From positions 1-49,965 of the forward strand of contig JAEUUD010000003.1 of NCBI GenBank assembly GCA_016787625.1: DNA of 49,965 nt, read 5' to 3'. The stretch is from Cyclobacteriaceae bacterium. Its GTDB lineage: Bacteria; Bacteroidota; Bacteroidia; Cytophagales; Cyclobacteriaceae. The position numbers and the translations under genes are program-made. This document shows positions 1-49,965 of this stretch, piece after piece (positions within the stretch are counted from its first letter, which is position 1; each line of letters starts with the position of its first letter). Under the pieces are notes generated by a model. It searched no databases. It was not told the origin of the DNA and worked only from the letters and a program-made list of their open reading frames with translations.

Positions 1-97
1 GAACGGTGAGGCTATCGCGTTCCTGTGAGAAAGCAGAGAGAGGATAAAGCAGTACGAAAAAGCAAAAAGAAAAAATGGTGGATAGCTGACCTTTCAT
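1..97 (-). CDS. Secreted protein, N-terminus only (cut by window edge)
   Basis: Read on the minus strand from an ATG at 97, the frame stays open to the window edge and gives about 32 residues: MKGQLSTIFSFCFFVLLYPL followed by SAFSQERDSLTV. This is a classic signal peptide: a short polar start, a hydrophobic core, and a small-residue cleavage region before Gln. It begins 8 bases after the ispH stop, so it probably belongs to the same transcript. The mature part is outside the window, so no function can be given. Confidence 0.6.
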   Translation of the reverse strand, partial: MKGQLSTIFSFCFFVLLYPLSAFSQERDSLTV

Positions 98-105
98 GAG
101 GTTGG

Positions 106-1371
106 TCAGAATTTCTCCAGTACTTTTTCCAATGGCGTGGTTCCTGAATACAGCCCAACCAGTTTCATCATCACACGATCAACAATGGTATCCGGACAAC
201 TGGCTCCGCTCGTGAGGACAATACGTACCGGGTTGTTATCGGGCAGAAATTGAAAGGTGGTTACTTTTTCTTTCGTATGATAGTTAAAATGACGGATCTC
301 ATCATGGGAAATGATTTCCTGATCGTTGCGGATAAAGTAAGTTGGAAACTGGCGCTCGCACAATTCCACGATGTGGGATGTATTGGAGCTATTGTATCCG
401 CCCACCACGATGGCAAGGTCAGCGTTGCATTTCAGTAACTCATACGTGGCATCCTGGTTATCGTTGGTGGCATAACACAAGGTGTCGCGTGTTTCCGCAA
501 AGTGATTGCCGACAGGATCATGAGGATACTTACGCTGCATGACTTGCTTGAGATGGTCGGCAATGGCAGCAGTTTCTGTGGCCAGCATCGTCGTTTGATT
601 GACAACCCCTATGCGTTGAAAATGCTGCTCAGGCTGAAAGCCATCGGTGTACTTTCCTTTAAAGGTTTCAAGAAACTCGCTGTTGGATCGATCACCGAGA
701 ATGAAACTACTCAGTGCGATGGCATCATCCATGTCACGGATGATCACCGCAGGAGCACTTTCCGCACTGTGAGAAAATGTAGCCCTCGTTTCTTCATGGT
801 TGGGCTTGCCATGGATGATGATGGTGTAGTTTTCTTTTCCAAGCTTTTCAGACCTGTTCCAGACCTTTTCAACGAATGGACATGTGGTGTTGTATGGTTC
901 TATGGCCACGCCTTTTGAGCGGAGCAGCGATTCAATTTCAACTGTTGTTCCAAATGCCGGGACGATGACAATGTCGTCCTGTCGGATATCGTTCCATGGA
1001 ATCATCTGGGTGCCGTCAGTGTCCATGATGAACTTCATTCCTCTGTCCAGCAAGTCATCATTGACTTCAGGATTGTGAATCATCTGACTGAGCAGAAAAA
1101 CCCGCTTCCCCTGATTCTCTTCGAGCGCCCTGTAACTGATTTCAATGGCATTCTCGACACCATAGCAGAAACCAAAATGCCTGGCCAGAATGATCTGAAC
1201 AGGTCCGAAGTCCAGCGTCGTCGGAGTGAAGTCTTGTTTCCGATGATCGTTGTTTCGCCGGAATTCCTTGACCCTGCTGCTCAGTGATGACCGGTAGTGT
1301 GCCGGAATGTCAAACTTTTTGATGGTGCCGTTGATTGGTAAGCAAACAAAGGTAGTTCGTTCTCCCGACAA
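106..1371 (-). CDS. ispH: 4-hydroxy-3-methylbut-2-enyl diphosphate reductase IspH (LytB)
   Basis: IspH catalyses the last step of the MEP isoprenoid pathway, reducing HMBPP to IPP and DMAPP with a [4Fe-4S] cluster. The three expected cluster cysteines are present: Cys69 in GFCYGVENAI, Cys164 in NTTCPFVEKVW and Cys392 in GASCPDTIVDRV (421-residue numbering). The HGKPNHEETRAT block is also typical. It is the long form seen in Bacteroidota. The only conventional start in frame is TTG at 1371, but a promoter-like TACCTTTG lies inside the frame at 1354-1347. The family's usual N-terminus (MK-F-(V/I)P, from memory) lines up with IKKFDIP at 1323, whose first codon is ATC. The true start is therefore uncertain; function is not. 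Confidence 0.95.
   Translation of the reverse strand: MSGERTTFVCLPINGTIKKFDIPAHYRSSLSSRVKEFRRNNDHRKQDFTPTTLDFGPVQIILARHFGFCYGVENAIEISYRALEENQGKRVFLLSQMIHNPEVNDDLLDRGMKFIMDTDGTQMIPWNDIRQDDIVIVPAFGTTVEIESLLRSKGVAIEPYNTTCPFVEKVWNRSEKLGKENYTIIIHGKPNHEETRATFSHSAESAPAVIIRDMDDAIALSSFILGDRSNSEFLETFKGKYTDGFQPEQHFQRIGVVNQTTMLATETAAIADHLKQVMQRKYPHDPVGNHFAETRDTLCYATNDNQDATYELLKCNADLAIVVGGYNSSNTSHIVELCERQFPTYFIRNDQEIISHDEIRHFNYHTKEKVTTFQFLPDNNPVRIVLTSGASCPDTIVDRVMMKLVGLYSGTTPLEKVLEKF
1347..1354 (-). promoter_or_regulatory. Bacteroidota-type -7 element for ispH
   Basis: The minus strand reads TACCTTTG, an exact match to TAnnTTTG. No clear TTG sits at the expected -33 distance (TTC at 21 bases). It lies 23 bases before the ATC codon at 1323, the same spacing as at other genes in this window, but inside the reading frame if the TTG start at 1371 is used. 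Confidence 0.45.
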
Positions 1372-1406
1372 GAGAGAATAGGTCTAATCCCATTGACAAG
1401 GGTGGG

Positions 1407-1580
1407 TCAGGCAGCCTTTGACAACTTGTCTTCGCGCACCTTATGGGTGTGGATCTCCTTGGAACGGAGATCAAACCACTTCACTTCAACCAGATTCTTC
1501 TTGAGATACTTCAGAACCTCAACCACTTTGCCGTCCACTACATTGCGGACGCGCTCTCCTTTTTTGAACATTCTCCTCAT
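1407..1580 (-). CDS. Small conserved-looking protein, 57 aa, SH3-like
   Basis: A 57-codon minus-strand frame from ATG at 1580 (or ATG at 1571) to TGA at 1407. The product is basic and has no membrane segment. It begins MRRMFKKGERVRNVVDGKVV, continues through VEVKWFDLRS, and has alternating hydrophobic residues as expected of a small beta-barrel. The pattern 'KGERV...VDGK..EV...VEVKWFD' resembles small SH3-like proteins such as the DUF2158/YodC type, but that is a weak resemblance recalled from memory. It sits 18 bases after the htrA stop and is probably co-transcribed with it. Function unknown. Confidence 0.6.
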   Translation of the reverse strand: MRRMFKKGERVRNVVDGKVVEVLKYLKKNLVEVKWFDLRSKEIHTHKVREDKLSKAA

Positions 1581-1598
1581 ACAAACTGATATTAGGAT

Positions 1599-3131
1599 TT
1601 ACATTCTTACAGCATATATATACTCCCGGGCAAAGTCTTCGTAAACGCCCGAAAAAGTAATCAGTTCACCTGTTTTCTTGCTTTTAATGATGGCATTGAC
1701 TTCCCGGGCCGTCTTTACAGGCTTGTTGTCAATGGCCGTAATGACGTACCCCTCTCTCATATCGGTATAACGTGAAGCTTTGCCATTACCAAGTGCCTTT
1801 ACCCTCACACCACTGCTGATCTCCAGTCGCTTCAGCAACTTGGGATCGGCATCTTCGAGTTCTATGCCAAGGGCGGCTACAGCATCTCGCTCTTCCCGAC
1901 GGATTGAGTTGACGCTGCCTTCCCGGTTTTTCAAAGTAACAGAGATTAGCTTCTCCTTTCCTTTTCTATTGACGGTGACATTCACCTTGTCACCAGGGCG
2001 CTTTCTCCCAATGTACTCAATCAAGCCTGAGCTTGACTTGATCAGTGTTTCGTCAAGTTTTACAATAACATCCCCTTGCATGATTCCTGCCTGCTTGGCA
2101 GCGCTTCGTTCTTCCATATCTCCAAAGCCACTGACGTAAGCCCCTTCATTGACCGATAGTTCCTCCTCCTTTACCAAGTCACTGTTGACACTTCCTACCT
2201 GGATTCCGAGCCATCCGCGTTGTACAGTTCCAAAAGTCAGCAGGTCTTCAACAATCTTGCTGACAATGTTTGATGGTATGGCAAAGCCATAGCCCGAATA
2301 GGATCCGGTAGGGCTGGCGATAGCTGTATTGATTCCAAGGAGTCCACCGTTCAGATTCACCAGAGCGCCGCCACTGTTGCCGGGATTGATGGCCGCGTCC
2401 GTTTGAATAAATGACTCGATGGCTGTTGTTCCTGACTCGGAACGTTCGCCGGAATTGATGATGTTAATGTTTCGTCCTTTGGCGCTGATGATGCCCGCGG
2501 TAACGGTTGAATTCAGATTAAAGGGATTTCCCACGGCAAGCACCCATTCTCCCACCTTCGATTGATCTGAATTAACAAACGAAAGGTATGGCAGAGCCTT
2601 CTGACTAATCTTTATCAACGCAAGGTCCGTGTCAGGGTCGGTACCAATAACGTCAGCTTTAAAAGACCTGTTGTCGAACAACGTCACATTAACGACATCG
2701 GCTCCCTGCACAACGTGGTTGTTGGTAACGATGTAACCATCCGGGTTAATGATCACCCCACTTCCGGAACTTTGACTTGGGCCACGTTGCTGAGGCGTGC
2801 CTGGTCCGAAGAAAAATTGAAAAGGATCCATTGTCTCCGGCGCCTTGTCGCGTGCGGTAGACTTGCCTTCAGAGGTTGAACGAATGTGGACGACTGCCTT
2901 GGTAATCTTTTCGGCAGTTGCCGTGAAGTCCAGCGGCACAACGTCACCAGCTTCATTTTTTGTGAAGCCTACCTGTGTAACGGGGGTACCGACATGTTCT
3001 ATCCGTACACCCTCTTGTTTCTTGTTAAAATATCCTGTTGTCAACAGGGTAAGTGCACTGCCGACGATTGCGGCCATGACCATGGAAGCAAAGCCCTTCA
3101 TACTCAATCTGTTTTTAGCTGTTTTTTGCAA
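1599..3131 (-). CDS. htrA: Do/HtrA-family periplasmic serine protease
   Basis: Envelope quality-control protease that degrades misfolded exported proteins. A hydrophobic segment at residues 15-33 serves as signal or anchor. The trypsin-like domain carries the full triad: His139 (TNNHVV), Asp169 (DPDTDLALIKI) and Ser253 (NPGNSGGALVN). Two PDZ domains follow, roughly at 310-395 and 415-500, giving the usual 500-residue DegP/DegQ layout. I chose the TTG start at 3131 because GGAGGAG lies at 3143-3137, an unusually strong Shine-Dalgarno for this genome; the next ATG is residue 11. The gene is followed closely by the 57-residue gene. Confidence 0.93.
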   Translation of the reverse strand: MQKTAKNRLSMKGFASMVMAAIVGSALTLLTTGYFNKKQEGVRIEHVGTPVTQVGFTKNEAGDVVPLDFTATAEKITKAVVHIRSTSEGKSTARDKAPETMDPFQFFFGPGTPQQRGPSQSSGSGVIINPDGYIVTNNHVVQGADVVNVTLFDNRSFKADVIGTDPDTDLALIKISQKALPYLSFVNSDQSKVGEWVLAVGNPFNLNSTVTAGIISAKGRNINIINSGERSESGTTAIESFIQTDAAINPGNSGGALVNLNGGLLGINTAIASPTGSYSGYGFAIPSNIVSKIVEDLLTFGTVQRGWLGIQVGSVNSDLVKEEELSVNEGAYVSGFGDMEERSAAKQAGIMQGDVIVKLDETLIKSSSGLIEYIGRKRPGDKVNVTVNRKGKEKLISVTLKNREGSVNSIRREERDAVAALGIELEDADPKLLKRLEISSGVRVKALGNGKASRYTDMREGYVITAIDNKPVKTAREVNAIIKSKKTGELITFSGVYEDFAREYIYAVRM

Positions 3132-3144
3132 GAATCTCCTCCGT

Positions 3145-3175
3145 AAAAATTATGCCAGCAGAAAAAACCGGCAAA
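3145..3175 (-). promoter_or_regulatory. Possible htrA promoter
   Basis: The minus strand reads TTTG, 19 bases, then TAATTTTT, close to the Bacteroidota TTTG/TAnnTTTG pattern with the last base of the -7 element different. The -7 element ends 13 bases before the TTG start, and the strong Shine-Dalgarno lies in between. Confidence 0.35.
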
Positions 3176-3259
3176 TTCTTCATCCCCCGAATGACATTTT
3201 TTCAGGGTATTCTAAATACGATTATTTGGAGAAATAGGTTCAGAAATGGCCTTAATGGG

Positions 3260-3826
3260 CTATTTTTTGACCAATTCACCCTTGTGGTATTCGTATTGAA
3301 GGGTCATGGTTCCCTCGCGGTCAAACCACCTGGAAGCACCCTCGCGCAGGCCGTCTTTATAATAGCCTTCTTCCATCAGCTTGCCGTCATTGAAATATAC
3401 CCTCGCAACACCTTCCATCTTGCCGTTAATATAGTGCCGCTCCTCTTTCAGCTTGAGGGGTGAGTACTCAATGTATTTTCCATGCCGCAGATCGTTGTGA
3501 TAGAAGCACCGTTTTGTAATCCGGTTGCTTGTGTCAAACTCAAGGTATATACCTTCCTTCTTCCCTTGAACGTAGGTTGTCAATCTGAAAACCCGATCAT
3601 CTTCGGTATAATCGGTCCAGGCCCCTTCTTTTTTTCCATTGAGCCAATATCCGATGGTAACCAAACGGCCAGCAGCATCCATCTCTTCTGCCCGTATCAA
3701 CCCGGGTGTGTCCGTAAATTTTTCCAGAATGCCCGTTGGCTTCAACCCGTTCTCTTCAACCGTGGCCGAAGGTTCAGTTGAACATCCGGCGACCATAAGA
3801 ATGACCAATACCAGAAATACTTTCAT
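3260..3826 (-). CDS. Lipoprotein with YwqK/MORN-like repeats
   Basis: From the ATG at 3826 the product is 188 residues and starts MKVFLVLVILMVAGCSTEPS, a lipoprotein signal with lipobox VAGC. An upstream ATG at 3850 would add eight polar residues before the signal and is less likely. The body is a series of short repeats of the type 'GxWxxYxxDGxL', for example YWLNGKKEGAWTDYTEDD, HGKYIEYSPL and EGVARVYFNDGKLMEEGYY. These match the YwqK-type MORN-variant family, common in Bacteroidota. 'Antitoxin' labels for that family are not supported here, as no toxin gene is adjacent. The role is unknown; lipidation and envelope location are inferred. Confidence 0.8.
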   Translation of the reverse strand: MKVFLVLVILMVAGCSTEPSATVEENGLKPTGILEKFTDTPGLIRAEEMDAAGRLVTIGYWLNGKKEGAWTDYTEDDRVFRLTTYVQGKKEGIYLEFDTSNRITKRCFYHNDLRHGKYIEYSPLKLKEERHYINGKMEGVARVYFNDGKLMEEGYYKDGLREGASRWFDREGTMTLQYEYHKGELVKK

Positions 3827-3963
3827 ATCGAATGGATGAAATTTATCCATGCAAGATTACATTTTCTATCTTGAACCTGTAAGCATTGAAAATCAAAAAT
3901 TATACTGACCCCATTCGATGCCTGGTTTATGAAAGGAGAGGCTAATACCCCATTCCATTTGAT

Positions 3964-5136
3964 ATGGACATAAAAGGTGACGTTTTCCTGAAGAAAGGAC
4001 GTGAAGCGTCGGTAAAGCGGTTTCATCCCTGGGTTTTCTCTGGTGCGATTCAAACAAAACAGGGTAAAATCGAAAACGGTGATTGGGTTTGTGTCAGGGA
4101 TTCAACTGGCAGTGCTCTGGGATATGGTCATTTTCAGCCTGGCACCATCTCGGTAAGACTTCTTTCTTTTTCCTCAGTCCCAGGATCGGATTTCTACTCA
4201 GTAAAGATTCGCGCTGCGTTAAGTGTGAGAAAGAACCTGAACATTGTCAATCCCAGGACGAATTGCTTCAGACTCGTGCATGGTGAAGGCGATGGTCTGG
4301 CAGGATTAATCATTGATGTCTATGGTTCGGCTGCTGTTGTGCAAGCACACAGCGCAGGAATCCATGCCGATCGTCATTTGATTGGTGAGGCTTTGAAGGA
4401 GGAACTTGAAGGAGACCTTCGTGACATTTATTACAAGGGAATGGCCACGGGTGATGGGAAATCGGAGAGTGAGTATCTGCAGGGCACGAGCACAGTGCCT
4501 CATGAAGTCATTGAACACGGAAACAAATTTCTGATCAACTGGGAGTCTGGGCAGAAGACGGGATTTTTCATCGACCAGCGAGAAAATCGCCGATTGTTGG
4601 GCAGCCTTTCCAATGACAAAACGGTCCTGAATACTTTCTGCTATACAGGTGGATTTTCGGTTTATGCCATGCAAGGTGGAGCCAGGCGTGTTGATTCCAT
4701 AGACGTGTCCGAGCGTGCCATTGAGATGGCTAGAAAGAATATTGCACTTAACGGATATGATGCCGGAACAAACCCCTGCGTAGCAGCTGATACTTTTGAT
4801 TTTTTGAAGGACAAGAAGGATGCATACGACATCATTGTGCTTGACCCTCCTGCATTTGCAAAACACAAGGAGGCACGCCACCAGGCAATGAAAGGCTACC
4901 AGCGACTGAATGCAGAAGCCATGCGCGTGATCAAGTCAGGAGGCATACTTTTTACTTTTTCTTGTTCGCAGGTTGTTGACCGACAACTGTTTTTTGATAC
5001 GGTTGTTTCTTCCGCCATACAATCGGGGCGTGAAATACAGGTATTGCATACCCTTTCACAACCACCGGATCATCCTGTTTCTATTTATCATCCGGAAGGC
5101 GAGTACCTCAAAGGGCTTGTTCTGTTTGTTCGATAG
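3964..5136 (+). CDS. rlmI: Class I SAM-dependent rRNA methyltransferase, RlmI/RlmK type
   Basis: Predicted to methylate a cytosine of 23S rRNA (RlmI makes m5C1962 in E. coli). The N-terminal PUA-like RNA-binding domain covers about residues 1-75 and includes the family's HPWVFSGAI signature. The methyltransferase domain has the SAM loop NTFCYTGGFSVYAM near 222-235, the acidic SIDVSERAIE strand, the catalytic LDPPAFAKHK motif and a SCSQ motif near the end, expected for an m5C enzyme. Length 390 matches the family. No consensus promoter is evident upstream. Confidence in the family is high; the exact rRNA target is inferred. Confidence 0.92.
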   Translation: MDIKGDVFLKKGREASVKRFHPWVFSGAIQTKQGKIENGDWVCVRDSTGSALGYGHFQPGTISVRLLSFSSVPGSDFYSVKIRAALSVRKNLNIVNPRTNCFRLVHGEGDGLAGLIIDVYGSAAVVQAHSAGIHADRHLIGEALKEELEGDLRDIYYKGMATGDGKSESEYLQGTSTVPHEVIEHGNKFLINWESGQKTGFFIDQRENRRLLGSLSNDKTVLNTFCYTGGFSVYAMQGGARRVDSIDVSERAIEMARKNIALNGYDAGTNPCVAADTFDFLKDKKDAYDIIVLDPPAFAKHKEARHQAMKGYQRLNAEAMRVIKSGGILFTFSCSQVVDRQLFFDTVVSSAIQSGREIQVLHTLSQPPDHPVSIYHPEGEYLKGLVLFVR

Positions 5137-5161
5137 CATCAACACATTTTTGTGAACGACC

Positions 5162-5188
5162 TTGAATGTGACGGTATGTTTATCTTTG
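5162..5188 (+). promoter_or_regulatory. Promoter of lemA
   Basis: TATCTTTG at 5181-5188 matches TAnnTTTG exactly, and a TTG lies 16 bases upstream (5162-5164), slightly closer than the usual 18-23. The -7 element ends 21 bases before the lemA ATG. Confidence 0.45.
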
Positions 5189-5209
5189 CCTAAACATAAA
5201 AACTGACAT

Positions 5210-5785
5210 ATGAGAAAGTACCTAATTTGGATCATTTTGGGTGTTTTGGTGATCATGGGGTTCACCTCCTACAATGGCCTCGTCGGCAAGCAGGAGAATG
5301 TTGGACTTGCCTGGGGTAATGTAGAATCTGATTATCAACGCCGGGCTGATCTGATCCCTAACCTCGTCAACACCGTGAAGGGATATGCGAACTTTGAACA
5401 AGAAACGCTCACCAAGGTCATGGAGGCTCGCGCGTCGGCCACCCAGGTGAAAATTGATGCCAGCAATCTGACACCAGATAACATTGCTGCCTTTCAGCAA
5501 GCACAAGGCGGACTGAGTTCAGCTTTGGGTCGACTTCTTGCTGTTGCAGAAAACTATCCCGACCTGAAGGCAAACCAGAATTTCCTCGATCTGCAGGCTC
5601 AGCTTGAAGGCACGGAAAATCGCATCAATGTTTCTCGTCAACGCTTTAATGATGCGGTGAATGAGTATAACAAGTCGCGGAGGACTTTCCCCGCTGTCAT
5701 TTTCGCATCGTTATTCGGATTCACCGAAAGAGGATATTTCAAGGCGGAAGCCGGTTCCGAGAAGGCGCCGGAAGTAAAATTCTAG
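5210..5785 (+). CDS. lemA: LemA family protein
   Basis: A 191-residue LemA-type protein: a single N-terminal membrane helix (residues 4-19, LIWIILGVLVIMGFTS) followed by a long helical region with the family signatures WGNVESDYQRRADLIPNLV and RQRFNDAVNEYNKSRRTFP, and an FGFTERGYF tail. The family is widespread and membrane-bound with the helical domain outside the cytoplasm; its biochemical function is unknown. No TPM-domain gene accompanies it here, as often happens elsewhere. It has its own promoter and a terminator 16 bases after the stop, so it is probably monocistronic. Confidence 0.93.
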   Translation: MRKYLIWIILGVLVIMGFTSYNGLVGKQENVGLAWGNVESDYQRRADLIPNLVNTVKGYANFEQETLTKVMEARASATQVKIDASNLTPDNIAAFQQAQGGLSSALGRLLAVAENYPDLKANQNFLDLQAQLEGTENRINVSRQRFNDAVNEYNKSRRTFPAVIFASLFGFTERGYFKAEAGSEKAPEVKF

Positions 5786-5800
5786 CCCCGCAAGGAAAAT

Positions 5801-5832
5801 AAAAAAGCCTCAGGATTCCTGAGGCTTTTTTT
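5801..5832. terminator. Bidirectional intrinsic terminator between lemA and infB
   Basis: A-tract, then GCCTCAGG ATT CCTGAGGC, then T7: a perfect 8-bp GC-rich stem with a three-base loop. Flanking A and T runs make it functional in both directions, ending lemA (plus) and the rimP-nusA-infB transcript (minus). Confidence 0.92.
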
Positions 5833-5848
5833 ATGCTCGCTTTACTTT

Positions 5849-8455
5849 TTAGATCTTCTTCACTTCGCGGTTCTCATAGCTTTCAATCACATCCCCGACT
5901 TTCATATCGTTGAAGCCCTCGATACCCATACCGCAGTCGAAGCCGGAGCGCACTTCACTCGCATCGTCTTTGAAGCGCTTGAGCGAGCTGAGCTTGCCGG
6001 CATAAACCACAATACCATCACGGATAAGTCGTATTGGGTTAGCGCGTTTGATATACCCGTCTGTGACCATACATCCGAGGATGGTGCCCACTTTGGAAAT
6101 CTTGAATACTTCGCGCACGTCGGCGTTTCCGACAATGACTTCTTCCATTTCTTTTTCAAGCATACCCTCCATGGCACTCTTGACATCGTTGATGGCGTCG
6201 TAGATGATTGAATAGAGACGAATCTCGATCTCCTCGTTCTCCGCAAGCCTTCTCGCCGAGGCTGAAGGACGTACTTGAAATCCTACGATGACGGCATCGG
6301 AAGCAGAGGCAAGCAGTACGTCTGACTCAGAAATCTGCCCCACAGCCTTGTGAATGATCCCCACCTGAATCTTTGGTGTAGACAGTTTCAACAATGAATC
6401 TGATAGCGCTTCTACTGAACCATCCACGTCACCCTTGACGATGACGTTGAGCAGTTTGAAAGAACCGATGGCAATCCGTCGGCCAATTTCATCAAGTGTA
6501 ATGTGCTTCTTGGTGCGGATGCTCTGTTCACGTACAAGCTGTGCCCGTTTGGTGGCTACTTCGCGCGCCTCGCGGTCCGTTTCATACACAGCAAACTTTT
6601 CACCGGCCTGCGGTGCGCCATCAAGGCCCAGTACCTGGACCGGCGAAGAAGGCCCAGCCTCCTTGATTCTTGCACCGGTGTCTTCAAACATGGCTTTAAC
6701 ACGGCCATGATTAGACCCCGCAAGAACGATATCACCAACCCTGAGGGTGCCGCTTTGAACCATCACGGTAGCCACGTAACCACGACCCTTGTCCAGGGAT
6801 GCTTCAATCACGGAGCCCACAGCCGGTTTGTTTGGATTGGCCTTCAGGCTAAGGAGTTCGGATTCCAGAATGACCTTTTCCAGGAGTTCGTCAATGCCTT
6901 TACCGGTCTTGGCCGAAATTTCCTGGCACTGGTATTTTCCTCCCCACTCTTCAACAAGGATGTTGTTCTTGGAAAGCGATTCCCTCACCTTATCCGCATT
7001 GGCAGTAGGCTTGTCAATTTTATTGATGGCAATCACGATGGGTACACCAGCGACTTGTGCGTGATTGATTGCCTCCTTCGTCTGGGGCATTACATCATCA
7101 TCAGCAGCAACCACGATAATGGCTACATCGGTGAGTTTGGCTCCGCGGGCACGCATGGCGGTAAACGCTTCGTGACCGGGAGTATCGAGAAATGCAATTT
7201 TTTGTCCGCTCTTGGTGGTCACATCATATGCGCCGATGTGCTGTGTAATACCCCCGGCTTCTGAAGCAACCACTTTCGTATTGCGGATGTAGTCAAGCAA
7301 GGAAGTTTTACCGTGGTCAACGTGACCCATGATCGTAACGATGGGGGCACGTGGTAGCAGGCTTTCTTCCGGCTCGCTAACCTCTTCCTGTACAGCTTCC
7401 TCCTCCGAGGAAATGAACTGGACATCATAACCGAATTCGTCAGAGATCACCGTGATCGCCTCGGCATCAAGACGCTGGTTGATCGATACGAACATGCCCA
7501 GGTTCATGCATGTTGAGATGACATCGTTAACCGACACATTCATCATGGAGGCCAGGTCATTGGCAGAAATAAATTCCGAAACACGCAAAGTCTTTGAAGC
7601 CTCCTGCTCTTTCAGCATTTTTTCTTCTTCTGCTTCCGAGACGGCCTGTCTTTTCTCCTTGCGGTATTTAGCGCCTGAGAATTTCTTCTGACCTCCGCTG
7701 AGCTTGGCAAGGGTCGCCCTGATTTGGTCCTGGATTTCTTTTTCCGAAGGCTCACCCTTGGCTGTCATGGGTCGTTTTGACCCAGCACCTGCTGAGGAGC
7801 GACCCTTCTCATTGGGAAGGGATACAATCCTCTTTCTTGGCCGCTTTTTGCGGGAATCATCGCGGCTTTCAGCCGGCGCAGGTTTCTTCTCTTCAGGCAA
7901 CTCAATTTTGTCGACGACCTTCAGGCCTTGCAGCTTGCTGGCCTTGGCCTTGATCAACTCAAGTTCAGGTTGCTTTTCAGCTTCAGGAGCTTTTGGTGGC
8001 TCCACAGCTTTCACTTCATCTTTAACCGGTGTTTCCTTCTTCTTTTTTTCAAGCTCGATTTTGCCCAGCACTTTGATGCCTTCAAGCTTGGCTGTCTCGC
8101 GCTGTACTTTCTCCGGTTTTCCTTCTTCCTTCGCCTTGATCTCTTTCGATCCAAGATTCTTGATGAGGATATTATCGTCCTCCTCTGTCTTCTTGCGGTG
8201 AGTCTCCGGGTCGCTTTGGATGGTCAGCGTCTCCGTATGCTTGGCGCCAATGGTTAGTACGGAGGCTTCTATCTTCTCAGAGGCGGAAGACGCATACTCC
8301 TTGGCGAGCATGGCAAACTGCTCAGAGGTAAGTTTTGCATTCGGATTGTTTTCAACGGCAAAACCTTTCTTCGCCAAAAATTCCAATATGGTGTTGTGAC
8401 CCACATTGAGTTTGCGCGAAGCCTGTCCTAACCGTATCATTTTTTCTTCTGCCAT
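5849..8455 (-). CDS. infB: Translation initiation factor IF-2
   Basis: GTPase that brings initiator tRNA to the 30S subunit and promotes 50S joining. From the ATG at 8455 (868 residues; a TTG two codons upstream is unlikely) the protein starts [20 protein letters not shown], an IF2-N helical domain. A long charged Lys/Glu/Pro linker of about 300 residues follows, then a second IF2-N-like segment. The GTPase domain has G1 [10 protein letters not shown]3 DTPGHEAF, G4 NKID and G5 SAKTGKG, followed by IF2 domains II-IV. It is the last gene of rimP-nusA-infB and is followed by a strong terminator. The linker contains two related stretches, [13 protein letters not shown] and [13 protein letters not shown]. 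Confidence 0.97.
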
Positions 8456-8505
8456 GCTCAAAGTTGACTATGTTTTTTCTGATTTAGCGGATATTATCTG
8501 TTAAT

Positions 8506-9750
8506 TTATTCAAATTCCTTGCTCAACACAGCGACAACATTGTCGACAGTCTCTTCTTCGAGATCAGTTCGGCGCACAAGTTCTTCCTTGTTAAGAGCCA
8601 ACACACTCTTCGCCGTGTCAAGGCCTATTTGCTTGAGCTGATCGATGACCCAGCTTTCGATCTCGTCTGAGAATTCATCCAGATCAACATCTTCCTCTGT
8701 TGTTTGCTCACCGAGCTCACGGAACACATCGATCTCCATACCGACCAACCGACTGGCCAGTTTAATATTGAGCCCTCCCTTGCCGATCGCCAGGGAAACC
8801 TGGTCCGGCTTGAGATATACTGATACCCTGTTGTTCTCCTTGTCAATTTTCATGCTGACCAGTTTGGCGGGGCTCAGGGCGCGCTGGATAAACAATTCCA
8901 GGTTTTCTGTGAAGTTGATCACATCAATGTTTTCATTCTGAAGCTCACGAACAATGGCGTGAATGCGTGACCCTTTCATCCCTACGCAAGCGCCTACCGG
9001 ATCAATACGGTCGTCGTAAGACTCCACGGCTACCTTGGCGCGTTCACCGGGCTCCCGCACTGCCTTCTTGATGGTGATCAATCCATCGTAAACCTCGGGT
9101 ACTTCCTGTTCGAACAGGCGCTCAAGAAAAACAGGAGACGTGCGAGACAGAACGATCTTTGGATTGCCATTCACCATTTCAACTTTGTGAACGATGGCCC
9201 GCACGTTTTCGCCCTTCCGATAACGGTCTTTGGGAATCTGTTCACCGCGGGGAATGGAAATTTCATTGCCTTCAGCATCGATCAACAATACTTCGCGACT
9301 CAATACCTGGTAAACCTCGCCGGTGATGATCTCGCCGACAATGTCCTTGTATTTCTGAAATAGAATATCTTTTTCAAGATCCTTTACTTTCTGCATCAGC
9401 GTCTGCCGGGCAGTCGTCACAGCGCGGCGGCCAAAATCTTCAATCTCGATTGGCTCAGAAACCTCCTCGCCTACTTCGAAATCAGGTTCAATTTTCCGGG
9501 CTTCTGTCACACTGATTTTATCGTGATCCCAGATGTCTTCAGATTCGTCTTCGACAATCTCACGAATGCGATAGATCTCAAGATCGCCTTTGTCAGCGTT
9601 GATGATGATGTCGAAATTGTCATCGTACGTATATTTTTTCTTGATCATCGTACGGAAGACATCCTCCAGGATTCGAATCATGGTCGGACGATCAATGTTC
9701 TTCTGCTTGGCAAAGTCAGCGAACGATTCAATCAAATTGGATATATCCAT
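8506..9750 (-). CDS. nusA: Transcription termination/antitermination factor NusA
   Basis: RNA polymerase-associated factor affecting pausing, termination and antitermination. The order is an N-terminal RNAP-binding domain (about 1-130), S1 domain (about 135-200), and two KH domains (about 230-345, with DPVGACVGMKGSRIHAIVRE and LAIGKGGLNIKLASRLVG), then an acidic segment and a short C-terminal helical region. At 414 residues it lacks the long acidic-repeat extension of the E. coli protein, as is usual in Bacteroidota. It starts six bases after the rimP stop; infB begins about 50 bases after the nusA stop. Confidence 0.96.
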   Translation of the reverse strand: MDISNLIESFADFAKQKNIDRPTMIRILEDVFRTMIKKKYTYDDNFDIIINADKGDLEIYRIREIVEDESEDIWDHDKISVTEARKIEPDFEVGEEVSEPIEIEDFGRRAVTTARQTLMQKVKDLEKDILFQKYKDIVGEIITGEVYQVLSREVLLIDAEGNEISIPRGEQIPKDRYRKGENVRAIVHKVEMVNGNPKIVLSRTSPVFLERLFEQEVPEVYDGLITIKKAVREPGERAKVAVESYDDRIDPVGACVGMKGSRIHAIVRELQNENIDVINFTENLELFIQRALSPAKLVSMKIDKENNRVSVYLKPDQVSLAIGKGGLNIKLASRLVGMEIDVFRELGEQTTEEDVDLDEFSDEIESWVIDQLKQIGLDTAKSVLALNKEELVRRTDLEEETVDNVVAVLSKEFE

Positions 9751-9756
9751 AAACTG

Positions 9757-10221
9757 TTATTTAAAAGATACCATTACAAATGCTTTCTCGATGTCATTGA
9801 AGGGTATGACAATTTCTCTTTCGGAAACCTTCTTGCCTTCCTTAATTTCTTGCTTGAGTACTACGCCAGCAGCATCCGCACGATCCAGTTTACCGCTTAC
9901 AAGGCTCTTGTCTCGGCGCTGTACTTTCAGACCCCTTCCCACATTCTTCACATACTGTCTTTGAAGTTTCAGTGGATGATCAACGCCAGGTGTGGTCACT
10001 TCCAACACATACCGACTTGTTCCAAAATCCATTTCATCCAGCCTGGACGACAATGAGCGGCTAAGCTCCCCACAATCGTCAATGGTCACGCCGTTGTCAC
10101 CATCGATGACAACAGTAATTTTTGAAAGATTTTTGGCTGAGGCGATTACTTCGACCAGAAAATGGCCGGGTTTAAGGCTCTTAGCGACTAAATCTTCCAA
10201 TTTTGACCGTATTTCCATCAT
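9757..10221 (-). CDS. rimP: Ribosome maturation factor RimP
   Basis: Assists 30S subunit assembly. The 154-residue product has the family signatures KNLSKITVVIDGDNGVTIDD and RYVLEVTTPGVDHPL, then an Sm-like C-terminal domain. Two adjacent ATG codons (10221 and 10218) are possible; the first overlaps the stop of a 14-codon leader ORF as ATGA. First conventional gene of the rimP-nusA-infB operon, an order conserved across bacteria. Confidence 0.95.
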   Translation of the reverse strand: MMEIRSKLEDLVAKSLKPGHFLVEVIASAKNLSKITVVIDGDNGVTIDDCGELSRSLSSRLDEMDFGTSRYVLEVTTPGVDHPLKLQRQYVKNVGRGLKVQRRDKSLVSGKLDRADAAGVVLKQEIKEGKKVSEREIVIPFNDIEKAFVMVSFK

Positions 10222-10262
10222 TTTCGATAAACAAAGAGGGGACTTTTGGTCCCCTCTTTCAT
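10218..10262 (-). CDS. Putative leader peptide of the rimP-nusA-infB operon (14 aa)
   Basis: Downstream of the operon promoter the minus strand has ATG at 10262 followed by 13 sense codons, MKEGTKSPLFVYRK, and a TGA at 10220-10218 that overlaps the rimP ATG (ATGA). The codons for Lys-Glu-Gly-Thr-Lys-Ser-Pro-Leu-Phe contain both arms of the perfect hairpin at 10233-10259. Translation would therefore disrupt the hairpin and could couple to rimP initiation. No Shine-Dalgarno is evident. Whether the peptide is really made is untested; the frame, overlap and hairpin are seen directly. Confidence 0.45.
   Translation of the reverse strand: MKEGTKSPLFVYRK
10233..10259 (-). promoter_or_regulatory. 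Leader hairpin upstream of rimP (attenuator candidate)
   Basis: Perfect 11-bp inverted repeat: AAAGAGGGGAC, five-base loop, GTCCCCTCTTT. On the minus strand it is followed by GTTTAT, so it could act as a weak intrinsic terminator or as an RNA structure near the rimP start, 11 bases downstream. It sits between the promoter at 10312-10282 and rimP, and wholly inside the leader ORF. Confidence 0.65.
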
Positions 10263-10281
10263 TGTTCTAATAAGAAGTATG

Positions 10282-10312
10282 CAAATGTAGTTCTTTTTTA
10301 TCTTTCGGCCAA
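10282..10312 (-). promoter_or_regulatory. Promoter of rimP-nusA-infB operon
   Basis: The minus strand reads TTG, 20 bases, then TACATTTG, a full match to the Bacteroidota -33/-7 pattern. The -7 element ends 60 bases before rimP, leaving a leader that carries the 14-codon ORF and hairpin. Confidence 0.65.
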
Positions 10313-10342
10313 CAGTAGTAACAAGCTAACATTCTGATTTAC

Positions 10343-11338
10343 ATGCGTATCCAGTCCGGACCTATAGTAGTTATTCTTTTCCTGACGTTGGCTCTCAACG
10401 GTTGTGGCGACAAGAAGGCATCCAGTGAGACATCCATCAAGGAAGTCAAGGTTCCTGTGTTCAACGCGGATTCTGCTTATCGTTTGATTGAACGCCAAGT
10501 TGCCTTCGGACCCAGAATACCCAATTCACCATCACATCGGCAGACAGGTGATTTCATTGCAGCTACCCTAAAGAAATATGGTGCACGGGTGATCGAACAG
10601 ACGTTTGAGGCGAAGACCTTTGACGCACAAAAACTATCTCTAAGAAATATCATCGGGAGTTTTAATCCGGACAAGCAGAAGCGAATCATTCTGGCGGCAC
10701 ACTGGGATACCCGACCTTTCTCCGACAAGGATGCAGAATTTCCTGACAAACCATTCGATGGAGCCAACGATGGTGGAAGCGGCGTAGGTGTACTACTGGA
10801 AGTGGCTCGCCTGATGAGTCAGCAGTCACCAGAGGTAGGTGTTGATATGATCTTCTTTGATGGTGAGGATTGGGGTGAGCGCGACAAGGAAGATGGCACG
10901 GTTCCCAGGCCCGAAGGCCTGGACTCCTGGTGGTGCCTCGGCTCACAGTATTGGGCCAAGCATAAACATAAACCGGCGTATCGCGCCCACTATGGAATCC
11001 TGCTCGATATGGTAGGTGGAAAAGATGCAAGATTCTTTAGAGATGCTTCTTCAGTGGTTTACGCGGCACCCATTGTCGAGAAAGTTTGGAACACAGCAGC
11101 ACGTCTCGGATATGGACCTCAATTCATCAAGCACACAGAAGAGGCAATTGTCGACGATCACCTGTTCGTTAATGAGTTGGGAAACATTCAGATGATTGAT
11201 ATCACCCCGTTCGAGCCTGGTGTTGGTTACTTCGGTTCCTTTCATCACACGCAGCGAGACAACATGAATATCATCTCAAGGGAAACCCTGAATATGGTTG
11301 GGCGCGTTGTTGTTCAGGTGCTTTACGAAGAGGAATAG
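10343..11338 (+). CDS. M28-family lipoprotein, glutaminyl cyclase-like
   Basis: A 331-residue exported zinc enzyme of the M28 fold. The N-terminus has a lipoprotein signal with lipobox-like LNGC (Cys near residue 21). Expected metal ligands are visible: His in AAHWDTRPF, Asp in FDGANDGGSG, the Glu-Asp pair in FFDGEDWGE, Asp in LLDMVGG and His in VDDHLFVN. The GEDWG and LLDMVGGKDARF stretches resemble bacterial and animal-type glutaminyl-peptide cyclotransferases more than aminopeptidases, so either activity is possible. It is divergent from the rimP operon and ends with its stop directly against that of rfbA (TAGCTA). Confidence 0.85.
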   Translation: MRIQSGPIVVILFLTLALNGCGDKKASSETSIKEVKVPVFNADSAYRLIERQVAFGPRIPNSPSHRQTGDFIAATLKKYGARVIEQTFEAKTFDAQKLSLRNIIGSFNPDKQKRIILAAHWDTRPFSDKDAEFPDKPFDGANDGGSGVGVLLEVARLMSQQSPEVGVDMIFFDGEDWGERDKEDGTVPRPEGLDSWWCLGSQYWAKHKHKPAYRAHYGILLDMVGGKDARFFRDASSVVYAAPIVEKVWNTAARLGYGPQFIKHTEEAIVDDHLFVNELGNIQMIDITPFEPGVGYFGSFHHTQRDNMNIISRETLNMVGRVVVQVLYEEE

Positions 11339-12202
11339 CTATCCTTCTACCACTCTTTTCAGGTAAGTACCATAGCCACTTTTCTCCAATGGCCGGGCAA
11401 GTTCAAGCAGTTGCGGGGCGGTAATGTAGTTCAGTCGATAGGCTATCTCTTCAATGCACCCGATCTTCAGCCCTTGCCGCTGTTCAATCAGCTGAATGAA
11501 GTTGCTGGCTTGCATAAGAGAATCAAACGTACCGGTGTCCAGCCATGCAGTACCACGGCTCATTGTTCCCACGCGCAATTTTCCTTTTTTAAGGTAGGCG
11601 TTATTGATGTCGGTTATCTCCAGTTCACCCCGTGGGCTCGGTTTTAGAGACTTCGCAATCTGCACGACATCATTGTCATAGAAGTAAAGTCCCGGCACTG
11701 CGTAGTGAGACTTCGGCTTCGCGGGTTTCTCTTCAATGGAAATGACCTTGTTGCCCTGGCCAAACTCCACAACTCCATAACGCTCCGGATCCTGCACGTG
11801 ATAGGCGAATACCACACCACCGTCAGGATTGGTGTGCTGCTGAAGCAGCTCAATCAATCCTGATCCATAAAATATGTTGTCCCCCAGCACCAGCGCAACT
11901 TTGTCCTTCCCGATAAATGATTCTCCGATGATAAAAGCCTGAGCAAGTCCTTCTGGCTTCGGTTGTTCAGCGTAGGAGAACGAACATCCCAACTGTTTTC
12001 CGTCGCCAAGGAGTTTTTTGAAAAGCGGAAGGTCGTGAGGAGTGGAAATGATCAGGATTTCACGGATGCCGGACATCATCAGCACAGAGAGCGGATAATA
12101 GATCATGGGCTTGTCGTACAGCGGCATGAGTTGCTTGCTTAGCACAAGCGTGAGTGGATGAAGCCGGGTTCCTGATCCGCCAGCAAGGATGATTCCCTTC
12201 AT
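11339..12202 (-). CDS. rfbA: Glucose-1-phosphate thymidylyltransferase
   Basis: Makes dTDP-glucose from dTTP and glucose-1-phosphate, the first step towards dTDP-rhamnose and other deoxysugars. The 287-residue protein has the nucleotidyltransferase signature [16 protein letters not shown] at residues 3-18, the activated-sugar motif [17 protein letters not shown] and EEKPAKPKS, all typical of RfbA/RmlA. It is the last gene of a minus-strand nucleotide-sugar operon, 23 bases after rfbB. The rfbC and rfbD steps are not in this window. Confidence 0.96.
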
Positions 12203-12225
12203 GTTGTCTTATTCAAACGTTGTTA

Positions 12226-13281
12226 TTACCGGTTGCTGTACATCCTGTCATAATATTGGCGATAAGCGCCTGAAGTTACGTGCTCAAGCCATTCCTTATT
12301 ATCAAAATACCAATTGACAGTCTTCTTAAGGCCCGTAGGGAAATCTACCGAGGGACTCCATCCAAGTTCACGTTTTAGCTTGGATGAATCAATGGCGTAC
12401 CGAAGGTCATGTCCAGGGCGATCTTTCACAAAAGTGATCAGTTGCTCGGCCGTGCCCGGTGTCCTCTTCATTTTTTGATCCATGACCTGACAGAGCAAGT
12501 GTACGAGGTCAATGTTCTTCCATTCATTGTTGCCACCGATGTTATAGACTTCTCCAGGCCGGCCGGAATGAAATATCGTATCGATGGCTGAGGCGTGATC
12601 TTCAACGTATAACCAATCCCGAACATTTTCTCCTTTTCCGTAAACAGGTAGTGGCTTGCCCTGAATGATGTTGTGAATCATCAGTGGGATAAGCTTTTCT
12701 GGAAAGTGATTGGGGCCATAGTTGTTTGAGCAACGCGAGATGATGGCTGGGAATCCGTAACTGTGGCTGAAAGCACTGACAAAGTGGTCACTGCCCGCTT
12801 TGGATGCTGAGTATGGAGATCGTGGATCCATTGGAGACTCTTCTGTAAAAAGCCCCGTTGCGCCTAACGATCCATACACTTCGTCTGTTGAGATGTGATA
12901 AAAGAGTTTCCCATCCAGCGCTGACTTCCAGACTTCACGAGCACTGTGAAGAAGGGTGAGGGTGCCGACAACATTGGTTACGGCAAAATCAGCAGGCGTT
13001 TCGAGGGAGCGGTCTACATGAGATTCGGCGGCCAGGTGAATAATACTGTCGATCCCTTCATTCACCATAACCGACTTGACGAATGCGCCATCGAGAACAT
13101 CTCCCTTGACGAATGAATAATTAGGCGAGCCCTCAACTTCAGAAAGATTTTCCAGGTTGCCTGCATAAGTCAATTTGTCAAGGTTGACGATCTTATAGGC
13201 AGGATAATTTTTGACAAACCGTCGCACAACATGTGAACCGATAAATCCTGCGCCGCCGGTAATCAGGATTCTTCGTTTCAT
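12226..13281 (-). CDS. rfbB: dTDP-glucose 4,6-dehydratase
   Basis: Converts dTDP-glucose to dTDP-4-keto-6-deoxyglucose. SDR fold with NAD-binding [16 protein letters not shown] at residues 6-21, [16 protein letters not shown], the [10 protein letters not shown] catalytic YxxxK and [17 protein letters not shown], all specific to RfbB/RmlB. Length 351 is normal. Its ATG overlaps the stop of the preceding SDR gene by four bases (ATGA), so the two are translationally linked. Confidence 0.96.
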
Positions 13282-14267
13282 CGTGAATAGTTGTCAAAAT
13301 TCTTATGGTCTCTCTGGTAAAGTTCTTCATGACTCAAGGTCTTGAAGTATTCGTAGGTGATTTTCAAACCATCACGACGGGAAACCTTGGGCTCCCATTG
13401 CAGAAGCTTCTTTGCCTTGGTGATATCCGGTTGACGTTGCATTGGATCATCCTTGGGCAATGGTTCAAAAATTATTTTTTGGCTAGTCCCCGTAAGCCGG
13501 ATGATCTCCTTGGCAAAGTCCAGGATGGTGATCTCATCCGGGTTGCCGATGTTAACCGGCATAGCATAGTTCGACATAAGGAGACGAAAGATCCCTTCGA
13601 TCAGATCGTCCACATAACAGAATGACCTGGTTTGTTTGCCCTCGCCAAATACCGTCAAGTCCTCACCACGAAGGGCCTGGCCAATAAAAGCCGGAAGAAC
13701 GCGTCCATCATTGAGTCGCATACGCGGACCATAGGTGTTGAAGATCCTTACAATTCTTGTATCCACACCATGATAGGTATGGTAAGCCATCGTGATCGCT
13801 TCTTGAAAGCGCTTGGCTTCGTCATAAACTCCGCGAGGACCAACAGGGTTCACATTCCCATAGTACTCCTCAGTTTGGGGATGAACAGTTGGGTCTCCGT
13901 AGACTTCCGATGTTGAGGCTACAAGAATGCGTGATCCTTTGGCCCGCGCCAGGCCCAGGAGGTTGTGCGTACCCAATGAGCCCACCTTGAGGGTTTGGAT
14001 GGGGATTTTCAGATAATCGATGGGGCTTGCCGGTGAAGCAAAGTGAAGGATATACTCAAGATTCCCAGCAACATGAACGAATTTCGATACATCGTGATGA
14101 TGAAATTCAAAATCCTGAAGAGGAAACAGGTGTTGAATATTCTTCATTTCCCCGGTGATGAGGTTATCCATGGCAACGACATGAAATCCTTCGCGGATAA
14201 ACCGGTCACATAAATGAGAACCGAGAAAGCCGGCAGCGCCGGTAATCAATACGCGCGGCTTAGCCAT
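13278..14267 (-). CDS. UDP-glucuronate decarboxylase-like SDR (UDP-xylose synthase type)
   Basis: Likely converts UDP-glucuronate, the product of the adjacent ugd, to UDP-xylose. From ATG at 14267 the protein is 329 residues and starts [20 protein letters not shown]. An upstream in-frame start at 14330 would lie deep inside ugd and is rejected. Motifs: [42 protein letters not shown] (catalytic YxxxK) and IFNTYGPRM, all characteristic of UXS-type enzymes. The start overlaps the ugd stop by eight bases (ATGGCTAA), supporting pathway coupling. The exact substrate is inferred from family and context. Confidence 0.88.
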
Positions 14268-15570
14268 GAATGGGTTTTCTGCCGATGCTGATATACTTAA
14301 AGCCGAGTCCCTCCATATCCCGGAGGTCATAAAGATTCCTGCCGTCGAAAATTACTTTGTTCTTCATGATGGAAGCTAATTTACCAAAATCCGGTGTGCG
14401 GAATTCGGCCCATTCTGTAGCAATAAAGATGGCATCAGCACCTTGCGCAGCGTCATAAGGATTTTCATGGTAGGTAATTTTCTCTCCCATGACAGCCTTT
14501 GTGTTATCCATAGCTTCAGGGTCATGGGCACGAATGCTACAACCCTCTTCGAGAAGGACTTCTATGTTGTACAGCGCTGGCGCTTCACGTATGTCGTCCG
14601 TTTGAGGCTTGAACGAAAGGCCCCAGAAGGCGATGGTCTTACCACTCAAGTTACCGAAGTGATTTCGGATGGCTGGGATCAAAGTCGTTTTCTGCGCATC
14701 GTTGACAGTCATAACCGACTTCAGGATCTTGAAATCATAACCAATGTCTTCCGAGGTTTTAGCCAATGCCTGAACATCCTTGGGGAAACAACTTCCTCCA
14801 TATCCTATGCCTGGAAAAAGAAACCGTTTCCCGATCCGATTATCTGTTCCTAATCCCCTTCTCACGGCATCCACATCTGCACCAACCCGTTCACATAGGT
14901 TGGCGATTTCATTCATGAACGTAATCTTGGTTGCCAGAAAAGCATTGGCCGCGTATTTGGTAAGCTCGGCAGAGCGCTCATCCATGAAGATGACAGGATT
15001 CCCCTGTCGCACGAATGGTGCATACAAAGTTTCCATCAGTCGGCGGGCTCGTGGCGAGGATGTTCCAATAACGACCCGGTCGGGTTTCATGAAGTCTTCA
15101 ACGGCAGCTCCTTCACGGAGGAATTCCGGGTTGGAAACAACGTCAAAGTCAACCTTTGATGTTTGTCTGATTTTTTCTGCAACTTTTTCTGATGTACCAA
15201 CAGGAACTGTGCTCTTGTCAACGATGACGGCATACTGTTGCAGCAAGGTTCCAAGTTCGGCTGCCACTCCAAGAACATATTTGAGATCGGCTGCTCCGTC
15301 AGCGCCTGGAGGAGTAGGCAAGGCCAGAAAAATGACCTGTGCATTCATGATCCCATCCTTCAGGGACGTAGTAAATGAAAGACGTTCCTGCTTGACATTT
15401 CGCTCAAACAAATCGTCCAGGCCTGGCTCGTAAATCGTCATTTTTCCAGACCGCAGGCTAGCCACCTTTTGCACGTCATTATCCACGCAAATGACCGTGT
15501 TGCCCGTTTCGGCAAAGCAAGTGCCCGTGACTAGTCCAACGTATCCTGTGCCTACTACGGTGATTTTCAT
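14260..15570 (-). CDS. ugd: UDP-glucose 6-dehydrogenase
   Basis: Oxidises UDP-glucose to UDP-glucuronate with NAD. The 436-residue protein has the N-terminal NAD-binding motif [47 protein letters not shown], the catalytic Cys in [14 protein letters not shown] (about residue 259) and the C-terminal [17 protein letters not shown]. First gene of ugd-UXS-rfbB-rfbA, which supplies activated sugars probably for exopolysaccharide or surface glycans; no glycosyltransferase is in view. Confidence 0.96.
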
Positions 15571-15589
15571 GTAAAACGATTAGGGAGGC

Positions 15590-15624
15590 CAAAAATACGC
15601 TTTGCCTCCAAGAAATACTCCAAA
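15590..15624 (-). promoter_or_regulatory. Promoter of the ugd-UXS-rfbB-rfbA operon
   Basis: The minus strand has TTTG, 23 bases, then TATTTTTG, matching TAnnTTTG. The -7 element ends 19 bases before the ugd ATG. It lies back to back with the acyl-CoA dehydrogenase promoter. Confidence 0.55.
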
Positions 15625-15652
15625 TTCCGTTAAATAACGAGCCTAACAGTTG

Positions 15653-15684
15653 TTTGGTTAATGAGTCAACATGGTGTACTTTTG
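15653..15684 (+). promoter_or_regulatory. Promoter of the acyl-CoA dehydrogenase gene
   Basis: TTTG at 15653-15656, 20 bases, then TACTTTTG at 15677-15684: a full match. It ends 23 bases before the ATG at 15708 and rules out the in-frame TTG at 15654 as start. Confidence 0.65.
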
Positions 15685-15707
15685 AAATCCTTTATAACGA
15701 CAGACAC

Positions 15708-16877
15708 ATGAATATGACGCAAGTAGCCCCTCCGACACTAGGATTCGATTTGTCGGAAGGCCAGCAAATGATGGCTCAAATGGTCAAGGATTTTGGTGAA
15801 AAATACATCCGGCCGAACATCATGAAGTGGGATGAATCACAAGAGTTTCCTGTAGACCTTTTTCATGAGATGGGGAAGCTTGGGCTCATGGGCGTCCTCG
15901 TTCCTACTGAATATGGTGGAGCAGGATTGAGCTACAAGGAGTATGTAACGGTCGTTTCGGAAGTATCCAGAATTGATGGTTCAATCGGGCTATCCGTTGC
16001 GGCGCACAATTCACTTTGCACCAATCACATTCTGCAGTTTGGATCAGAGGAGCAAAAGCAGAAGTACCTCCCTAAACTTGCCAGCGGAGAATGGATTGGA
16101 GCCTGGGGTCTTACCGAACCGAATACGGGTTCCGACGCAGGCAACATGCGTACCGTTGCGAAGCGGGATGGAGATTACTATGTACTGAATGGCGCCAAGA
16201 ACTTCATTACACACGGGAAGAGCGGCAATGTTGCCGTGGTTATAGCCAGAACCGGTGAAATAGGAGATTCACATGGAATGACCTCTTTTATCATTGAAAA
16301 GGGGACAAAGGGGTTCACGTCAGGCAAGAAAGAGAACAAGCTTGGGATGAGGGCATCTGAAACGGCGGAACTTATTTTCACGGACTGTCGTGTTCATGTG
16401 AGCCAGCGGGTGGGAAAAGAAGGCGATGGCTTTATTCAATCACTCAAGGTTCTTGATGGCGGAAGGATTTCAATTGCAGCCCTCAGCGTTGGAATAGCAC
16501 AGGGCGCTTTCGATGCTGCGCTACAGTATTCGAAGGAGAGACATCAGTTCAACAAACCCATTTCAACCTTTCAGGGAATATCGTTCAAGCTTGCTGACAT
16601 GGCTACCAAAGTGGAGGCCGCACGCCTGCTCACTTTCAGGGCTGCAGAGTTGAAGGACCTTGGCAAGAGTGTTAACAAGGAATCAGCGATGGCCAAGCTT
16701 TATGCTTCCGAAGTGGCGGTTCATGTCGCCGATGAGGGGGTCCAGATTTTTGGTGGTTATGGTTATATCAAGGATTTCCCGGCAGAGAAGTTCTACAGGG
16801 ATGCCAAGCTGTGCACGATCGGCGAGGGGACATCGGAAATTCAGAAATTGGTCATTTCCAGGTCGATTTTGAAGTAA
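15708..16877 (+). CDS. Acyl-CoA dehydrogenase
   Basis: FAD enzyme introducing the trans-2 double bond in acyl-CoA beta-oxidation. From the ATG at 15708 (389 residues; a second ATG two codons on is possible) it has the N-terminal helical domain, the FAD-binding [11 protein letters not shown] signature, and the C-terminal block [18 protein letters not shown] followed by GEGTSEIQ, where the Glu is the usual catalytic base of short/medium-chain enzymes. The promoter inside the upstream frame fixes the start. Substrate chain length cannot be told. No other beta-oxidation gene is adjacent; rpsU follows behind its own promoter. Confidence 0.93.
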
Positions 16878-16879
16878 TC

Positions 16880-16911
16880 TTGCATAATAGAGCGGGTTTC
16901 AGCTATATTTG
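16880..16911 (+). promoter_or_regulatory. Promoter of rpsU
   Basis: TTG at 16880-16882 (overlapping the stop region of the upstream gene), 21 bases, then TATATTTG at 16904-16911: a full match. It ends 20 bases before the rpsU ATG, so the 5' leader should be only about 15 bases. Confidence 0.65.
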
Positions 16912-16931
16912 CGGCCCTAACAAGAAAAGGC

Positions 16932-17126
16932 ATGCTGATCATCAACATCAAGGAAAACGAGTCAATTGACAAGGCGCTGAAGCGGTTCAAGAAGAAGTTT
17001 GAGAAAACGGGCGTTCTGCGCGAACTCCGTGCCCGCACATCATTCGAAAAGCCATCAGTAAAACGGCGTGGCCAGGTGCTGCGTGCAGTCTATCGCCAGC
17101 AACAGTTCGTTAAGGAAAACTACTAG
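16932..17126 (+). CDS. rpsU: 30S ribosomal protein S21 (bS21)
   Basis: A 64-residue basic protein with the bS21 pattern: MLIINIKENESIDKALKRFK, then KKFEKTGVLRELR and a KRR-rich tail. In Bacteroidota bS21 helps cover the anti-Shine-Dalgarno end of 16S rRNA (published structures, recalled). The predicted leader holds AAGAAAAGGC before ATG, which is purine-rich but has no GGAGG core at usable spacing. It has its own promoter and terminator and is probably transcribed alone. Confidence 0.95.
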   Translation: MLIINIKENESIDKALKRFKKKFEKTGVLRELRARTSFEKPSVKRRGQVLRAVYRQQQFVKENY

Positions 17127-17150
17127 TCGAATTTCAGGAATTAGGAATAT

Positions 17151-17188
17151 ATCCCTCCGGGCACTTTTCCCGGGGGGATTTTTTTTTT
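17151..17188 (+). terminator. Intrinsic terminator after rpsU
   Basis: ATCCCTCCGGG and CCCGGGGGGAT pair over 11 bases with one G-T wobble and a short loop, then a run of Ts. It separates rpsU from the recombinase gene, which starts about 30 bases later. Confidence 0.9.
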
Positions 17189-17219
17189 ACATTTCTAGTG
17201 GCGCCTGGTCAGTGGAAGT

Positions 17220-18098
17220 ATGATAGATTCTTTCCTCAATTACCTTCGATTCGAAAAGCGGTTTAGCACACACACCGTTACTTCCTATCAGAACGACCTG
17301 ACCCAATTCGAAGAGTATCTCACTGAAACCTATGAGGAGCTCACCCAGTCAGCTTCTTATTCCATGGTCAGATCGTGGATTGTTTCCCTTGTCGAACGAA
17401 AACTTGATGCAACATCGGTTAACAGGAAAATCGCCAGCCTTCGGAGTTACTATAAATTCCTGATGCGTCAGGAACTGATTGAGAAGGATCCTATGCTTAA
17501 GATCAAGGTGCTTAAGACGAAGAAGAAGCTTCCACACTTTGTCAAGGAGCCGGACATGACCAAAACGCTGGAGAATCCGCTTTTTGAAGATGATCATACA
17601 GGGTGGAGGGAACGCCTGATTCTTGAACTTCTTTATGGTACAGGCATGCGGTTGTCAGAATTGATCGGTTTGAAAGAGAATCAGGTCAACATGAGGGAGC
17701 GCACCATCAAAGTACTGGGCAAAAGAAACAAGGAACGCATCATCCCCTTCTCCGAACCTCTGGCTGAAGTGATTGATGGATATAGAAAAAGGAGAAATAA
17801 AGAGATCTCGGCAAACGATCACGACCTTCTGATCGTTAATGATTCAGGTGGCAAATGTTATCCAATGCTTGTTTACCGAATTGTATCCAAACACCTCGCC
17901 TCGTTTTCGTCAGTGGAGAAGAAGAGCCCTCACGTATTGCGGCATACATTTGCCACTCACTTGCTCAACAAAGGTGCAGAGATCAATGCCGTAAAGGACC
18001 TTCTGGGTCATAGCAGCCTTGCGGCAACTCAGGTATACACCCATAATTCGATGGAGAAGTTGAAAAAAGTATTTGATCAGGCCCATCCTAAAGCATAG
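17220..18098 (+). CDS. Tyrosine recombinase, XerC/XerD type
   Basis: Site-specific recombinase likely acting in chromosome dimer resolution. The 292-residue product has the N-terminal SAM-like core-binding domain (about 1-90) and the catalytic domain with the full set Arg144 (TGMRLSELIGL), Lys168, His238, Arg241 (HVLRHTFATHLL), His264 (LLGHSSLAATQVYTH) and Tyr273. Size and motifs match housekeeping Xer proteins; no attachment site or cargo surrounds it, so it is not read as an integrase of a mobile element. It is followed 32 bases later by the hibernation factor gene, a pairing common in Bacteroidota. Confidence 0.9.
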   Translation: MIDSFLNYLRFEKRFSTHTVTSYQNDLTQFEEYLTETYEELTQSASYSMVRSWIVSLVERKLDATSVNRKIASLRSYYKFLMRQELIEKDPMLKIKVLKTKKKLPHFVKEPDMTKTLENPLFEDDHTGWRERLILELLYGTGMRLSELIGLKENQVNMRERTIKVLGKRNKERIIPFSEPLAEVIDGYRKRRNKEISANDHDLLIVNDSGGKCYPMLVYRIVSKHLASFSSVEKKSPHVLRHTFATHLLNKGAEINAVKDLLGHSSLAATQVYTHNSMEKLKKVFDQAHPKA

Positions 18099-18130
18099 CG
18101 TGTTATGTTTCACTTTTAAACAGATAGATT

Positions 18131-18433
18131 ATGAGAGTACAAGTTCATTCCATCCATTTCGACGCAGATCGAAAACTCATTGACTTTATTCAGCAACGTC
18201 TGGACAAGCTCCATACTTTCTATGACCGACTCGTTGGAGGAGAGGTTTTTCTGAGGTTAAACAATGAAGGCATAGAAAATAAGACCGTGGAGATTCGCAT
18301 CAGTGTGCCGGGGAGAAATCTTTTTGCCAAAGAGCATGCAAGGTCATTTGAGGCAGCGACGGATATGGCCACCGAGGCTTTACGGAGTCAGCTTGGCAAA
18401 TTCAAGGAGAGAATCCAAAGCAAACGTTCATAA
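18131..18433 (+). CDS. raiA: Ribosome hibernation-promoting factor, short form (HPF/RaiA)
   Basis: A 100-residue protein that binds the 30S decoding region and inactivates ribosomes in slow growth. The beta-alpha-beta-beta-beta-alpha fold is visible: VQVHSIHFDADRKLIDFIQQ, then GGEVFLRLNN, KTVEIRISVPG and FEAATDMATEALRSQLGKFK with a basic end. It lacks the long-form C-terminal dimerisation domain. Likely co-transcribed with the upstream recombinase; ended by the terminator shared with metK. Confidence 0.93.
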   Translation: MRVQVHSIHFDADRKLIDFIQQRLDKLHTFYDRLVGGEVFLRLNNEGIENKTVEIRISVPGRNLFAKEHARSFEAATDMATEALRSQLGKFKERIQSKRS

Positions 18434-18463
18434 AAAAAGGGCCTGCGGGCCCTTCTTCTTTTT
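18432..18463. terminator. Bidirectional terminator between raiA and metK
   Basis: A-run, AAGGGCC, TGCG, GGCCCTT, then TCTTCTTTTT: a 7-bp stem with a four-base loop and T-rich sides on both strands. It fills the 28-base gap between the convergent genes. Confidence 0.85.
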
Positions 18464-19718
18464 ATTTGAGTTTGAATGCTTTTTTAACCGCATCCACATA
18501 ATCAAGCTTCTCCCAGGGAAACAATTCAACCTTCACGCGCTTTTCAGTTTTCGTACCCTTGTTAAAGACTTTTTCAACGGTGCGTGGCTCACGACCCATA
18601 TGCCCATAGGCAGCCGTTTCTGAATAGATGGGTGATCTGAGCTTGAAGCGTTCTTCAATGAAGTATGGACGCATATCAAACAGCGCGCTGACTTTTTTGG
18701 CAATCTCGCCGTCCGTTAATTTCACTTTGGCTGTGCCGTATGTATTCACAAAGAGCCCAACAGGTTGTGCAACACCAATGGCATAGGCGACTTGCACCAA
18801 TACCTCATCACAGACACCTGCGGCCACCATGTTCTTGGCAATATGTCGCGTCGCGTAAGCAGCCGACCGATCCACTTTCGAAGGATCCTTTCCGGAGAAG
18901 GCCCCACCACCGTGCGCTCCTTTTCCTCCGTAGGTATCAACAATGATCTTGCGACCCGTAAGACCCGTGTCGCCATGGGGACCACCAATCACAAACTTAC
19001 CGGTAGGATTGACATGGTACTTGATGTCTTTTCCGAAGAGTGACTGAAGTCTTTTTGGGAGACCTTTTTTCACCCGGGTGACCAGAATGTTGACCACGTC
19101 TTCCCTTATCTTCTTCAGCATGGCAGCATCCTTGTCAAAATCATCATGCTGGGTTGAGATAACGATGGTGTCGATCCGCTGTGGCTTTCCGTGGTCATCA
19201 TACTCAATCGTCACCTGGGATTTGGCATCCGGTCTCAAATAGGTCATGACTTTGCCCTCCCGGCGAATGGCGGACAATTCCCTGAGAAGCGTGTGTGCCA
19301 GATCAAGGGCCAGGGGCATGTAATTATCTGTTTCACGGGTGGCATACCCGAACATCATTCCTTGATCACCGGCTCCCTGCTCCTCTTTTTTCTTCCGCTC
19401 GACACCCTGATTGATGTCGGAAGACTGCTCATGGATGGCTGAAAAAATTCCACAGCTGTTGGCTTCAAACATGTACTCACTCTTGGTGTATCCAATTTTG
19501 CGAATAACCTCACGTGCTATATCCTGTACGTCCAGGTAGGCTTCCGATTTTACCTCTCCGGCGAGGACCACCTGTCCGGTGGTCACCAAAGTTTCACAAG
19601 CCACCTTTGAAAGAGGGTCATAAGCAAGAAAATAGTCAATGAGAGCATCTGAAATCTGGTCAGCAACCTTGTCGGGATGACCTTCAGAAACGGATTCGGA
19701 AGTGAATAAATAAGCCAT
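18462..19718 (-). CDS. metK: S-adenosylmethionine synthetase
   Basis: Makes S-adenosylmethionine from methionine and ATP. The 418-residue product has the signatures [18 protein letters not shown] (residues 9-26), [12 protein letters not shown] and [19 protein letters not shown], covering the ATP, Mg and K binding residues. Length is slightly above the E. coli enzyme, as is usual for Bacteroidota. A -7 element precedes it; I see no SAM riboswitch in the 65-base upstream gap. Convergent with raiA. Confidence 0.97.
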
Positions 19719-19746
19719 TGTATGATTAGGGCAATGATTGAGGCCG

Positions 19747-19754
19747 CAAAGATA
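19747..19754 (-). promoter_or_regulatory. -7 element of metK
   Basis: TATCTTTG on the minus strand, an exact TAnnTTTG match ending 28 bases before the metK ATG. No TTG is found at the -33 position. Confidence 0.45.
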
Positions 19755-19783
19755 ATGAGGTTTCGTTATTTACCACACCGAAC

Positions 19784-20491
19784 CTAAGTCGCCTGAAACA
19801 GGAATGTAACAGGTGTTTTTTCAAGCTGAATCACTTGCTTTTTCCAGGCACTGACAGGCTGTGAAATGACCTGCTCGTCGGAGCCCGTAAGATTGACGGC
19901 GATACAAAGAACAGTGTGCGGCATCAGGGTATTGACCAGTGAATGAAGCAGCGCATTGTTTCTGTAGGGTGTCTCAATAAATATCTGGGTTTGTTGTTTT
20001 TCTTTCGATTCTCTCTCAAGCGTGCGTATCGCGGCAACCCGTTCTTTCGACTCAACGGGCAGGTAGCCATGAAATGCAAAACGCTGGCCGTTCATTCCTG
20101 ATGCCATCAACGCGAGCATGATGGATGATGGCCCAACAATGGGCACCACCTTTATCCCGGCCCTGTGTGCATAGGAAACTGCCAGGGAGCCCGGATCGGC
20201 GATGGCGGGACAACCGGATTCACTCATAAGCCCCATGTCTTTTCCGGAAAGTACAGGCGCCATCAGGGCTTCTATTTCCTCAGAGGTGGTGTCTTTGTCG
20301 AGAAGGTCGAAATGCAGGGCTTCAATCGACGCATGTACCTTTAGTGAACTGATAAACCTACGGGCGGTCCGCACATTCTCACACAGAAAATGATCGACTG
20401 TTTTGGTCGTACTGATCAGCAATGGGGTTAGCACGATTTCCTGTGTACCTTCTGCCAGCGGTGCTGGAATAAGATAGAGTTTGCCTTTCAT
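19784..20491 (-). CDS. SAM-dependent methyltransferase, RsmI-like (tetrapyrrole methylase fold)
   Basis: A 235-residue protein of the tetrapyrrole methylase superfamily, close to RsmI (16S rRNA C1402 2'-O-methylation). It starts MKGKLYLIPAPLAEG and carries the glycine-rich SESGCPAIADPGS loop, VPIVGPSSIMLALMASGMNG and the IFIETPYRN motif. It lacks the extra C-terminal domain of E. coli RsmI and has a diverged N-terminal loop, matching a shorter paralogue common in Bacteroidota; its substrate may differ. Divergent from the LysR gene. Confidence 0.85.
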   Translation of the reverse strand: MKGKLYLIPAPLAEGTQEIVLTPLLISTTKTVDHFLCENVRTARRFISSLKVHASIEALHFDLLDKDTTSEEIEALMAPVLSGKDMGLMSESGCPAIADPGSLAVSYAHRAGIKVVPIVGPSSIMLALMASGMNGQRFAFHGYLPVESKERVAAIRTLERESKEKQQTQIFIETPYRNNALLHSLVNTLMPHTVLCIAVNLTGSDEQVISQPVSAWKKQVIQLEKTPVTFLFQAT

Positions 20492-20558
20492 CGTGCGATA
20501 TGTTCCGCCACTAAAGTAACTGATTGGGACGCGGTATCGAAACAGGTAAGTTCGTCAA

Positions 20559-21464
20559 ATGCTTTCTTTTGGTCATCTTGTTTTTCTTGAAGTGGCGAAG
20601 GCTGAAAGCTTCACCAAAGCTAGCCAGACACTGTTCATCACCCAGCCTGCTATTAGCAAACATATTCGACAACTTGAGGAGGCCTACGGCGCACCCTTAT
20701 TTGACCGAAATGGTAACTCCATCGCACTAACACAGGCAGGAAAAATACTCTTTGATGGAATTCAGGAAGCAAAAGGGATTAGTGACAGAACACATTTTGA
20801 TATCAGCTCGCTGAGCAATGACTTGCTGGCGAAAGGAGAGCTAAAAATTGGTGCAAGTACGACCGTCGCTCTTTATATGATACCTTCCGTACTCTCCGAG
20901 TTTCATCGCAAGCATCCACAACTGAAGATCATTCTCATCAACCGTAATTCAGAAAACGTACTCAAGGCATTGTTGGATCGTGAAATTGATCTTGGCATCA
21001 TTGAAGGGGAGAACAAATCTTTCAGGGTACACAGCGAGCCATTCCTGACGGATGAAGTAATACCCGTCTGTTCTTCATCAAGTCCATTGGCCCGGATTAG
21101 CAGAATGACTGTCAAAGACCTGAGGAAGCATCCGGTTGCCCTTCGGGAGCGAGGATCAGGTACGCTGGCGGCATTAAGAACGGCACTGACCAAGTCGGGA
21201 ATGAAATTGGCGGATCTGAATACCGGAGTACGACTTTCGGGAACAGAGGCCCTTAAAAACTTTATTCTTGCCGACGAGTGCATTGGATTTTTACCATTGC
21301 GTTCTGTAGTAAAGGAGCTCAAGTCCGGAACCCTCATCCGACTAAACATTGCGGGACTAAAAGTGACGCGACAATTCTACTTCATCCAAAGACACGGAGA
21401 AAAACATGGTGGAATCAATATGTCATTTATCAGGCTCGCCAAGCGCCATCATAACCTGAAGTAA
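20559..21464 (+). CDS. LysR-family transcriptional regulator
   Basis: A 301-residue LysR regulator: N-terminal winged helix-turn-helix (residues 1-60, with FLEVAKAESFTKASQTLFIT and QPAISKHIRQLEEAYGAPLF) and a substrate-binding co-inducer domain from about residue 90 (LKIGASTTVALYMIPSVLSE). Family members usually regulate a nearby gene; here the likely partner is the threonine synthase gene 56 bases downstream on the same strand. The ligand is unknown. Four bases before the ATG ends a weak promoter-like TAAGTTCG with a TTG 20 bases upstream. Confidence 0.92.
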   Translation: MLSFGHLVFLEVAKAESFTKASQTLFITQPAISKHIRQLEEAYGAPLFDRNGNSIALTQAGKILFDGIQEAKGISDRTHFDISSLSNDLLAKGELKIGASTTVALYMIPSVLSEFHRKHPQLKIILINRNSENVLKALLDREIDLGIIEGENKSFRVHSEPFLTDEVIPVCSSSSPLARISRMTVKDLRKHPVALRERGSGTLAALRTALTKSGMKLADLNTGVRLSGTEALKNFILADECIGFLPLRSVVKELKSGTLIRLNIAGLKVTRQFYFIQRHGEKHGGINMSFIRLAKRHHNLK

Positions 21465-21498
21465 TAGCCAATAAGGAAATGTGATTGGCACAGCACCA

Positions 21499-21523
21499 CG
21501 TGTGGGAATACATTGCCCACATG
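21499..21523 (+). promoter_or_regulatory. Inverted repeat over the threonine synthase start
   Basis: TGTGGG, nine bases, CCCACA, extended outward by a G-T and a C-G pair. The downstream arm includes the ATG at 21521. It may be an operator for the adjacent LysR protein or an RNA hairpin masking the start codon; short enough that chance cannot be excluded. Confidence 0.35.
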
Positions 21524-22708
21524 GAAATCGAACAGCAAGTTTCTCGACAATCAACACATCTTTCTCATCTCCATTGTTCTGTATGCGATAAGCAATACCC
21601 CCCTGATCGGGTGAACACTTTCGCCTCATGTGATCGATGCGCCAAAAATGTTCTGCTCTGCAGATATGATGGGTTAGAGGATTTAACACCTGCTCAAATT
21701 ATTCGTCAGGATCGATCGATGTGGCGTTACTTCCCATGGCTTCCTGTTTTTGACAGAGCGAATGTTGTTTCGCTTGGGGAAGGTTTTACCCCGGTGATTA
21801 TGATGGACAAGTTGGCTGGCCCTCTTGGACTTGATCGGTTGTCCTTGAAGGATGAATCACTTAACCCTACAGGTTCTTTTAAAGCGAGGGGTATGAGCAT
21901 GGCGATCTCCAAAGCAAAAGAGCTTGGGATCCATCGTTGCATTGTTCCGACAGCAGGCAATGCGGGAGGAGCCATGAGTGCATACTGCGCCAGGGCCGGG
22001 ATGGAAGCCATTGTTGTCATGCCACGTCATACACCGCACGCTTTTAAAGAAGAGTGTGAGAAGTTTGGAGCGACATTAATCCTTGAAGATGGTCTGATCA
22101 GTGATTGTGCCAGGCGTGTTGCCGAAATGAATCGTGATGGCGTCTACTTTGATGTTTCAACCCTTAAGGAACCTTACAGACTGGAAGGAAAGAAAACACT
22201 TGGGTATGAAATAGCTGAACAGTTCGGATGGGAACTGCCTGACGTGATCCTGTACCCTACCGGAGGTGGAACCGGCCTCATCGGTATGTGGAAAGCATTT
22301 AAGGAAATGATAGCAATGGGTTGGATTGCTGACAAACTGCCGCGGATGTACTGTGTGCAGGCTGAAAACTGTCAACCGATTCTTGAAACCTGGTTTGGAC
22401 GCCAGCAAAACGCCCAGCACTACAGTGGTAAAGCGACCGTTGCCAGTGGATTGGCCGTCCCAAACCCTATGGGTGAAGCACTCATCATTCGGGTAATGAG
22501 AGAAAGTGGCGGATGGCCTGTCAGTGTTTCTGAGAACGAGATTCTATCAGCTTCCAATGAGATAGCCCGGCAGGAAGGCCTCCTCATAGCACCGGAGGGT
22601 GGGGCGCTTCTCGCTGCATTGAAACACCTTGTTCACAACGGTTCGGTTCAAGGCTCCGAACAGATTCTTCTGCTCAACACAGGCTCGGGATACAAATACC
22701 TGGACTGA
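21521..22708 (+). CDS. thrC: Threonine synthase (PLP-dependent)
   Basis: Converts O-phosphohomoserine to threonine. From ATG at 21521 the protein is 395 residues; an in-frame TTG at 21485 would add 12 unlikely residues. The N-terminus has a CxxC...CxxC zinc-ribbon-like segment (HCSVCDKQYP and SCDRCAKN), found in many threonine synthases. The PLP lysine lies in NPTGSFKARGMSMA, and glycine-rich TAGNAGGAMSAYCARAG and YPTGGGTGLIGMWKA bind the cofactor phosphate. Related fold-II enzymes (cysteate or diaminopropionate types) are possible, as no other threonine gene is adjacent. Confidence 0.85.
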   Translation: MEIEQQVSRQSTHLSHLHCSVCDKQYPPDRVNTFASCDRCAKNVLLCRYDGLEDLTPAQIIRQDRSMWRYFPWLPVFDRANVVSLGEGFTPVIMMDKLAGPLGLDRLSLKDESLNPTGSFKARGMSMAISKAKELGIHRCIVPTAGNAGGAMSAYCARAGMEAIVVMPRHTPHAFKEECEKFGATLILEDGLISDCARRVAEMNRDGVYFDVSTLKEPYRLEGKKTLGYEIAEQFGWELPDVILYPTGGGTGLIGMWKAFKEMIAMGWIADKLPRMYCVQAENCQPILETWFGRQQNAQHYSGKATVASGLAVPNPMGEALIIRVMRESGGWPVSVSENEILSASNEIARQEGLLIAPEGGALLAALKHLVHNGSVQGSEQILLLNTGSGYKYLD

Positions 22709-22712
22709 CGAA

Positions 22713-23117
22713 CTAGGAATGAAGGATCCCTTCGCGATCCAATTCCTTGATAAAGGTCAGGTTGTCCTCGTGAATGGAGTCGGGCAGGAATACAAAGCGC
22801 TTGTCAAAAATTTCTCTGCCGATATAGTAACTCACCCAGTATTCATTATTGAGGTGAAAGACCCCCGGATCAATAGGTTCAATCAGGGCCACGCTCCTTG
22901 AGTCAACAGTCTCCAGGAAATGCCGGAGGGTTGATGTCTTCTGCTCCTCACCATTCTTTACACCATAGCCTGTGCTGGCAACCAGGGTGTTTTCGATGGG
23001 CAGGTCATTGTTGTTAATGAGATAAACTTTCCACGTAGGAGCATCTGACTGACCTTGATCCCTTGCTATGGCGAGGGTCACATGCTCTACTACGGGCCTG
23101 GGAATGTCTTTGATCAT
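22713..23117 (-). CDS. Uncharacterised conserved-looking protein, 134 aa
   Basis: A soluble, acidic 134-residue protein with no signal or membrane segment. Features: WKVYLINNNDLPIENTLVAS, KTSTLRHFLETVDSRSVALI, FHLNNEYWVSYYIGREIFDK and RFVFLPDSI. I do not recognise an enzymatic motif. I recall similar short Bacteroidota proteins labelled as a phenylalanyl-tRNA synthetase subunit; nothing in this sequence supports a synthetase. It starts seven bases after the lipB stop, so it belongs to the isomerase-lipB operon. Confidence 0.8.
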   Translation of the reverse strand: MIKDIPRPVVEHVTLAIARDQGQSDAPTWKVYLINNNDLPIENTLVASTGYGVKNGEEQKTSTLRHFLETVDSRSVALIEPIDPGVFHLNNEYWVSYYIGREIFDKRFVFLPDSIHEDNLTFIKELDREGILHS

Positions 23118-23124
23118 GTTTGGA

Positions 23125-23841
23125 TTAAGGCTTGTGTTTCATGGCAAACACCTCCATGAGGTGATCTGCCATTTGCTTCTTAACATCACTCATGTCTGGA
23201 ATGGTTCCGGTTTCCTTTTCAATGGATGTAATGCCCTTGTCCTGAATGCCACAAGGTACAATGAGGTCAAAGAACCGGAGGTCGGGATTAACATTGAGGG
23301 CAAGCCCATGCATGGTTACCCATCTGCTTGTCTTTACACCCATCGCGCAGATCTTCTTTGGATATGCTGACCGGTGATCCACCCATACACCAGTAAGTCC
23401 CTCTATGCGATCACCTTTGATCCCGTATCGGTTAATGGTCTTGATGACCGCCTCTTCGAGTGTGCGCATGTACTTGTGAATGTCAGTAAAGAAATTCTCA
23501 AGGTCCATAACCGGGTAGACCACGAGCTGACCCGGGCCATGAAAAGTAATGTCCCCGCCGCGGTTGGTGTGAATGTATGTAGCTCCTTTTTTCTCAAGTT
23601 CAACGCCATTGACAAGCAGGTTGTTTGGATTGCCGCTGTTGCCCAGGGTAAACACAGGTGGATGCTCGCAGAAGATGAGGAAGTTGCTGGTGGGCGTCTG
23701 TTGATCTGACGGAAGGTTGCGATTGCCTTTCTTGGCATCAAGGATTTTGTTGAACAGGGTTGCCTGATAATCCCAGGCCTTTTGATAGTCGATCAGGCCC
23801 AGATCAATGATCTCTACTTCGGCATTCGCTATGATATTCAC
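23125..23841 (-). CDS. lipB: Octanoyltransferase LipB
   Basis: Transfers octanoyl from acyl carrier protein to lipoyl domains, the first step of lipoate synthesis. The 238-residue protein has the LipB signature RGGDITFHGPGQLVVYPVMD, the catalytic Lys in KICAMGVKTSRW and the catalytic Cys in IVPCGIQDKGIT. Start is GTG at 23841, overlapping the stop of the upstream isomerase gene as GTGA. No lipA is in this window. Confidence 0.95.
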   Translation of the reverse strand: MNIIANAEVEIIDLGLIDYQKAWDYQATLFNKILDAKKGNRNLPSDQQTPTSNFLIFCEHPPVFTLGNSGNPNNLLVNGVELEKKGATYIHTNRGGDITFHGPGQLVVYPVMDLENFFTDIHKYMRTLEEAVIKTINRYGIKGDRIEGLTGVWVDHRSAYPKKICAMGVKTSRWVTMHGLALNVNPDLRFFDLIVPCGIQDKGITSIEKETGTIPDMSDVKKQMADHLMEVFAMKHKP

Positions 23842-24836
23842 TTCAGTTTTGCCAACTCACCTTTCAGAAAGTCTATGGCTTTCACAGGATCGGGATCCAC
23901 ATTGTTCTCTTTGGCCAGGTAATAGGAAATCCAGTCGGTCAGGTGAATGAGGTAATAGTATTGCTCAAGCAGTGACGCACCCTGGGCCACAATGTCAATG
24001 ATTGGGTTCGATTGTTTTTCAAAGATATCCCGGCAAATCTCAAGACGTTTTTCCACACGATCATGGTCATGGTCAGAATACAAGTAGATGACCTGGACCT
24101 GGGGCAGGATGTTTTCCGGGTATTGCCATCCGACGATCTCATTGTGATTCATTTCAGGAAATGTATTCACATGAGCGAGTTGTTTTGAATTCTCGTTGAG
24201 CTGGTGCTGAAATCGCGTAGCCATCGCCAGCAGCCGTCCATCGCAGTAGATGAATGGCAATTTTCCCTTGAGCTTCTTTGAGATGATCTCCGCCTCCGCC
24301 TGGATGGCCTTTTCACCGCGGTCGAGGTACTCCATTGCATTTTCAGTTTCCTTGATAAATGCTGCCCCAATCAGGTTGGTGTGATACAGCGCATACAAGA
24401 GAGATACCACCATGTACCCAATCATCGCCCTTGGGCTGGCGTAGCCTTCCGGAAGCTGGATGTAGAGGAAATTGTACTCCTTGGCCAGTTCGAGCATTTT
24501 TCCCCCTGACGTGATGCAGATAATATGAGACCGCTTGAGCATGGCCTTCTGAATAGCCGACAATGTTTCTTCGGTATTACCGCTGTAGGAGCAGGCGATG
24601 AACAAGGTATGTGGGCTAACGAATTGCGGGATGTTGTATCCTTTGCAAACGGTGATGGGAATAGGAATGCGTCCAAAGGTCAGTGATTCCACCAGGTTCG
24701 CGCCGATGCCGCTTCCACCCATACCCGTAATCAGCACATTTCGGATATCGCTTCCCTGCCTGGCCAGGTCAGCTGCCTGTCCGATGCGAAGTGCTTCACC
24801 TAATTGTCTGGTAAATCCCTCAATCAATTTTTTCAT
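23838..24836 (-). CDS. Bifunctional phosphoglucose/phosphomannose isomerase (SIS domain)
   Basis: Interconverts glucose-6-P or mannose-6-P with fructose-6-P. The 332-residue protein has two SIS-like halves with GMGGSGIGANLVESLTFG, SYSGNTEETLSAIQKA, the PEGYASPRAMIGYM stretch and the EMNHNEIVGW motif typical of the archaeal and Bacteroidota bifunctional PGI/PMI group. It leads the operon with lipB and the 134-residue gene and could feed the sugar-nucleotide pathways; no ordinary PGI or ManA is in view. Confidence 0.9.
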   Translation of the reverse strand: MKKLIEGFTRQLGEALRIGQAADLARQGSDIRNVLITGMGGSGIGANLVESLTFGRIPIPITVCKGYNIPQFVSPHTLFIACSYSGNTEETLSAIQKAMLKRSHIICITSGGKMLELAKEYNFLYIQLPEGYASPRAMIGYMVVSLLYALYHTNLIGAAFIKETENAMEYLDRGEKAIQAEAEIISKKLKGKLPFIYCDGRLLAMATRFQHQLNENSKQLAHVNTFPEMNHNEIVGWQYPENILPQVQVIYLYSDHDHDRVEKRLEICRDIFEKQSNPIIDIVAQGASLLEQYYYLIHLTDWISYYLAKENNVDPDPVKAIDFLKGELAKLK

Positions 24837-24864
24837 CAGCAGTTTTTCCGGTGGAATTTGCGAT

Positions 24865-24894
24865 CAAAGGTAGGGTATGACTGATAAAATCAAA
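24865..24894 (-). promoter_or_regulatory. Promoter of the isomerase-lipB operon
   Basis: The minus strand reads TTTG, 18 bases, then TACCTTTG, a full match ending 28 bases before the isomerase ATG. Its -33 part lies inside the first codons of the divergent yraN gene. Confidence 0.55.
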
Positions 24895-25230
24895 AGGGGC
24901 GCTGAGGGTGAACAACTGGCTGCTTTGTTTCTGGAAAAGCAAGGGTTCACCATTCTCAACCGCAACTATCGATATCGGAAATCAGAGATCGATTTGGTTG
25001 CATGCAGGGGAAACTGGCTGCTGTTTGTTGAAGTAAAGACCCGTACATCCATTGAGTTTGGATTCCCGGAGGCATTCGTTGACTACAAAAAGAAGAAGAA
25101 AATCTTTGAAGGCGCCGAACAATACATGTTTGAGAAAAACTGGAAGGGTAATGTGCGGTTTGATATTGTGTCGGTCAACCTCATGGATGGTCATCCCGAA
25201 ATCCGCCATATAGAAGATGCCTTCTATTAA
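24877..25230 (+). CDS. yraN: YraN/UPF0102 family nuclease-like protein
   Basis: A 117-residue protein of the UPF0102 family, which has a restriction-endonuclease-like fold. Signature: GAEGEQLAALFLEKQGFTIL, then NRNYRYRKSEIDLVAC and LLFVEVKTRTS, giving the D...ExK nuclease-type arrangement. The cellular role is not established; a Holliday-junction resolvase relationship has been suggested for the fold. Its stop overlaps the stop of the convergent downstream gene within TTAA. Confidence 0.92.
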   Translation: MTDKIKRGAEGEQLAALFLEKQGFTILNRNYRYRKSEIDLVACRGNWLLFVEVKTRTSIEFGFPEAFVDYKKKKKIFEGAEQYMFEKNWKGNVRFDIVSVNLMDGHPEIRHIEDAFY

Positions 25231-26066
25231 CCTTTGTTTGATGTAAAGATCTCGCGACCCTTGTCATCCCATTCCTTTCGGATAAATGGCCGGATGGATT
25301 CGTCAAAGGGTTCCTTGGGGTAAGCAATGATTTTCTTTCGCTTTCCGTTCGGATAGTTTTCAATCCAATCCCCAACCTTCTCATTCCACTTGTACTCTCC
25401 GGTGACGGCTATTGTGCCGTTCTCATGAAAAAGAAAGTAGAACCCTTCACGTTCATCGATTTCCACCGGGACCATTTCCTTGACCCGTTTACGCTCCGCG
25501 GGATCATAATAGGTCACCAGTGATTCCTTAGGCCAACCCTTGTAGTACTTTTCCTTATCGTTCAGCACATCGTTGCGGTCATGCTGCATCCATCGGCCGT
25601 GCTTGGTGCCTTTGTAAAAAATACCCTCTTCCAGCACGACATCGTTTTGCATCTTTTTATACGGGCCATGAAGGAGCACACCTTTTGTGATGTCGAAGTT
25701 GGCCGTCTTCCTTACCTCACGGCGCGTATAATCATACCAGTAGATATCCCGGACAAAAATGGATGGCTTTTCAGCCTTCCTTAGTACGTTGAAGAGTTCG
25801 ATGGTTGTTCGATCTCCTGTCCCTCGTCTCGCGTAGGCTTTGCGGGTTCTAACGCCATAATAGGTGTTCTTCTTCGGCTTCTTTTTCTTGGCTACAATGG
25901 GTTCAGAAGTCTGCTCATCCAGATCGAGCAACTTGAATGGCTTGTCTGTTTCAAAGGTGAATTGTCCTTCCGTTCCGATGGGTTCCTTTGGACGGCTGTC
26001 CTGCCCCAGGACCACCACGGGAGTACTGAAAAGAAGAGAAAAAGCCAGAAACCTGAGCCTCATCAT
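25227..26066 (-). CDS. Secreted protein with YwqK/MORN-like repeats
   Basis: A 279-residue protein with an N-terminal signal peptide (MMRLRFLAFSLLFSTPVVVL then GQD), a Lys-rich segment KKKKPKKN near residue 57, and C-terminal repeats of the MORN-variant type: EEGIFYKGTKHGRWMQHDRN, EGFYFLFHENGTIAVTGEYK and KVGDWIENYPNGKRKK. It resembles the lipoprotein at 3260-3826 but is longer and has no lipobox cysteine. Two ATGs (26066, 26063) are adjacent. Function unknown; envelope location inferred. Confidence 0.78.
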   Translation of the reverse strand: MMRLRFLAFSLLFSTPVVVLGQDSRPKEPIGTEGQFTFETDKPFKLLDLDEQTSEPIVAKKKKPKKNTYYGVRTRKAYARRGTGDRTTIELFNVLRKAEKPSIFVRDIYWYDYTRREVRKTANFDITKGVLLHGPYKKMQNDVVLEEGIFYKGTKHGRWMQHDRNDVLNDKEKYYKGWPKESLVTYYDPAERKRVKEMVPVEIDEREGFYFLFHENGTIAVTGEYKWNEKVGDWIENYPNGKRKKIIAYPKEPFDESIRPFIRKEWDDKGREIFTSNKG

Positions 26067-26112
26067 GACAAAACGAAAGTAGGGAAACTTTATTTTACCC
26101 TAATCCATCTTG

Positions 26113-28014
26113 CTACTGAGCAGCCAGGTCAACGCTCCTCTTTATAAAATTGGTCAGGTCAGATCCAGTCAGCATACCCTGTGACAATAAGGCCAGGTCG
26201 TATGCCTGTTTCGCCAGAGCCGGCTTGTCTGCTTCATTGGCCTTCAGAATTTTCTGTGACATGACATGGTTGCTGTTGATCGACACCGTGTATTGATCAG
26301 GCATCGATCCCATGAAACTATACATGCCGCCTCCACCACCGGTACGAGCCATATCTTTCATCCGACGGGCCCACTCACTCATGGTAATGGTGACCGGAAG
26401 GTGATCCGGCGCGTGTGAATCAATGCTCACGGTCATGGATGGATTGCCAATGGCGCTCTCGAAAATTCCTTTGAGTGCATCCTGATCAGCCTGACTCAGC
26501 ACGCTGTCGATTTTTTCATCCTTGACGATGAGTTTGTCGATGGTATCGCTGTCTACCCGGCGGAATTGGGTCTTTTCCAATTTCTGTTCCAGGGTGTTGA
26601 CAAAGTGGCTGTCGAGTACGCCATCAAGAACCAGCACGTCGTATGCTTTTTGGTTTGCTGTCTCTATGAAACTATGCTGCTTGGCCGGATCCGATGTATA
26701 GAGATATACGAGGTTCTTTTCCTTGTCGGTTTGAAGGTCTTTGGTCAATGCCTGGTACTCTTCGAAATTGTAATACTTGCTCTGCGTGTTCCTGAGCAAA
26801 GCAAAGTCTTTCGCTCTGTCATAGAACTTTTCGTCGCTGATCATTCCGTACTTGACGAAAATGCTGATGTCATCCCATTTTTTCTCAAAGTCAGGCCGAT
26901 CCTTTTTGTACATCTCCTGAAGCTTGTCAGCCACCTTTTTGGTGATGTGCTGACTGATCTTTTTTACGTTGGAGTCGCTTTGCAGATAGCTTCTTGACAC
27001 GTTCAGCGGAATGTCTGGTGAATCGAGCACGCCATGAAGGAGCATGAGGAAATCAGGAACGACATCTTTTACCTCGTCGGTGATGAACACCTGCCGACTG
27101 TAAAGCTGGATCTTATTCCTGTTCATTTCGAAGTCGTTCTTGACTTTGGGAAAATACAGCACGCCCGTCAGGGTAAACGGATAGTCAACATTCAAATGAA
27201 TCCAGAAAAGCGGCGCTTCTGCGAATGGATATAACTCTTTGTAAAAGGAAAGGTAATCTTCATCCGTAAGGTCGGCGGGAGCCTTCATCCACAGCGGGGA
27301 TGGGTTGTTGATGATGCGGTCGCTTGTAACGGTCTTGTATTTCGGCTTGTTGTCCTTATCAACACCATCTTCTTCACGATCTTCCTTGGTTCCGAATTTG
27401 ATCTCTACCGGGAGAAAGCGACAGTACTTTTCAAGTATGCCCTTGATCCGGAATTCGTCGAGAAACTCCTCAGAATCTTTATTGATATGCAGGATGACGT
27501 CGGTTCCGCGTAGTTCCTTTTGTGCGGCGTCCAATGTATAGGAGGTTGATCCATCGCAGTCCCACCTGGCTGCCGATGGTGACTGGTACGACCGGGAAAC
27601 AATTTCCACACGGTCGGCAACCATGAACGCAGAGTAGAAGCCCAGACCAAACTTGCCGATGATGTCTTTGGCGTCTGCTTTATCCTTGAATTTCTCTATG
27701 AATTCTGTTGCGCCTGAGAATGCAATCTGGTTGATGTACTTCTTGATCTCTTCGGCCGTCATGCCGATCCCGCGGTCGGAAACCGTGATGGTCTTTTCCT
27801 TCTTGTCGAAGCTAACTTCAATTCTTAGTTCACCGAGTTCGCCCTGGAATTCTCCCATGGATGAGAGCTTCTTCAGTTTTTGCGTTGCGTCTACCGCATT
27901 GGAAACCAGTTCACGAAGAAATATCTCATGATCAGAATAGAGGAACTTCTTGATGATAGGGAATATGTTCTCCGTATTGATGGAGATGGAGCCTTTTTCC
28001 ATGGTGTCAGTCAT
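26113..28014 (-). CDS. htpG: Molecular chaperone HtpG (Hsp90)
   Basis: ATP-dependent Hsp90 chaperone. The GHKL ATPase domain starts at residue 8 with ISINTENIFPIIKKFLYSDH, then EIFLRELVSNAVDATQKLKK, VSDRGIGMTAEEIKKYINQI and IGKFGLGFYSAFMVADRVEI. The middle domain has the conserved arginine region near NVSRSYLQSD, and the C-terminal dimerisation domain is complete (633 residues). Start could be residue 1 or Met5. It is the last gene after rng on the same strand, with a 103-base gap that may hold its own promoter; I see no exact TAnnTTTG there. Confidence 0.97.
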   Translation of the reverse strand: MTDTMEKGSISINTENIFPIIKKFLYSDHEIFLRELVSNAVDATQKLKKLSSMGEFQGELGELRIEVSFDKKEKTITVSDRGIGMTAEEIKKYINQIAFSGATEFIEKFKDKADAKDIIGKFGLGFYSAFMVADRVEIVSRSYQSPSAARWDCDGSTSYTLDAAQKELRGTDVILHINKDSEEFLDEFRIKGILEKYCRFLPVEIKFGTKEDREEDGVDKDNKPKYKTVTSDRIINNPSPLWMKAPADLTDEDYLSFYKELYPFAEAPLFWIHLNVDYPFTLTGVLYFPKVKNDFEMNRNKIQLYSRQVFITDEVKDVVPDFLMLLHGVLDSPDIPLNVSRSYLQSDSNVKKISQHITKKVADKLQEMYKKDRPDFEKKWDDISIFVKYGMISDEKFYDRAKDFALLRNTQSKYYNFEEYQALTKDLQTDKEKNLVYLYTSDPAKQHSFIETANQKAYDVLVLDGVLDSHFVNTLEQKLEKTQFRRVDSDTIDKLIVKDEKIDSVLSQADQDALKGIFESAIGNPSMTVSIDSHAPDHLPVTITMSEWARRMKDMARTGGGGGMYSFMGSMPDQYTVSINSNHVMSQKILKANEADKPALAKQAYDLALLSQGMLTGSDLTNFIKRSVDLAAQ

Positions 28015-28032
28015 AGTAATTCATTTAATGGT

Positions 28033-28108
28033 GGGAGCTGGGCAAACAGCAGACCATTTTCAAAATAATGACAGGTTGACAGAACCCGGCCTTTAACGGC
28101 CAGCTCCC
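28033..28108. repeat. Nine-base inverted repeat in the rng-htpG gap
   Basis: GGGAGCTGG at 28033-28041 and CCAGCTCCC at 28100-28108 are exact inverted copies separated by 58 bases. Between them, a smaller hairpin GGCC-GTTAAA-GGCC (minus strand) adjoins the distal arm. It could fold the rng 3' end or htpG leader; it has no T-run and is weak as a terminator. Confidence 0.3.
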
Positions 28109-28117
28109 GTGTCAGCA

Positions 28118-29704
28118 TCATGCTTCAACAGCCGGTGCCGTAGCCTTTTGCTGGCCAAGGTCAATTTCCTCACCGTCCTTGTTGAGGAAGTGAAACTCCG
28201 TGACGCCAAGCGAAGAATCCTTGACCAGTGTCACAGACTTTTTGTATTTGAAGTACCAACGCATGCGTTTCGAGATCAGTCCCTTGGTGTAGTATGCATA
28301 CAAAAACGGATGCAATGCCAACACCAGGCTCGTTTCGTTCTGCTTTTCAAAAAGATGCTGAACATGCTCCTCAATCTGGTCTGTTACGAGGATGGATGCT
28401 TCGATCTTTCCGCTTCCATTACATGTAGGGCAAACTTCTTTGGTGGCGATGTTCATCTGGGGCCTCACCCGCTCGCGCGTGATCTGCATGAGCCCAAATT
28501 TGGATAACGGCAGCACGGTGTGCTTGGCGCGGTCCTGTTCCATCTCATCCATCATCGTTTTGAAGATGGTGCTCTTGTGGGCCTGGTTGCGCATATCGAT
28601 AAAGTCGACAACAATGATCCCGCCCATATCCCGAAGGCGGAGTTGTCGGGCTACTTCTTTAGCAGCTTCCACATTGACAGAAAGTGCAGTCGTTTCCTGG
28701 TTTTCTTCCCTGTTGGACTTGTTTCCGCTGTTGACATCGATGACGTGGAGCGCTTCGGTATGCTCAATGATCAGGTACCCTCCGCCCTTAAGACTCACAG
28801 ACTGCCCGAAGGCAGACTTGATCTGCTTCTCTATTCCATAGTGCTCAAAGATTTTTGGTTTCCCGGTGTAGAGCTTTACAATCTTCTCTTTTTCCGGAGC
28901 AATCTTATGGATATAGGCTTTGACCTCTTCATAGATCTTTTTGTCATCGACATGGACGTTGTCAAATGATTCATTGAGCAGATCGCGAAGAATGGAAGAT
29001 GTTTTGGAGAGCTCTCCAATGAGCTTTTCCCTCGGACTGGCGGTGGCCAGGCGGCTGATGCCGTCCTCCCATGTTTTTACCAGGTTACGAAGGTCTTTGT
29101 CGAGTTCGGCAACGTCCTTGCCTTCGGCAACGGTTCTTACGATGACGCCAAAACCTTCCGGTTTGATGGATTGGATAAGGCGCTGAAGGCGTTTACGCTC
29201 ATCGTTACTGCTAATGCGTTTGGATACATTGACAGAATTGGCAAACGGCACCATGACCAGATATCGTCCGGCGATGGATAGCTCCGAAGAAAGCCTTGGG
29301 CCCTTGGTGGAGATCGGCTCTTTTACAACCTGGACAGGGATGACCAGGTTTTTGGCCAGTTGCTGACCGATTTTTCCATGCTTATCGATGTCTCTTTCTG
29401 CATGGAACTTATCGAGTCTGCCACCAGTGATCTTCTTGGCGCGGATCAGCTTGGTGAATTTCATCAAGGATGAGAACTGTGGTCCAAGGTCCAGGTAGTG
29501 AAGGAAAGCATCCTTTTCATACCCGATATCAATAAAGGCGGCATTGAGTCCCTGGACAACCTTCTTGACGTTGCCCAGATAAATGTCACCTACTGAAAAC
29601 TTGGTAGCACCGTTGTCTTCGTGGAATTCAACCAGTGATTTGTCGCGCAGCAGGGCGATGCGGCATCCTTCCGGAGTAGCGCATATGATTAGTTCGTTAC
29701 TCAC
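28118..29704 (-). CDS. rng: Ribonuclease G (Rne/Rng family)
   Basis: Endoribonuclease for rRNA maturation and mRNA turnover. The 528-residue protein has the N-terminal S1 domain (GDIYLGNVKKVVQGLNAAFI, IGYEKDAFLHYLDLG), the catalytic RNase E/G core with IDVNSGNK and GGIIVVDFIDM (the Asp-dependent metal site) and the zinc-link CPTCNGSG. It lacks the long degradosome scaffold of E. coli RNase E. Start is GTG at 29704, directly after the 29-residue Lys/Arg-rich gene, likely one operon with the HU and TPR genes. Confidence 0.95.
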   Translation of the reverse strand: MSNELIICATPEGCRIALLRDKSLVEFHEDNGATKFSVGDIYLGNVKKVVQGLNAAFIDIGYEKDAFLHYLDLGPQFSSLMKFTKLIRAKKITGGRLDKFHAERDIDKHGKIGQQLAKNLVIPVQVVKEPISTKGPRLSSELSIAGRYLVMVPFANSVNVSKRISSNDERKRLQRLIQSIKPEGFGVIVRTVAEGKDVAELDKDLRNLVKTWEDGISRLATASPREKLIGELSKTSSILRDLLNESFDNVHVDDKKIYEEVKAYIHKIAPEKEKIVKLYTGKPKIFEHYGIEKQIKSAFGQSVSLKGGGYLIIEHTEALHVIDVNSGNKSNREENQETTALSVNVEAAKEVARQLRLRDMGGIIVVDFIDMRNQAHKSTIFKTMMDEMEQDRAKHTVLPLSKFGLMQITRERVRPQMNIATKEVCPTCNGSGKIEASILVTDQIEEHVQHLFEKQNETSLVLALHPFLYAYYTKGLISKRMRWYFKYKKSVTLVKDSSLGVTEFHFLNKDGEEIDLGQQKATAPAVEA

Positions 29705-29722
29705 GGGGGGTCAGGATGAAGC

Positions 29723-29812
29723 TTATTTCTTCTTGTGACGGTTTTTCCTCAAACGTTTTTTGCGTTTGTGAGTGGCCATCTTGTGTTTCTTTCTCTTTTT
29801 ACCGCTTGGCAT
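29723..29812 (-). CDS. 29-aa Lys/Arg-rich protein, AURKAIP1/COX24-like
   Basis: ATG at 29812 to TAA at 29723 encodes MPSGKKRKKHKMATHKRKKR then LRKNRHKKK. The pattern K-K-M-x-x-H-K-x-K-K-R-x-R is that of the AURKAIP1/COX24 (mS38) C-terminal motif, present in tiny ribosome-associated proteins such as mycobacterial bS22 (recalled knowledge). A ribosomal-subunit role is therefore likely but inferred. It lies 18 bases upstream of rng in the same direction. Too short for most gene finders. Confidence 0.75.
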   Translation of the reverse strand: MPSGKKRKKHKMATHKRKKRLRKNRHKKK

Positions 29813-29878
29813 AGTTGTTCAAATTTGTTGTTCACCTCTGAGCAGGCAGCTCCGAGCATGAACGGTTTTTGTTTTAAT

Positions 29879-30688
29879 TTATTTAAGTTCATCCAGATAG
29901 GAATCCGCCGTTGCCTGTACAGAAGGATCCGAATCTAATTTCTTTACTTTTTCAAACTGTTTGCGAGCTTTTTCCTTTTCGCCCTGGTTCATGTAAGCAA
30001 CACCCAGAAGCAATTGCCCTTGAAGGTGCTCATCGTTGACTTCAGCCAGCTTTTCAAGCCACTCTACGGCCTTGGCATATTGTCCGGATTGGATGGCGAG
30101 CATTCCCATATTGAAAAGGGCGAGTTCATTTTTCGGGTCTGCTTCAATGACTTCACGCAGCATGGCAATTCCTTTCATTGGGGATTCCGAACTAAGGTAT
30201 GTCATCGCCATTTTGGTCTTGGCCTCCAGGTTGTCCGGATCTTTGTCCAGGATCCGGCCAAACAACTCCTGGGTTTTTTTGGCCATGGCAACCTGCTTGT
30301 CGCGGTCTACCGAAAAAGTGTAAGCTTCATAGGCTGCGTTGGCAGCTTTGAATAGACTCTCATCAGTTTTAAAGAACGTTGCTGCCTTGTCGGCGTACCA
30401 TGCTGAACTGTCGAACAGACCAGCCTGCTGGTACAAGCCTGATAAGGAGTCGGCAAAGATAGCATTTTTTTCTTCAGACTTTTCAGTTAAGTATCGGGCT
30501 CTCAATCGGTTAATGCTCGAGCGAATGGCTTTGGGAGTTGCCCGATGAGGATTGGCCGTTGTAGAAGCAGCGTCAGCCGGTGTGGAGGAAGTCAGCTGAT
30601 TCTCATTCTCTACAACTGCTTTGGGAAGAAAGTACAAGACGGCGATCATCCCCAGAGCAACAAGCAACAGAATGATCCGTGTCGTCTT
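29879..30688 (-). CDS. TPR-repeat protein, membrane-anchored
   Basis: From the ATG at 30688 (269 residues) the protein starts MKTTRIILLLVALGMIAVLY, one membrane helix, then a Thr/Ala-rich linker and at least four tetratricopeptide repeats in the C-terminal half (LFGRILDKDPDNLEAKTKMA, MLREVIEADPKNELALFNMG, AVEWLEKLAEVNDEHLQGQL, GVAYMNQGEKEKARKQFEKV). An upstream ATG at 30736 would add 16 residues before the helix. TPRs usually bind proteins; partner unknown. It follows the HU gene and precedes the 29-residue gene and rng on the same strand. Confidence 0.88.
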   Translation of the reverse strand, partial: KTTRIILLLVALGMIAVLYFLPKAVVENENQLTSSTPADAASTTANPHRATPKAIRSSINRLRARYLTEKSEEKNAIFADSLSGLYQQAGLFDSSAWYADKAATFFKTDESLFKAANAAYEAYTFSVDRDKQVAMAKKTQELFGRILDKDPDNLEAKTKMAMTYLSSESPMKGIAMLREVIEADPKNELALFNMGMLAIQSGQYAKAVEWLEKLAEVNDEHLQGQLLLGVAYMNQGEKEKARKQFEKVKKLDSDPSVQATADSYLDELK

Positions 30689-30760
30689 CATCGGAATAGA
30701 TAGTAAGTAAGCACCATGAAATTTTTGCCGCGTCATTCAGTCAGGACGCGTATCCTTAGC

Positions 30761-31066
30761 CTATTTCTCAGCGAGTTGTTTTACCTTATCGCTGTTCTTG
30801 ATTTTGCTGATAAAAACTTTGGCAGGCTTGAAACTTGGAATGAAGTGTTCGTCGATAACAATGGCAGTGTTGCGGGAAATATTTCGTGCGATTTTCTTTT
30901 TTCGCTTTTTGTTGACAAAACTTCCAAACCCACGAACGTAAATATTGTGGCCGCTGGACATGGAATTCTTGACAATGGAAAAAAAGGCTTCTACGGATGC
31001 CGTTACATCGGCTTTGTCGATTCCTGTCTTGTCAGCGATTTGATTGATTACGTCTGCTTTCGTCAC
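30761..31066 (-). CDS. HU/IHF-family DNA-binding protein
   Basis: A 101-residue nucleoid protein: MTKADVINQIADKTGIDKAD, then the GHNIYVRGFGSFVNKKRKKK beta-arm and NTAIVIDEHFIPSFKPAKVF, matching the HU core but with the arm motif diverged (RNISRNT in place of RNPRTG). An extra Lys-rich C-terminus follows. Start is GTG at 31066. Divergent from mutY; probably heads the operon TPR - 29-residue protein - rng. Confidence 0.92.
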   Translation of the reverse strand: MTKADVINQIADKTGIDKADVTASVEAFFSIVKNSMSSGHNIYVRGFGSFVNKKRKKKIARNISRNTAIVIDEHFIPSFKPAKVFISKIKNSDKVKQLAEK

Positions 31067-31101
31067 GGTGCGTGGGTGTTAAGGCTTTGGGTTAGGGACG
31101 A

Positions 31102-31135
31102 CAAAATTAATTTGCGCCGTCACATTTAAAAACAA
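31102..31135 (-). promoter_or_regulatory. Promoter of the HU gene
   Basis: The minus strand has TTG, 23 bases, then TAATTTTG, an exact TAnnTTTG match ending 35 bases before the GTG start. Confidence 0.5.
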
Positions 31136-31162
31136 TATTGAAAAATTCTGATTATCAATGAA

Positions 31163-32239
31163 ATGAAGTTTCGGGATTTCTCTCCAAAAGTCGTTGAATG
31201 GTATCTGGAACACCACCGCAACCTGCCCTGGCGCAAAACCAGGGACCCCTATAGAATATGGCTTTCGGAAATAATCCTTCAGCAAACACGGGTTTTGCAG
31301 GGCCTTCCATATTTCGAAGAATTTGTTCGTCGATATCCTTCTGTGCAATCGTTGGCAGCAGCAAAGGAGCGTGATGTGCTTCGCCTTTGGCAAGGTCTGG
31401 GCTACTATTCACGCGCCAGAAACCTGCATAAGTGTGCAAAGGTGGTGACACAGGTTTTTCAGGGACGTTTTCCCGCCGATGTTGATTCCCTGAGAGAACT
31501 TCCGGGCATTGGTGACTATACGGCTGCCGCCATTGCTTCTATGGCGTTTGATGTGCCTGTCGCTGTTGTGGATGGAAATGTGTACCGGGTTTTGTCAAGA
31601 ATTTTTGGCATTCGGAATGATATCCTTTCGACCAGGGGAAAGCGCACTTTTGCCGAATTGGCCAACCAACTGGTTCCGAATGTCGGGCCAGGTTTGCACA
31701 ATCAAGCCATCATGGAATTTGGTGCTCTTTTTTGCACGCCTCGTAACCCCCGCTGCACAGAGTGTCCATTTCAAAGGACGTGTATTGCTCTAAAAGACAG
31801 CAGCCAACATACACTTCCTGTCAAGCGCAAAAAGAAAAAACCTTCAAGTAGGTACTTCTACTACTTTGTTGTTGAAGAGGCATCAAAACTCCGGATGAAG
31901 GAGAGAAGGGGCAGGGATATTTGGACCGGCCTTTTTGATTTTCCCCTTTACGAATCGAGCAAACCGCTGAAAGAAAAGGAGCTCATAAAGTATTTGCCGG
32001 CAAGCAGGAAGAGGAATACAAACCCCAGTGAAGGTCACTTCATTTCCTCCACCTACCGTCATGTGCTCACCCATCAGATTATTCACGCAAGGTTTATCCA
32101 ACTTCCTGGAGGGTCGACAAAATCTGTTCTTCTCCGCTCAACCTTGAAAGATTCATCCATGTTCACGAAGAAGGAGGTCATGTCGCTTCCCAAACCGGTA
32201 CTCATTGGAAAATATCTGCATGACATCGGTTATCAGTAG
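31163..32239 (+). CDS. mutY: A/G-specific adenine glycosylase MutY
   Basis: Removes adenine mispaired with 8-oxoguanine. The 358-residue protein has catalytic Glu36 (LSEIILQQTRV), the helix-hairpin-helix LPGIGDYTAAAIASMAF, catalytic Asp137 (VVDGNVYRVLSR) and the [4Fe-4S] ligands in CTPRNPRCTECPFQRTC (C-x6-C-x2-C-x5-C), then a C-terminal NUDIX-like domain recognising 8-oxoG. Start ATG at 31163. Followed by ssb, the order commonly seen with gldE-gldD in Bacteroidota. Confidence 0.96.
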   Translation: MKFRDFSPKVVEWYLEHHRNLPWRKTRDPYRIWLSEIILQQTRVLQGLPYFEEFVRRYPSVQSLAAAKERDVLRLWQGLGYYSRARNLHKCAKVVTQVFQGRFPADVDSLRELPGIGDYTAAAIASMAFDVPVAVVDGNVYRVLSRIFGIRNDILSTRGKRTFAELANQLVPNVGPGLHNQAIMEFGALFCTPRNPRCTECPFQRTCIALKDSSQHTLPVKRKKKKPSSRYFYYFVVEEASKLRMKERRGRDIWTGLFDFPLYESSKPLKEKELIKYLPASRKRNTNPSEGHFISSTYRHVLTHQIIHARFIQLPGGSTKSVLLRSTLKDSSMFTKKEVMSLPKPVLIGKYLHDIGYQ

Positions 32240-32256
32240 GTGTCAGCAGGATTTGG

Positions 32257-32264
32257 TAAATTTG
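32257..32264 (+). promoter_or_regulatory. -7 element of ssb
   Basis: TAAATTTG, an exact TAnnTTTG match, 72 bases before the ssb ATG. No TTG at the -33 distance. It implies a leader of about 65 bases, longer than most here. Confidence 0.4.
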
Positions 32265-32336
32265 TACCCCTGCTTCATTTAAATCTTCTGAAAAAAGTAA
32301 AGCCGGTCACTCGCGAATCAAGAAAAACAAACGAAT

Positions 32337-32774
32337 ATGTCAGGTGTCAATAAAGTCATTCTAGTAGGCCGCCTCGGCAAGGATCCGGAGGTCAGAAACC
32401 TTGAAAATGGTGCCTCTGTGGCCAATTTTACCCTTGCTACTTCTGAATCTTACAAAGACAAAACCACGGGCGAAAAGAAGGAAACAACAGAATGGCATAA
32501 CATCGTGTTATGGCGTGGTCTGGCAGAAATTGCAGCCAAGTACTTACACAAGGGAGACATGATATATGTGGAGGGGAAACTCCGTACAAGGTCCTGGGAA
32601 AAGGAAGGCGTAACACGCTATACAACGGAAGTGATTGGTGATAATATGACCATGCTCAGCACACGACGCGATGGCGGCGGATCGGAATACAGATCCCCAT
32701 CAGCACCATCAAGTGCCACTTCATCAGGAGAGACCAAGCAGTCATCTGGAAGCATGGATGACCTACCGTTCTAA
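32337..32774 (+). CDS. ssb: Single-stranded DNA-binding protein
   Basis: A 145-residue SSB: OB fold in the first 110 residues ([60 protein letters not shown]), a Ser-rich flexible linker, and the acidic tip MDDLPF that recruits replication and repair proteins including RecG, also encoded nearby. Start ATG at 32337. Confidence 0.96.
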
Positions 32775-32805
32775 TCAGCCACCACACGACCCAAATCCTT
32801 AAACC

Positions 32806-34149
32806 TTGGACGACCCTCCCAGTATTTTACTTTCTGACCTCGCTACGCTCGAGTTCACGCCGTTTTATCTGGTAAGCTTTGCTACGATCGGACTACTACT
32901 GGCCATGTCGGCAATGATTTCTGCGTCCGAGGTTGCCTTCTTTTCACTTAAGGCCGATGATCTTGATCAATGTCGCGACAACGGGGATTCATCCAGCGCA
33001 AATATCCTCTCACTGCTCAAGCGACCGCGCCTTCTCCTGGCCACCATTCTCATTGCCAATAATTTTGTAAACGTTGGCATTGTTACTATTTCAACTTTTC
33101 TCATGTGGGAAATGACGGGCACCCACAAACCAGCAGAAACGATCGTTGGTATAGTGACCCTGGTCACTACAGTAGCCATCACCTTCTTCGGTGAGATCGT
33201 GCCCAAGGTGTATGCGACTCAAAGAAACATGGTCATCGCGCGTTTTACCGGTGGGATTTGGCTTTTCATGGAGAAGATTTGCCGGCCTGTTTCTTTCCTG
33301 CTGATGGGCATGAGCAACCTCATTGAAAAACGTATCTCCAAACGGGGCTACAATAGCACAGTGGAAGAACTTAACCAGGCCCTGGAATTAACGACAGATA
33401 ACCCGGATACCTCTGTTGATGAGCGCGAAATCCTTCGTGGCATAGTGAACTTTGGTACACTTACTGTCAAACAGGTGATGAAATCAAGGCTGGAAATTTC
33501 AACGGTTGATGTGGAGCTCGACTTCAAAGAGTTGCTCGAAGCGGTGAACAAATCTGGATTCTCGAGAATACCTGTGCACCGCAATACCATCGACCAGATA
33601 GAGGGAATTCTCTACACCAAAGACCTTCTTCCTTACCTGGGTGAAACGAATGGTTTCCAGTGGCAGCGATTACTTCGCCCGGGTTTTTTTGTTCCGGAAA
33701 CGAAAAGATTGGATTCACTTCTGAATGATTTCCAGAATAAGCGTGTACATATTGCCATTGTTGCAGATGAGTATGGCGGCACCAGTGGCCTGGTGACACT
33801 CGAGGATCTTATCGAAGAGATCATCGGGGAGATCAATGACGAGTTTGATGAAGTCGCATCGCTTTATCAGAAAATTGATGACAAGACGTACGTTGTGGAG
33901 GGTAAGATTTCACTCCACGACTTCTGCAAGATCCTGGACATCGACGCACAATACTTTGATGATGTAAAAGGAGAGAGCGAATCGCTGGGTGGCCTTATCC
34001 TGGAACTTCATAAATCCATGCCTGCTGCCGGTGATAAGATTGACCACAACCAATACCAGTTCACTATCCTTACGGTTGATGAAAAACGTATTAAGCGTGT
34101 TCGTGTGGTAATAACTGACCCGGCGAGGGAATCAGGTGAAAAAGCCTAG
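32806..34149 (+). CDS. gldE: Gliding motility-associated protein GldE (CNNM/CBS membrane protein)
   Basis: A 447-residue membrane protein of the CorC/CNNM type. An N-terminal DUF21 membrane domain has about four helices (first at residues 17-37, FYLVSFATIGLLLAMSAMIS). A CBS pair follows, around 210-340 (VKQVMKSRLEISTVDVELDF, IEGILYTKDLLPYLG, VHIAIVADEYGGTSGLVTLE, DLIEEIIGEI), then a C-terminal CorC_HlyC domain. Identification as GldE rests on its placement directly before gldD. Start is TTG at 32806; the next ATG lies inside the first membrane helix, so TTG is preferred. In Flavobacterium GldE is associated with gliding and type IX secretion (recalled). Confidence 0.9.
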   Translation: MDDPPSILLSDLATLEFTPFYLVSFATIGLLLAMSAMISASEVAFFSLKADDLDQCRDNGDSSSANILSLLKRPRLLLATILIANNFVNVGIVTISTFLMWEMTGTHKPAETIVGIVTLVTTVAITFFGEIVPKVYATQRNMVIARFTGGIWLFMEKICRPVSFLLMGMSNLIEKRISKRGYNSTVEELNQALELTTDNPDTSVDEREILRGIVNFGTLTVKQVMKSRLEISTVDVELDFKELLEAVNKSGFSRIPVHRNTIDQIEGILYTKDLLPYLGETNGFQWQRLLRPGFFVPETKRLDSLLNDFQNKRVHIAIVADEYGGTSGLVTLEDLIEEIIGEINDEFDEVASLYQKIDDKTYVVEGKISLHDFCKILDIDAQYFDDVKGESESLGGLILELHKSMPAAGDKIDHNQYQFTILTVDEKRIKRVRVVITDPARESGEKA

Positions 34150-34756
34150 AAGCATATCGTACCTCAAAGCTTTAGTGCTTTGCACCCTGTTTTTTGCGGC
34201 TTGTACTACACAATACCAACCAAAGCCAAAAGGATACAACCGGCTGATCCTGCCGGAACCTGCCTACGTGCTGTCCCCCGATACCCTTCCCTATCAGTTT
34301 GAATACTCAAAGCACGCAAGATTCCTTCGGGATACATCCTGGATTCGCGACAGGCATTGGGTAGAAATTTTCTATCCGTCCCTGCAGGCGACAATTCATA
34401 TCACCTATAAATCCATTGGACATAGTGACAAACTGCTGAAAGAATACCTTCAGGATGCCTACGTCCTAACAGCCAAGCACCAAATCAAGGCGTACGCCAT
34501 CGATGAGTCGATTGTGAAGACCCCCAGCGGGAAAACAGCCGTTATCGCAGAGCTCGATGGCGAAGTGCCCAGCCAATTCCAGTTTACATTGACAGACTCT
34601 GTGACTCACTTTCTGCGAGGCGCTGTTTACTTCAACGTCAGCGTACAAAATGATTCCCTGCAACCGGCCATTGAGTTTCTGAAAAAGGATGCCATGAGAC
34701 TGATCAATACAGTTGAATGGAAGGAAAGACACATCAAGAATAGCAAACTGCGCTAG
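34136..34756 (+). CDS. gldD: Gliding motility lipoprotein GldD
   Basis: A 206-residue lipoprotein with signal KALVLCTLFFAACTTQYQPK (lipobox FAAC, Cys near residue 23), then the GldD-type block KPKGYNRLILPEPAYVL and YQFEYSKHARFLRD, WVEIFYPSLQATIHITYKS. GldD is needed for gliding and type IX secretion in Flavobacterium johnsoniae (recalled). Start is GTG at 34136, inside gldE by 14 bases, so the two are translationally coupled. Other gld/spr genes are not in the window, so motility cannot be concluded. Confidence 0.92.
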   Translation: MKKPRSISYLKALVLCTLFFAACTTQYQPKPKGYNRLILPEPAYVLSPDTLPYQFEYSKHARFLRDTSWIRDRHWVEIFYPSLQATIHITYKSIGHSDKLLKEYLQDAYVLTAKHQIKAYAIDESIVKTPSGKTAVIAELDGEVPSQFQFTLTDSVTHFLRGAVYFNVSVQNDSLQPAIEFLKKDAMRLINTVEWKERHIKNSKLR

Positions 34757-34848
34757 CCATTGACTGGCTTTCCGTATGCTGCAGTCCACCTGAATAGACT
34801 AACTTGAGTGCTGCTGAGTTTACCCATCTCAGGTAAAATTGATCATCG

Positions 34849-36942
34849 TTGAAGTCCTTTTTTGAGACATCTGTTGAATTTCTGAAAGGCGTGGGTCCAC
34901 AGCGTGCCTTGTTGCTGCAAAAGGAGCTCAGGATTTTTACGTTTGGAGACCTCATCCAGCATTATCCGTTTCGCTATGAAGACCGGACAAGCTTTTATCA
35001 TGTCAATGAAGTGCGTGAGGATATGCCCTTTATTCAAATCCGCGGCACCATCACGCGTTTCGAGACCATCGGCACGCAGTACAAAAAAAGATTGGTAGGG
35101 CATTTCACTGATGGAACAGGATCCCTTGAGCTTGTATGGTTTCAGGGGATCAATTGGGTGTTGCAAAAGATAAAGCCCGGCGTTCCCTGTGTCATTTTTG
35201 GAAAACCTGCCAGGTACGGCAAAGCATTTTCGGTGGCGCATCCTGAAGTAGAAACTGAAGCCACGGCCCAGGACAAGCACGGAGGTCTCCGGGCGGTGTA
35301 TCCGTTGACAGAAAAACTACGGGGACGACACCTGGATAGTAAATTTATCTCACGCTTGCAGCAGGAAATCCTTCGTGCAGCAAAACCTCACATTCGTGAA
35401 ACGCTTCCCGCCAACCTTATTCGGCAATTTTCATTTCCCGCGAAATATGAAGCGCTTGTGCAGGTACATTTTCCGGAGCGACAGGATGTGCTTGCATTGG
35501 CACAGCAACGCCTGAAATTTGAGGAGTTGTTTTATCTGCAGCTCCGGTTGTTGAAGATGAAGCTTGTGCGGTACGAGAAATTCAAGGGACAGGAATTCAA
35601 GGATACAGCTATCCTTACGGAGTTTTATAACCACCATCTTCCTTTTCAGTTGACGGATGCCCAGAAGCGTGTCATACGAGAAATCTACAATGACATGAAG
35701 TCGGGAAGGCAAATGAACCGTCTCCTTCAGGGTGATGTCGGAAGCGGCAAAACCATCGTGGCATTTATTTGCATGCTTCTGGTAATCGGTGGAAAGGCTC
35801 AGGCTGCACTCATGGCGCCAACGGAAATCCTGGCACAGCAACACTACAAGAACTTGAAGAAGTATACTGATGCCACTGGCCTTTCCATTGCGATCCTGAC
35901 CGGCTCAACAAAAAAGTCGATTCGGAAGACACTGCATGAGGATCTACTTTCTGGTAAAATCAACATACTCATCGGAACGCACGCTCTCCTTGAGGAGGAG
36001 GTGAAGTTCAACAAGCTTGGGCTTGCCATCATTGATGAGCAACACCGGTTTGGCGTTGCGCAGCGATCAAAACTCTGGCAGAAAAACGACAGTATTTATC
36101 CTCACGTGCTTGTGATGACGGCAACACCGATACCAAGGACACTGGCGATGACGATGTATGGTGACCTGGATATTTCAGCCATCGATGAGATGCCCAAAGG
36201 AAGGAAGCCGATCAGAACCACGCATCAATTTGACTCCCATCGTCTTCAGGTGAATGCATTTCTACGATCACAGATTGACGCGGGCAGACAGGTGTACATC
36301 GTCTATCCGCTGATTGAAGAATCAGAAAAGCTGGACCTGAAACACCTCATGGATGGGTACGAAAGCATTTCACGTGCCTTCCCCGATCTGGCCATCAGCA
36401 TCCTTCATGGTCAGATGAAGACCGAAGCGAAGGAATATGAGATGAACCGATTCATTAAAGGTGAAACGAAAATCATGGTGGCCACGACGGTCATCGAGGT
36501 GGGTGTGGATGTGCCCAATGCCTCTGTTATGGTTATCGAGAGCGCCGAGCGATTCGGGCTCTCACAACTACACCAGCTTCGCGGACGTGTTGGACGAGGC
36601 GCTGAACAATCTTATTGCATCCTTCTCACCAGCTTCAAGCTTAGCACGGAAGCAAGACTTCGTATGAATACCCTTGTACGGACCAACAATGGATTTGAGA
36701 TAGCTGAAACGGACCTTGAGCTTCGGGGGCATGGTGACCTTATGGGAACTCAGCAAAGCGGTCTCATCGACTTACTGATCGCCGATCTTGGAAAGGATGG
36801 CAAAATCCTGCAGCAGGCTCGGGAGGCTGCCGGTACGCTGTTAAAGGAAGACCCTGACCTTAAAAAGACCGAAAATTTGCCCATCAAAGCCCATCTTCAG
36901 GCTTTACGAAAGACAACCGTCAACTGGGCCAAAATCAGTTAG
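34849..36942 (+). CDS. recG: ATP-dependent DNA helicase RecG
   Basis: Branch-migration helicase that reverses stalled forks. The 697-residue protein has the N-terminal wedge OB domain (VEFLKGVGPQRALLLQKELR), Walker A QGDVGSGKTIVAF, DEQH box IIDEQHRFGVAQRS, VMTATPIPRTLAM, VATTVIEVGVDVPNASVMVI and the QLRGRVGRG motif VI. Start is TTG at 34849; the first in-frame ATG would delete the conserved N-terminal block. About 90 bases separate it from gldD. Confidence 0.95.
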   Translation: MKSFFETSVEFLKGVGPQRALLLQKELRIFTFGDLIQHYPFRYEDRTSFYHVNEVREDMPFIQIRGTITRFETIGTQYKKRLVGHFTDGTGSLELVWFQGINWVLQKIKPGVPCVIFGKPARYGKAFSVAHPEVETEATAQDKHGGLRAVYPLTEKLRGRHLDSKFISRLQQEILRAAKPHIRETLPANLIRQFSFPAKYEALVQVHFPERQDVLALAQQRLKFEELFYLQLRLLKMKLVRYEKFKGQEFKDTAILTEFYNHHLPFQLTDAQKRVIREIYNDMKSGRQMNRLLQGDVGSGKTIVAFICMLLVIGGKAQAALMAPTEILAQQHYKNLKKYTDATGLSIAILTGSTKKSIRKTLHEDLLSGKINILIGTHALLEEEVKFNKLGLAIIDEQHRFGVAQRSKLWQKNDSIYPHVLVMTATPIPRTLAMTMYGDLDISAIDEMPKGRKPIRTTHQFDSHRLQVNAFLRSQIDAGRQVYIVYPLIEESEKLDLKHLMDGYESISRAFPDLAISILHGQMKTEAKEYEMNRFIKGETKIMVATTVIEVGVDVPNASVMVIESAERFGLSQLHQLRGRVGRGAEQSYCILLTSFKLSTEARLRMNTLVRTNNGFEIAETDLELRGHGDLMGTQQSGLIDLLIADLGKDGKILQQAREAAGTLLKEDPDLKKTENLPIKAHLQALRKTTVNWAKIS

Positions 36943-36953
36943 ATCGAAAGATT

Positions 36954-36961
36954 TATATTTG
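36954..36961 (+). promoter_or_regulatory. -7 element of the propeller gene
   Basis: TATATTTG, an exact match, 18 bases before the ATG at 36980. It overlaps an in-frame TTG at 36959, which is thereby excluded as start. Confidence 0.45.
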
Positions 36962-36979
36962 AAATCGGGTTCTACTCTC

Positions 36980-39643
36980 ATGAAGCGAATTGTACTGCTT
37001 AGTGTCTTTGTTGGCTTTACAAACATCGTTCTCTGGGCGCAAACTGGCCACTATTTCCTCTCACACTACAAACCAGGAAGTGACAAATACAACTATGTAA
37101 GCTTTGATATCCACCAGGACCTCAATGGCATTCTCTTTTTTGCAAACAGGTCCGGCGTTCTGCAGTTTGACGGACGTACCTGGAATCAGATTCCCTCCCA
37201 TGGAGCGGTCTACACCCTGACGGCCACGGCGTCAGGTGAGTTGTATGCCGGGGGCTCATCAGGATTTGGAAAAATCACGCATGATGAGAGCAACCAGCTG
37301 GCCTATCATCCGCTTTCTGATTCGTTGAAGAACATCCACAATGTTTTTGACTCGCACGCTGAGGGAGAGATTGTTTATTTTCTCAGTGAGATAGCCGTCT
37401 ACAAAGTCACAGGGGGAGTGAAGGCCGAAGTCATCGTGTCCATGTCGGAGAAAACCGGGGCATTCACAGGTCTGCACGCGATAGGAACCAGGATACTTGT
37501 TGACACTGAGAATCTGGGTGTGATGACGCTGGTGAATGATCGCCTTCAGGATCCGGATATCCTCAAGGGAAAACACATTGTATTCAGTGAACCCTCCCAT
37601 GATGCCAAGAGTTTTTTTCTGGGCACAGATGACAACCGATATTTTGTGCAGCGGGAAGGAGCTGCTCTTCAGGAGCATCACCCCAAGGACATTGATTATC
37701 TCAATGCCAATGTGGTTGTCAATGCAGCGTGGGTAAATGACAACATGGTCGCACTGGGAACGCTGCGCGGCGGTGTTGTCTTCGTTGACCTTATCACGTC
37801 GGAAACCAATGAGATAACCAACTTCTATACAGGCTTACCCGACAACGAAGTCTTTGCCATTCACACCGACAGACATTACGGTGTTTGGATCGCTCATGAG
37901 TATGGATTTTCCCGTGCTGCTCCGTTTCTTCCTTTCAGAACGTATAATCATTATCCTGGCCTGGCCGGAAATCTTCTTTGTGTGCAGTCATTTGGCGACG
38001 GGTTGTATGTGGGTACGACCCTGGGACTTTATAAACTGATCAAGCAAGAGATTTTCGAAGATGAAACGTATGAGATCATGCAGACCATCGTCGAAAAGAA
38101 AAAGGTCGTAGTCGAACCGCCGAAGGAACCCGAGAAGACCCGTCGGGGCTTTCTGGGATTAGGAAAAATCGGATTTGGAAAGAAGAAAAACCAGCCAGCA
38201 GCGACGAAGGAAGAGCCAAAAGTGTCGAAAGGCCCGGCGGCCAAAAAACGCGCTAAAGTTCAGAAGACCCGCAAGGTTCTCCGAGGCGTTGAGTACCAGT
38301 TTACCCAGGTGCTCGGTGTGAGCGGTAAAGTCGATCAGCTCATGATCGTAGGAAACAAATTGCTTGGCGGAGGCGTGAGCGGAGTTTTTGAAGTCAGGGA
38401 TCTTGTCGCTTTTCCTTTGACACCCTCACCCTCACGTGCGATCTATTATTCAGAGAACCTCAATCAGGTTTTGGTCAGTACCTATGATGACGAAATACTA
38501 TCGTTCAAGCCTGCAGGCAGAGACTGGGTCGATGGACATTTTCCTGATTCATTATCGATGTATGCTGACTATTTCTTCGAGGACCACGTTCAGAACCTTT
38601 GGATATGCGGACGCGACCGGGTTGTTCGTGTCGGAATTGAAGGGCGGGAGATTCTCGATGCTGAAACGATCCCCCTTCCATACACTTCCATCGACAAAAC
38701 CGTGGGACTTTCGTATGGACAGGATGTCTACCTGACACAAAATGGAGAATTCTTTCACTACCTGAGCTACAAGAATACTTTCGTCAAGTTTGATTCTCTC
38801 CCTGGCCCCAAGAAGTACTTTGCCTCGTCCGGTTCGTTTTGGTTCTACGACGGACACCGCTGGAGAACCGTTGATCCTCGCCGCCAGGGTGAGCTTAAAA
38901 CAGAATGGCTTGCTCTTTTCCCTGACATCCGTTTTCTGGCCCCGGCAGAGAGAGGTAAAAGTCTTTGGGTGATCACATCATCCAATGAATTGTACAAGTT
39001 TTCCAGTGAGTTCAGCGCACTTACGGCAGAGAGTAATCCTCTTTTTCTAAAAGAGGTCAGGAATCAGCAGTCACAACTGTCGCCAAAGTCCCTTCGTGTC
39101 GATGAAAACGAAAGCGCGCTCACCTTTGAGTTTGTTCAGCCGGAATATGTCAGCCTTCAGGCAGTTGAGTATCACTACTGGGTCAAAGGCCTTCAGGATA
39201 CCTGGACAGACTGGTCAACGGTCAACAACATCATCAATTTTCCATTCCTCCCACCGGGAGAGTATAGCGTGATGGTGGAGTCACGGGACCTGTTTGGCAA
39301 AATCACAAAACTGGACACCATCAATGTCAATGTATTGCCGCCTTACTGGAAGCGTCCTGAGTTTTATGCGCTGGAGTTCTTGTTTTTTGGTGTGCTCGTT
39401 GTGCTTTCGCTACGACTAAATGTTTCCACGAGCCGGTTTCAGTATTTGAGTCAGTTCTTGTCGACACTGACCATCGTGTTGCTCATTCAGTTTGTACAGA
39501 CCATTGTAGGGGCTAATATTTCCATGCAAAGCACTCCTGTGGCAGATTTCTTCATCCAGGTCGTCATTGCGTTGTTGGTATTGCCTGTGGAAAATTTCCT
39601 CCGCAAAAGGATGATAAGAGCCGCTGAGCGAACCAAGCGATAA
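36980..39643 (+). CDS. Beta-propeller / Y_Y_Y-domain membrane protein without an output domain
   Basis: An 887-residue protein from ATG 36980, starting with a signal peptide (MKRIVLLSVFVGFTNIVLWA then QTG). A large periplasmic region resembles the propeller repeats of hybrid two-component sensors (YVSFDIHQDLNGILFFANRS, VFAIHTDRHYGVWIAHEYGF), followed by a Y_Y_Y-type domain (YHYWVKGLQDTWTDWSTVNN). Those sensors then normally have one membrane helix and a kinase or HTH domain. Here three hydrophobic segments follow and the protein ends, with no HisKA, HATPase, LytTR or AraC motif. A basic insert of about 65 residues, rich in Lys/Pro/Glu, interrupts the propeller near residues 375-440. Role unknown; signalling by partner is possible. 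Confidence 0.8.
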   Translation: MKRIVLLSVFVGFTNIVLWAQTGHYFLSHYKPGSDKYNYVSFDIHQDLNGILFFANRSGVLQFDGRTWNQIPSHGAVYTLTATASGELYAGGSSGFGKITHDESNQLAYHPLSDSLKNIHNVFDSHAEGEIVYFLSEIAVYKVTGGVKAEVIVSMSEKTGAFTGLHAIGTRILVDTENLGVMTLVNDRLQDPDILKGKHIVFSEPSHDAKSFFLGTDDNRYFVQREGAALQEHHPKDIDYLNANVVVNAAWVNDNMVALGTLRGGVVFVDLITSETNEITNFYTGLPDNEVFAIHTDRHYGVWIAHEYGFSRAAPFLPFRTYNHYPGLAGNLLCVQSFGDGLYVGTTLGLYKLIKQEIFEDETYEIMQTIVEKKKVVVEPPKEPEKTRRGFLGLGKIGFGKKKNQPAATKEEPKVSKGPAAKKRAKVQKTRKVLRGVEYQFTQVLGVSGKVDQLMIVGNKLLGGGVSGVFEVRDLVAFPLTPSPSRAIYYSENLNQVLVSTYDDEILSFKPAGRDWVDGHFPDSLSMYADYFFEDHVQNLWICGRDRVVRVGIEGREILDAETIPLPYTSIDKTVGLSYGQDVYLTQNGEFFHYLSYKNTFVKFDSLPGPKKYFASSGSFWFYDGHRWRTVDPRRQGELKTEWLALFPDIRFLAPAERGKSLWVITSSNELYKFSSEFSALTAESNPLFLKEVRNQQSQLSPKSLRVDENESALTFEFVQPEYVSLQAVEYHYWVKGLQDTWTDWSTVNNIINFPFLPPGEYSVMVESRDLFGKITKLDTINVNVLPPYWKRPEFYALEFLFFGVLVVLSLRLNVSTSRFQYLSQFLSTLTIVLLIQFVQTIVGANISMQSTPVADFFIQVVIALLVLPVENFLRKRMIRAAERTKR

Positions 39644-39683
39644 GTTCAGGCATTCTTGTGTATTTTCACCAAAACCACTGATC

Positions 39684-40199
39684 ATGTTTCTGAATCTGGA
39701 TACGATACCCCCGTTCTATAAAGGGTACGTCAAGTTGGTTACGCATCCCGACGTGCTGCAAGCCCTTCGCATATCGGGATACCGGACCATGGAATTGATT
39801 CACTCTATTCCGGAATCGAAGGCCGACTTCCGCTATGCCGAAGGCAAGTGGTCAATCCGGGAAGTGCTTTGCCACATGCTTGACGCTGAAAGAATCTTTG
39901 CTTATCGTGCTTTGCGGTTTGCAAGAAATGACAAAACACCACTCTCGGGATTTGATGAAAAAGAGTATGCCACGCAGCTGAATGCCACCGGACGCAGCCT
40001 CAAGCAGATCGGGGATGAAATGCAGCATTTGCGTACCTCAACCGTTGATATGTTCGAGAGCTTCACAGAAGAAATGCTTTCACGAAAAGGAACGGCCAAC
40101 AACAATGAACTTTCTGTCGTGGCCCTGGGCATCATCATCGCCGGCCATGAAACACATCACTGCAAAGTTCTCACGGAGCGCTATCTGAATGCCGAATGA
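39684..40199 (+). CDS. DinB-family protein
   Basis: A 171-residue four-helix-bundle protein of the DinB/YfiT superfamily. Likely metal-binding histidines lie in IREVLCHMLDAERIFAYRAL and in the C-terminal IAGHETHHCKVLTERYL. These proteins are often bacillithiol-dependent transferases or hydrolases; the substrate cannot be told here. Its stop overlaps the next gene's start as ATGA. Confidence 0.85.
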   Translation: MFLNLDTIPPFYKGYVKLVTHPDVLQALRISGYRTMELIHSIPESKADFRYAEGKWSIREVLCHMLDAERIFAYRALRFARNDKTPLSGFDEKEYATQLNATGRSLKQIGDEMQHLRTSTVDMFESFTEEMLSRKGTANNNELSVVALGIIIAGHETHHCKVLTERYLNAE

Positions 40200-41485
40200 A
40201 GCCAGGCTTCTGGCTATTGATTCTTATTCTCCTGATGGCATGTGCCTGTGGACCATCCCGTCAGTTGCGCAATCAGATTCAACAGGTAGAGAATGATTTC
40301 CAGGATCATGTGGGATTTGTCCTCTACGACCCTCACCGCGGGGAAACACTTTTTGATTACCAGGGTGACCGTTACTTTATCCCTGCCTCCAACACCAAGA
40401 TACTTACACTCTTTGCCTCCCTGCAGCTGTTGGGAGACAGCATTCCATCACTTCGATATGTCGTTCGGGGAGATTCCCTCATTTTTTGGGGAACTGGAGA
40501 TCCTGGATTTCTCTATAACGAAGTTGTTCGTAGCGACCGCACGCTGAACTTTCTGAGAACGCAGACATCGAAACTCTATTTCTCATCAGCGAATTTTGCT
40601 TCCGACTATTTTGGCCCGGGATGGTCCTGGGATGATTATCGGTACACCTATCAGGTTGAACGCACACCTTTTCCCATTTACGGAAACCGGTTCAATGTCC
40701 GGCGAACCGGCAGATCTTTTGAAACGACACCGGCGATTTTCAAATCCGAAGTCAAGCACCTGTTGACGCCGAAAGATGATCATGATCTGATCAGGGGACT
40801 TGACTCAAACGCCCTTACCTATATCCCGGGCCTTAAGGACTCCACTTCTGACTTTGATATACCATTCCGTTATTCTGATTCACTGTTGGTAAGACTGCTG
40901 TCTGACACCCTCAAACGTGAAGTGAATCTCCTCCCGATCACTATGCCAACAGATGCGAGAATATTCCATGACATTCCCTCGGACAGTTTATATAAAGTGA
41001 TGATGCAGGAGAGCGACAATTTTATTGCTGAACAATTGCTGATGATGTGCGGCGGCACCCTTACCGATACCCTCAGTGTTGAACTGGCTATCCGCGAAGT
41101 GAAAAAGCAATTTCTGCATGACATGCCAAATCCTCCCGTTTGGATGGATGGCTCAGGTTTATCAAGGATGAACCTGCTGACGCCGCGATCCGTCGTTTTC
41201 TTGTGGGATAAAGTCAGTGGTATGATCCCTCAGGAACGCCTCCTGGCTATTCTTGCCGTCGGTGGTGTGAATGGAACCCTGCGCAATTACTTCAAATCCG
41301 ACAAGCCATACATCTTCGGAAAGACAGGTTCACTGAGGAACAACCACAATTTGAGTGGTTTTTTAGTCACCCGAAGCGGAAGAACGCTCTTGTTTAGCTG
41401 GATGAATAATAACTTTACCACGGGGTCAACCTCCGTCCGGAAGAGAATGGAGATTGTTCTTCAAAGCATCTATGAAAAATACTAA
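40196..41485 (+). CDS. dacB: D-alanyl-D-alanine carboxypeptidase/endopeptidase (PBP4, S13)
   Basis: Peptidoglycan-trimming penicillin-binding protein. The 429-residue product has a lipoprotein signal (WLLILILLMACACGPSRQ), the SxxK motif Ser65-Asn-Thr-Lys68 (PASNTKILTL), the SxN motif in MQESDNFIAEQLL and KTG in FGKTGSLRNN, so all three active-site motifs are intact. Start overlaps the DinB gene by four bases and its end overlaps nagZ by 14, suggesting a shared cell-wall function with the next gene. Confidence 0.93.
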   Translation: MKPGFWLLILILLMACACGPSRQLRNQIQQVENDFQDHVGFVLYDPHRGETLFDYQGDRYFIPASNTKILTLFASLQLLGDSIPSLRYVVRGDSLIFWGTGDPGFLYNEVVRSDRTLNFLRTQTSKLYFSSANFASDYFGPGWSWDDYRYTYQVERTPFPIYGNRFNVRRTGRSFETTPAIFKSEVKHLLTPKDDHDLIRGLDSNALTYIPGLKDSTSDFDIPFRYSDSLLVRLLSDTLKREVNLLPITMPTDARIFHDIPSDSLYKVMMQESDNFIAEQLLMMCGGTLTDTLSVELAIREVKKQFLHDMPNPPVWMDGSGLSRMNLLTPRSVVFLWDKVSGMIPQERLLAILAVGGVNGTLRNYFKSDKPYIFGKTGSLRNNHNLSGFLVTRSGRTLLFSWMNNNFTTGSTSVRKRMEIVLQSIYEKY

Positions 41486-42722
41486 GTCGGGCAATATGGT
41501 TGAGCCTTGGTTAAGAAGGCTCTTGGTTCTTTCAGGCTTGTTGATCGGTTCGGGTTCACTGGCTCAGCCAGTTGACTCACTGAGTATCAAGATTGGTCAG
41601 ATGATTCTGATCGGATTTCCTGGCACGGAGGTGGATCCATTGGTGCTTGACGAAGTGCGTGCCGGCAAAGTCGGATCAATCATCATGTTTGAAAAGAACA
41701 TTCCGGGATCGGGGAAGACCGCCAGGGCCGGGTCGTCTTTCGCTCCGCTGAAGAAAGTACTATGGACATATCGCCAGGCAGCTCCCATTCCACTGCTGGT
41801 TTGTATTGATGAAGAGGGTGGGCGAGTCAACCGACTGAAAGAAAAGTATGGATTCCCCCGATCGCTGTCTGCAAGGAATATGGGGAGAGCGCCATCTCTT
41901 GACTCTGTGCGGTTCTATGCGGAGTCTACAGCAGCTACCCTGGCAGGATTGGGAATCAATGTGAATTTTGCGCCCGTCGTTGACCTTGGTGTTGATACTG
42001 CCAATACCGTCATTTATAAAGTTGGCAGGTCGTTCTCTGCAAATCCCGACTCCGTTGCTTTGATGGCTGGAGAGTTTATTAAACCTCACCGGCGATTCGG
42101 AGTAATCACGGTGCTCAAACATTTTCCCGGACACGGCAGCTCCAAGGCAGATACGCACCTTGGTGTTGCTGATGTTACAAACCTTTGGACAACCAATGAG
42201 TTGATTCCATACGAGCGACTTATTGAAAGAGGTGAAATTGACGCAGTCATGACGGCGCACATTGTCAACAAAAGACTTGACCCGCGTGCGTTGCCCGGAA
42301 CGCTCTCCTCGCGAATGATCGACAGCTTGCTGAGAAAACAGATGCATTTTAACGGCGTGGTATTCTCCGATGACATGCAGATGTTTGCCATAGAAAAGGA
42401 ATATGGTGTTGAGGAGGCCATTCGGCTTTCCGTCAATGCCGGCGTAGATATCCTTTGTTTCTCCAACAACATCACAGGTAGTAAGGAACGTGCGGCCGAC
42501 AAAGTGCATGGCATCATTCGCAGTCTTGTAGATAAAGGACTCATCGCGAAAGAGAGAATTGACGAGTCATACAGGAGAATCATGACCCTCAAAAGCAGGC
42601 TTCAGCCTGTTGATCATTCTGCAGCACCAAAAGAGATCAAGGAAGTGAAGGAGACTGCGGAGGAAAAGCAATTGGCTCCGGAGGAGAACAAGAAAAAGAA
42701 GAAAAAGAAAAAACGAGCATAG
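41472..42722 (+). CDS. Beta-N-acetylhexosaminidase, GH3 (NagZ type)
   Basis: Glycoside hydrolase family 3 enzyme that releases GlcNAc from muropeptides. From ATG 41472 (416 residues) there is a signal-like N-terminus (LVLSGLLIGSGSLAQ), the GH3 IDEEGGRVNRL block, the catalytic KHFPGHGSSKADTHLG loop whose His acts as acid/base in NagZ, and nucleophile Asp in VVFSDDMQM. A charged tail ends in a run of eight Lys. The signal suggests a periplasmic enzyme, unlike cytoplasmic E. coli NagZ. An in-frame TTG at 41454 is less likely as start. Coupled to dacB by a 14-base overlap. Confidence 0.9.
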   Translation: MKNTKSGNMVEPWLRRLLVLSGLLIGSGSLAQPVDSLSIKIGQMILIGFPGTEVDPLVLDEVRAGKVGSIIMFEKNIPGSGKTARAGSSFAPLKKVLWTYRQAAPIPLLVCIDEEGGRVNRLKEKYGFPRSLSARNMGRAPSLDSVRFYAESTAATLAGLGINVNFAPVVDLGVDTANTVIYKVGRSFSANPDSVALMAGEFIKPHRRFGVITVLKHFPGHGSSKADTHLGVADVTNLWTTNELIPYERLIERGEIDAVMTAHIVNKRLDPRALPGTLSSRMIDSLLRKQMHFNGVVFSDDMQMFAIEKEYGVEEAIRLSVNAGVDILCFSNNITGSKERAADKVHGIIRSLVDKGLIAKERIDESYRRIMTLKSRLQPVDHSAAPKEIKEVKETAEEKQLAPEENKKKKKKKKRA

Positions 42723-42725
42723 CCA

Positions 42726-42989
42726 ATGAAATCAAACCCGAAGGTTTTTATTGTTGCGATGGGCGTCATCACCATCTTGTTTGCCGTGTTTGGTTTACAG
42801 CAGCAAACAGATGCCCAGGCAGCAAGAGAAGAAAGCGAGCAGTTGCGACTGCAGTTACAACAGGCCCTCACCGATGCGAGGAGATCAGAGGTGCTGGCAG
42901 TTGAAATGACCCGGCATGCTGAGGAGCGGGAACGTATGGCAGCCGAACAACTAGCGGAGTGCTTAAAGGGAAAGGGGAAGAAAAAATAA
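42726..42989 (+). CDS. Small single-helix membrane protein with coiled coil, 87 aa (copy 1)
   Basis: An 87-residue protein: one membrane helix (VFIVAMGVITILFAVFGL, residues 7-24), then a coiled coil rich in Ala, Glu, Arg and Gln, ending AEQLAECLKGKGKKK. It lies 3 bases after the hexosaminidase gene and 7 bases before a paralogue. Both share an FG/YG-x5-8-AQ junction after the helix, a coiled-coil body and a LAEC-basic tail. No known family recognised. Confidence 0.75.
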   Translation: MKSNPKVFIVAMGVITILFAVFGLQQQTDAQAAREESEQLRLQLQQALTDARRSEVLAVEMTRHAEERERMAAEQLAECLKGKGKKK

Positions 42990-42996
42990 CACCGCT

Positions 42997-43311
42997 ATGG
43001 CAACACACCAGGAAATCCTTGTTCTCAAGGAAGAACTCAAGAAGATTCAGGAACAGGCCAAAAAATCACGAACAAGGGGCACCATAGGAATGGTACTCCT
43101 CATCGTGGTCGTAATTTTGTCCCTTGTTTATGGCTTCACACAAAGTGTCAGTGCTCAACTGAGCCGAGACGAGGCATTGAAGAGCCGTGAATTGGCTGAA
43201 GCATCGCGGCTCGAAGCAGAGAAGAATGCCATGGAAGCGCAGGCTGCTATGGCGAGGGCTGAGGCTACGGCGGAAGAGCTGGCTGAGTGTCGTCATGAAA
43301 AGAAGAAATGA
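42997..43311 (+). CDS. Small single-helix membrane protein with coiled coil, 104 aa (copy 2)
   Basis: A 104-residue paralogue of the preceding protein. It has an N-terminal basic, helical segment of 29 residues absent from copy 1, one membrane helix (GTIGMVLLIVVVILSLVYGF, about residues 28-47), an Ala/Glu-rich coiled coil and the same end, AEELAECRHEKKK. Alignment of VYGFTQSVSAQLSRDEA with VFGLQQQTDAQAAREES shows the shared core. It overlaps the downstream hutG-like gene as ATGA. Confidence 0.75.
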   Translation: MATHQEILVLKEELKKIQEQAKKSRTRGTIGMVLLIVVVILSLVYGFTQSVSAQLSRDEALKSRELAEASRLEAEKNAMEAQAAMARAEATAEELAECRHEKKK

Positions 43312-44108
43312 CTTCTGTTTTCAAAATCATCCCTCCAAGGAACACTGAAGTTCCCATCCTTCTTAGCGTACCTCATTGTGGAACGGAGTTTCCTGAGGAG
43401 CTCAGGAATCAATACGATCAGTCATTGATTCAGCACCCTGATGACACAGATTGGTTTGTTGATCAGCTTTATGATTTCGCATCCAGTATGGGGATTGGTA
43501 TGATCTCAGCCAGGATCAGCCGATGGGTGATTGATCTCAACCGGGATCCAAACGAAAAACCCCTGTACAACGATGGCAGGATCATCACCGGGCTTTGCCC
43601 CACGACCAACTTTCTCGGTCAGGCGCTTTACCATGATAAGCGGACTGCTATTGAACAGAGTGAGATTCAGCGAAGACTGGAAGCCTATTACTTTCCATAT
43701 CATACAAGAATCCAGGAACTCCTTGATGCGTTGGTGGAATCACACGGCAGGGCCCTGCTTTGGGATTGCCACTCCATCAGGCAGTGGGTACCTACGATCC
43801 ATAAAGAGAAATTTCCTGATTTGATTCTGGGTGACGCCGACGGCACCTCGGCTTCTCCCGGCCTTATCGAAGCTGCCCTTGGCGTTCTGGATCATTCAGC
43901 ATTTGCCGTAAGCCACAATCATCCATTTAAGGGAGGGTATATTACACGACATTTTGGAAAGCCAGCAATAGGACAGCACGCCTTGCAACTGGAAATGACC
44001 AAAGTGAATTACATGGATGAAACCGAAACCAGGTATGATTCCATGAAGGCTGAAAAAATGAGAATGCTTCTTAAAGATGTTTTCCTGAGATTGGCTGACC
44101 AACTATGA
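43308..44108 (+). CDS. N-formylglutamate amidohydrolase (HutG-like)
   Basis: Releases formate and glutamate from N-formylglutamate, the last step of one histidine-degradation route. The 266-residue protein has SVPHCGTEFPEELR, HPDDTDWFVDQLYDFA, WVIDLNRDPNEKPLYNDG, LLWDCHSIRQWVP and NHPFKGGYITRHFG, all typical of the family and containing the metal-binding His/Asp residues. Its neighbour hutF makes the substrate, and the genes overlap by four bases. Confidence 0.93.
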   Translation: MTSVFKIIPPRNTEVPILLSVPHCGTEFPEELRNQYDQSLIQHPDDTDWFVDQLYDFASSMGIGMISARISRWVIDLNRDPNEKPLYNDGRIITGLCPTTNFLGQALYHDKRTAIEQSEIQRRLEAYYFPYHTRIQELLDALVESHGRALLWDCHSIRQWVPTIHKEKFPDLILGDADGTSASPGLIEAALGVLDHSAFAVSHNHPFKGGYITRHFGKPAIGQHALQLEMTKVNYMDETETRYDSMKAEKMRMLLKDVFLRLADQL

Positions 44109-45487
44109 CGTCAACGCTGAGGTACTTTAGGTTTAAGGGTCTTTTGCAGCATGAGCAATGGCTTTCACCGGCTTATGTTGGTGTCGATGATCAAGGCCTG
44201 GTCCAGTATCTTTCGACCGTCGCGCCGGTTGAGGGGACAGGCATAGAAGCCATTGATGGATTGGCTGTCCCCGGATTTCAGAATGCACACTCCCATGCTT
44301 TTCAGTATGCGATGGCAGGATGGACCGAAAGCCATCCGCCTGGAACGGATGATGATTTCTGGTCATGGCGTGAAGCCATGTACCGATGTGCACTGTCGGT
44401 AGACCCGGATCAGGTTGAAGCCATAGCGGCGATGTTGTTTGCTGAAATGGTGCGACATGGATACACACACGTCGCCGAATTCCATTATCTGCATCATGAT
44501 CCTACCGGAAAGCCATATGCACACCTCGCAGAGATGGGCGAAAGAATCATCGCTGCAGCAAAGATGGCTGGGATACGACTTACGTTGATTCCGGTTTTTT
44601 ATCAGCGCAGCACATTTGGACAGCCACCCAATGAACGACAGCGCCGATTCATTTCGGCCACTTTGGATGATTACCTGAAACTTCTCGACACCTCTCGTCA
44701 GGCAGTCGCAAAAAATCCCGGTACTGGATTGGGTTTCAGTGTGCATTCACTCCGAGCTGTTGATTTCAACGACATCATACAGACATTCCGTAGTGGACCA
44801 GCAAACCTTCCGTTTCACCTTCATGTGGCTGAGCAGAAGAAGGAAATTGCTGATTGCGTAGCATTTTGTGGCTCGAGACCCATGCAATGGGTGCTCGACA
44901 ATCTTCCGGTCAATGATCGTTTTAACCTTGTCCATGCCACGCACCTGGATGATGTCGAAGTGAAGAGACTTGCGCAGTCTGGTGCACAGGTCGTCCTTTG
45001 TCCATCCACGGAAGGAAATCTCGGTGATGGTATTTTCAGGATGAAGGAGTATGTTTCGATGGGAGGCAGATGGACCATTGGCACTGACAGTCATATTGGG
45101 ATCAACCCGCTCGAGGAATTACGCATGATCGATTACCGTCAGCGGCTAATGACCAACCGGCGTAACACTTTTTCCGGCGATGCTGGACATTACATGATCA
45201 ATGAGTGTGTTTCGCGTGGCCGTGTGGCCATGGGTTTGCAAGGCAAGGAAAACTTTTCCCCGGGACAGCCATTTGATGCGGTGGTTTACAAAGCGAGCAC
45301 ACACTTGCTGGAGGAGGCGCACCCAAATACATGGAGTGCCATCATCGTGTACACCTCTGATTCAAGCCGGGTACTAGGCACTATGATTGATGGGCACTGG
45401 GTGGTAAAGGACCAACACCATGTGCGTGGCCAATCCATTAAGCAGGAATTCCGGAAGGCAATGAAAAAACTTGTGGGCCTCCCATGA
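44105..45487 (+). CDS. hutF: Formimidoylglutamate deiminase HutF
   Basis: Converts N-formimino-glutamate to N-formyl-glutamate and ammonia. The 460-residue amidohydrolase has the HxH metal motif in PGFQNAHSHAFQYAMAGWTE, the HLHVAEQKKEI and VHATHLDD metal His motifs, and IGTDSHIGINPLEELR, as in HutF. With the preceding HutG-like gene it gives the two-step route from formiminoglutamate to glutamate. HutH, HutU and HutI, the upstream steps, are not in this window. Confidence 0.94.
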   Translation: MTSTLRYFRFKGLLQHEQWLSPAYVGVDDQGLVQYLSTVAPVEGTGIEAIDGLAVPGFQNAHSHAFQYAMAGWTESHPPGTDDDFWSWREAMYRCALSVDPDQVEAIAAMLFAEMVRHGYTHVAEFHYLHHDPTGKPYAHLAEMGERIIAAAKMAGIRLTLIPVFYQRSTFGQPPNERQRRFISATLDDYLKLLDTSRQAVAKNPGTGLGFSVHSLRAVDFNDIIQTFRSGPANLPFHLHVAEQKKEIADCVAFCGSRPMQWVLDNLPVNDRFNLVHATHLDDVEVKRLAQSGAQVVLCPSTEGNLGDGIFRMKEYVSMGGRWTIGTDSHIGINPLEELRMIDYRQRLMTNRRNTFSGDAGHYMINECVSRGRVAMGLQGKENFSPGQPFDAVVYKASTHLLEEAHPNTWSAIIVYTSDSSRVLGTMIDGHWVVKDQHHVRGQSIKQEFRKAMKKLVGLP

Positions 45488-46479
45488 AAGAGGAGGAAAA
45501 ACACTTCCTGCTAACCATAAGAATTTGCCTGGCAGCAGTCATTGTCATCCTTGCATTCCTCTCGGTATTGATGTTGCCCCTCCTTGATCCATCAGCTTTG
45601 CAAAAAGCTGTAGCATGGACAACAAGACCACCAGACAGCAAATGGTCAGCACCGGATTCTCTTTCAATCAAGGAGAGCCCAAATGCAGAGCTCATTCACT
45701 ATGGTCAGGAACTGGTTGCGCACACCTCTCGCTACCTTGGACCTCAAGGCACTGTGGCTTCGATCAGCAACGGTATGAACTGTCAGAATTGTCACTTGCA
45801 AGTAGGTAAGAAAATCTTTGGCAACAATTTTTCAGCAGTCGCATCAACCTATCCAAAATTCCGCGCACGTTCTGGCACCGTTGAGTCTGTTGAGAAACGA
45901 ATTAATGACTGTATTGAAAGAAGCCTTAATGGTACGGCACTCGATACGGCAAGTATGGAGATGAAAGGAATAGCCGCATACATCCGCTGGGTTGGTAAAG
46001 ATGTGCCGAAGGGAAAAATCCCTCATGGCGCTGGCATTGCAGATGTTCCCCTGCTGAACCGGGCGGCAAATCCTGACAAGGGTAAAGAGGTATACGAATC
46101 CAATTGCGCCAGATGCCACGGAACCAGTGGTGTCAGGCATCCGGATGGAAAGCAGTGGCTTTATCCACCATTGTGGGGATCAGATAGCTACAACACCGGA
46201 GCTGGAATTTTCAGAATCTCACGACTCGCCGGGTACATCAAGATGAATATGCCCAACGAAGGAGGGGTCAACAGGAAGGTTCTATCTGATGAAGAAGCAT
46301 GGGATGTTGCAGCATACATCAATTCAATGCCCCGCCCTACCAAGGACATTGCCCAAGATTGGCCGGAGCTTTCCACCAAACCCTTTGACCATCCATTCGG
46401 ACCCTATGCTGATGGATTTTCTGAGGCGCAGCACAAGTATGGACCGTTTCAGCCCATACTGGATGCGCACAAGAAATAG
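45484..46479 (+). CDS. Dihaem c-type cytochrome, TsdA-like (thiosulfate dehydrogenase family)
   Basis: A 331-residue membrane-anchored cytochrome: membrane helix at about residues 12-33, then two haem sites, Cys100-x-x-Cys103-His104 (NCQNCHLQVG) and Cys208-x-x-Cys211-His212 (CARCHGTSG). The GMNCQNCH context, KFRARSGTVESVEKRINDCI and ERSLNG block and the C-terminal PRPTKDIAQDWPEL match the TsdA family. Cys143 in RINDCIERS is placed like the cysteine that ligates haem 1 in TsdA (recalled). It overlaps hutF as ATGA but has no obvious link to histidine catabolism. Substrate inferred by family only. Confidence 0.87.
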   Translation: MKEEEKHFLLTIRICLAAVIVILAFLSVLMLPLLDPSALQKAVAWTTRPPDSKWSAPDSLSIKESPNAELIHYGQELVAHTSRYLGPQGTVASISNGMNCQNCHLQVGKKIFGNNFSAVASTYPKFRARSGTVESVEKRINDCIERSLNGTALDTASMEMKGIAAYIRWVGKDVPKGKIPHGAGIADVPLLNRAANPDKGKEVYESNCARCHGTSGVRHPDGKQWLYPPLWGSDSYNTGAGIFRISRLAGYIKMNMPNEGGVNRKVLSDEEAWDVAAYINSMPRPTKDIAQDWPELSTKPFDHPFGPYADGFSEAQHKYGPFQPILDAHKK

Positions 46480-46482
46480 GAA

Positions 46483-48831
46483 TCAGGGTTTGCGGAGCGT
46501 TGTCTCAAACAATTTCAGGATCCGCTTGTACTCGTCGGTCCAGCTGCTGGCTTCGACAAAGCCGTGATCTTCCACAGGATAAACAGCAAGCTCCCAATTG
46601 TCTTTGCCCAACTCGATCAAACGCTGACTGAGGCGAACGGCATCTTCAAAATGCACGTTGACATCAACCATGCCATGACACATGAGGAGGTGACCTTTCA
46701 ATCCTTCAGCGTAGTAGATCGGAGAGCTCTTGGCATATGCGATACTGTCAGTCAATGGTTCATTGAGAATATTGGCAGTGTATCCATGATTGTAGTGTGC
46801 CCAATCCGTCACCGGACGCAAGGCTGCACCTGACGCAAAGACATCAGGCGTTGTGAACATGGCCATCAGGGTGATGAAGCCACCGTAGGAGCCGCCGTAG
46901 ATTCCGATTTTCTTTGGATCAACTTTGTATTTTTCTACCAGCCATTTTGCGCCGTCGACATTGTCGGTCAGGTCTTTTCCACCCATGAACCGGTAGATTC
47001 CTGTTCTCCAGTCTCTGCCATAGCCAGCACTGGCCCTGTAGTCCATATCGAGAACGGTATACCCGAGGTCAGTCAACAGGTTGTGAAACATGTACTCGCG
47101 GAAGTAACTCGCCCACCACTTGTGAGCATTCTGCGTGTAGCCAGCTCCATGAACAAAAATGACAGCAGCGCCATTTGGTTTTGCGGGAACGTAAACCCGG
47201 CTATAGATATCGGCGCCGTCACGGGCCTTTACTGTAACGACTTCCGGGTCACGCCAGGGGTAAGCTGAAAATTCACCAGTCAGCGATTTAGTAATTTGTT
47301 GGGGAGCACTTCCTGCCTTGTTCTCCTGAAGGAATAATTCCCATGGCTTGTTGGTGTATGAATACCGAACAGCCATCCATTTCTGATCCGGAGACAACGT
47401 CACTTCATGGGCCCCCGTCGCCGTTGTCAACCGCTCCATGTTTCCACCGGTGACAGGGATACGGTAAAAATGCCTTTCACCTGGATGCGGCTGATTCGAA
47501 GAAACATAGAAAGACTTCTTGTCTTTGGACAGCTCAACAGTCTGTATCTCGTATTTGCCGGAAGTCAGTGCTGTCTTCTTTCCGGTTGTGAAGTCATAGG
47601 TGTAGAGGTGTGCGTATCCTGTCTCTTCTGACTGGAACCATGCGGTATTGTCATTGATCCAACCAATGCTTCCGCCTCCGAAGCCGGTGCCGGGACCGCC
47701 CACCCAGGCCTCGTCATGCTGTCGGTCCACAAGTTTTAGTTTCTGGGTTGAAGGATCAAGCGACAAAAGCCAACGGTCCTTGTTGTCCTGTGCCCTCGCT
47801 ACTATGATATTATTCTTACCGTTGTCACTCCAGTATGGTCCGAAAAAAACCACTGGCCGGTTTTCAATCTTTGCCGGCTTTCCGTCCTTGGTGGGTTTGG
47901 CCGGGTAGTCTTTGCGGAATGTGGGCACCTCCTGAATCCCAGGTATTTCATCGGTCTTTACCACCACCGTGGTGTCACGACCAATGTCGTAGACAAACAA
48001 CTCAAATTGGGTTTGGGCACCACCTACTTTGGTTCGCGCGGGAATGTCCTCGGTGAATCCTGACTCCGTCACGTAGTTAGGAACAATGGTGTTCTTGACT
48101 GTGGGATTTTTTGAAAGACGATATGTGATAAATTTTCCGTCTGGACTTCTCTGGATTTGATCCACGTTTTTATCATCAACATAGATTTCCTTTGGCCTTT
48201 TGGCGCGGTCGGCTTTCTGAATTTTGTCTCCGGCTTTGCGGTTTGCATTTCGGCTTCGCAGAATATCGAAGTAAGCCAGCTGATCAGCTTTGAGCCATTT
48301 TTCTTGATCACTCATTTTTGGGTCCGCTCTCCGTGTGCCTTTGCGGAAGTCGGTGAGTTGTATAAACTGTCCGGAAACAGATTCCCATTCAAAGAGATTG
48401 CCGGCAGCGACAAAACTGATGCGGGTTTCGTCATTTGAAAAAGATGGGTTGAATTCCCGTTCGATGGTGTTGGTGATTTGCGTTGTCTTTCCGCTGGTGA
48501 TGTCGAGCAAGAAGAGATCCCCAGCTCTCTCATACAATTTTTTGGTACGCGCACGATTATATGATCCTGTTCTTGCCGGAAGGGACCTTCGTACCGCAGG
48601 AGAAACCTTTTGAGGAACCCGGCTGGTAAGCGAAATGGTGTAAAGGGAATCTCCAGCTGCCTTGTCAGGATTCCAGTTGAAGTATAGCTGTTTGCCATCC
48701 TCACTCCAGAATGGATTGGTTGGCGCCACACCGATCCACTTTGGGTCGCGCATGATCATTTCGACCGTCAGGGTTGGTGTTTGGGCATGCGATGCAGCAG
48801 CACAGAGAAGGAAGACCAGGATTTTCTTCAT
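46483..48831 (-). CDS. S9 family prolyl oligopeptidase, DPP4-like
   Basis: Exported peptidase. From ATG 48831 (782 residues; an upstream in-frame start at 48903 would precede the signal peptide) it begins MKKILVFLLCAAASHAQTPT. A large beta-propeller region is followed by an alpha/beta-hydrolase domain with nucleophile Ser in GIYGGSYGGFITLMAM, Asp in HGMVDVNVHFEDA and His in VEDHGFVEASSW. It resembles dipeptidyl peptidase IV-type enzymes. Its stop is three bases from that of the convergent cytochrome gene, with no terminator. Confidence 0.92.
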   Translation of the reverse strand: MKKILVFLLCAAASHAQTPTLTVEMIMRDPKWIGVAPTNPFWSEDGKQLYFNWNPDKAAGDSLYTISLTSRVPQKVSPAVRRSLPARTGSYNRARTKKLYERAGDLFLLDITSGKTTQITNTIEREFNPSFSNDETRISFVAAGNLFEWESVSGQFIQLTDFRKGTRRADPKMSDQEKWLKADQLAYFDILRSRNANRKAGDKIQKADRAKRPKEIYVDDKNVDQIQRSPDGKFITYRLSKNPTVKNTIVPNYVTESGFTEDIPARTKVGGAQTQFELFVYDIGRDTTVVVKTDEIPGIQEVPTFRKDYPAKPTKDGKPAKIENRPVVFFGPYWSDNGKNNIIVARAQDNKDRWLLSLDPSTQKLKLVDRQHDEAWVGGPGTGFGGGSIGWINDNTAWFQSEETGYAHLYTYDFTTGKKTALTSGKYEIQTVELSKDKKSFYVSSNQPHPGERHFYRIPVTGGNMERLTTATGAHEVTLSPDQKWMAVRYSYTNKPWELFLQENKAGSAPQQITKSLTGEFSAYPWRDPEVVTVKARDGADIYSRVYVPAKPNGAAVIFVHGAGYTQNAHKWWASYFREYMFHNLLTDLGYTVLDMDYRASAGYGRDWRTGIYRFMGGKDLTDNVDGAKWLVEKYKVDPKKIGIYGGSYGGFITLMAMFTTPDVFASGAALRPVTDWAHYNHGYTANILNEPLTDSIAYAKSSPIYYAEGLKGHLLMCHGMVDVNVHFEDAVRLSQRLIELGKDNWELAVYPVEDHGFVEASSWTDEYKRILKLFETTLRKP

Positions 48832-48912
48832 TGGACAAGGGGTTAATCGCGAAAAATAGTCACGGCAGCGCAAAATCTGAGCGCCAAAAGTGATGGATGG
48901 CAAAGGGAAGGA

Positions 48913-49257
48913 TCATTCCTTCTCCTTGGTCATATCACCAAAAAGACTGTTGAAAACAGATAGTATGAGGCTGAAAGCAAGGGCCCACCAGAATCCGTCG
49001 ACATGGAACCCATCAACAAAGTAGTCGACCAGCAATATCATTGCAGCATTGATGACCAGCAGAAAAAGCCCCAGGGTTAGGATGGTGATTGGGATCGTCA
49101 AGAGGACCAACACGGGCCTTATGACGAGGTTGGAAACAGAAACGAGTACAGCCACAAGCAAGGCAGCCCAGTAATCAGCCACGTGCACGCCTGGCAACAG
49201 GTAGGCCGTTAGCATAACAGCAACTCCAGACAGGAGAAAACGGACGATCAGGTTCAT
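48913..49257 (-). CDS. Small membrane protein, four-helix 'phage holin family IV' type
   Basis: A 114-residue protein from ATG 49257 (an upstream start at 49290 adds a polar 11-residue leader). It has four hydrophobic helices: LIVRFLLSGVAVMLTAYLLP, WAALLVAVLVSVSNLVIRPV, LLTIPITILTLGLFLLVINA and WWALAFSLILSVFNSLFG. This is the widespread YvlD-like / 4-TMS 'holin superfamily IV' membrane family; despite that name there is no phage context. Function unknown. Confidence 0.85.
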   Translation of the reverse strand: MNLIVRFLLSGVAVMLTAYLLPGVHVADYWAALLVAVLVSVSNLVIRPVLVLLTIPITILTLGLFLLVINAAMILLVDYFVDGFHVDGFWWALAFSLILSVFNSLFGDMTKEKE

Positions 49258-49355
49258 ACGTGGTTGTTTAGATGATGTGAATATCCTCAAAAGGACGAAA
49301 GGAAAGCTCGAAAAAGTAACTTTTTAACCTTCTGTTGCATGACTAATTTCGTAGT

Positions 49356-49965
49356 GTGTACGCCATTGTTGACATTGAAACGACGGGAGGTTATGCGGAC
49401 AATCATCGCATGACAGAGATTGCCATCATCCATCATGATGGCATGCAGGTGACAGGAAGGTTTCAAAGCCTGATCAATCCCGGCAGGAGAGTCCCCTTGT
49501 TCATCACAGGACTCACCGGAATCACCAACGACATGGTGATGGAAGCACCGACTTTCGCTGAGATCGCAGGTGAAATTTTTCAACAACTGAAGGAAAAAAT
49601 ATTTGTGGCGCACAACGCCCACTTCGACTATAGTTTTTTGAAGAAGGAACTTGATGAAGCCGGAATCCAATGGTCATCGAAGAAACTCTGTACGGTAAAG
49701 TTGAGCCGCAAAATTATTCCAGGCCTTGATTCCTACAGTCTGGGTCGACTCGCAGAAAGTCTCGGGATATCTATTCAGGATAGACACCGCGCAGGTGGCG
49801 ACGCAGATGCCACCGCTCGCATTTTTGATTTGCTTCTTAAGCGCGACGACAAAGGCGTCATCACCAAAGCGTTGAAGCGAAACTCTGGAGAAGCGACACT
49901 GCCGCCTAACTTGTCGAAAAAAGAATTTGATAGCCTGCCAGCAAGCCCGGGGGTCTATTACTTCT
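49356..49965 (+). CDS. DEDD exonuclease fused to GIY-YIG domain, truncated at window end
   Basis: The frame opens after a TAA at 49347 and has GTG at 49356 as its first plausible start. About 203 residues are visible. The exonuclease core is of the DnaQ/epsilon type: VYAIVDIETTGGYADNHRMT (DxE), AHNAHFDYSFLKKEL (D), and HRAGGDADATARIFDLLL (HxxxxD). After a linker, SLPASPGVYYF at the window edge begins a GIY-YIG (UvrC-N-like) domain. This exonuclease plus GIY-YIG architecture resembles Cho/UvrC-type repair nucleases in Bacteroidota. The C-terminus is not seen. Confidence 0.85.
   Translation, partial: MYAIVDIETTGGYADNHRMTEIAIIHHDGMQVTGRFQSLINPGRRVPLFITGLTGITNDMVMEAPTFAEIAGEIFQQLKEKIFVAHNAHFDYSFLKKELDEAGIQWSSKKLCTVKLSRKIIPGLDSYSLGRLAESLGISIQDRHRAGGDADATARIFDLLLKRDDKGVITKALKRNSGEATLPPNLSKKEFDSLPASPGVYYF

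Follow-up and report, generated by a model that had tools for sequence, protein, structure and literature searches.

In the Cyclobacteriaceae bacterium represented by contig JAEUUD010000003.1, rimP, nusA, and infB follow one another in an operon on the minus strand, and a hairpin element lies in its 5' leader (Table 1). The window, i.e., the whole stretch of DNA that was analysed, is 49,965 nt long, and all positions refer to it. Two tandem ATG codons open rimP, at 10221 and 10218 on the minus strand; in an alignment of gene starts, relatives use the counterpart of the second, which is thus the conserved RimP start.

Table 1. Features of the rimP-nusA-infB locus and its leader in the window
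Feature	Positions	Strand	Basis
Promoter: TTG (10312-10310), 20-nt spacer, TACATTTG (10289-10282)	10282..10312	-	Read in the sequence
5'-end element ACTTCTT, near the inferred transcription start	10272..10278	-	Partial conservation in the genus
14-codon ORF MKEGTKSPLFVYRK, ATG (10262-10260) to TGA (10220-10218)	10218..10262	-	Present; probably not a gene
Putative terminator hairpin AAAGAGGGGAC-CAAAA-GTCCCCTCTTT; conserved core GAGGGGAC/GTCCCCTC	10233..10259	-	Fold and conservation
Interrupted T-tract TTTGTTTAT after the core stem	10227..10235	-	Read in the sequence; commonest tail among relatives
rimP	9757..10221	-	RimP_N and RimP C-terminal domains (Pfam)
nusA, second gene of the operon	8506..9750	-	NusA_N and NusA-type KH domains (Pfam)
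infB (IF2), third gene of the operon	5849..8461	-	IF-2, IF2_N, and GTPase domains (Pfam)

The initial annotation described a perfect 11-bp inverted repeat with a five-base loop followed by GTTTAT, and all of these elements are present on the minus strand (10259-10249 and 10243-10233, 100% complementary, 5-nt loop). The 65-nt leader RNA is predicted to fold at -21.5 kcal/mol (z -4.85), and none of 200 dinucleotide shuffles folds as well. The first rimP ATG lies 11 nt after the hairpin. The tail, TTTGTTTAT, provides the U-stretch that characterises the rimP-leader (see below), albeit interrupted; it is a weak U-tract, which counts against termination. When both strands of the 50-kb window were scanned in 159-nt tiles, 12 of 1246 tiles, corresponding to 8 distinct sites, were terminator-like, and the rimP leader was the sole site with TAnnTTTG at most 35 nt upstream. 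Excluding the antisense of the hairpin, there are six other terminator-like sites in the window, of which four contain six or more consecutive T and two do not. A simpler terminator scan flagged the hairpin on the plus strand only; it missed the minus strand because T residues were counted after the full 11-bp stem, where the tail is T-poor.

The promoter proposed ahead of rimP, TTG-N20-TACATTTG, can likewise be read in the window. TAnnTTTG is reported as the -7 box of flavobacteria (PMC9723704), and transcription would start at about 10277, about 5 nt after TACATTTG. The promoter motif and the hairpin are 22 nt apart.

Conservation of the leader was assessed in several samples. A search of 58 relatives detected RimP in 54, and upstream DNA was taken for 50 of these 54 (G040, G044, G053, and G055 were left out); L007, whose contig ends at rimP, was dropped, giving 49 leaders in the first set. 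RimP was also found in 137 of 138 phylum genomes, and the phylum leaders comprise all 29 class genomes, 3 family genomes, and 28 of the 103 genomes of other classes with a RimP match. The second set consisted of 80 relatives, one of which was dropped at a contig end, leaving 79; it overlaps the first (e.g., L120 and L002), and the counts of the two sets are not independent.

The exact core, GAGGGGAC-N3-8-GTCCCCTC, is present as a single copy in each of 41 of the 58 relatives. Within the genus, 35 of 36 genomes carry it, and elsewhere in the order 6 of 22. The reversed control of this pattern has no occurrence in the 58. The core adjoins rimP in all 41 genomes that have it: in 40 by coordinates next to the rimP match, and in the last (G021) on a separate contig that breaks off inside the rimP start. 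A terminator-like site with a T-rich tail is more widespread. All 35 genus leaders and all 3 family leaders have one, as do 12 of 14 order leaders, 25 of 29 class leaders, and, with different stem letters, 17 of the 28 leaders sampled from the phylum's other classes; shuffling leads one to expect about 0.1 sites for genus, family, order, and class together and about 0.3 when the other classes are included. The hairpin is preceded by TAnnTTTG at a distance of at most 35 nt in 35/35 genus, 3/3 family, 11/14 order, and 24/29 class leaders, while site and motif occur together in just 4 of the 28 sampled leaders of the other classes. In the second set, the terminator-like site is found in 78 of 79 leaders, as is the TAnnTTTG promoter (at most 35 nt away), and the exact 8-bp core in 67 of 79; the one leader scored as lacking the site (L168) has the hairpin with a poor tail. 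Shuffled versions of 77 second-set leaders contained a terminator-like site in 9 of 3850 cases. The initial annotation had proposed conserved pairing in relatives as a check on the hairpin, and such conservation is indeed observed.

Among 160 class-level leaders, 153 have at least six T in the nine positions after the core, and seven fail the terminator criterion; four of these (L031, L069, L070, and L168) have a hairpin and fail on tail or loop, and the other three (L042, L076, and L079) have no clear hairpin. Most of the 160 leaders come from the order to which the window belongs; together, the 160 reduce to 114 distinct hairpin-and-tail sequences, of which 73 carry GAGGGGAC/GTCCCCTC. The tail of the window, TTTGTTTAT, is the commonest (22 of 114), and the first non-T falls at tail position 4 in 51 of 114. 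A covariance model (R1, E 0.01) matched 41 of the 58 relatives and 23 of the 138 phylum genomes; in 16 of these 23, the match lies at rimP. The search used stricter filters, with which weak matches may be lost, and the low phylum count is attributed to the model holding the family's own letters. Its matches away from rimP include G098, G067, G058, G063, G068, G188, and G140, and second matches occur in G132 and G167 (phylum) and in G012 and G010 (relatives). No plasmid copies were found at E 1e-5. Two alignments were left out of the counts, namely the MAFFT alignment A1, in which hairpins with 6-nt loops have their 5' arms shifted, and A5, which mixes both strands of the palindrome; a further one (A7) was inspected by eye and contributed no counts.

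It should be noted that stems found by looking for pairing make the pairing counts partly circular. This applies less to genus g29, although it is represented by five genomes only. Their flanks are similar (mean column identity 85%), and the stem reads GAGGGGAC/GTCCCCTC in three and GAGGCACG/CGTGCCTC in two of them (L077 and L081 differ from L080, L083, and L085 in their stem letters). Four of the eight pairs are changed on both sides, all of them compensated, and all 40 of 40 cells are paired; thus, the compensatory changes that the initial annotation had named as a further check are found. For the percentage paired, the cells changed on both sides, and the covariation score, none of 500 shuffles is as high; neither the count of pairs with both sides altered (131/500) nor that of further pair types (313/500) exceeds the shuffles. 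When the partners are slid by 1 to 3 columns, pairing falls to 42-75%. The stem switch in g29 may represent a single evolutionary event.

Elsewhere in the class, stems such as GAAGGGAACG/CGTTCCCTTC are found. The 5' arm is G-rich, with G:C counts of 177:34 in the 35 genus leaders and 124:30 in the 25 class leaders with a site. At least 7 of the 28 leaders from other classes show the opposite polarity, i.e., a C-rich 5' arm and a G-rich 3' arm, as in TCGCCCG-TAA-CGGGCGA; these leaders (L091-L093, L100, L101, L109, and L111) resemble the first E. coli terminator. Taken as a whole, the comparisons indicate that pairing is under selection and that, near the window, the letters are as well. The core is near-invariant within the family, which exceeds the needs of a plain terminator.

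An attenuator at this position has been described before. Among transcription attenuators, the rimP-leader has been called the most ubiquitous; in many bacteria, rimP is preceded by a conserved terminator stem whose G-rich arm is followed by a C-rich one (Naville and Gautheret 2010, PMC2965389). According to the same paper, the general rimP-leader has no visible antiterminator, and NusA is the best candidate regulator; some Gammaproteobacteria have a second terminator together with a potential antiterminator. Its main text names Firmicutes and Gammaproteobacteria, and the string 'Bacteroid' is absent from that main text. Like the rimP-leader as described there, the window element has a G-rich 5' arm, a C-rich 3' arm, and a U-stretch, precedes rimP-nusA-infB, is conserved in sequence, and belongs to no larger conserved element. 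It departs from the exact GGGc(...)gCCC motif given in that description, since its core, GGGGAC/GTCCCC, places an A-U pair between the G-tract and the c-g pair; some other leaders have GGGGGC or TGGGGGC stems. Because the exact motif is absent, the window element was filed as a sequence variant of the rimP-leader.

In E. coli, two terminators are reported upstream of rimP (PMC6511841), and the K-12 leader indeed contains CCCCGATTTATCGGGG-TTTTTT and GGGCTTTAGGCCC-TTTTTTT as tandem terminators. The Rfam family RF01770 ('Gammaprotebacteria rimP leader') scores 102 bits at this E. coli leader. It reaches the gathering cut-off (47 bits) in none of the 58 relatives, among the matches listed; at E values up to 10, at least 57 of the 58 have matches, all below the cut-off, and five Bacteroidota loci (L001, L080, L077, L066, and L105) have no match at E up to 1. 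Thus, the family covers the same operon and does not recognise the Bacteroidota form. Rfam sraA also aligned at the site, scoring 26.2 bits (gathering score 56, E 0.33), and was taken as a chance match. Within the phylum, Flavobacterium psychrophilum has been listed as having a structured 5' element at rimP that is conserved across further Flavobacteriaceae genera and has no Rfam hits (2021, PMC9723704); this element is likewise a transcribed structured region before rimP in a member of the Bacteroidota, given in that list without sequence or mechanism. The text seen of PMC8060035 contains nothing on rimP or ylxS, and our literature search found no detailed analysis of a Bacteroidota rimP leader. 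The leader in the window is classed here as a sequence-distinct Bacteroidota member of the known rimP-leader attenuators.

As a whole, the observations are best explained by a premature intrinsic terminator, i.e., an attenuator of the rimP-leader kind, and we consider this reading highly likely; premature termination at the hairpin, taken as a separate claim, is very probable on the strength of the sequence comparison. Attenuation by a hairpin before rimP-nusA-infB had been proposed in the initial annotation, and it is borne out insofar as hairpin, T-rich tail, and short promoter distance are kept in most leaders of the same class. The comparison establishes the promoter motif, the hairpin, and the T-rich tail in this order, as well as compensated pairing in one genus. 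From this arrangement, we infer the start of transcription, termination in vivo, and a role for NusA. RNA polymerase would start about 5 nt past TACATTTG and make about 18 nt before the GC-rich hairpin and the interrupted U-tract are transcribed; a fraction of transcripts would end there (at about 50 nt), and the remainder would read into rimP-nusA-infB. Polymerase-bound NusA would raise termination at this imperfect terminator, and surplus NusA would consequently lower expression of its own operon; a leader peptide would not be required. The part of this scheme in which NusA is the main controller is somewhat likelier than not, by analogy with other phyla. In B. subtilis, NusA is reported to be most important at terminators with weak hairpins or interrupted U-tracts, and the nusA leader is an autoregulatory terminator at which NusA stimulates intrinsic termination (Mondal 2016, via the review PMC12288461). 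The interrupted U-tract of the window fits NusA dependence, which it does not show, and the B. subtilis leader was studied by NusA depletion, whereas the Bacteroidota leader is known from its anatomy.

Only 22 nt separate the hairpin from the promoter motif, which leaves little space for a classical antiterminator. Nonetheless, an unlikely but conceivable variant is that the leader is an autoregulatory switch of less than 70 nt, in which NusA or a partner would read the near-invariant G-rich arm in a sequence-specific manner, and the 5' ACUUCUU would counter it as a boxA-like Nus-factor site or by weak antiterminator pairing with AAGAGG of the hairpin. ACTT+CTT is present in 26 of 89 distinct promoter-to-hairpin segments (from 115 leaders), and these segments pair with the 5' arm over slightly longer stretches than letter shuffles do (4.81 vs. 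4.03, sd 0.11, with relatedness ignored). The pattern TANNTTTGNNNCACTTCTT (promoter-N3-CACTTCTT) has one site each in 19 of the 58 relatives, 14 of them in the rimP leader (L202-L213, L215, and L217) and 5 elsewhere. Its reversed control yields 11 sites in 8 of the 58, which places the 5 sites outside rimP at chance level and not the 14 in rimP leaders. The window itself carries CATACTTCTT, which falls outside the TANNTTTGNNNCACTTCTT pattern. The CACTTCTT element may serve as a boxA-like site or an antiterminator strand, or be no more than the initial transcribed sequence. 16S was found in one of six genomes tried. Both rRNA leaders of G023 contain the boxA-like GTTCTTTGAA, and one of them (L199, the 16S leader) additionally contains ACCACTTCTTG. 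The 5'-end element of rimP resembles the boxA of rRNA leaders loosely at most. The ACCACTTCTTG letters of L199 also occur near the 5' end of the G023 rimP leader (L050). The rimP match at L050 is in two pieces, the first with internal stops, perhaps a frameshift of a single-contig assembly.

Apart from termination, the hairpin might govern translation or stability of the rimP mRNA, for example as a binding site for RimP, a ribosomal protein, or an RNase. Its place close to the rimP start in the window and its near-invariant core, which suggests a specific partner, would suit such a role. However, the distance from hairpin to start varies from 4 to 81 nt (49 leaders, with extrapolated starts), whereas that from the promoter motif to the hairpin is kept more tightly, at 11 to 29 nt in the second set; moreover, the conserved T-tract would be unnecessary. 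A role of this kind without termination is accordingly rated as improbable.

Still less probable is that the palindrome acts as DNA, i.e., as an operator at which a dimeric repressor would bind just past the transcription start, even though it is perfect, has near-invariant half-sites within the family, and occurs as a single copy per genome. The spacer between exact half-sites ranges from 3 to 7, which would rotate the half-sites against each other, and the T-rich tail of the 153 leaders lies on the downstream side. In g29, the letters of the two half-sites change in concert. The mismatches are also those of RNA pairing: 102 distinct best stems contain 8 of the G-T and 2 of the A-C kind, small numbers that include a few doubtful stems (e.g., L157 and L076, which are not clearly the leader hairpin). 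This count was made without the terminator filter, since the filter passes G-T but not A-C.

The 14-codon ORF claimed to contain the hairpin is present in the window. Of the stop/start overlap described for it as ATGA, one part holds, as the TGA overlaps the first rimP ATG (10221); the other does not, because the ATG at 10221 is not conserved and relatives start at the counterpart of 10218. An ATG three bases before the AAAGAGGGG stem occurs only in the window and in L002 among the 49 leaders, and the L002 ORF has 17 codons in another frame, its loop being one base longer. In the second set, an ATG at the position of the ORF start is found in 1 of 78 leaders (L120). In L119, the closest relative in this set (RimP 70% identical), TCG stands at this position, and no ORF between promoter and hairpin starts with ATG. 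ATG-started ORFs that span the hairpin in any place or frame are found in 11 of 49 leaders (including the window and L002) and in 17 of 78 (including L120); the 9 and 16 that lie elsewhere share no common frame or length. The initial annotation had set lack of conservation in close relatives as evidence against the ORF, and the ORF is not conserved; the apparent leader peptide of the window is therefore most probably a chance feature. Leader-peptide attenuation or translational coupling, in which a ribosome on the hairpin-spanning ORF would hold the hairpin open and pass to rimP at the ATGA, can thus be set aside as very improbable, as neither ATG nor frame is kept and the peptide contains no stretch of a single repeated amino acid, and the proposed competition between translation and folding finds no support.

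The present analysis gives a sequence-defined account of the rimP-leader attenuator in Bacteroidota, with a single exact core per genome where it is present, and shows that the apparent leader peptide at rimP is not conserved. The near-invariant stem, also noted in the 2010 description of the rimP-leader, raises the question of what reads its sequence. Being defined in sequence, the leader makes NusA feedback directly testable in a phylum that has its own promoter type.
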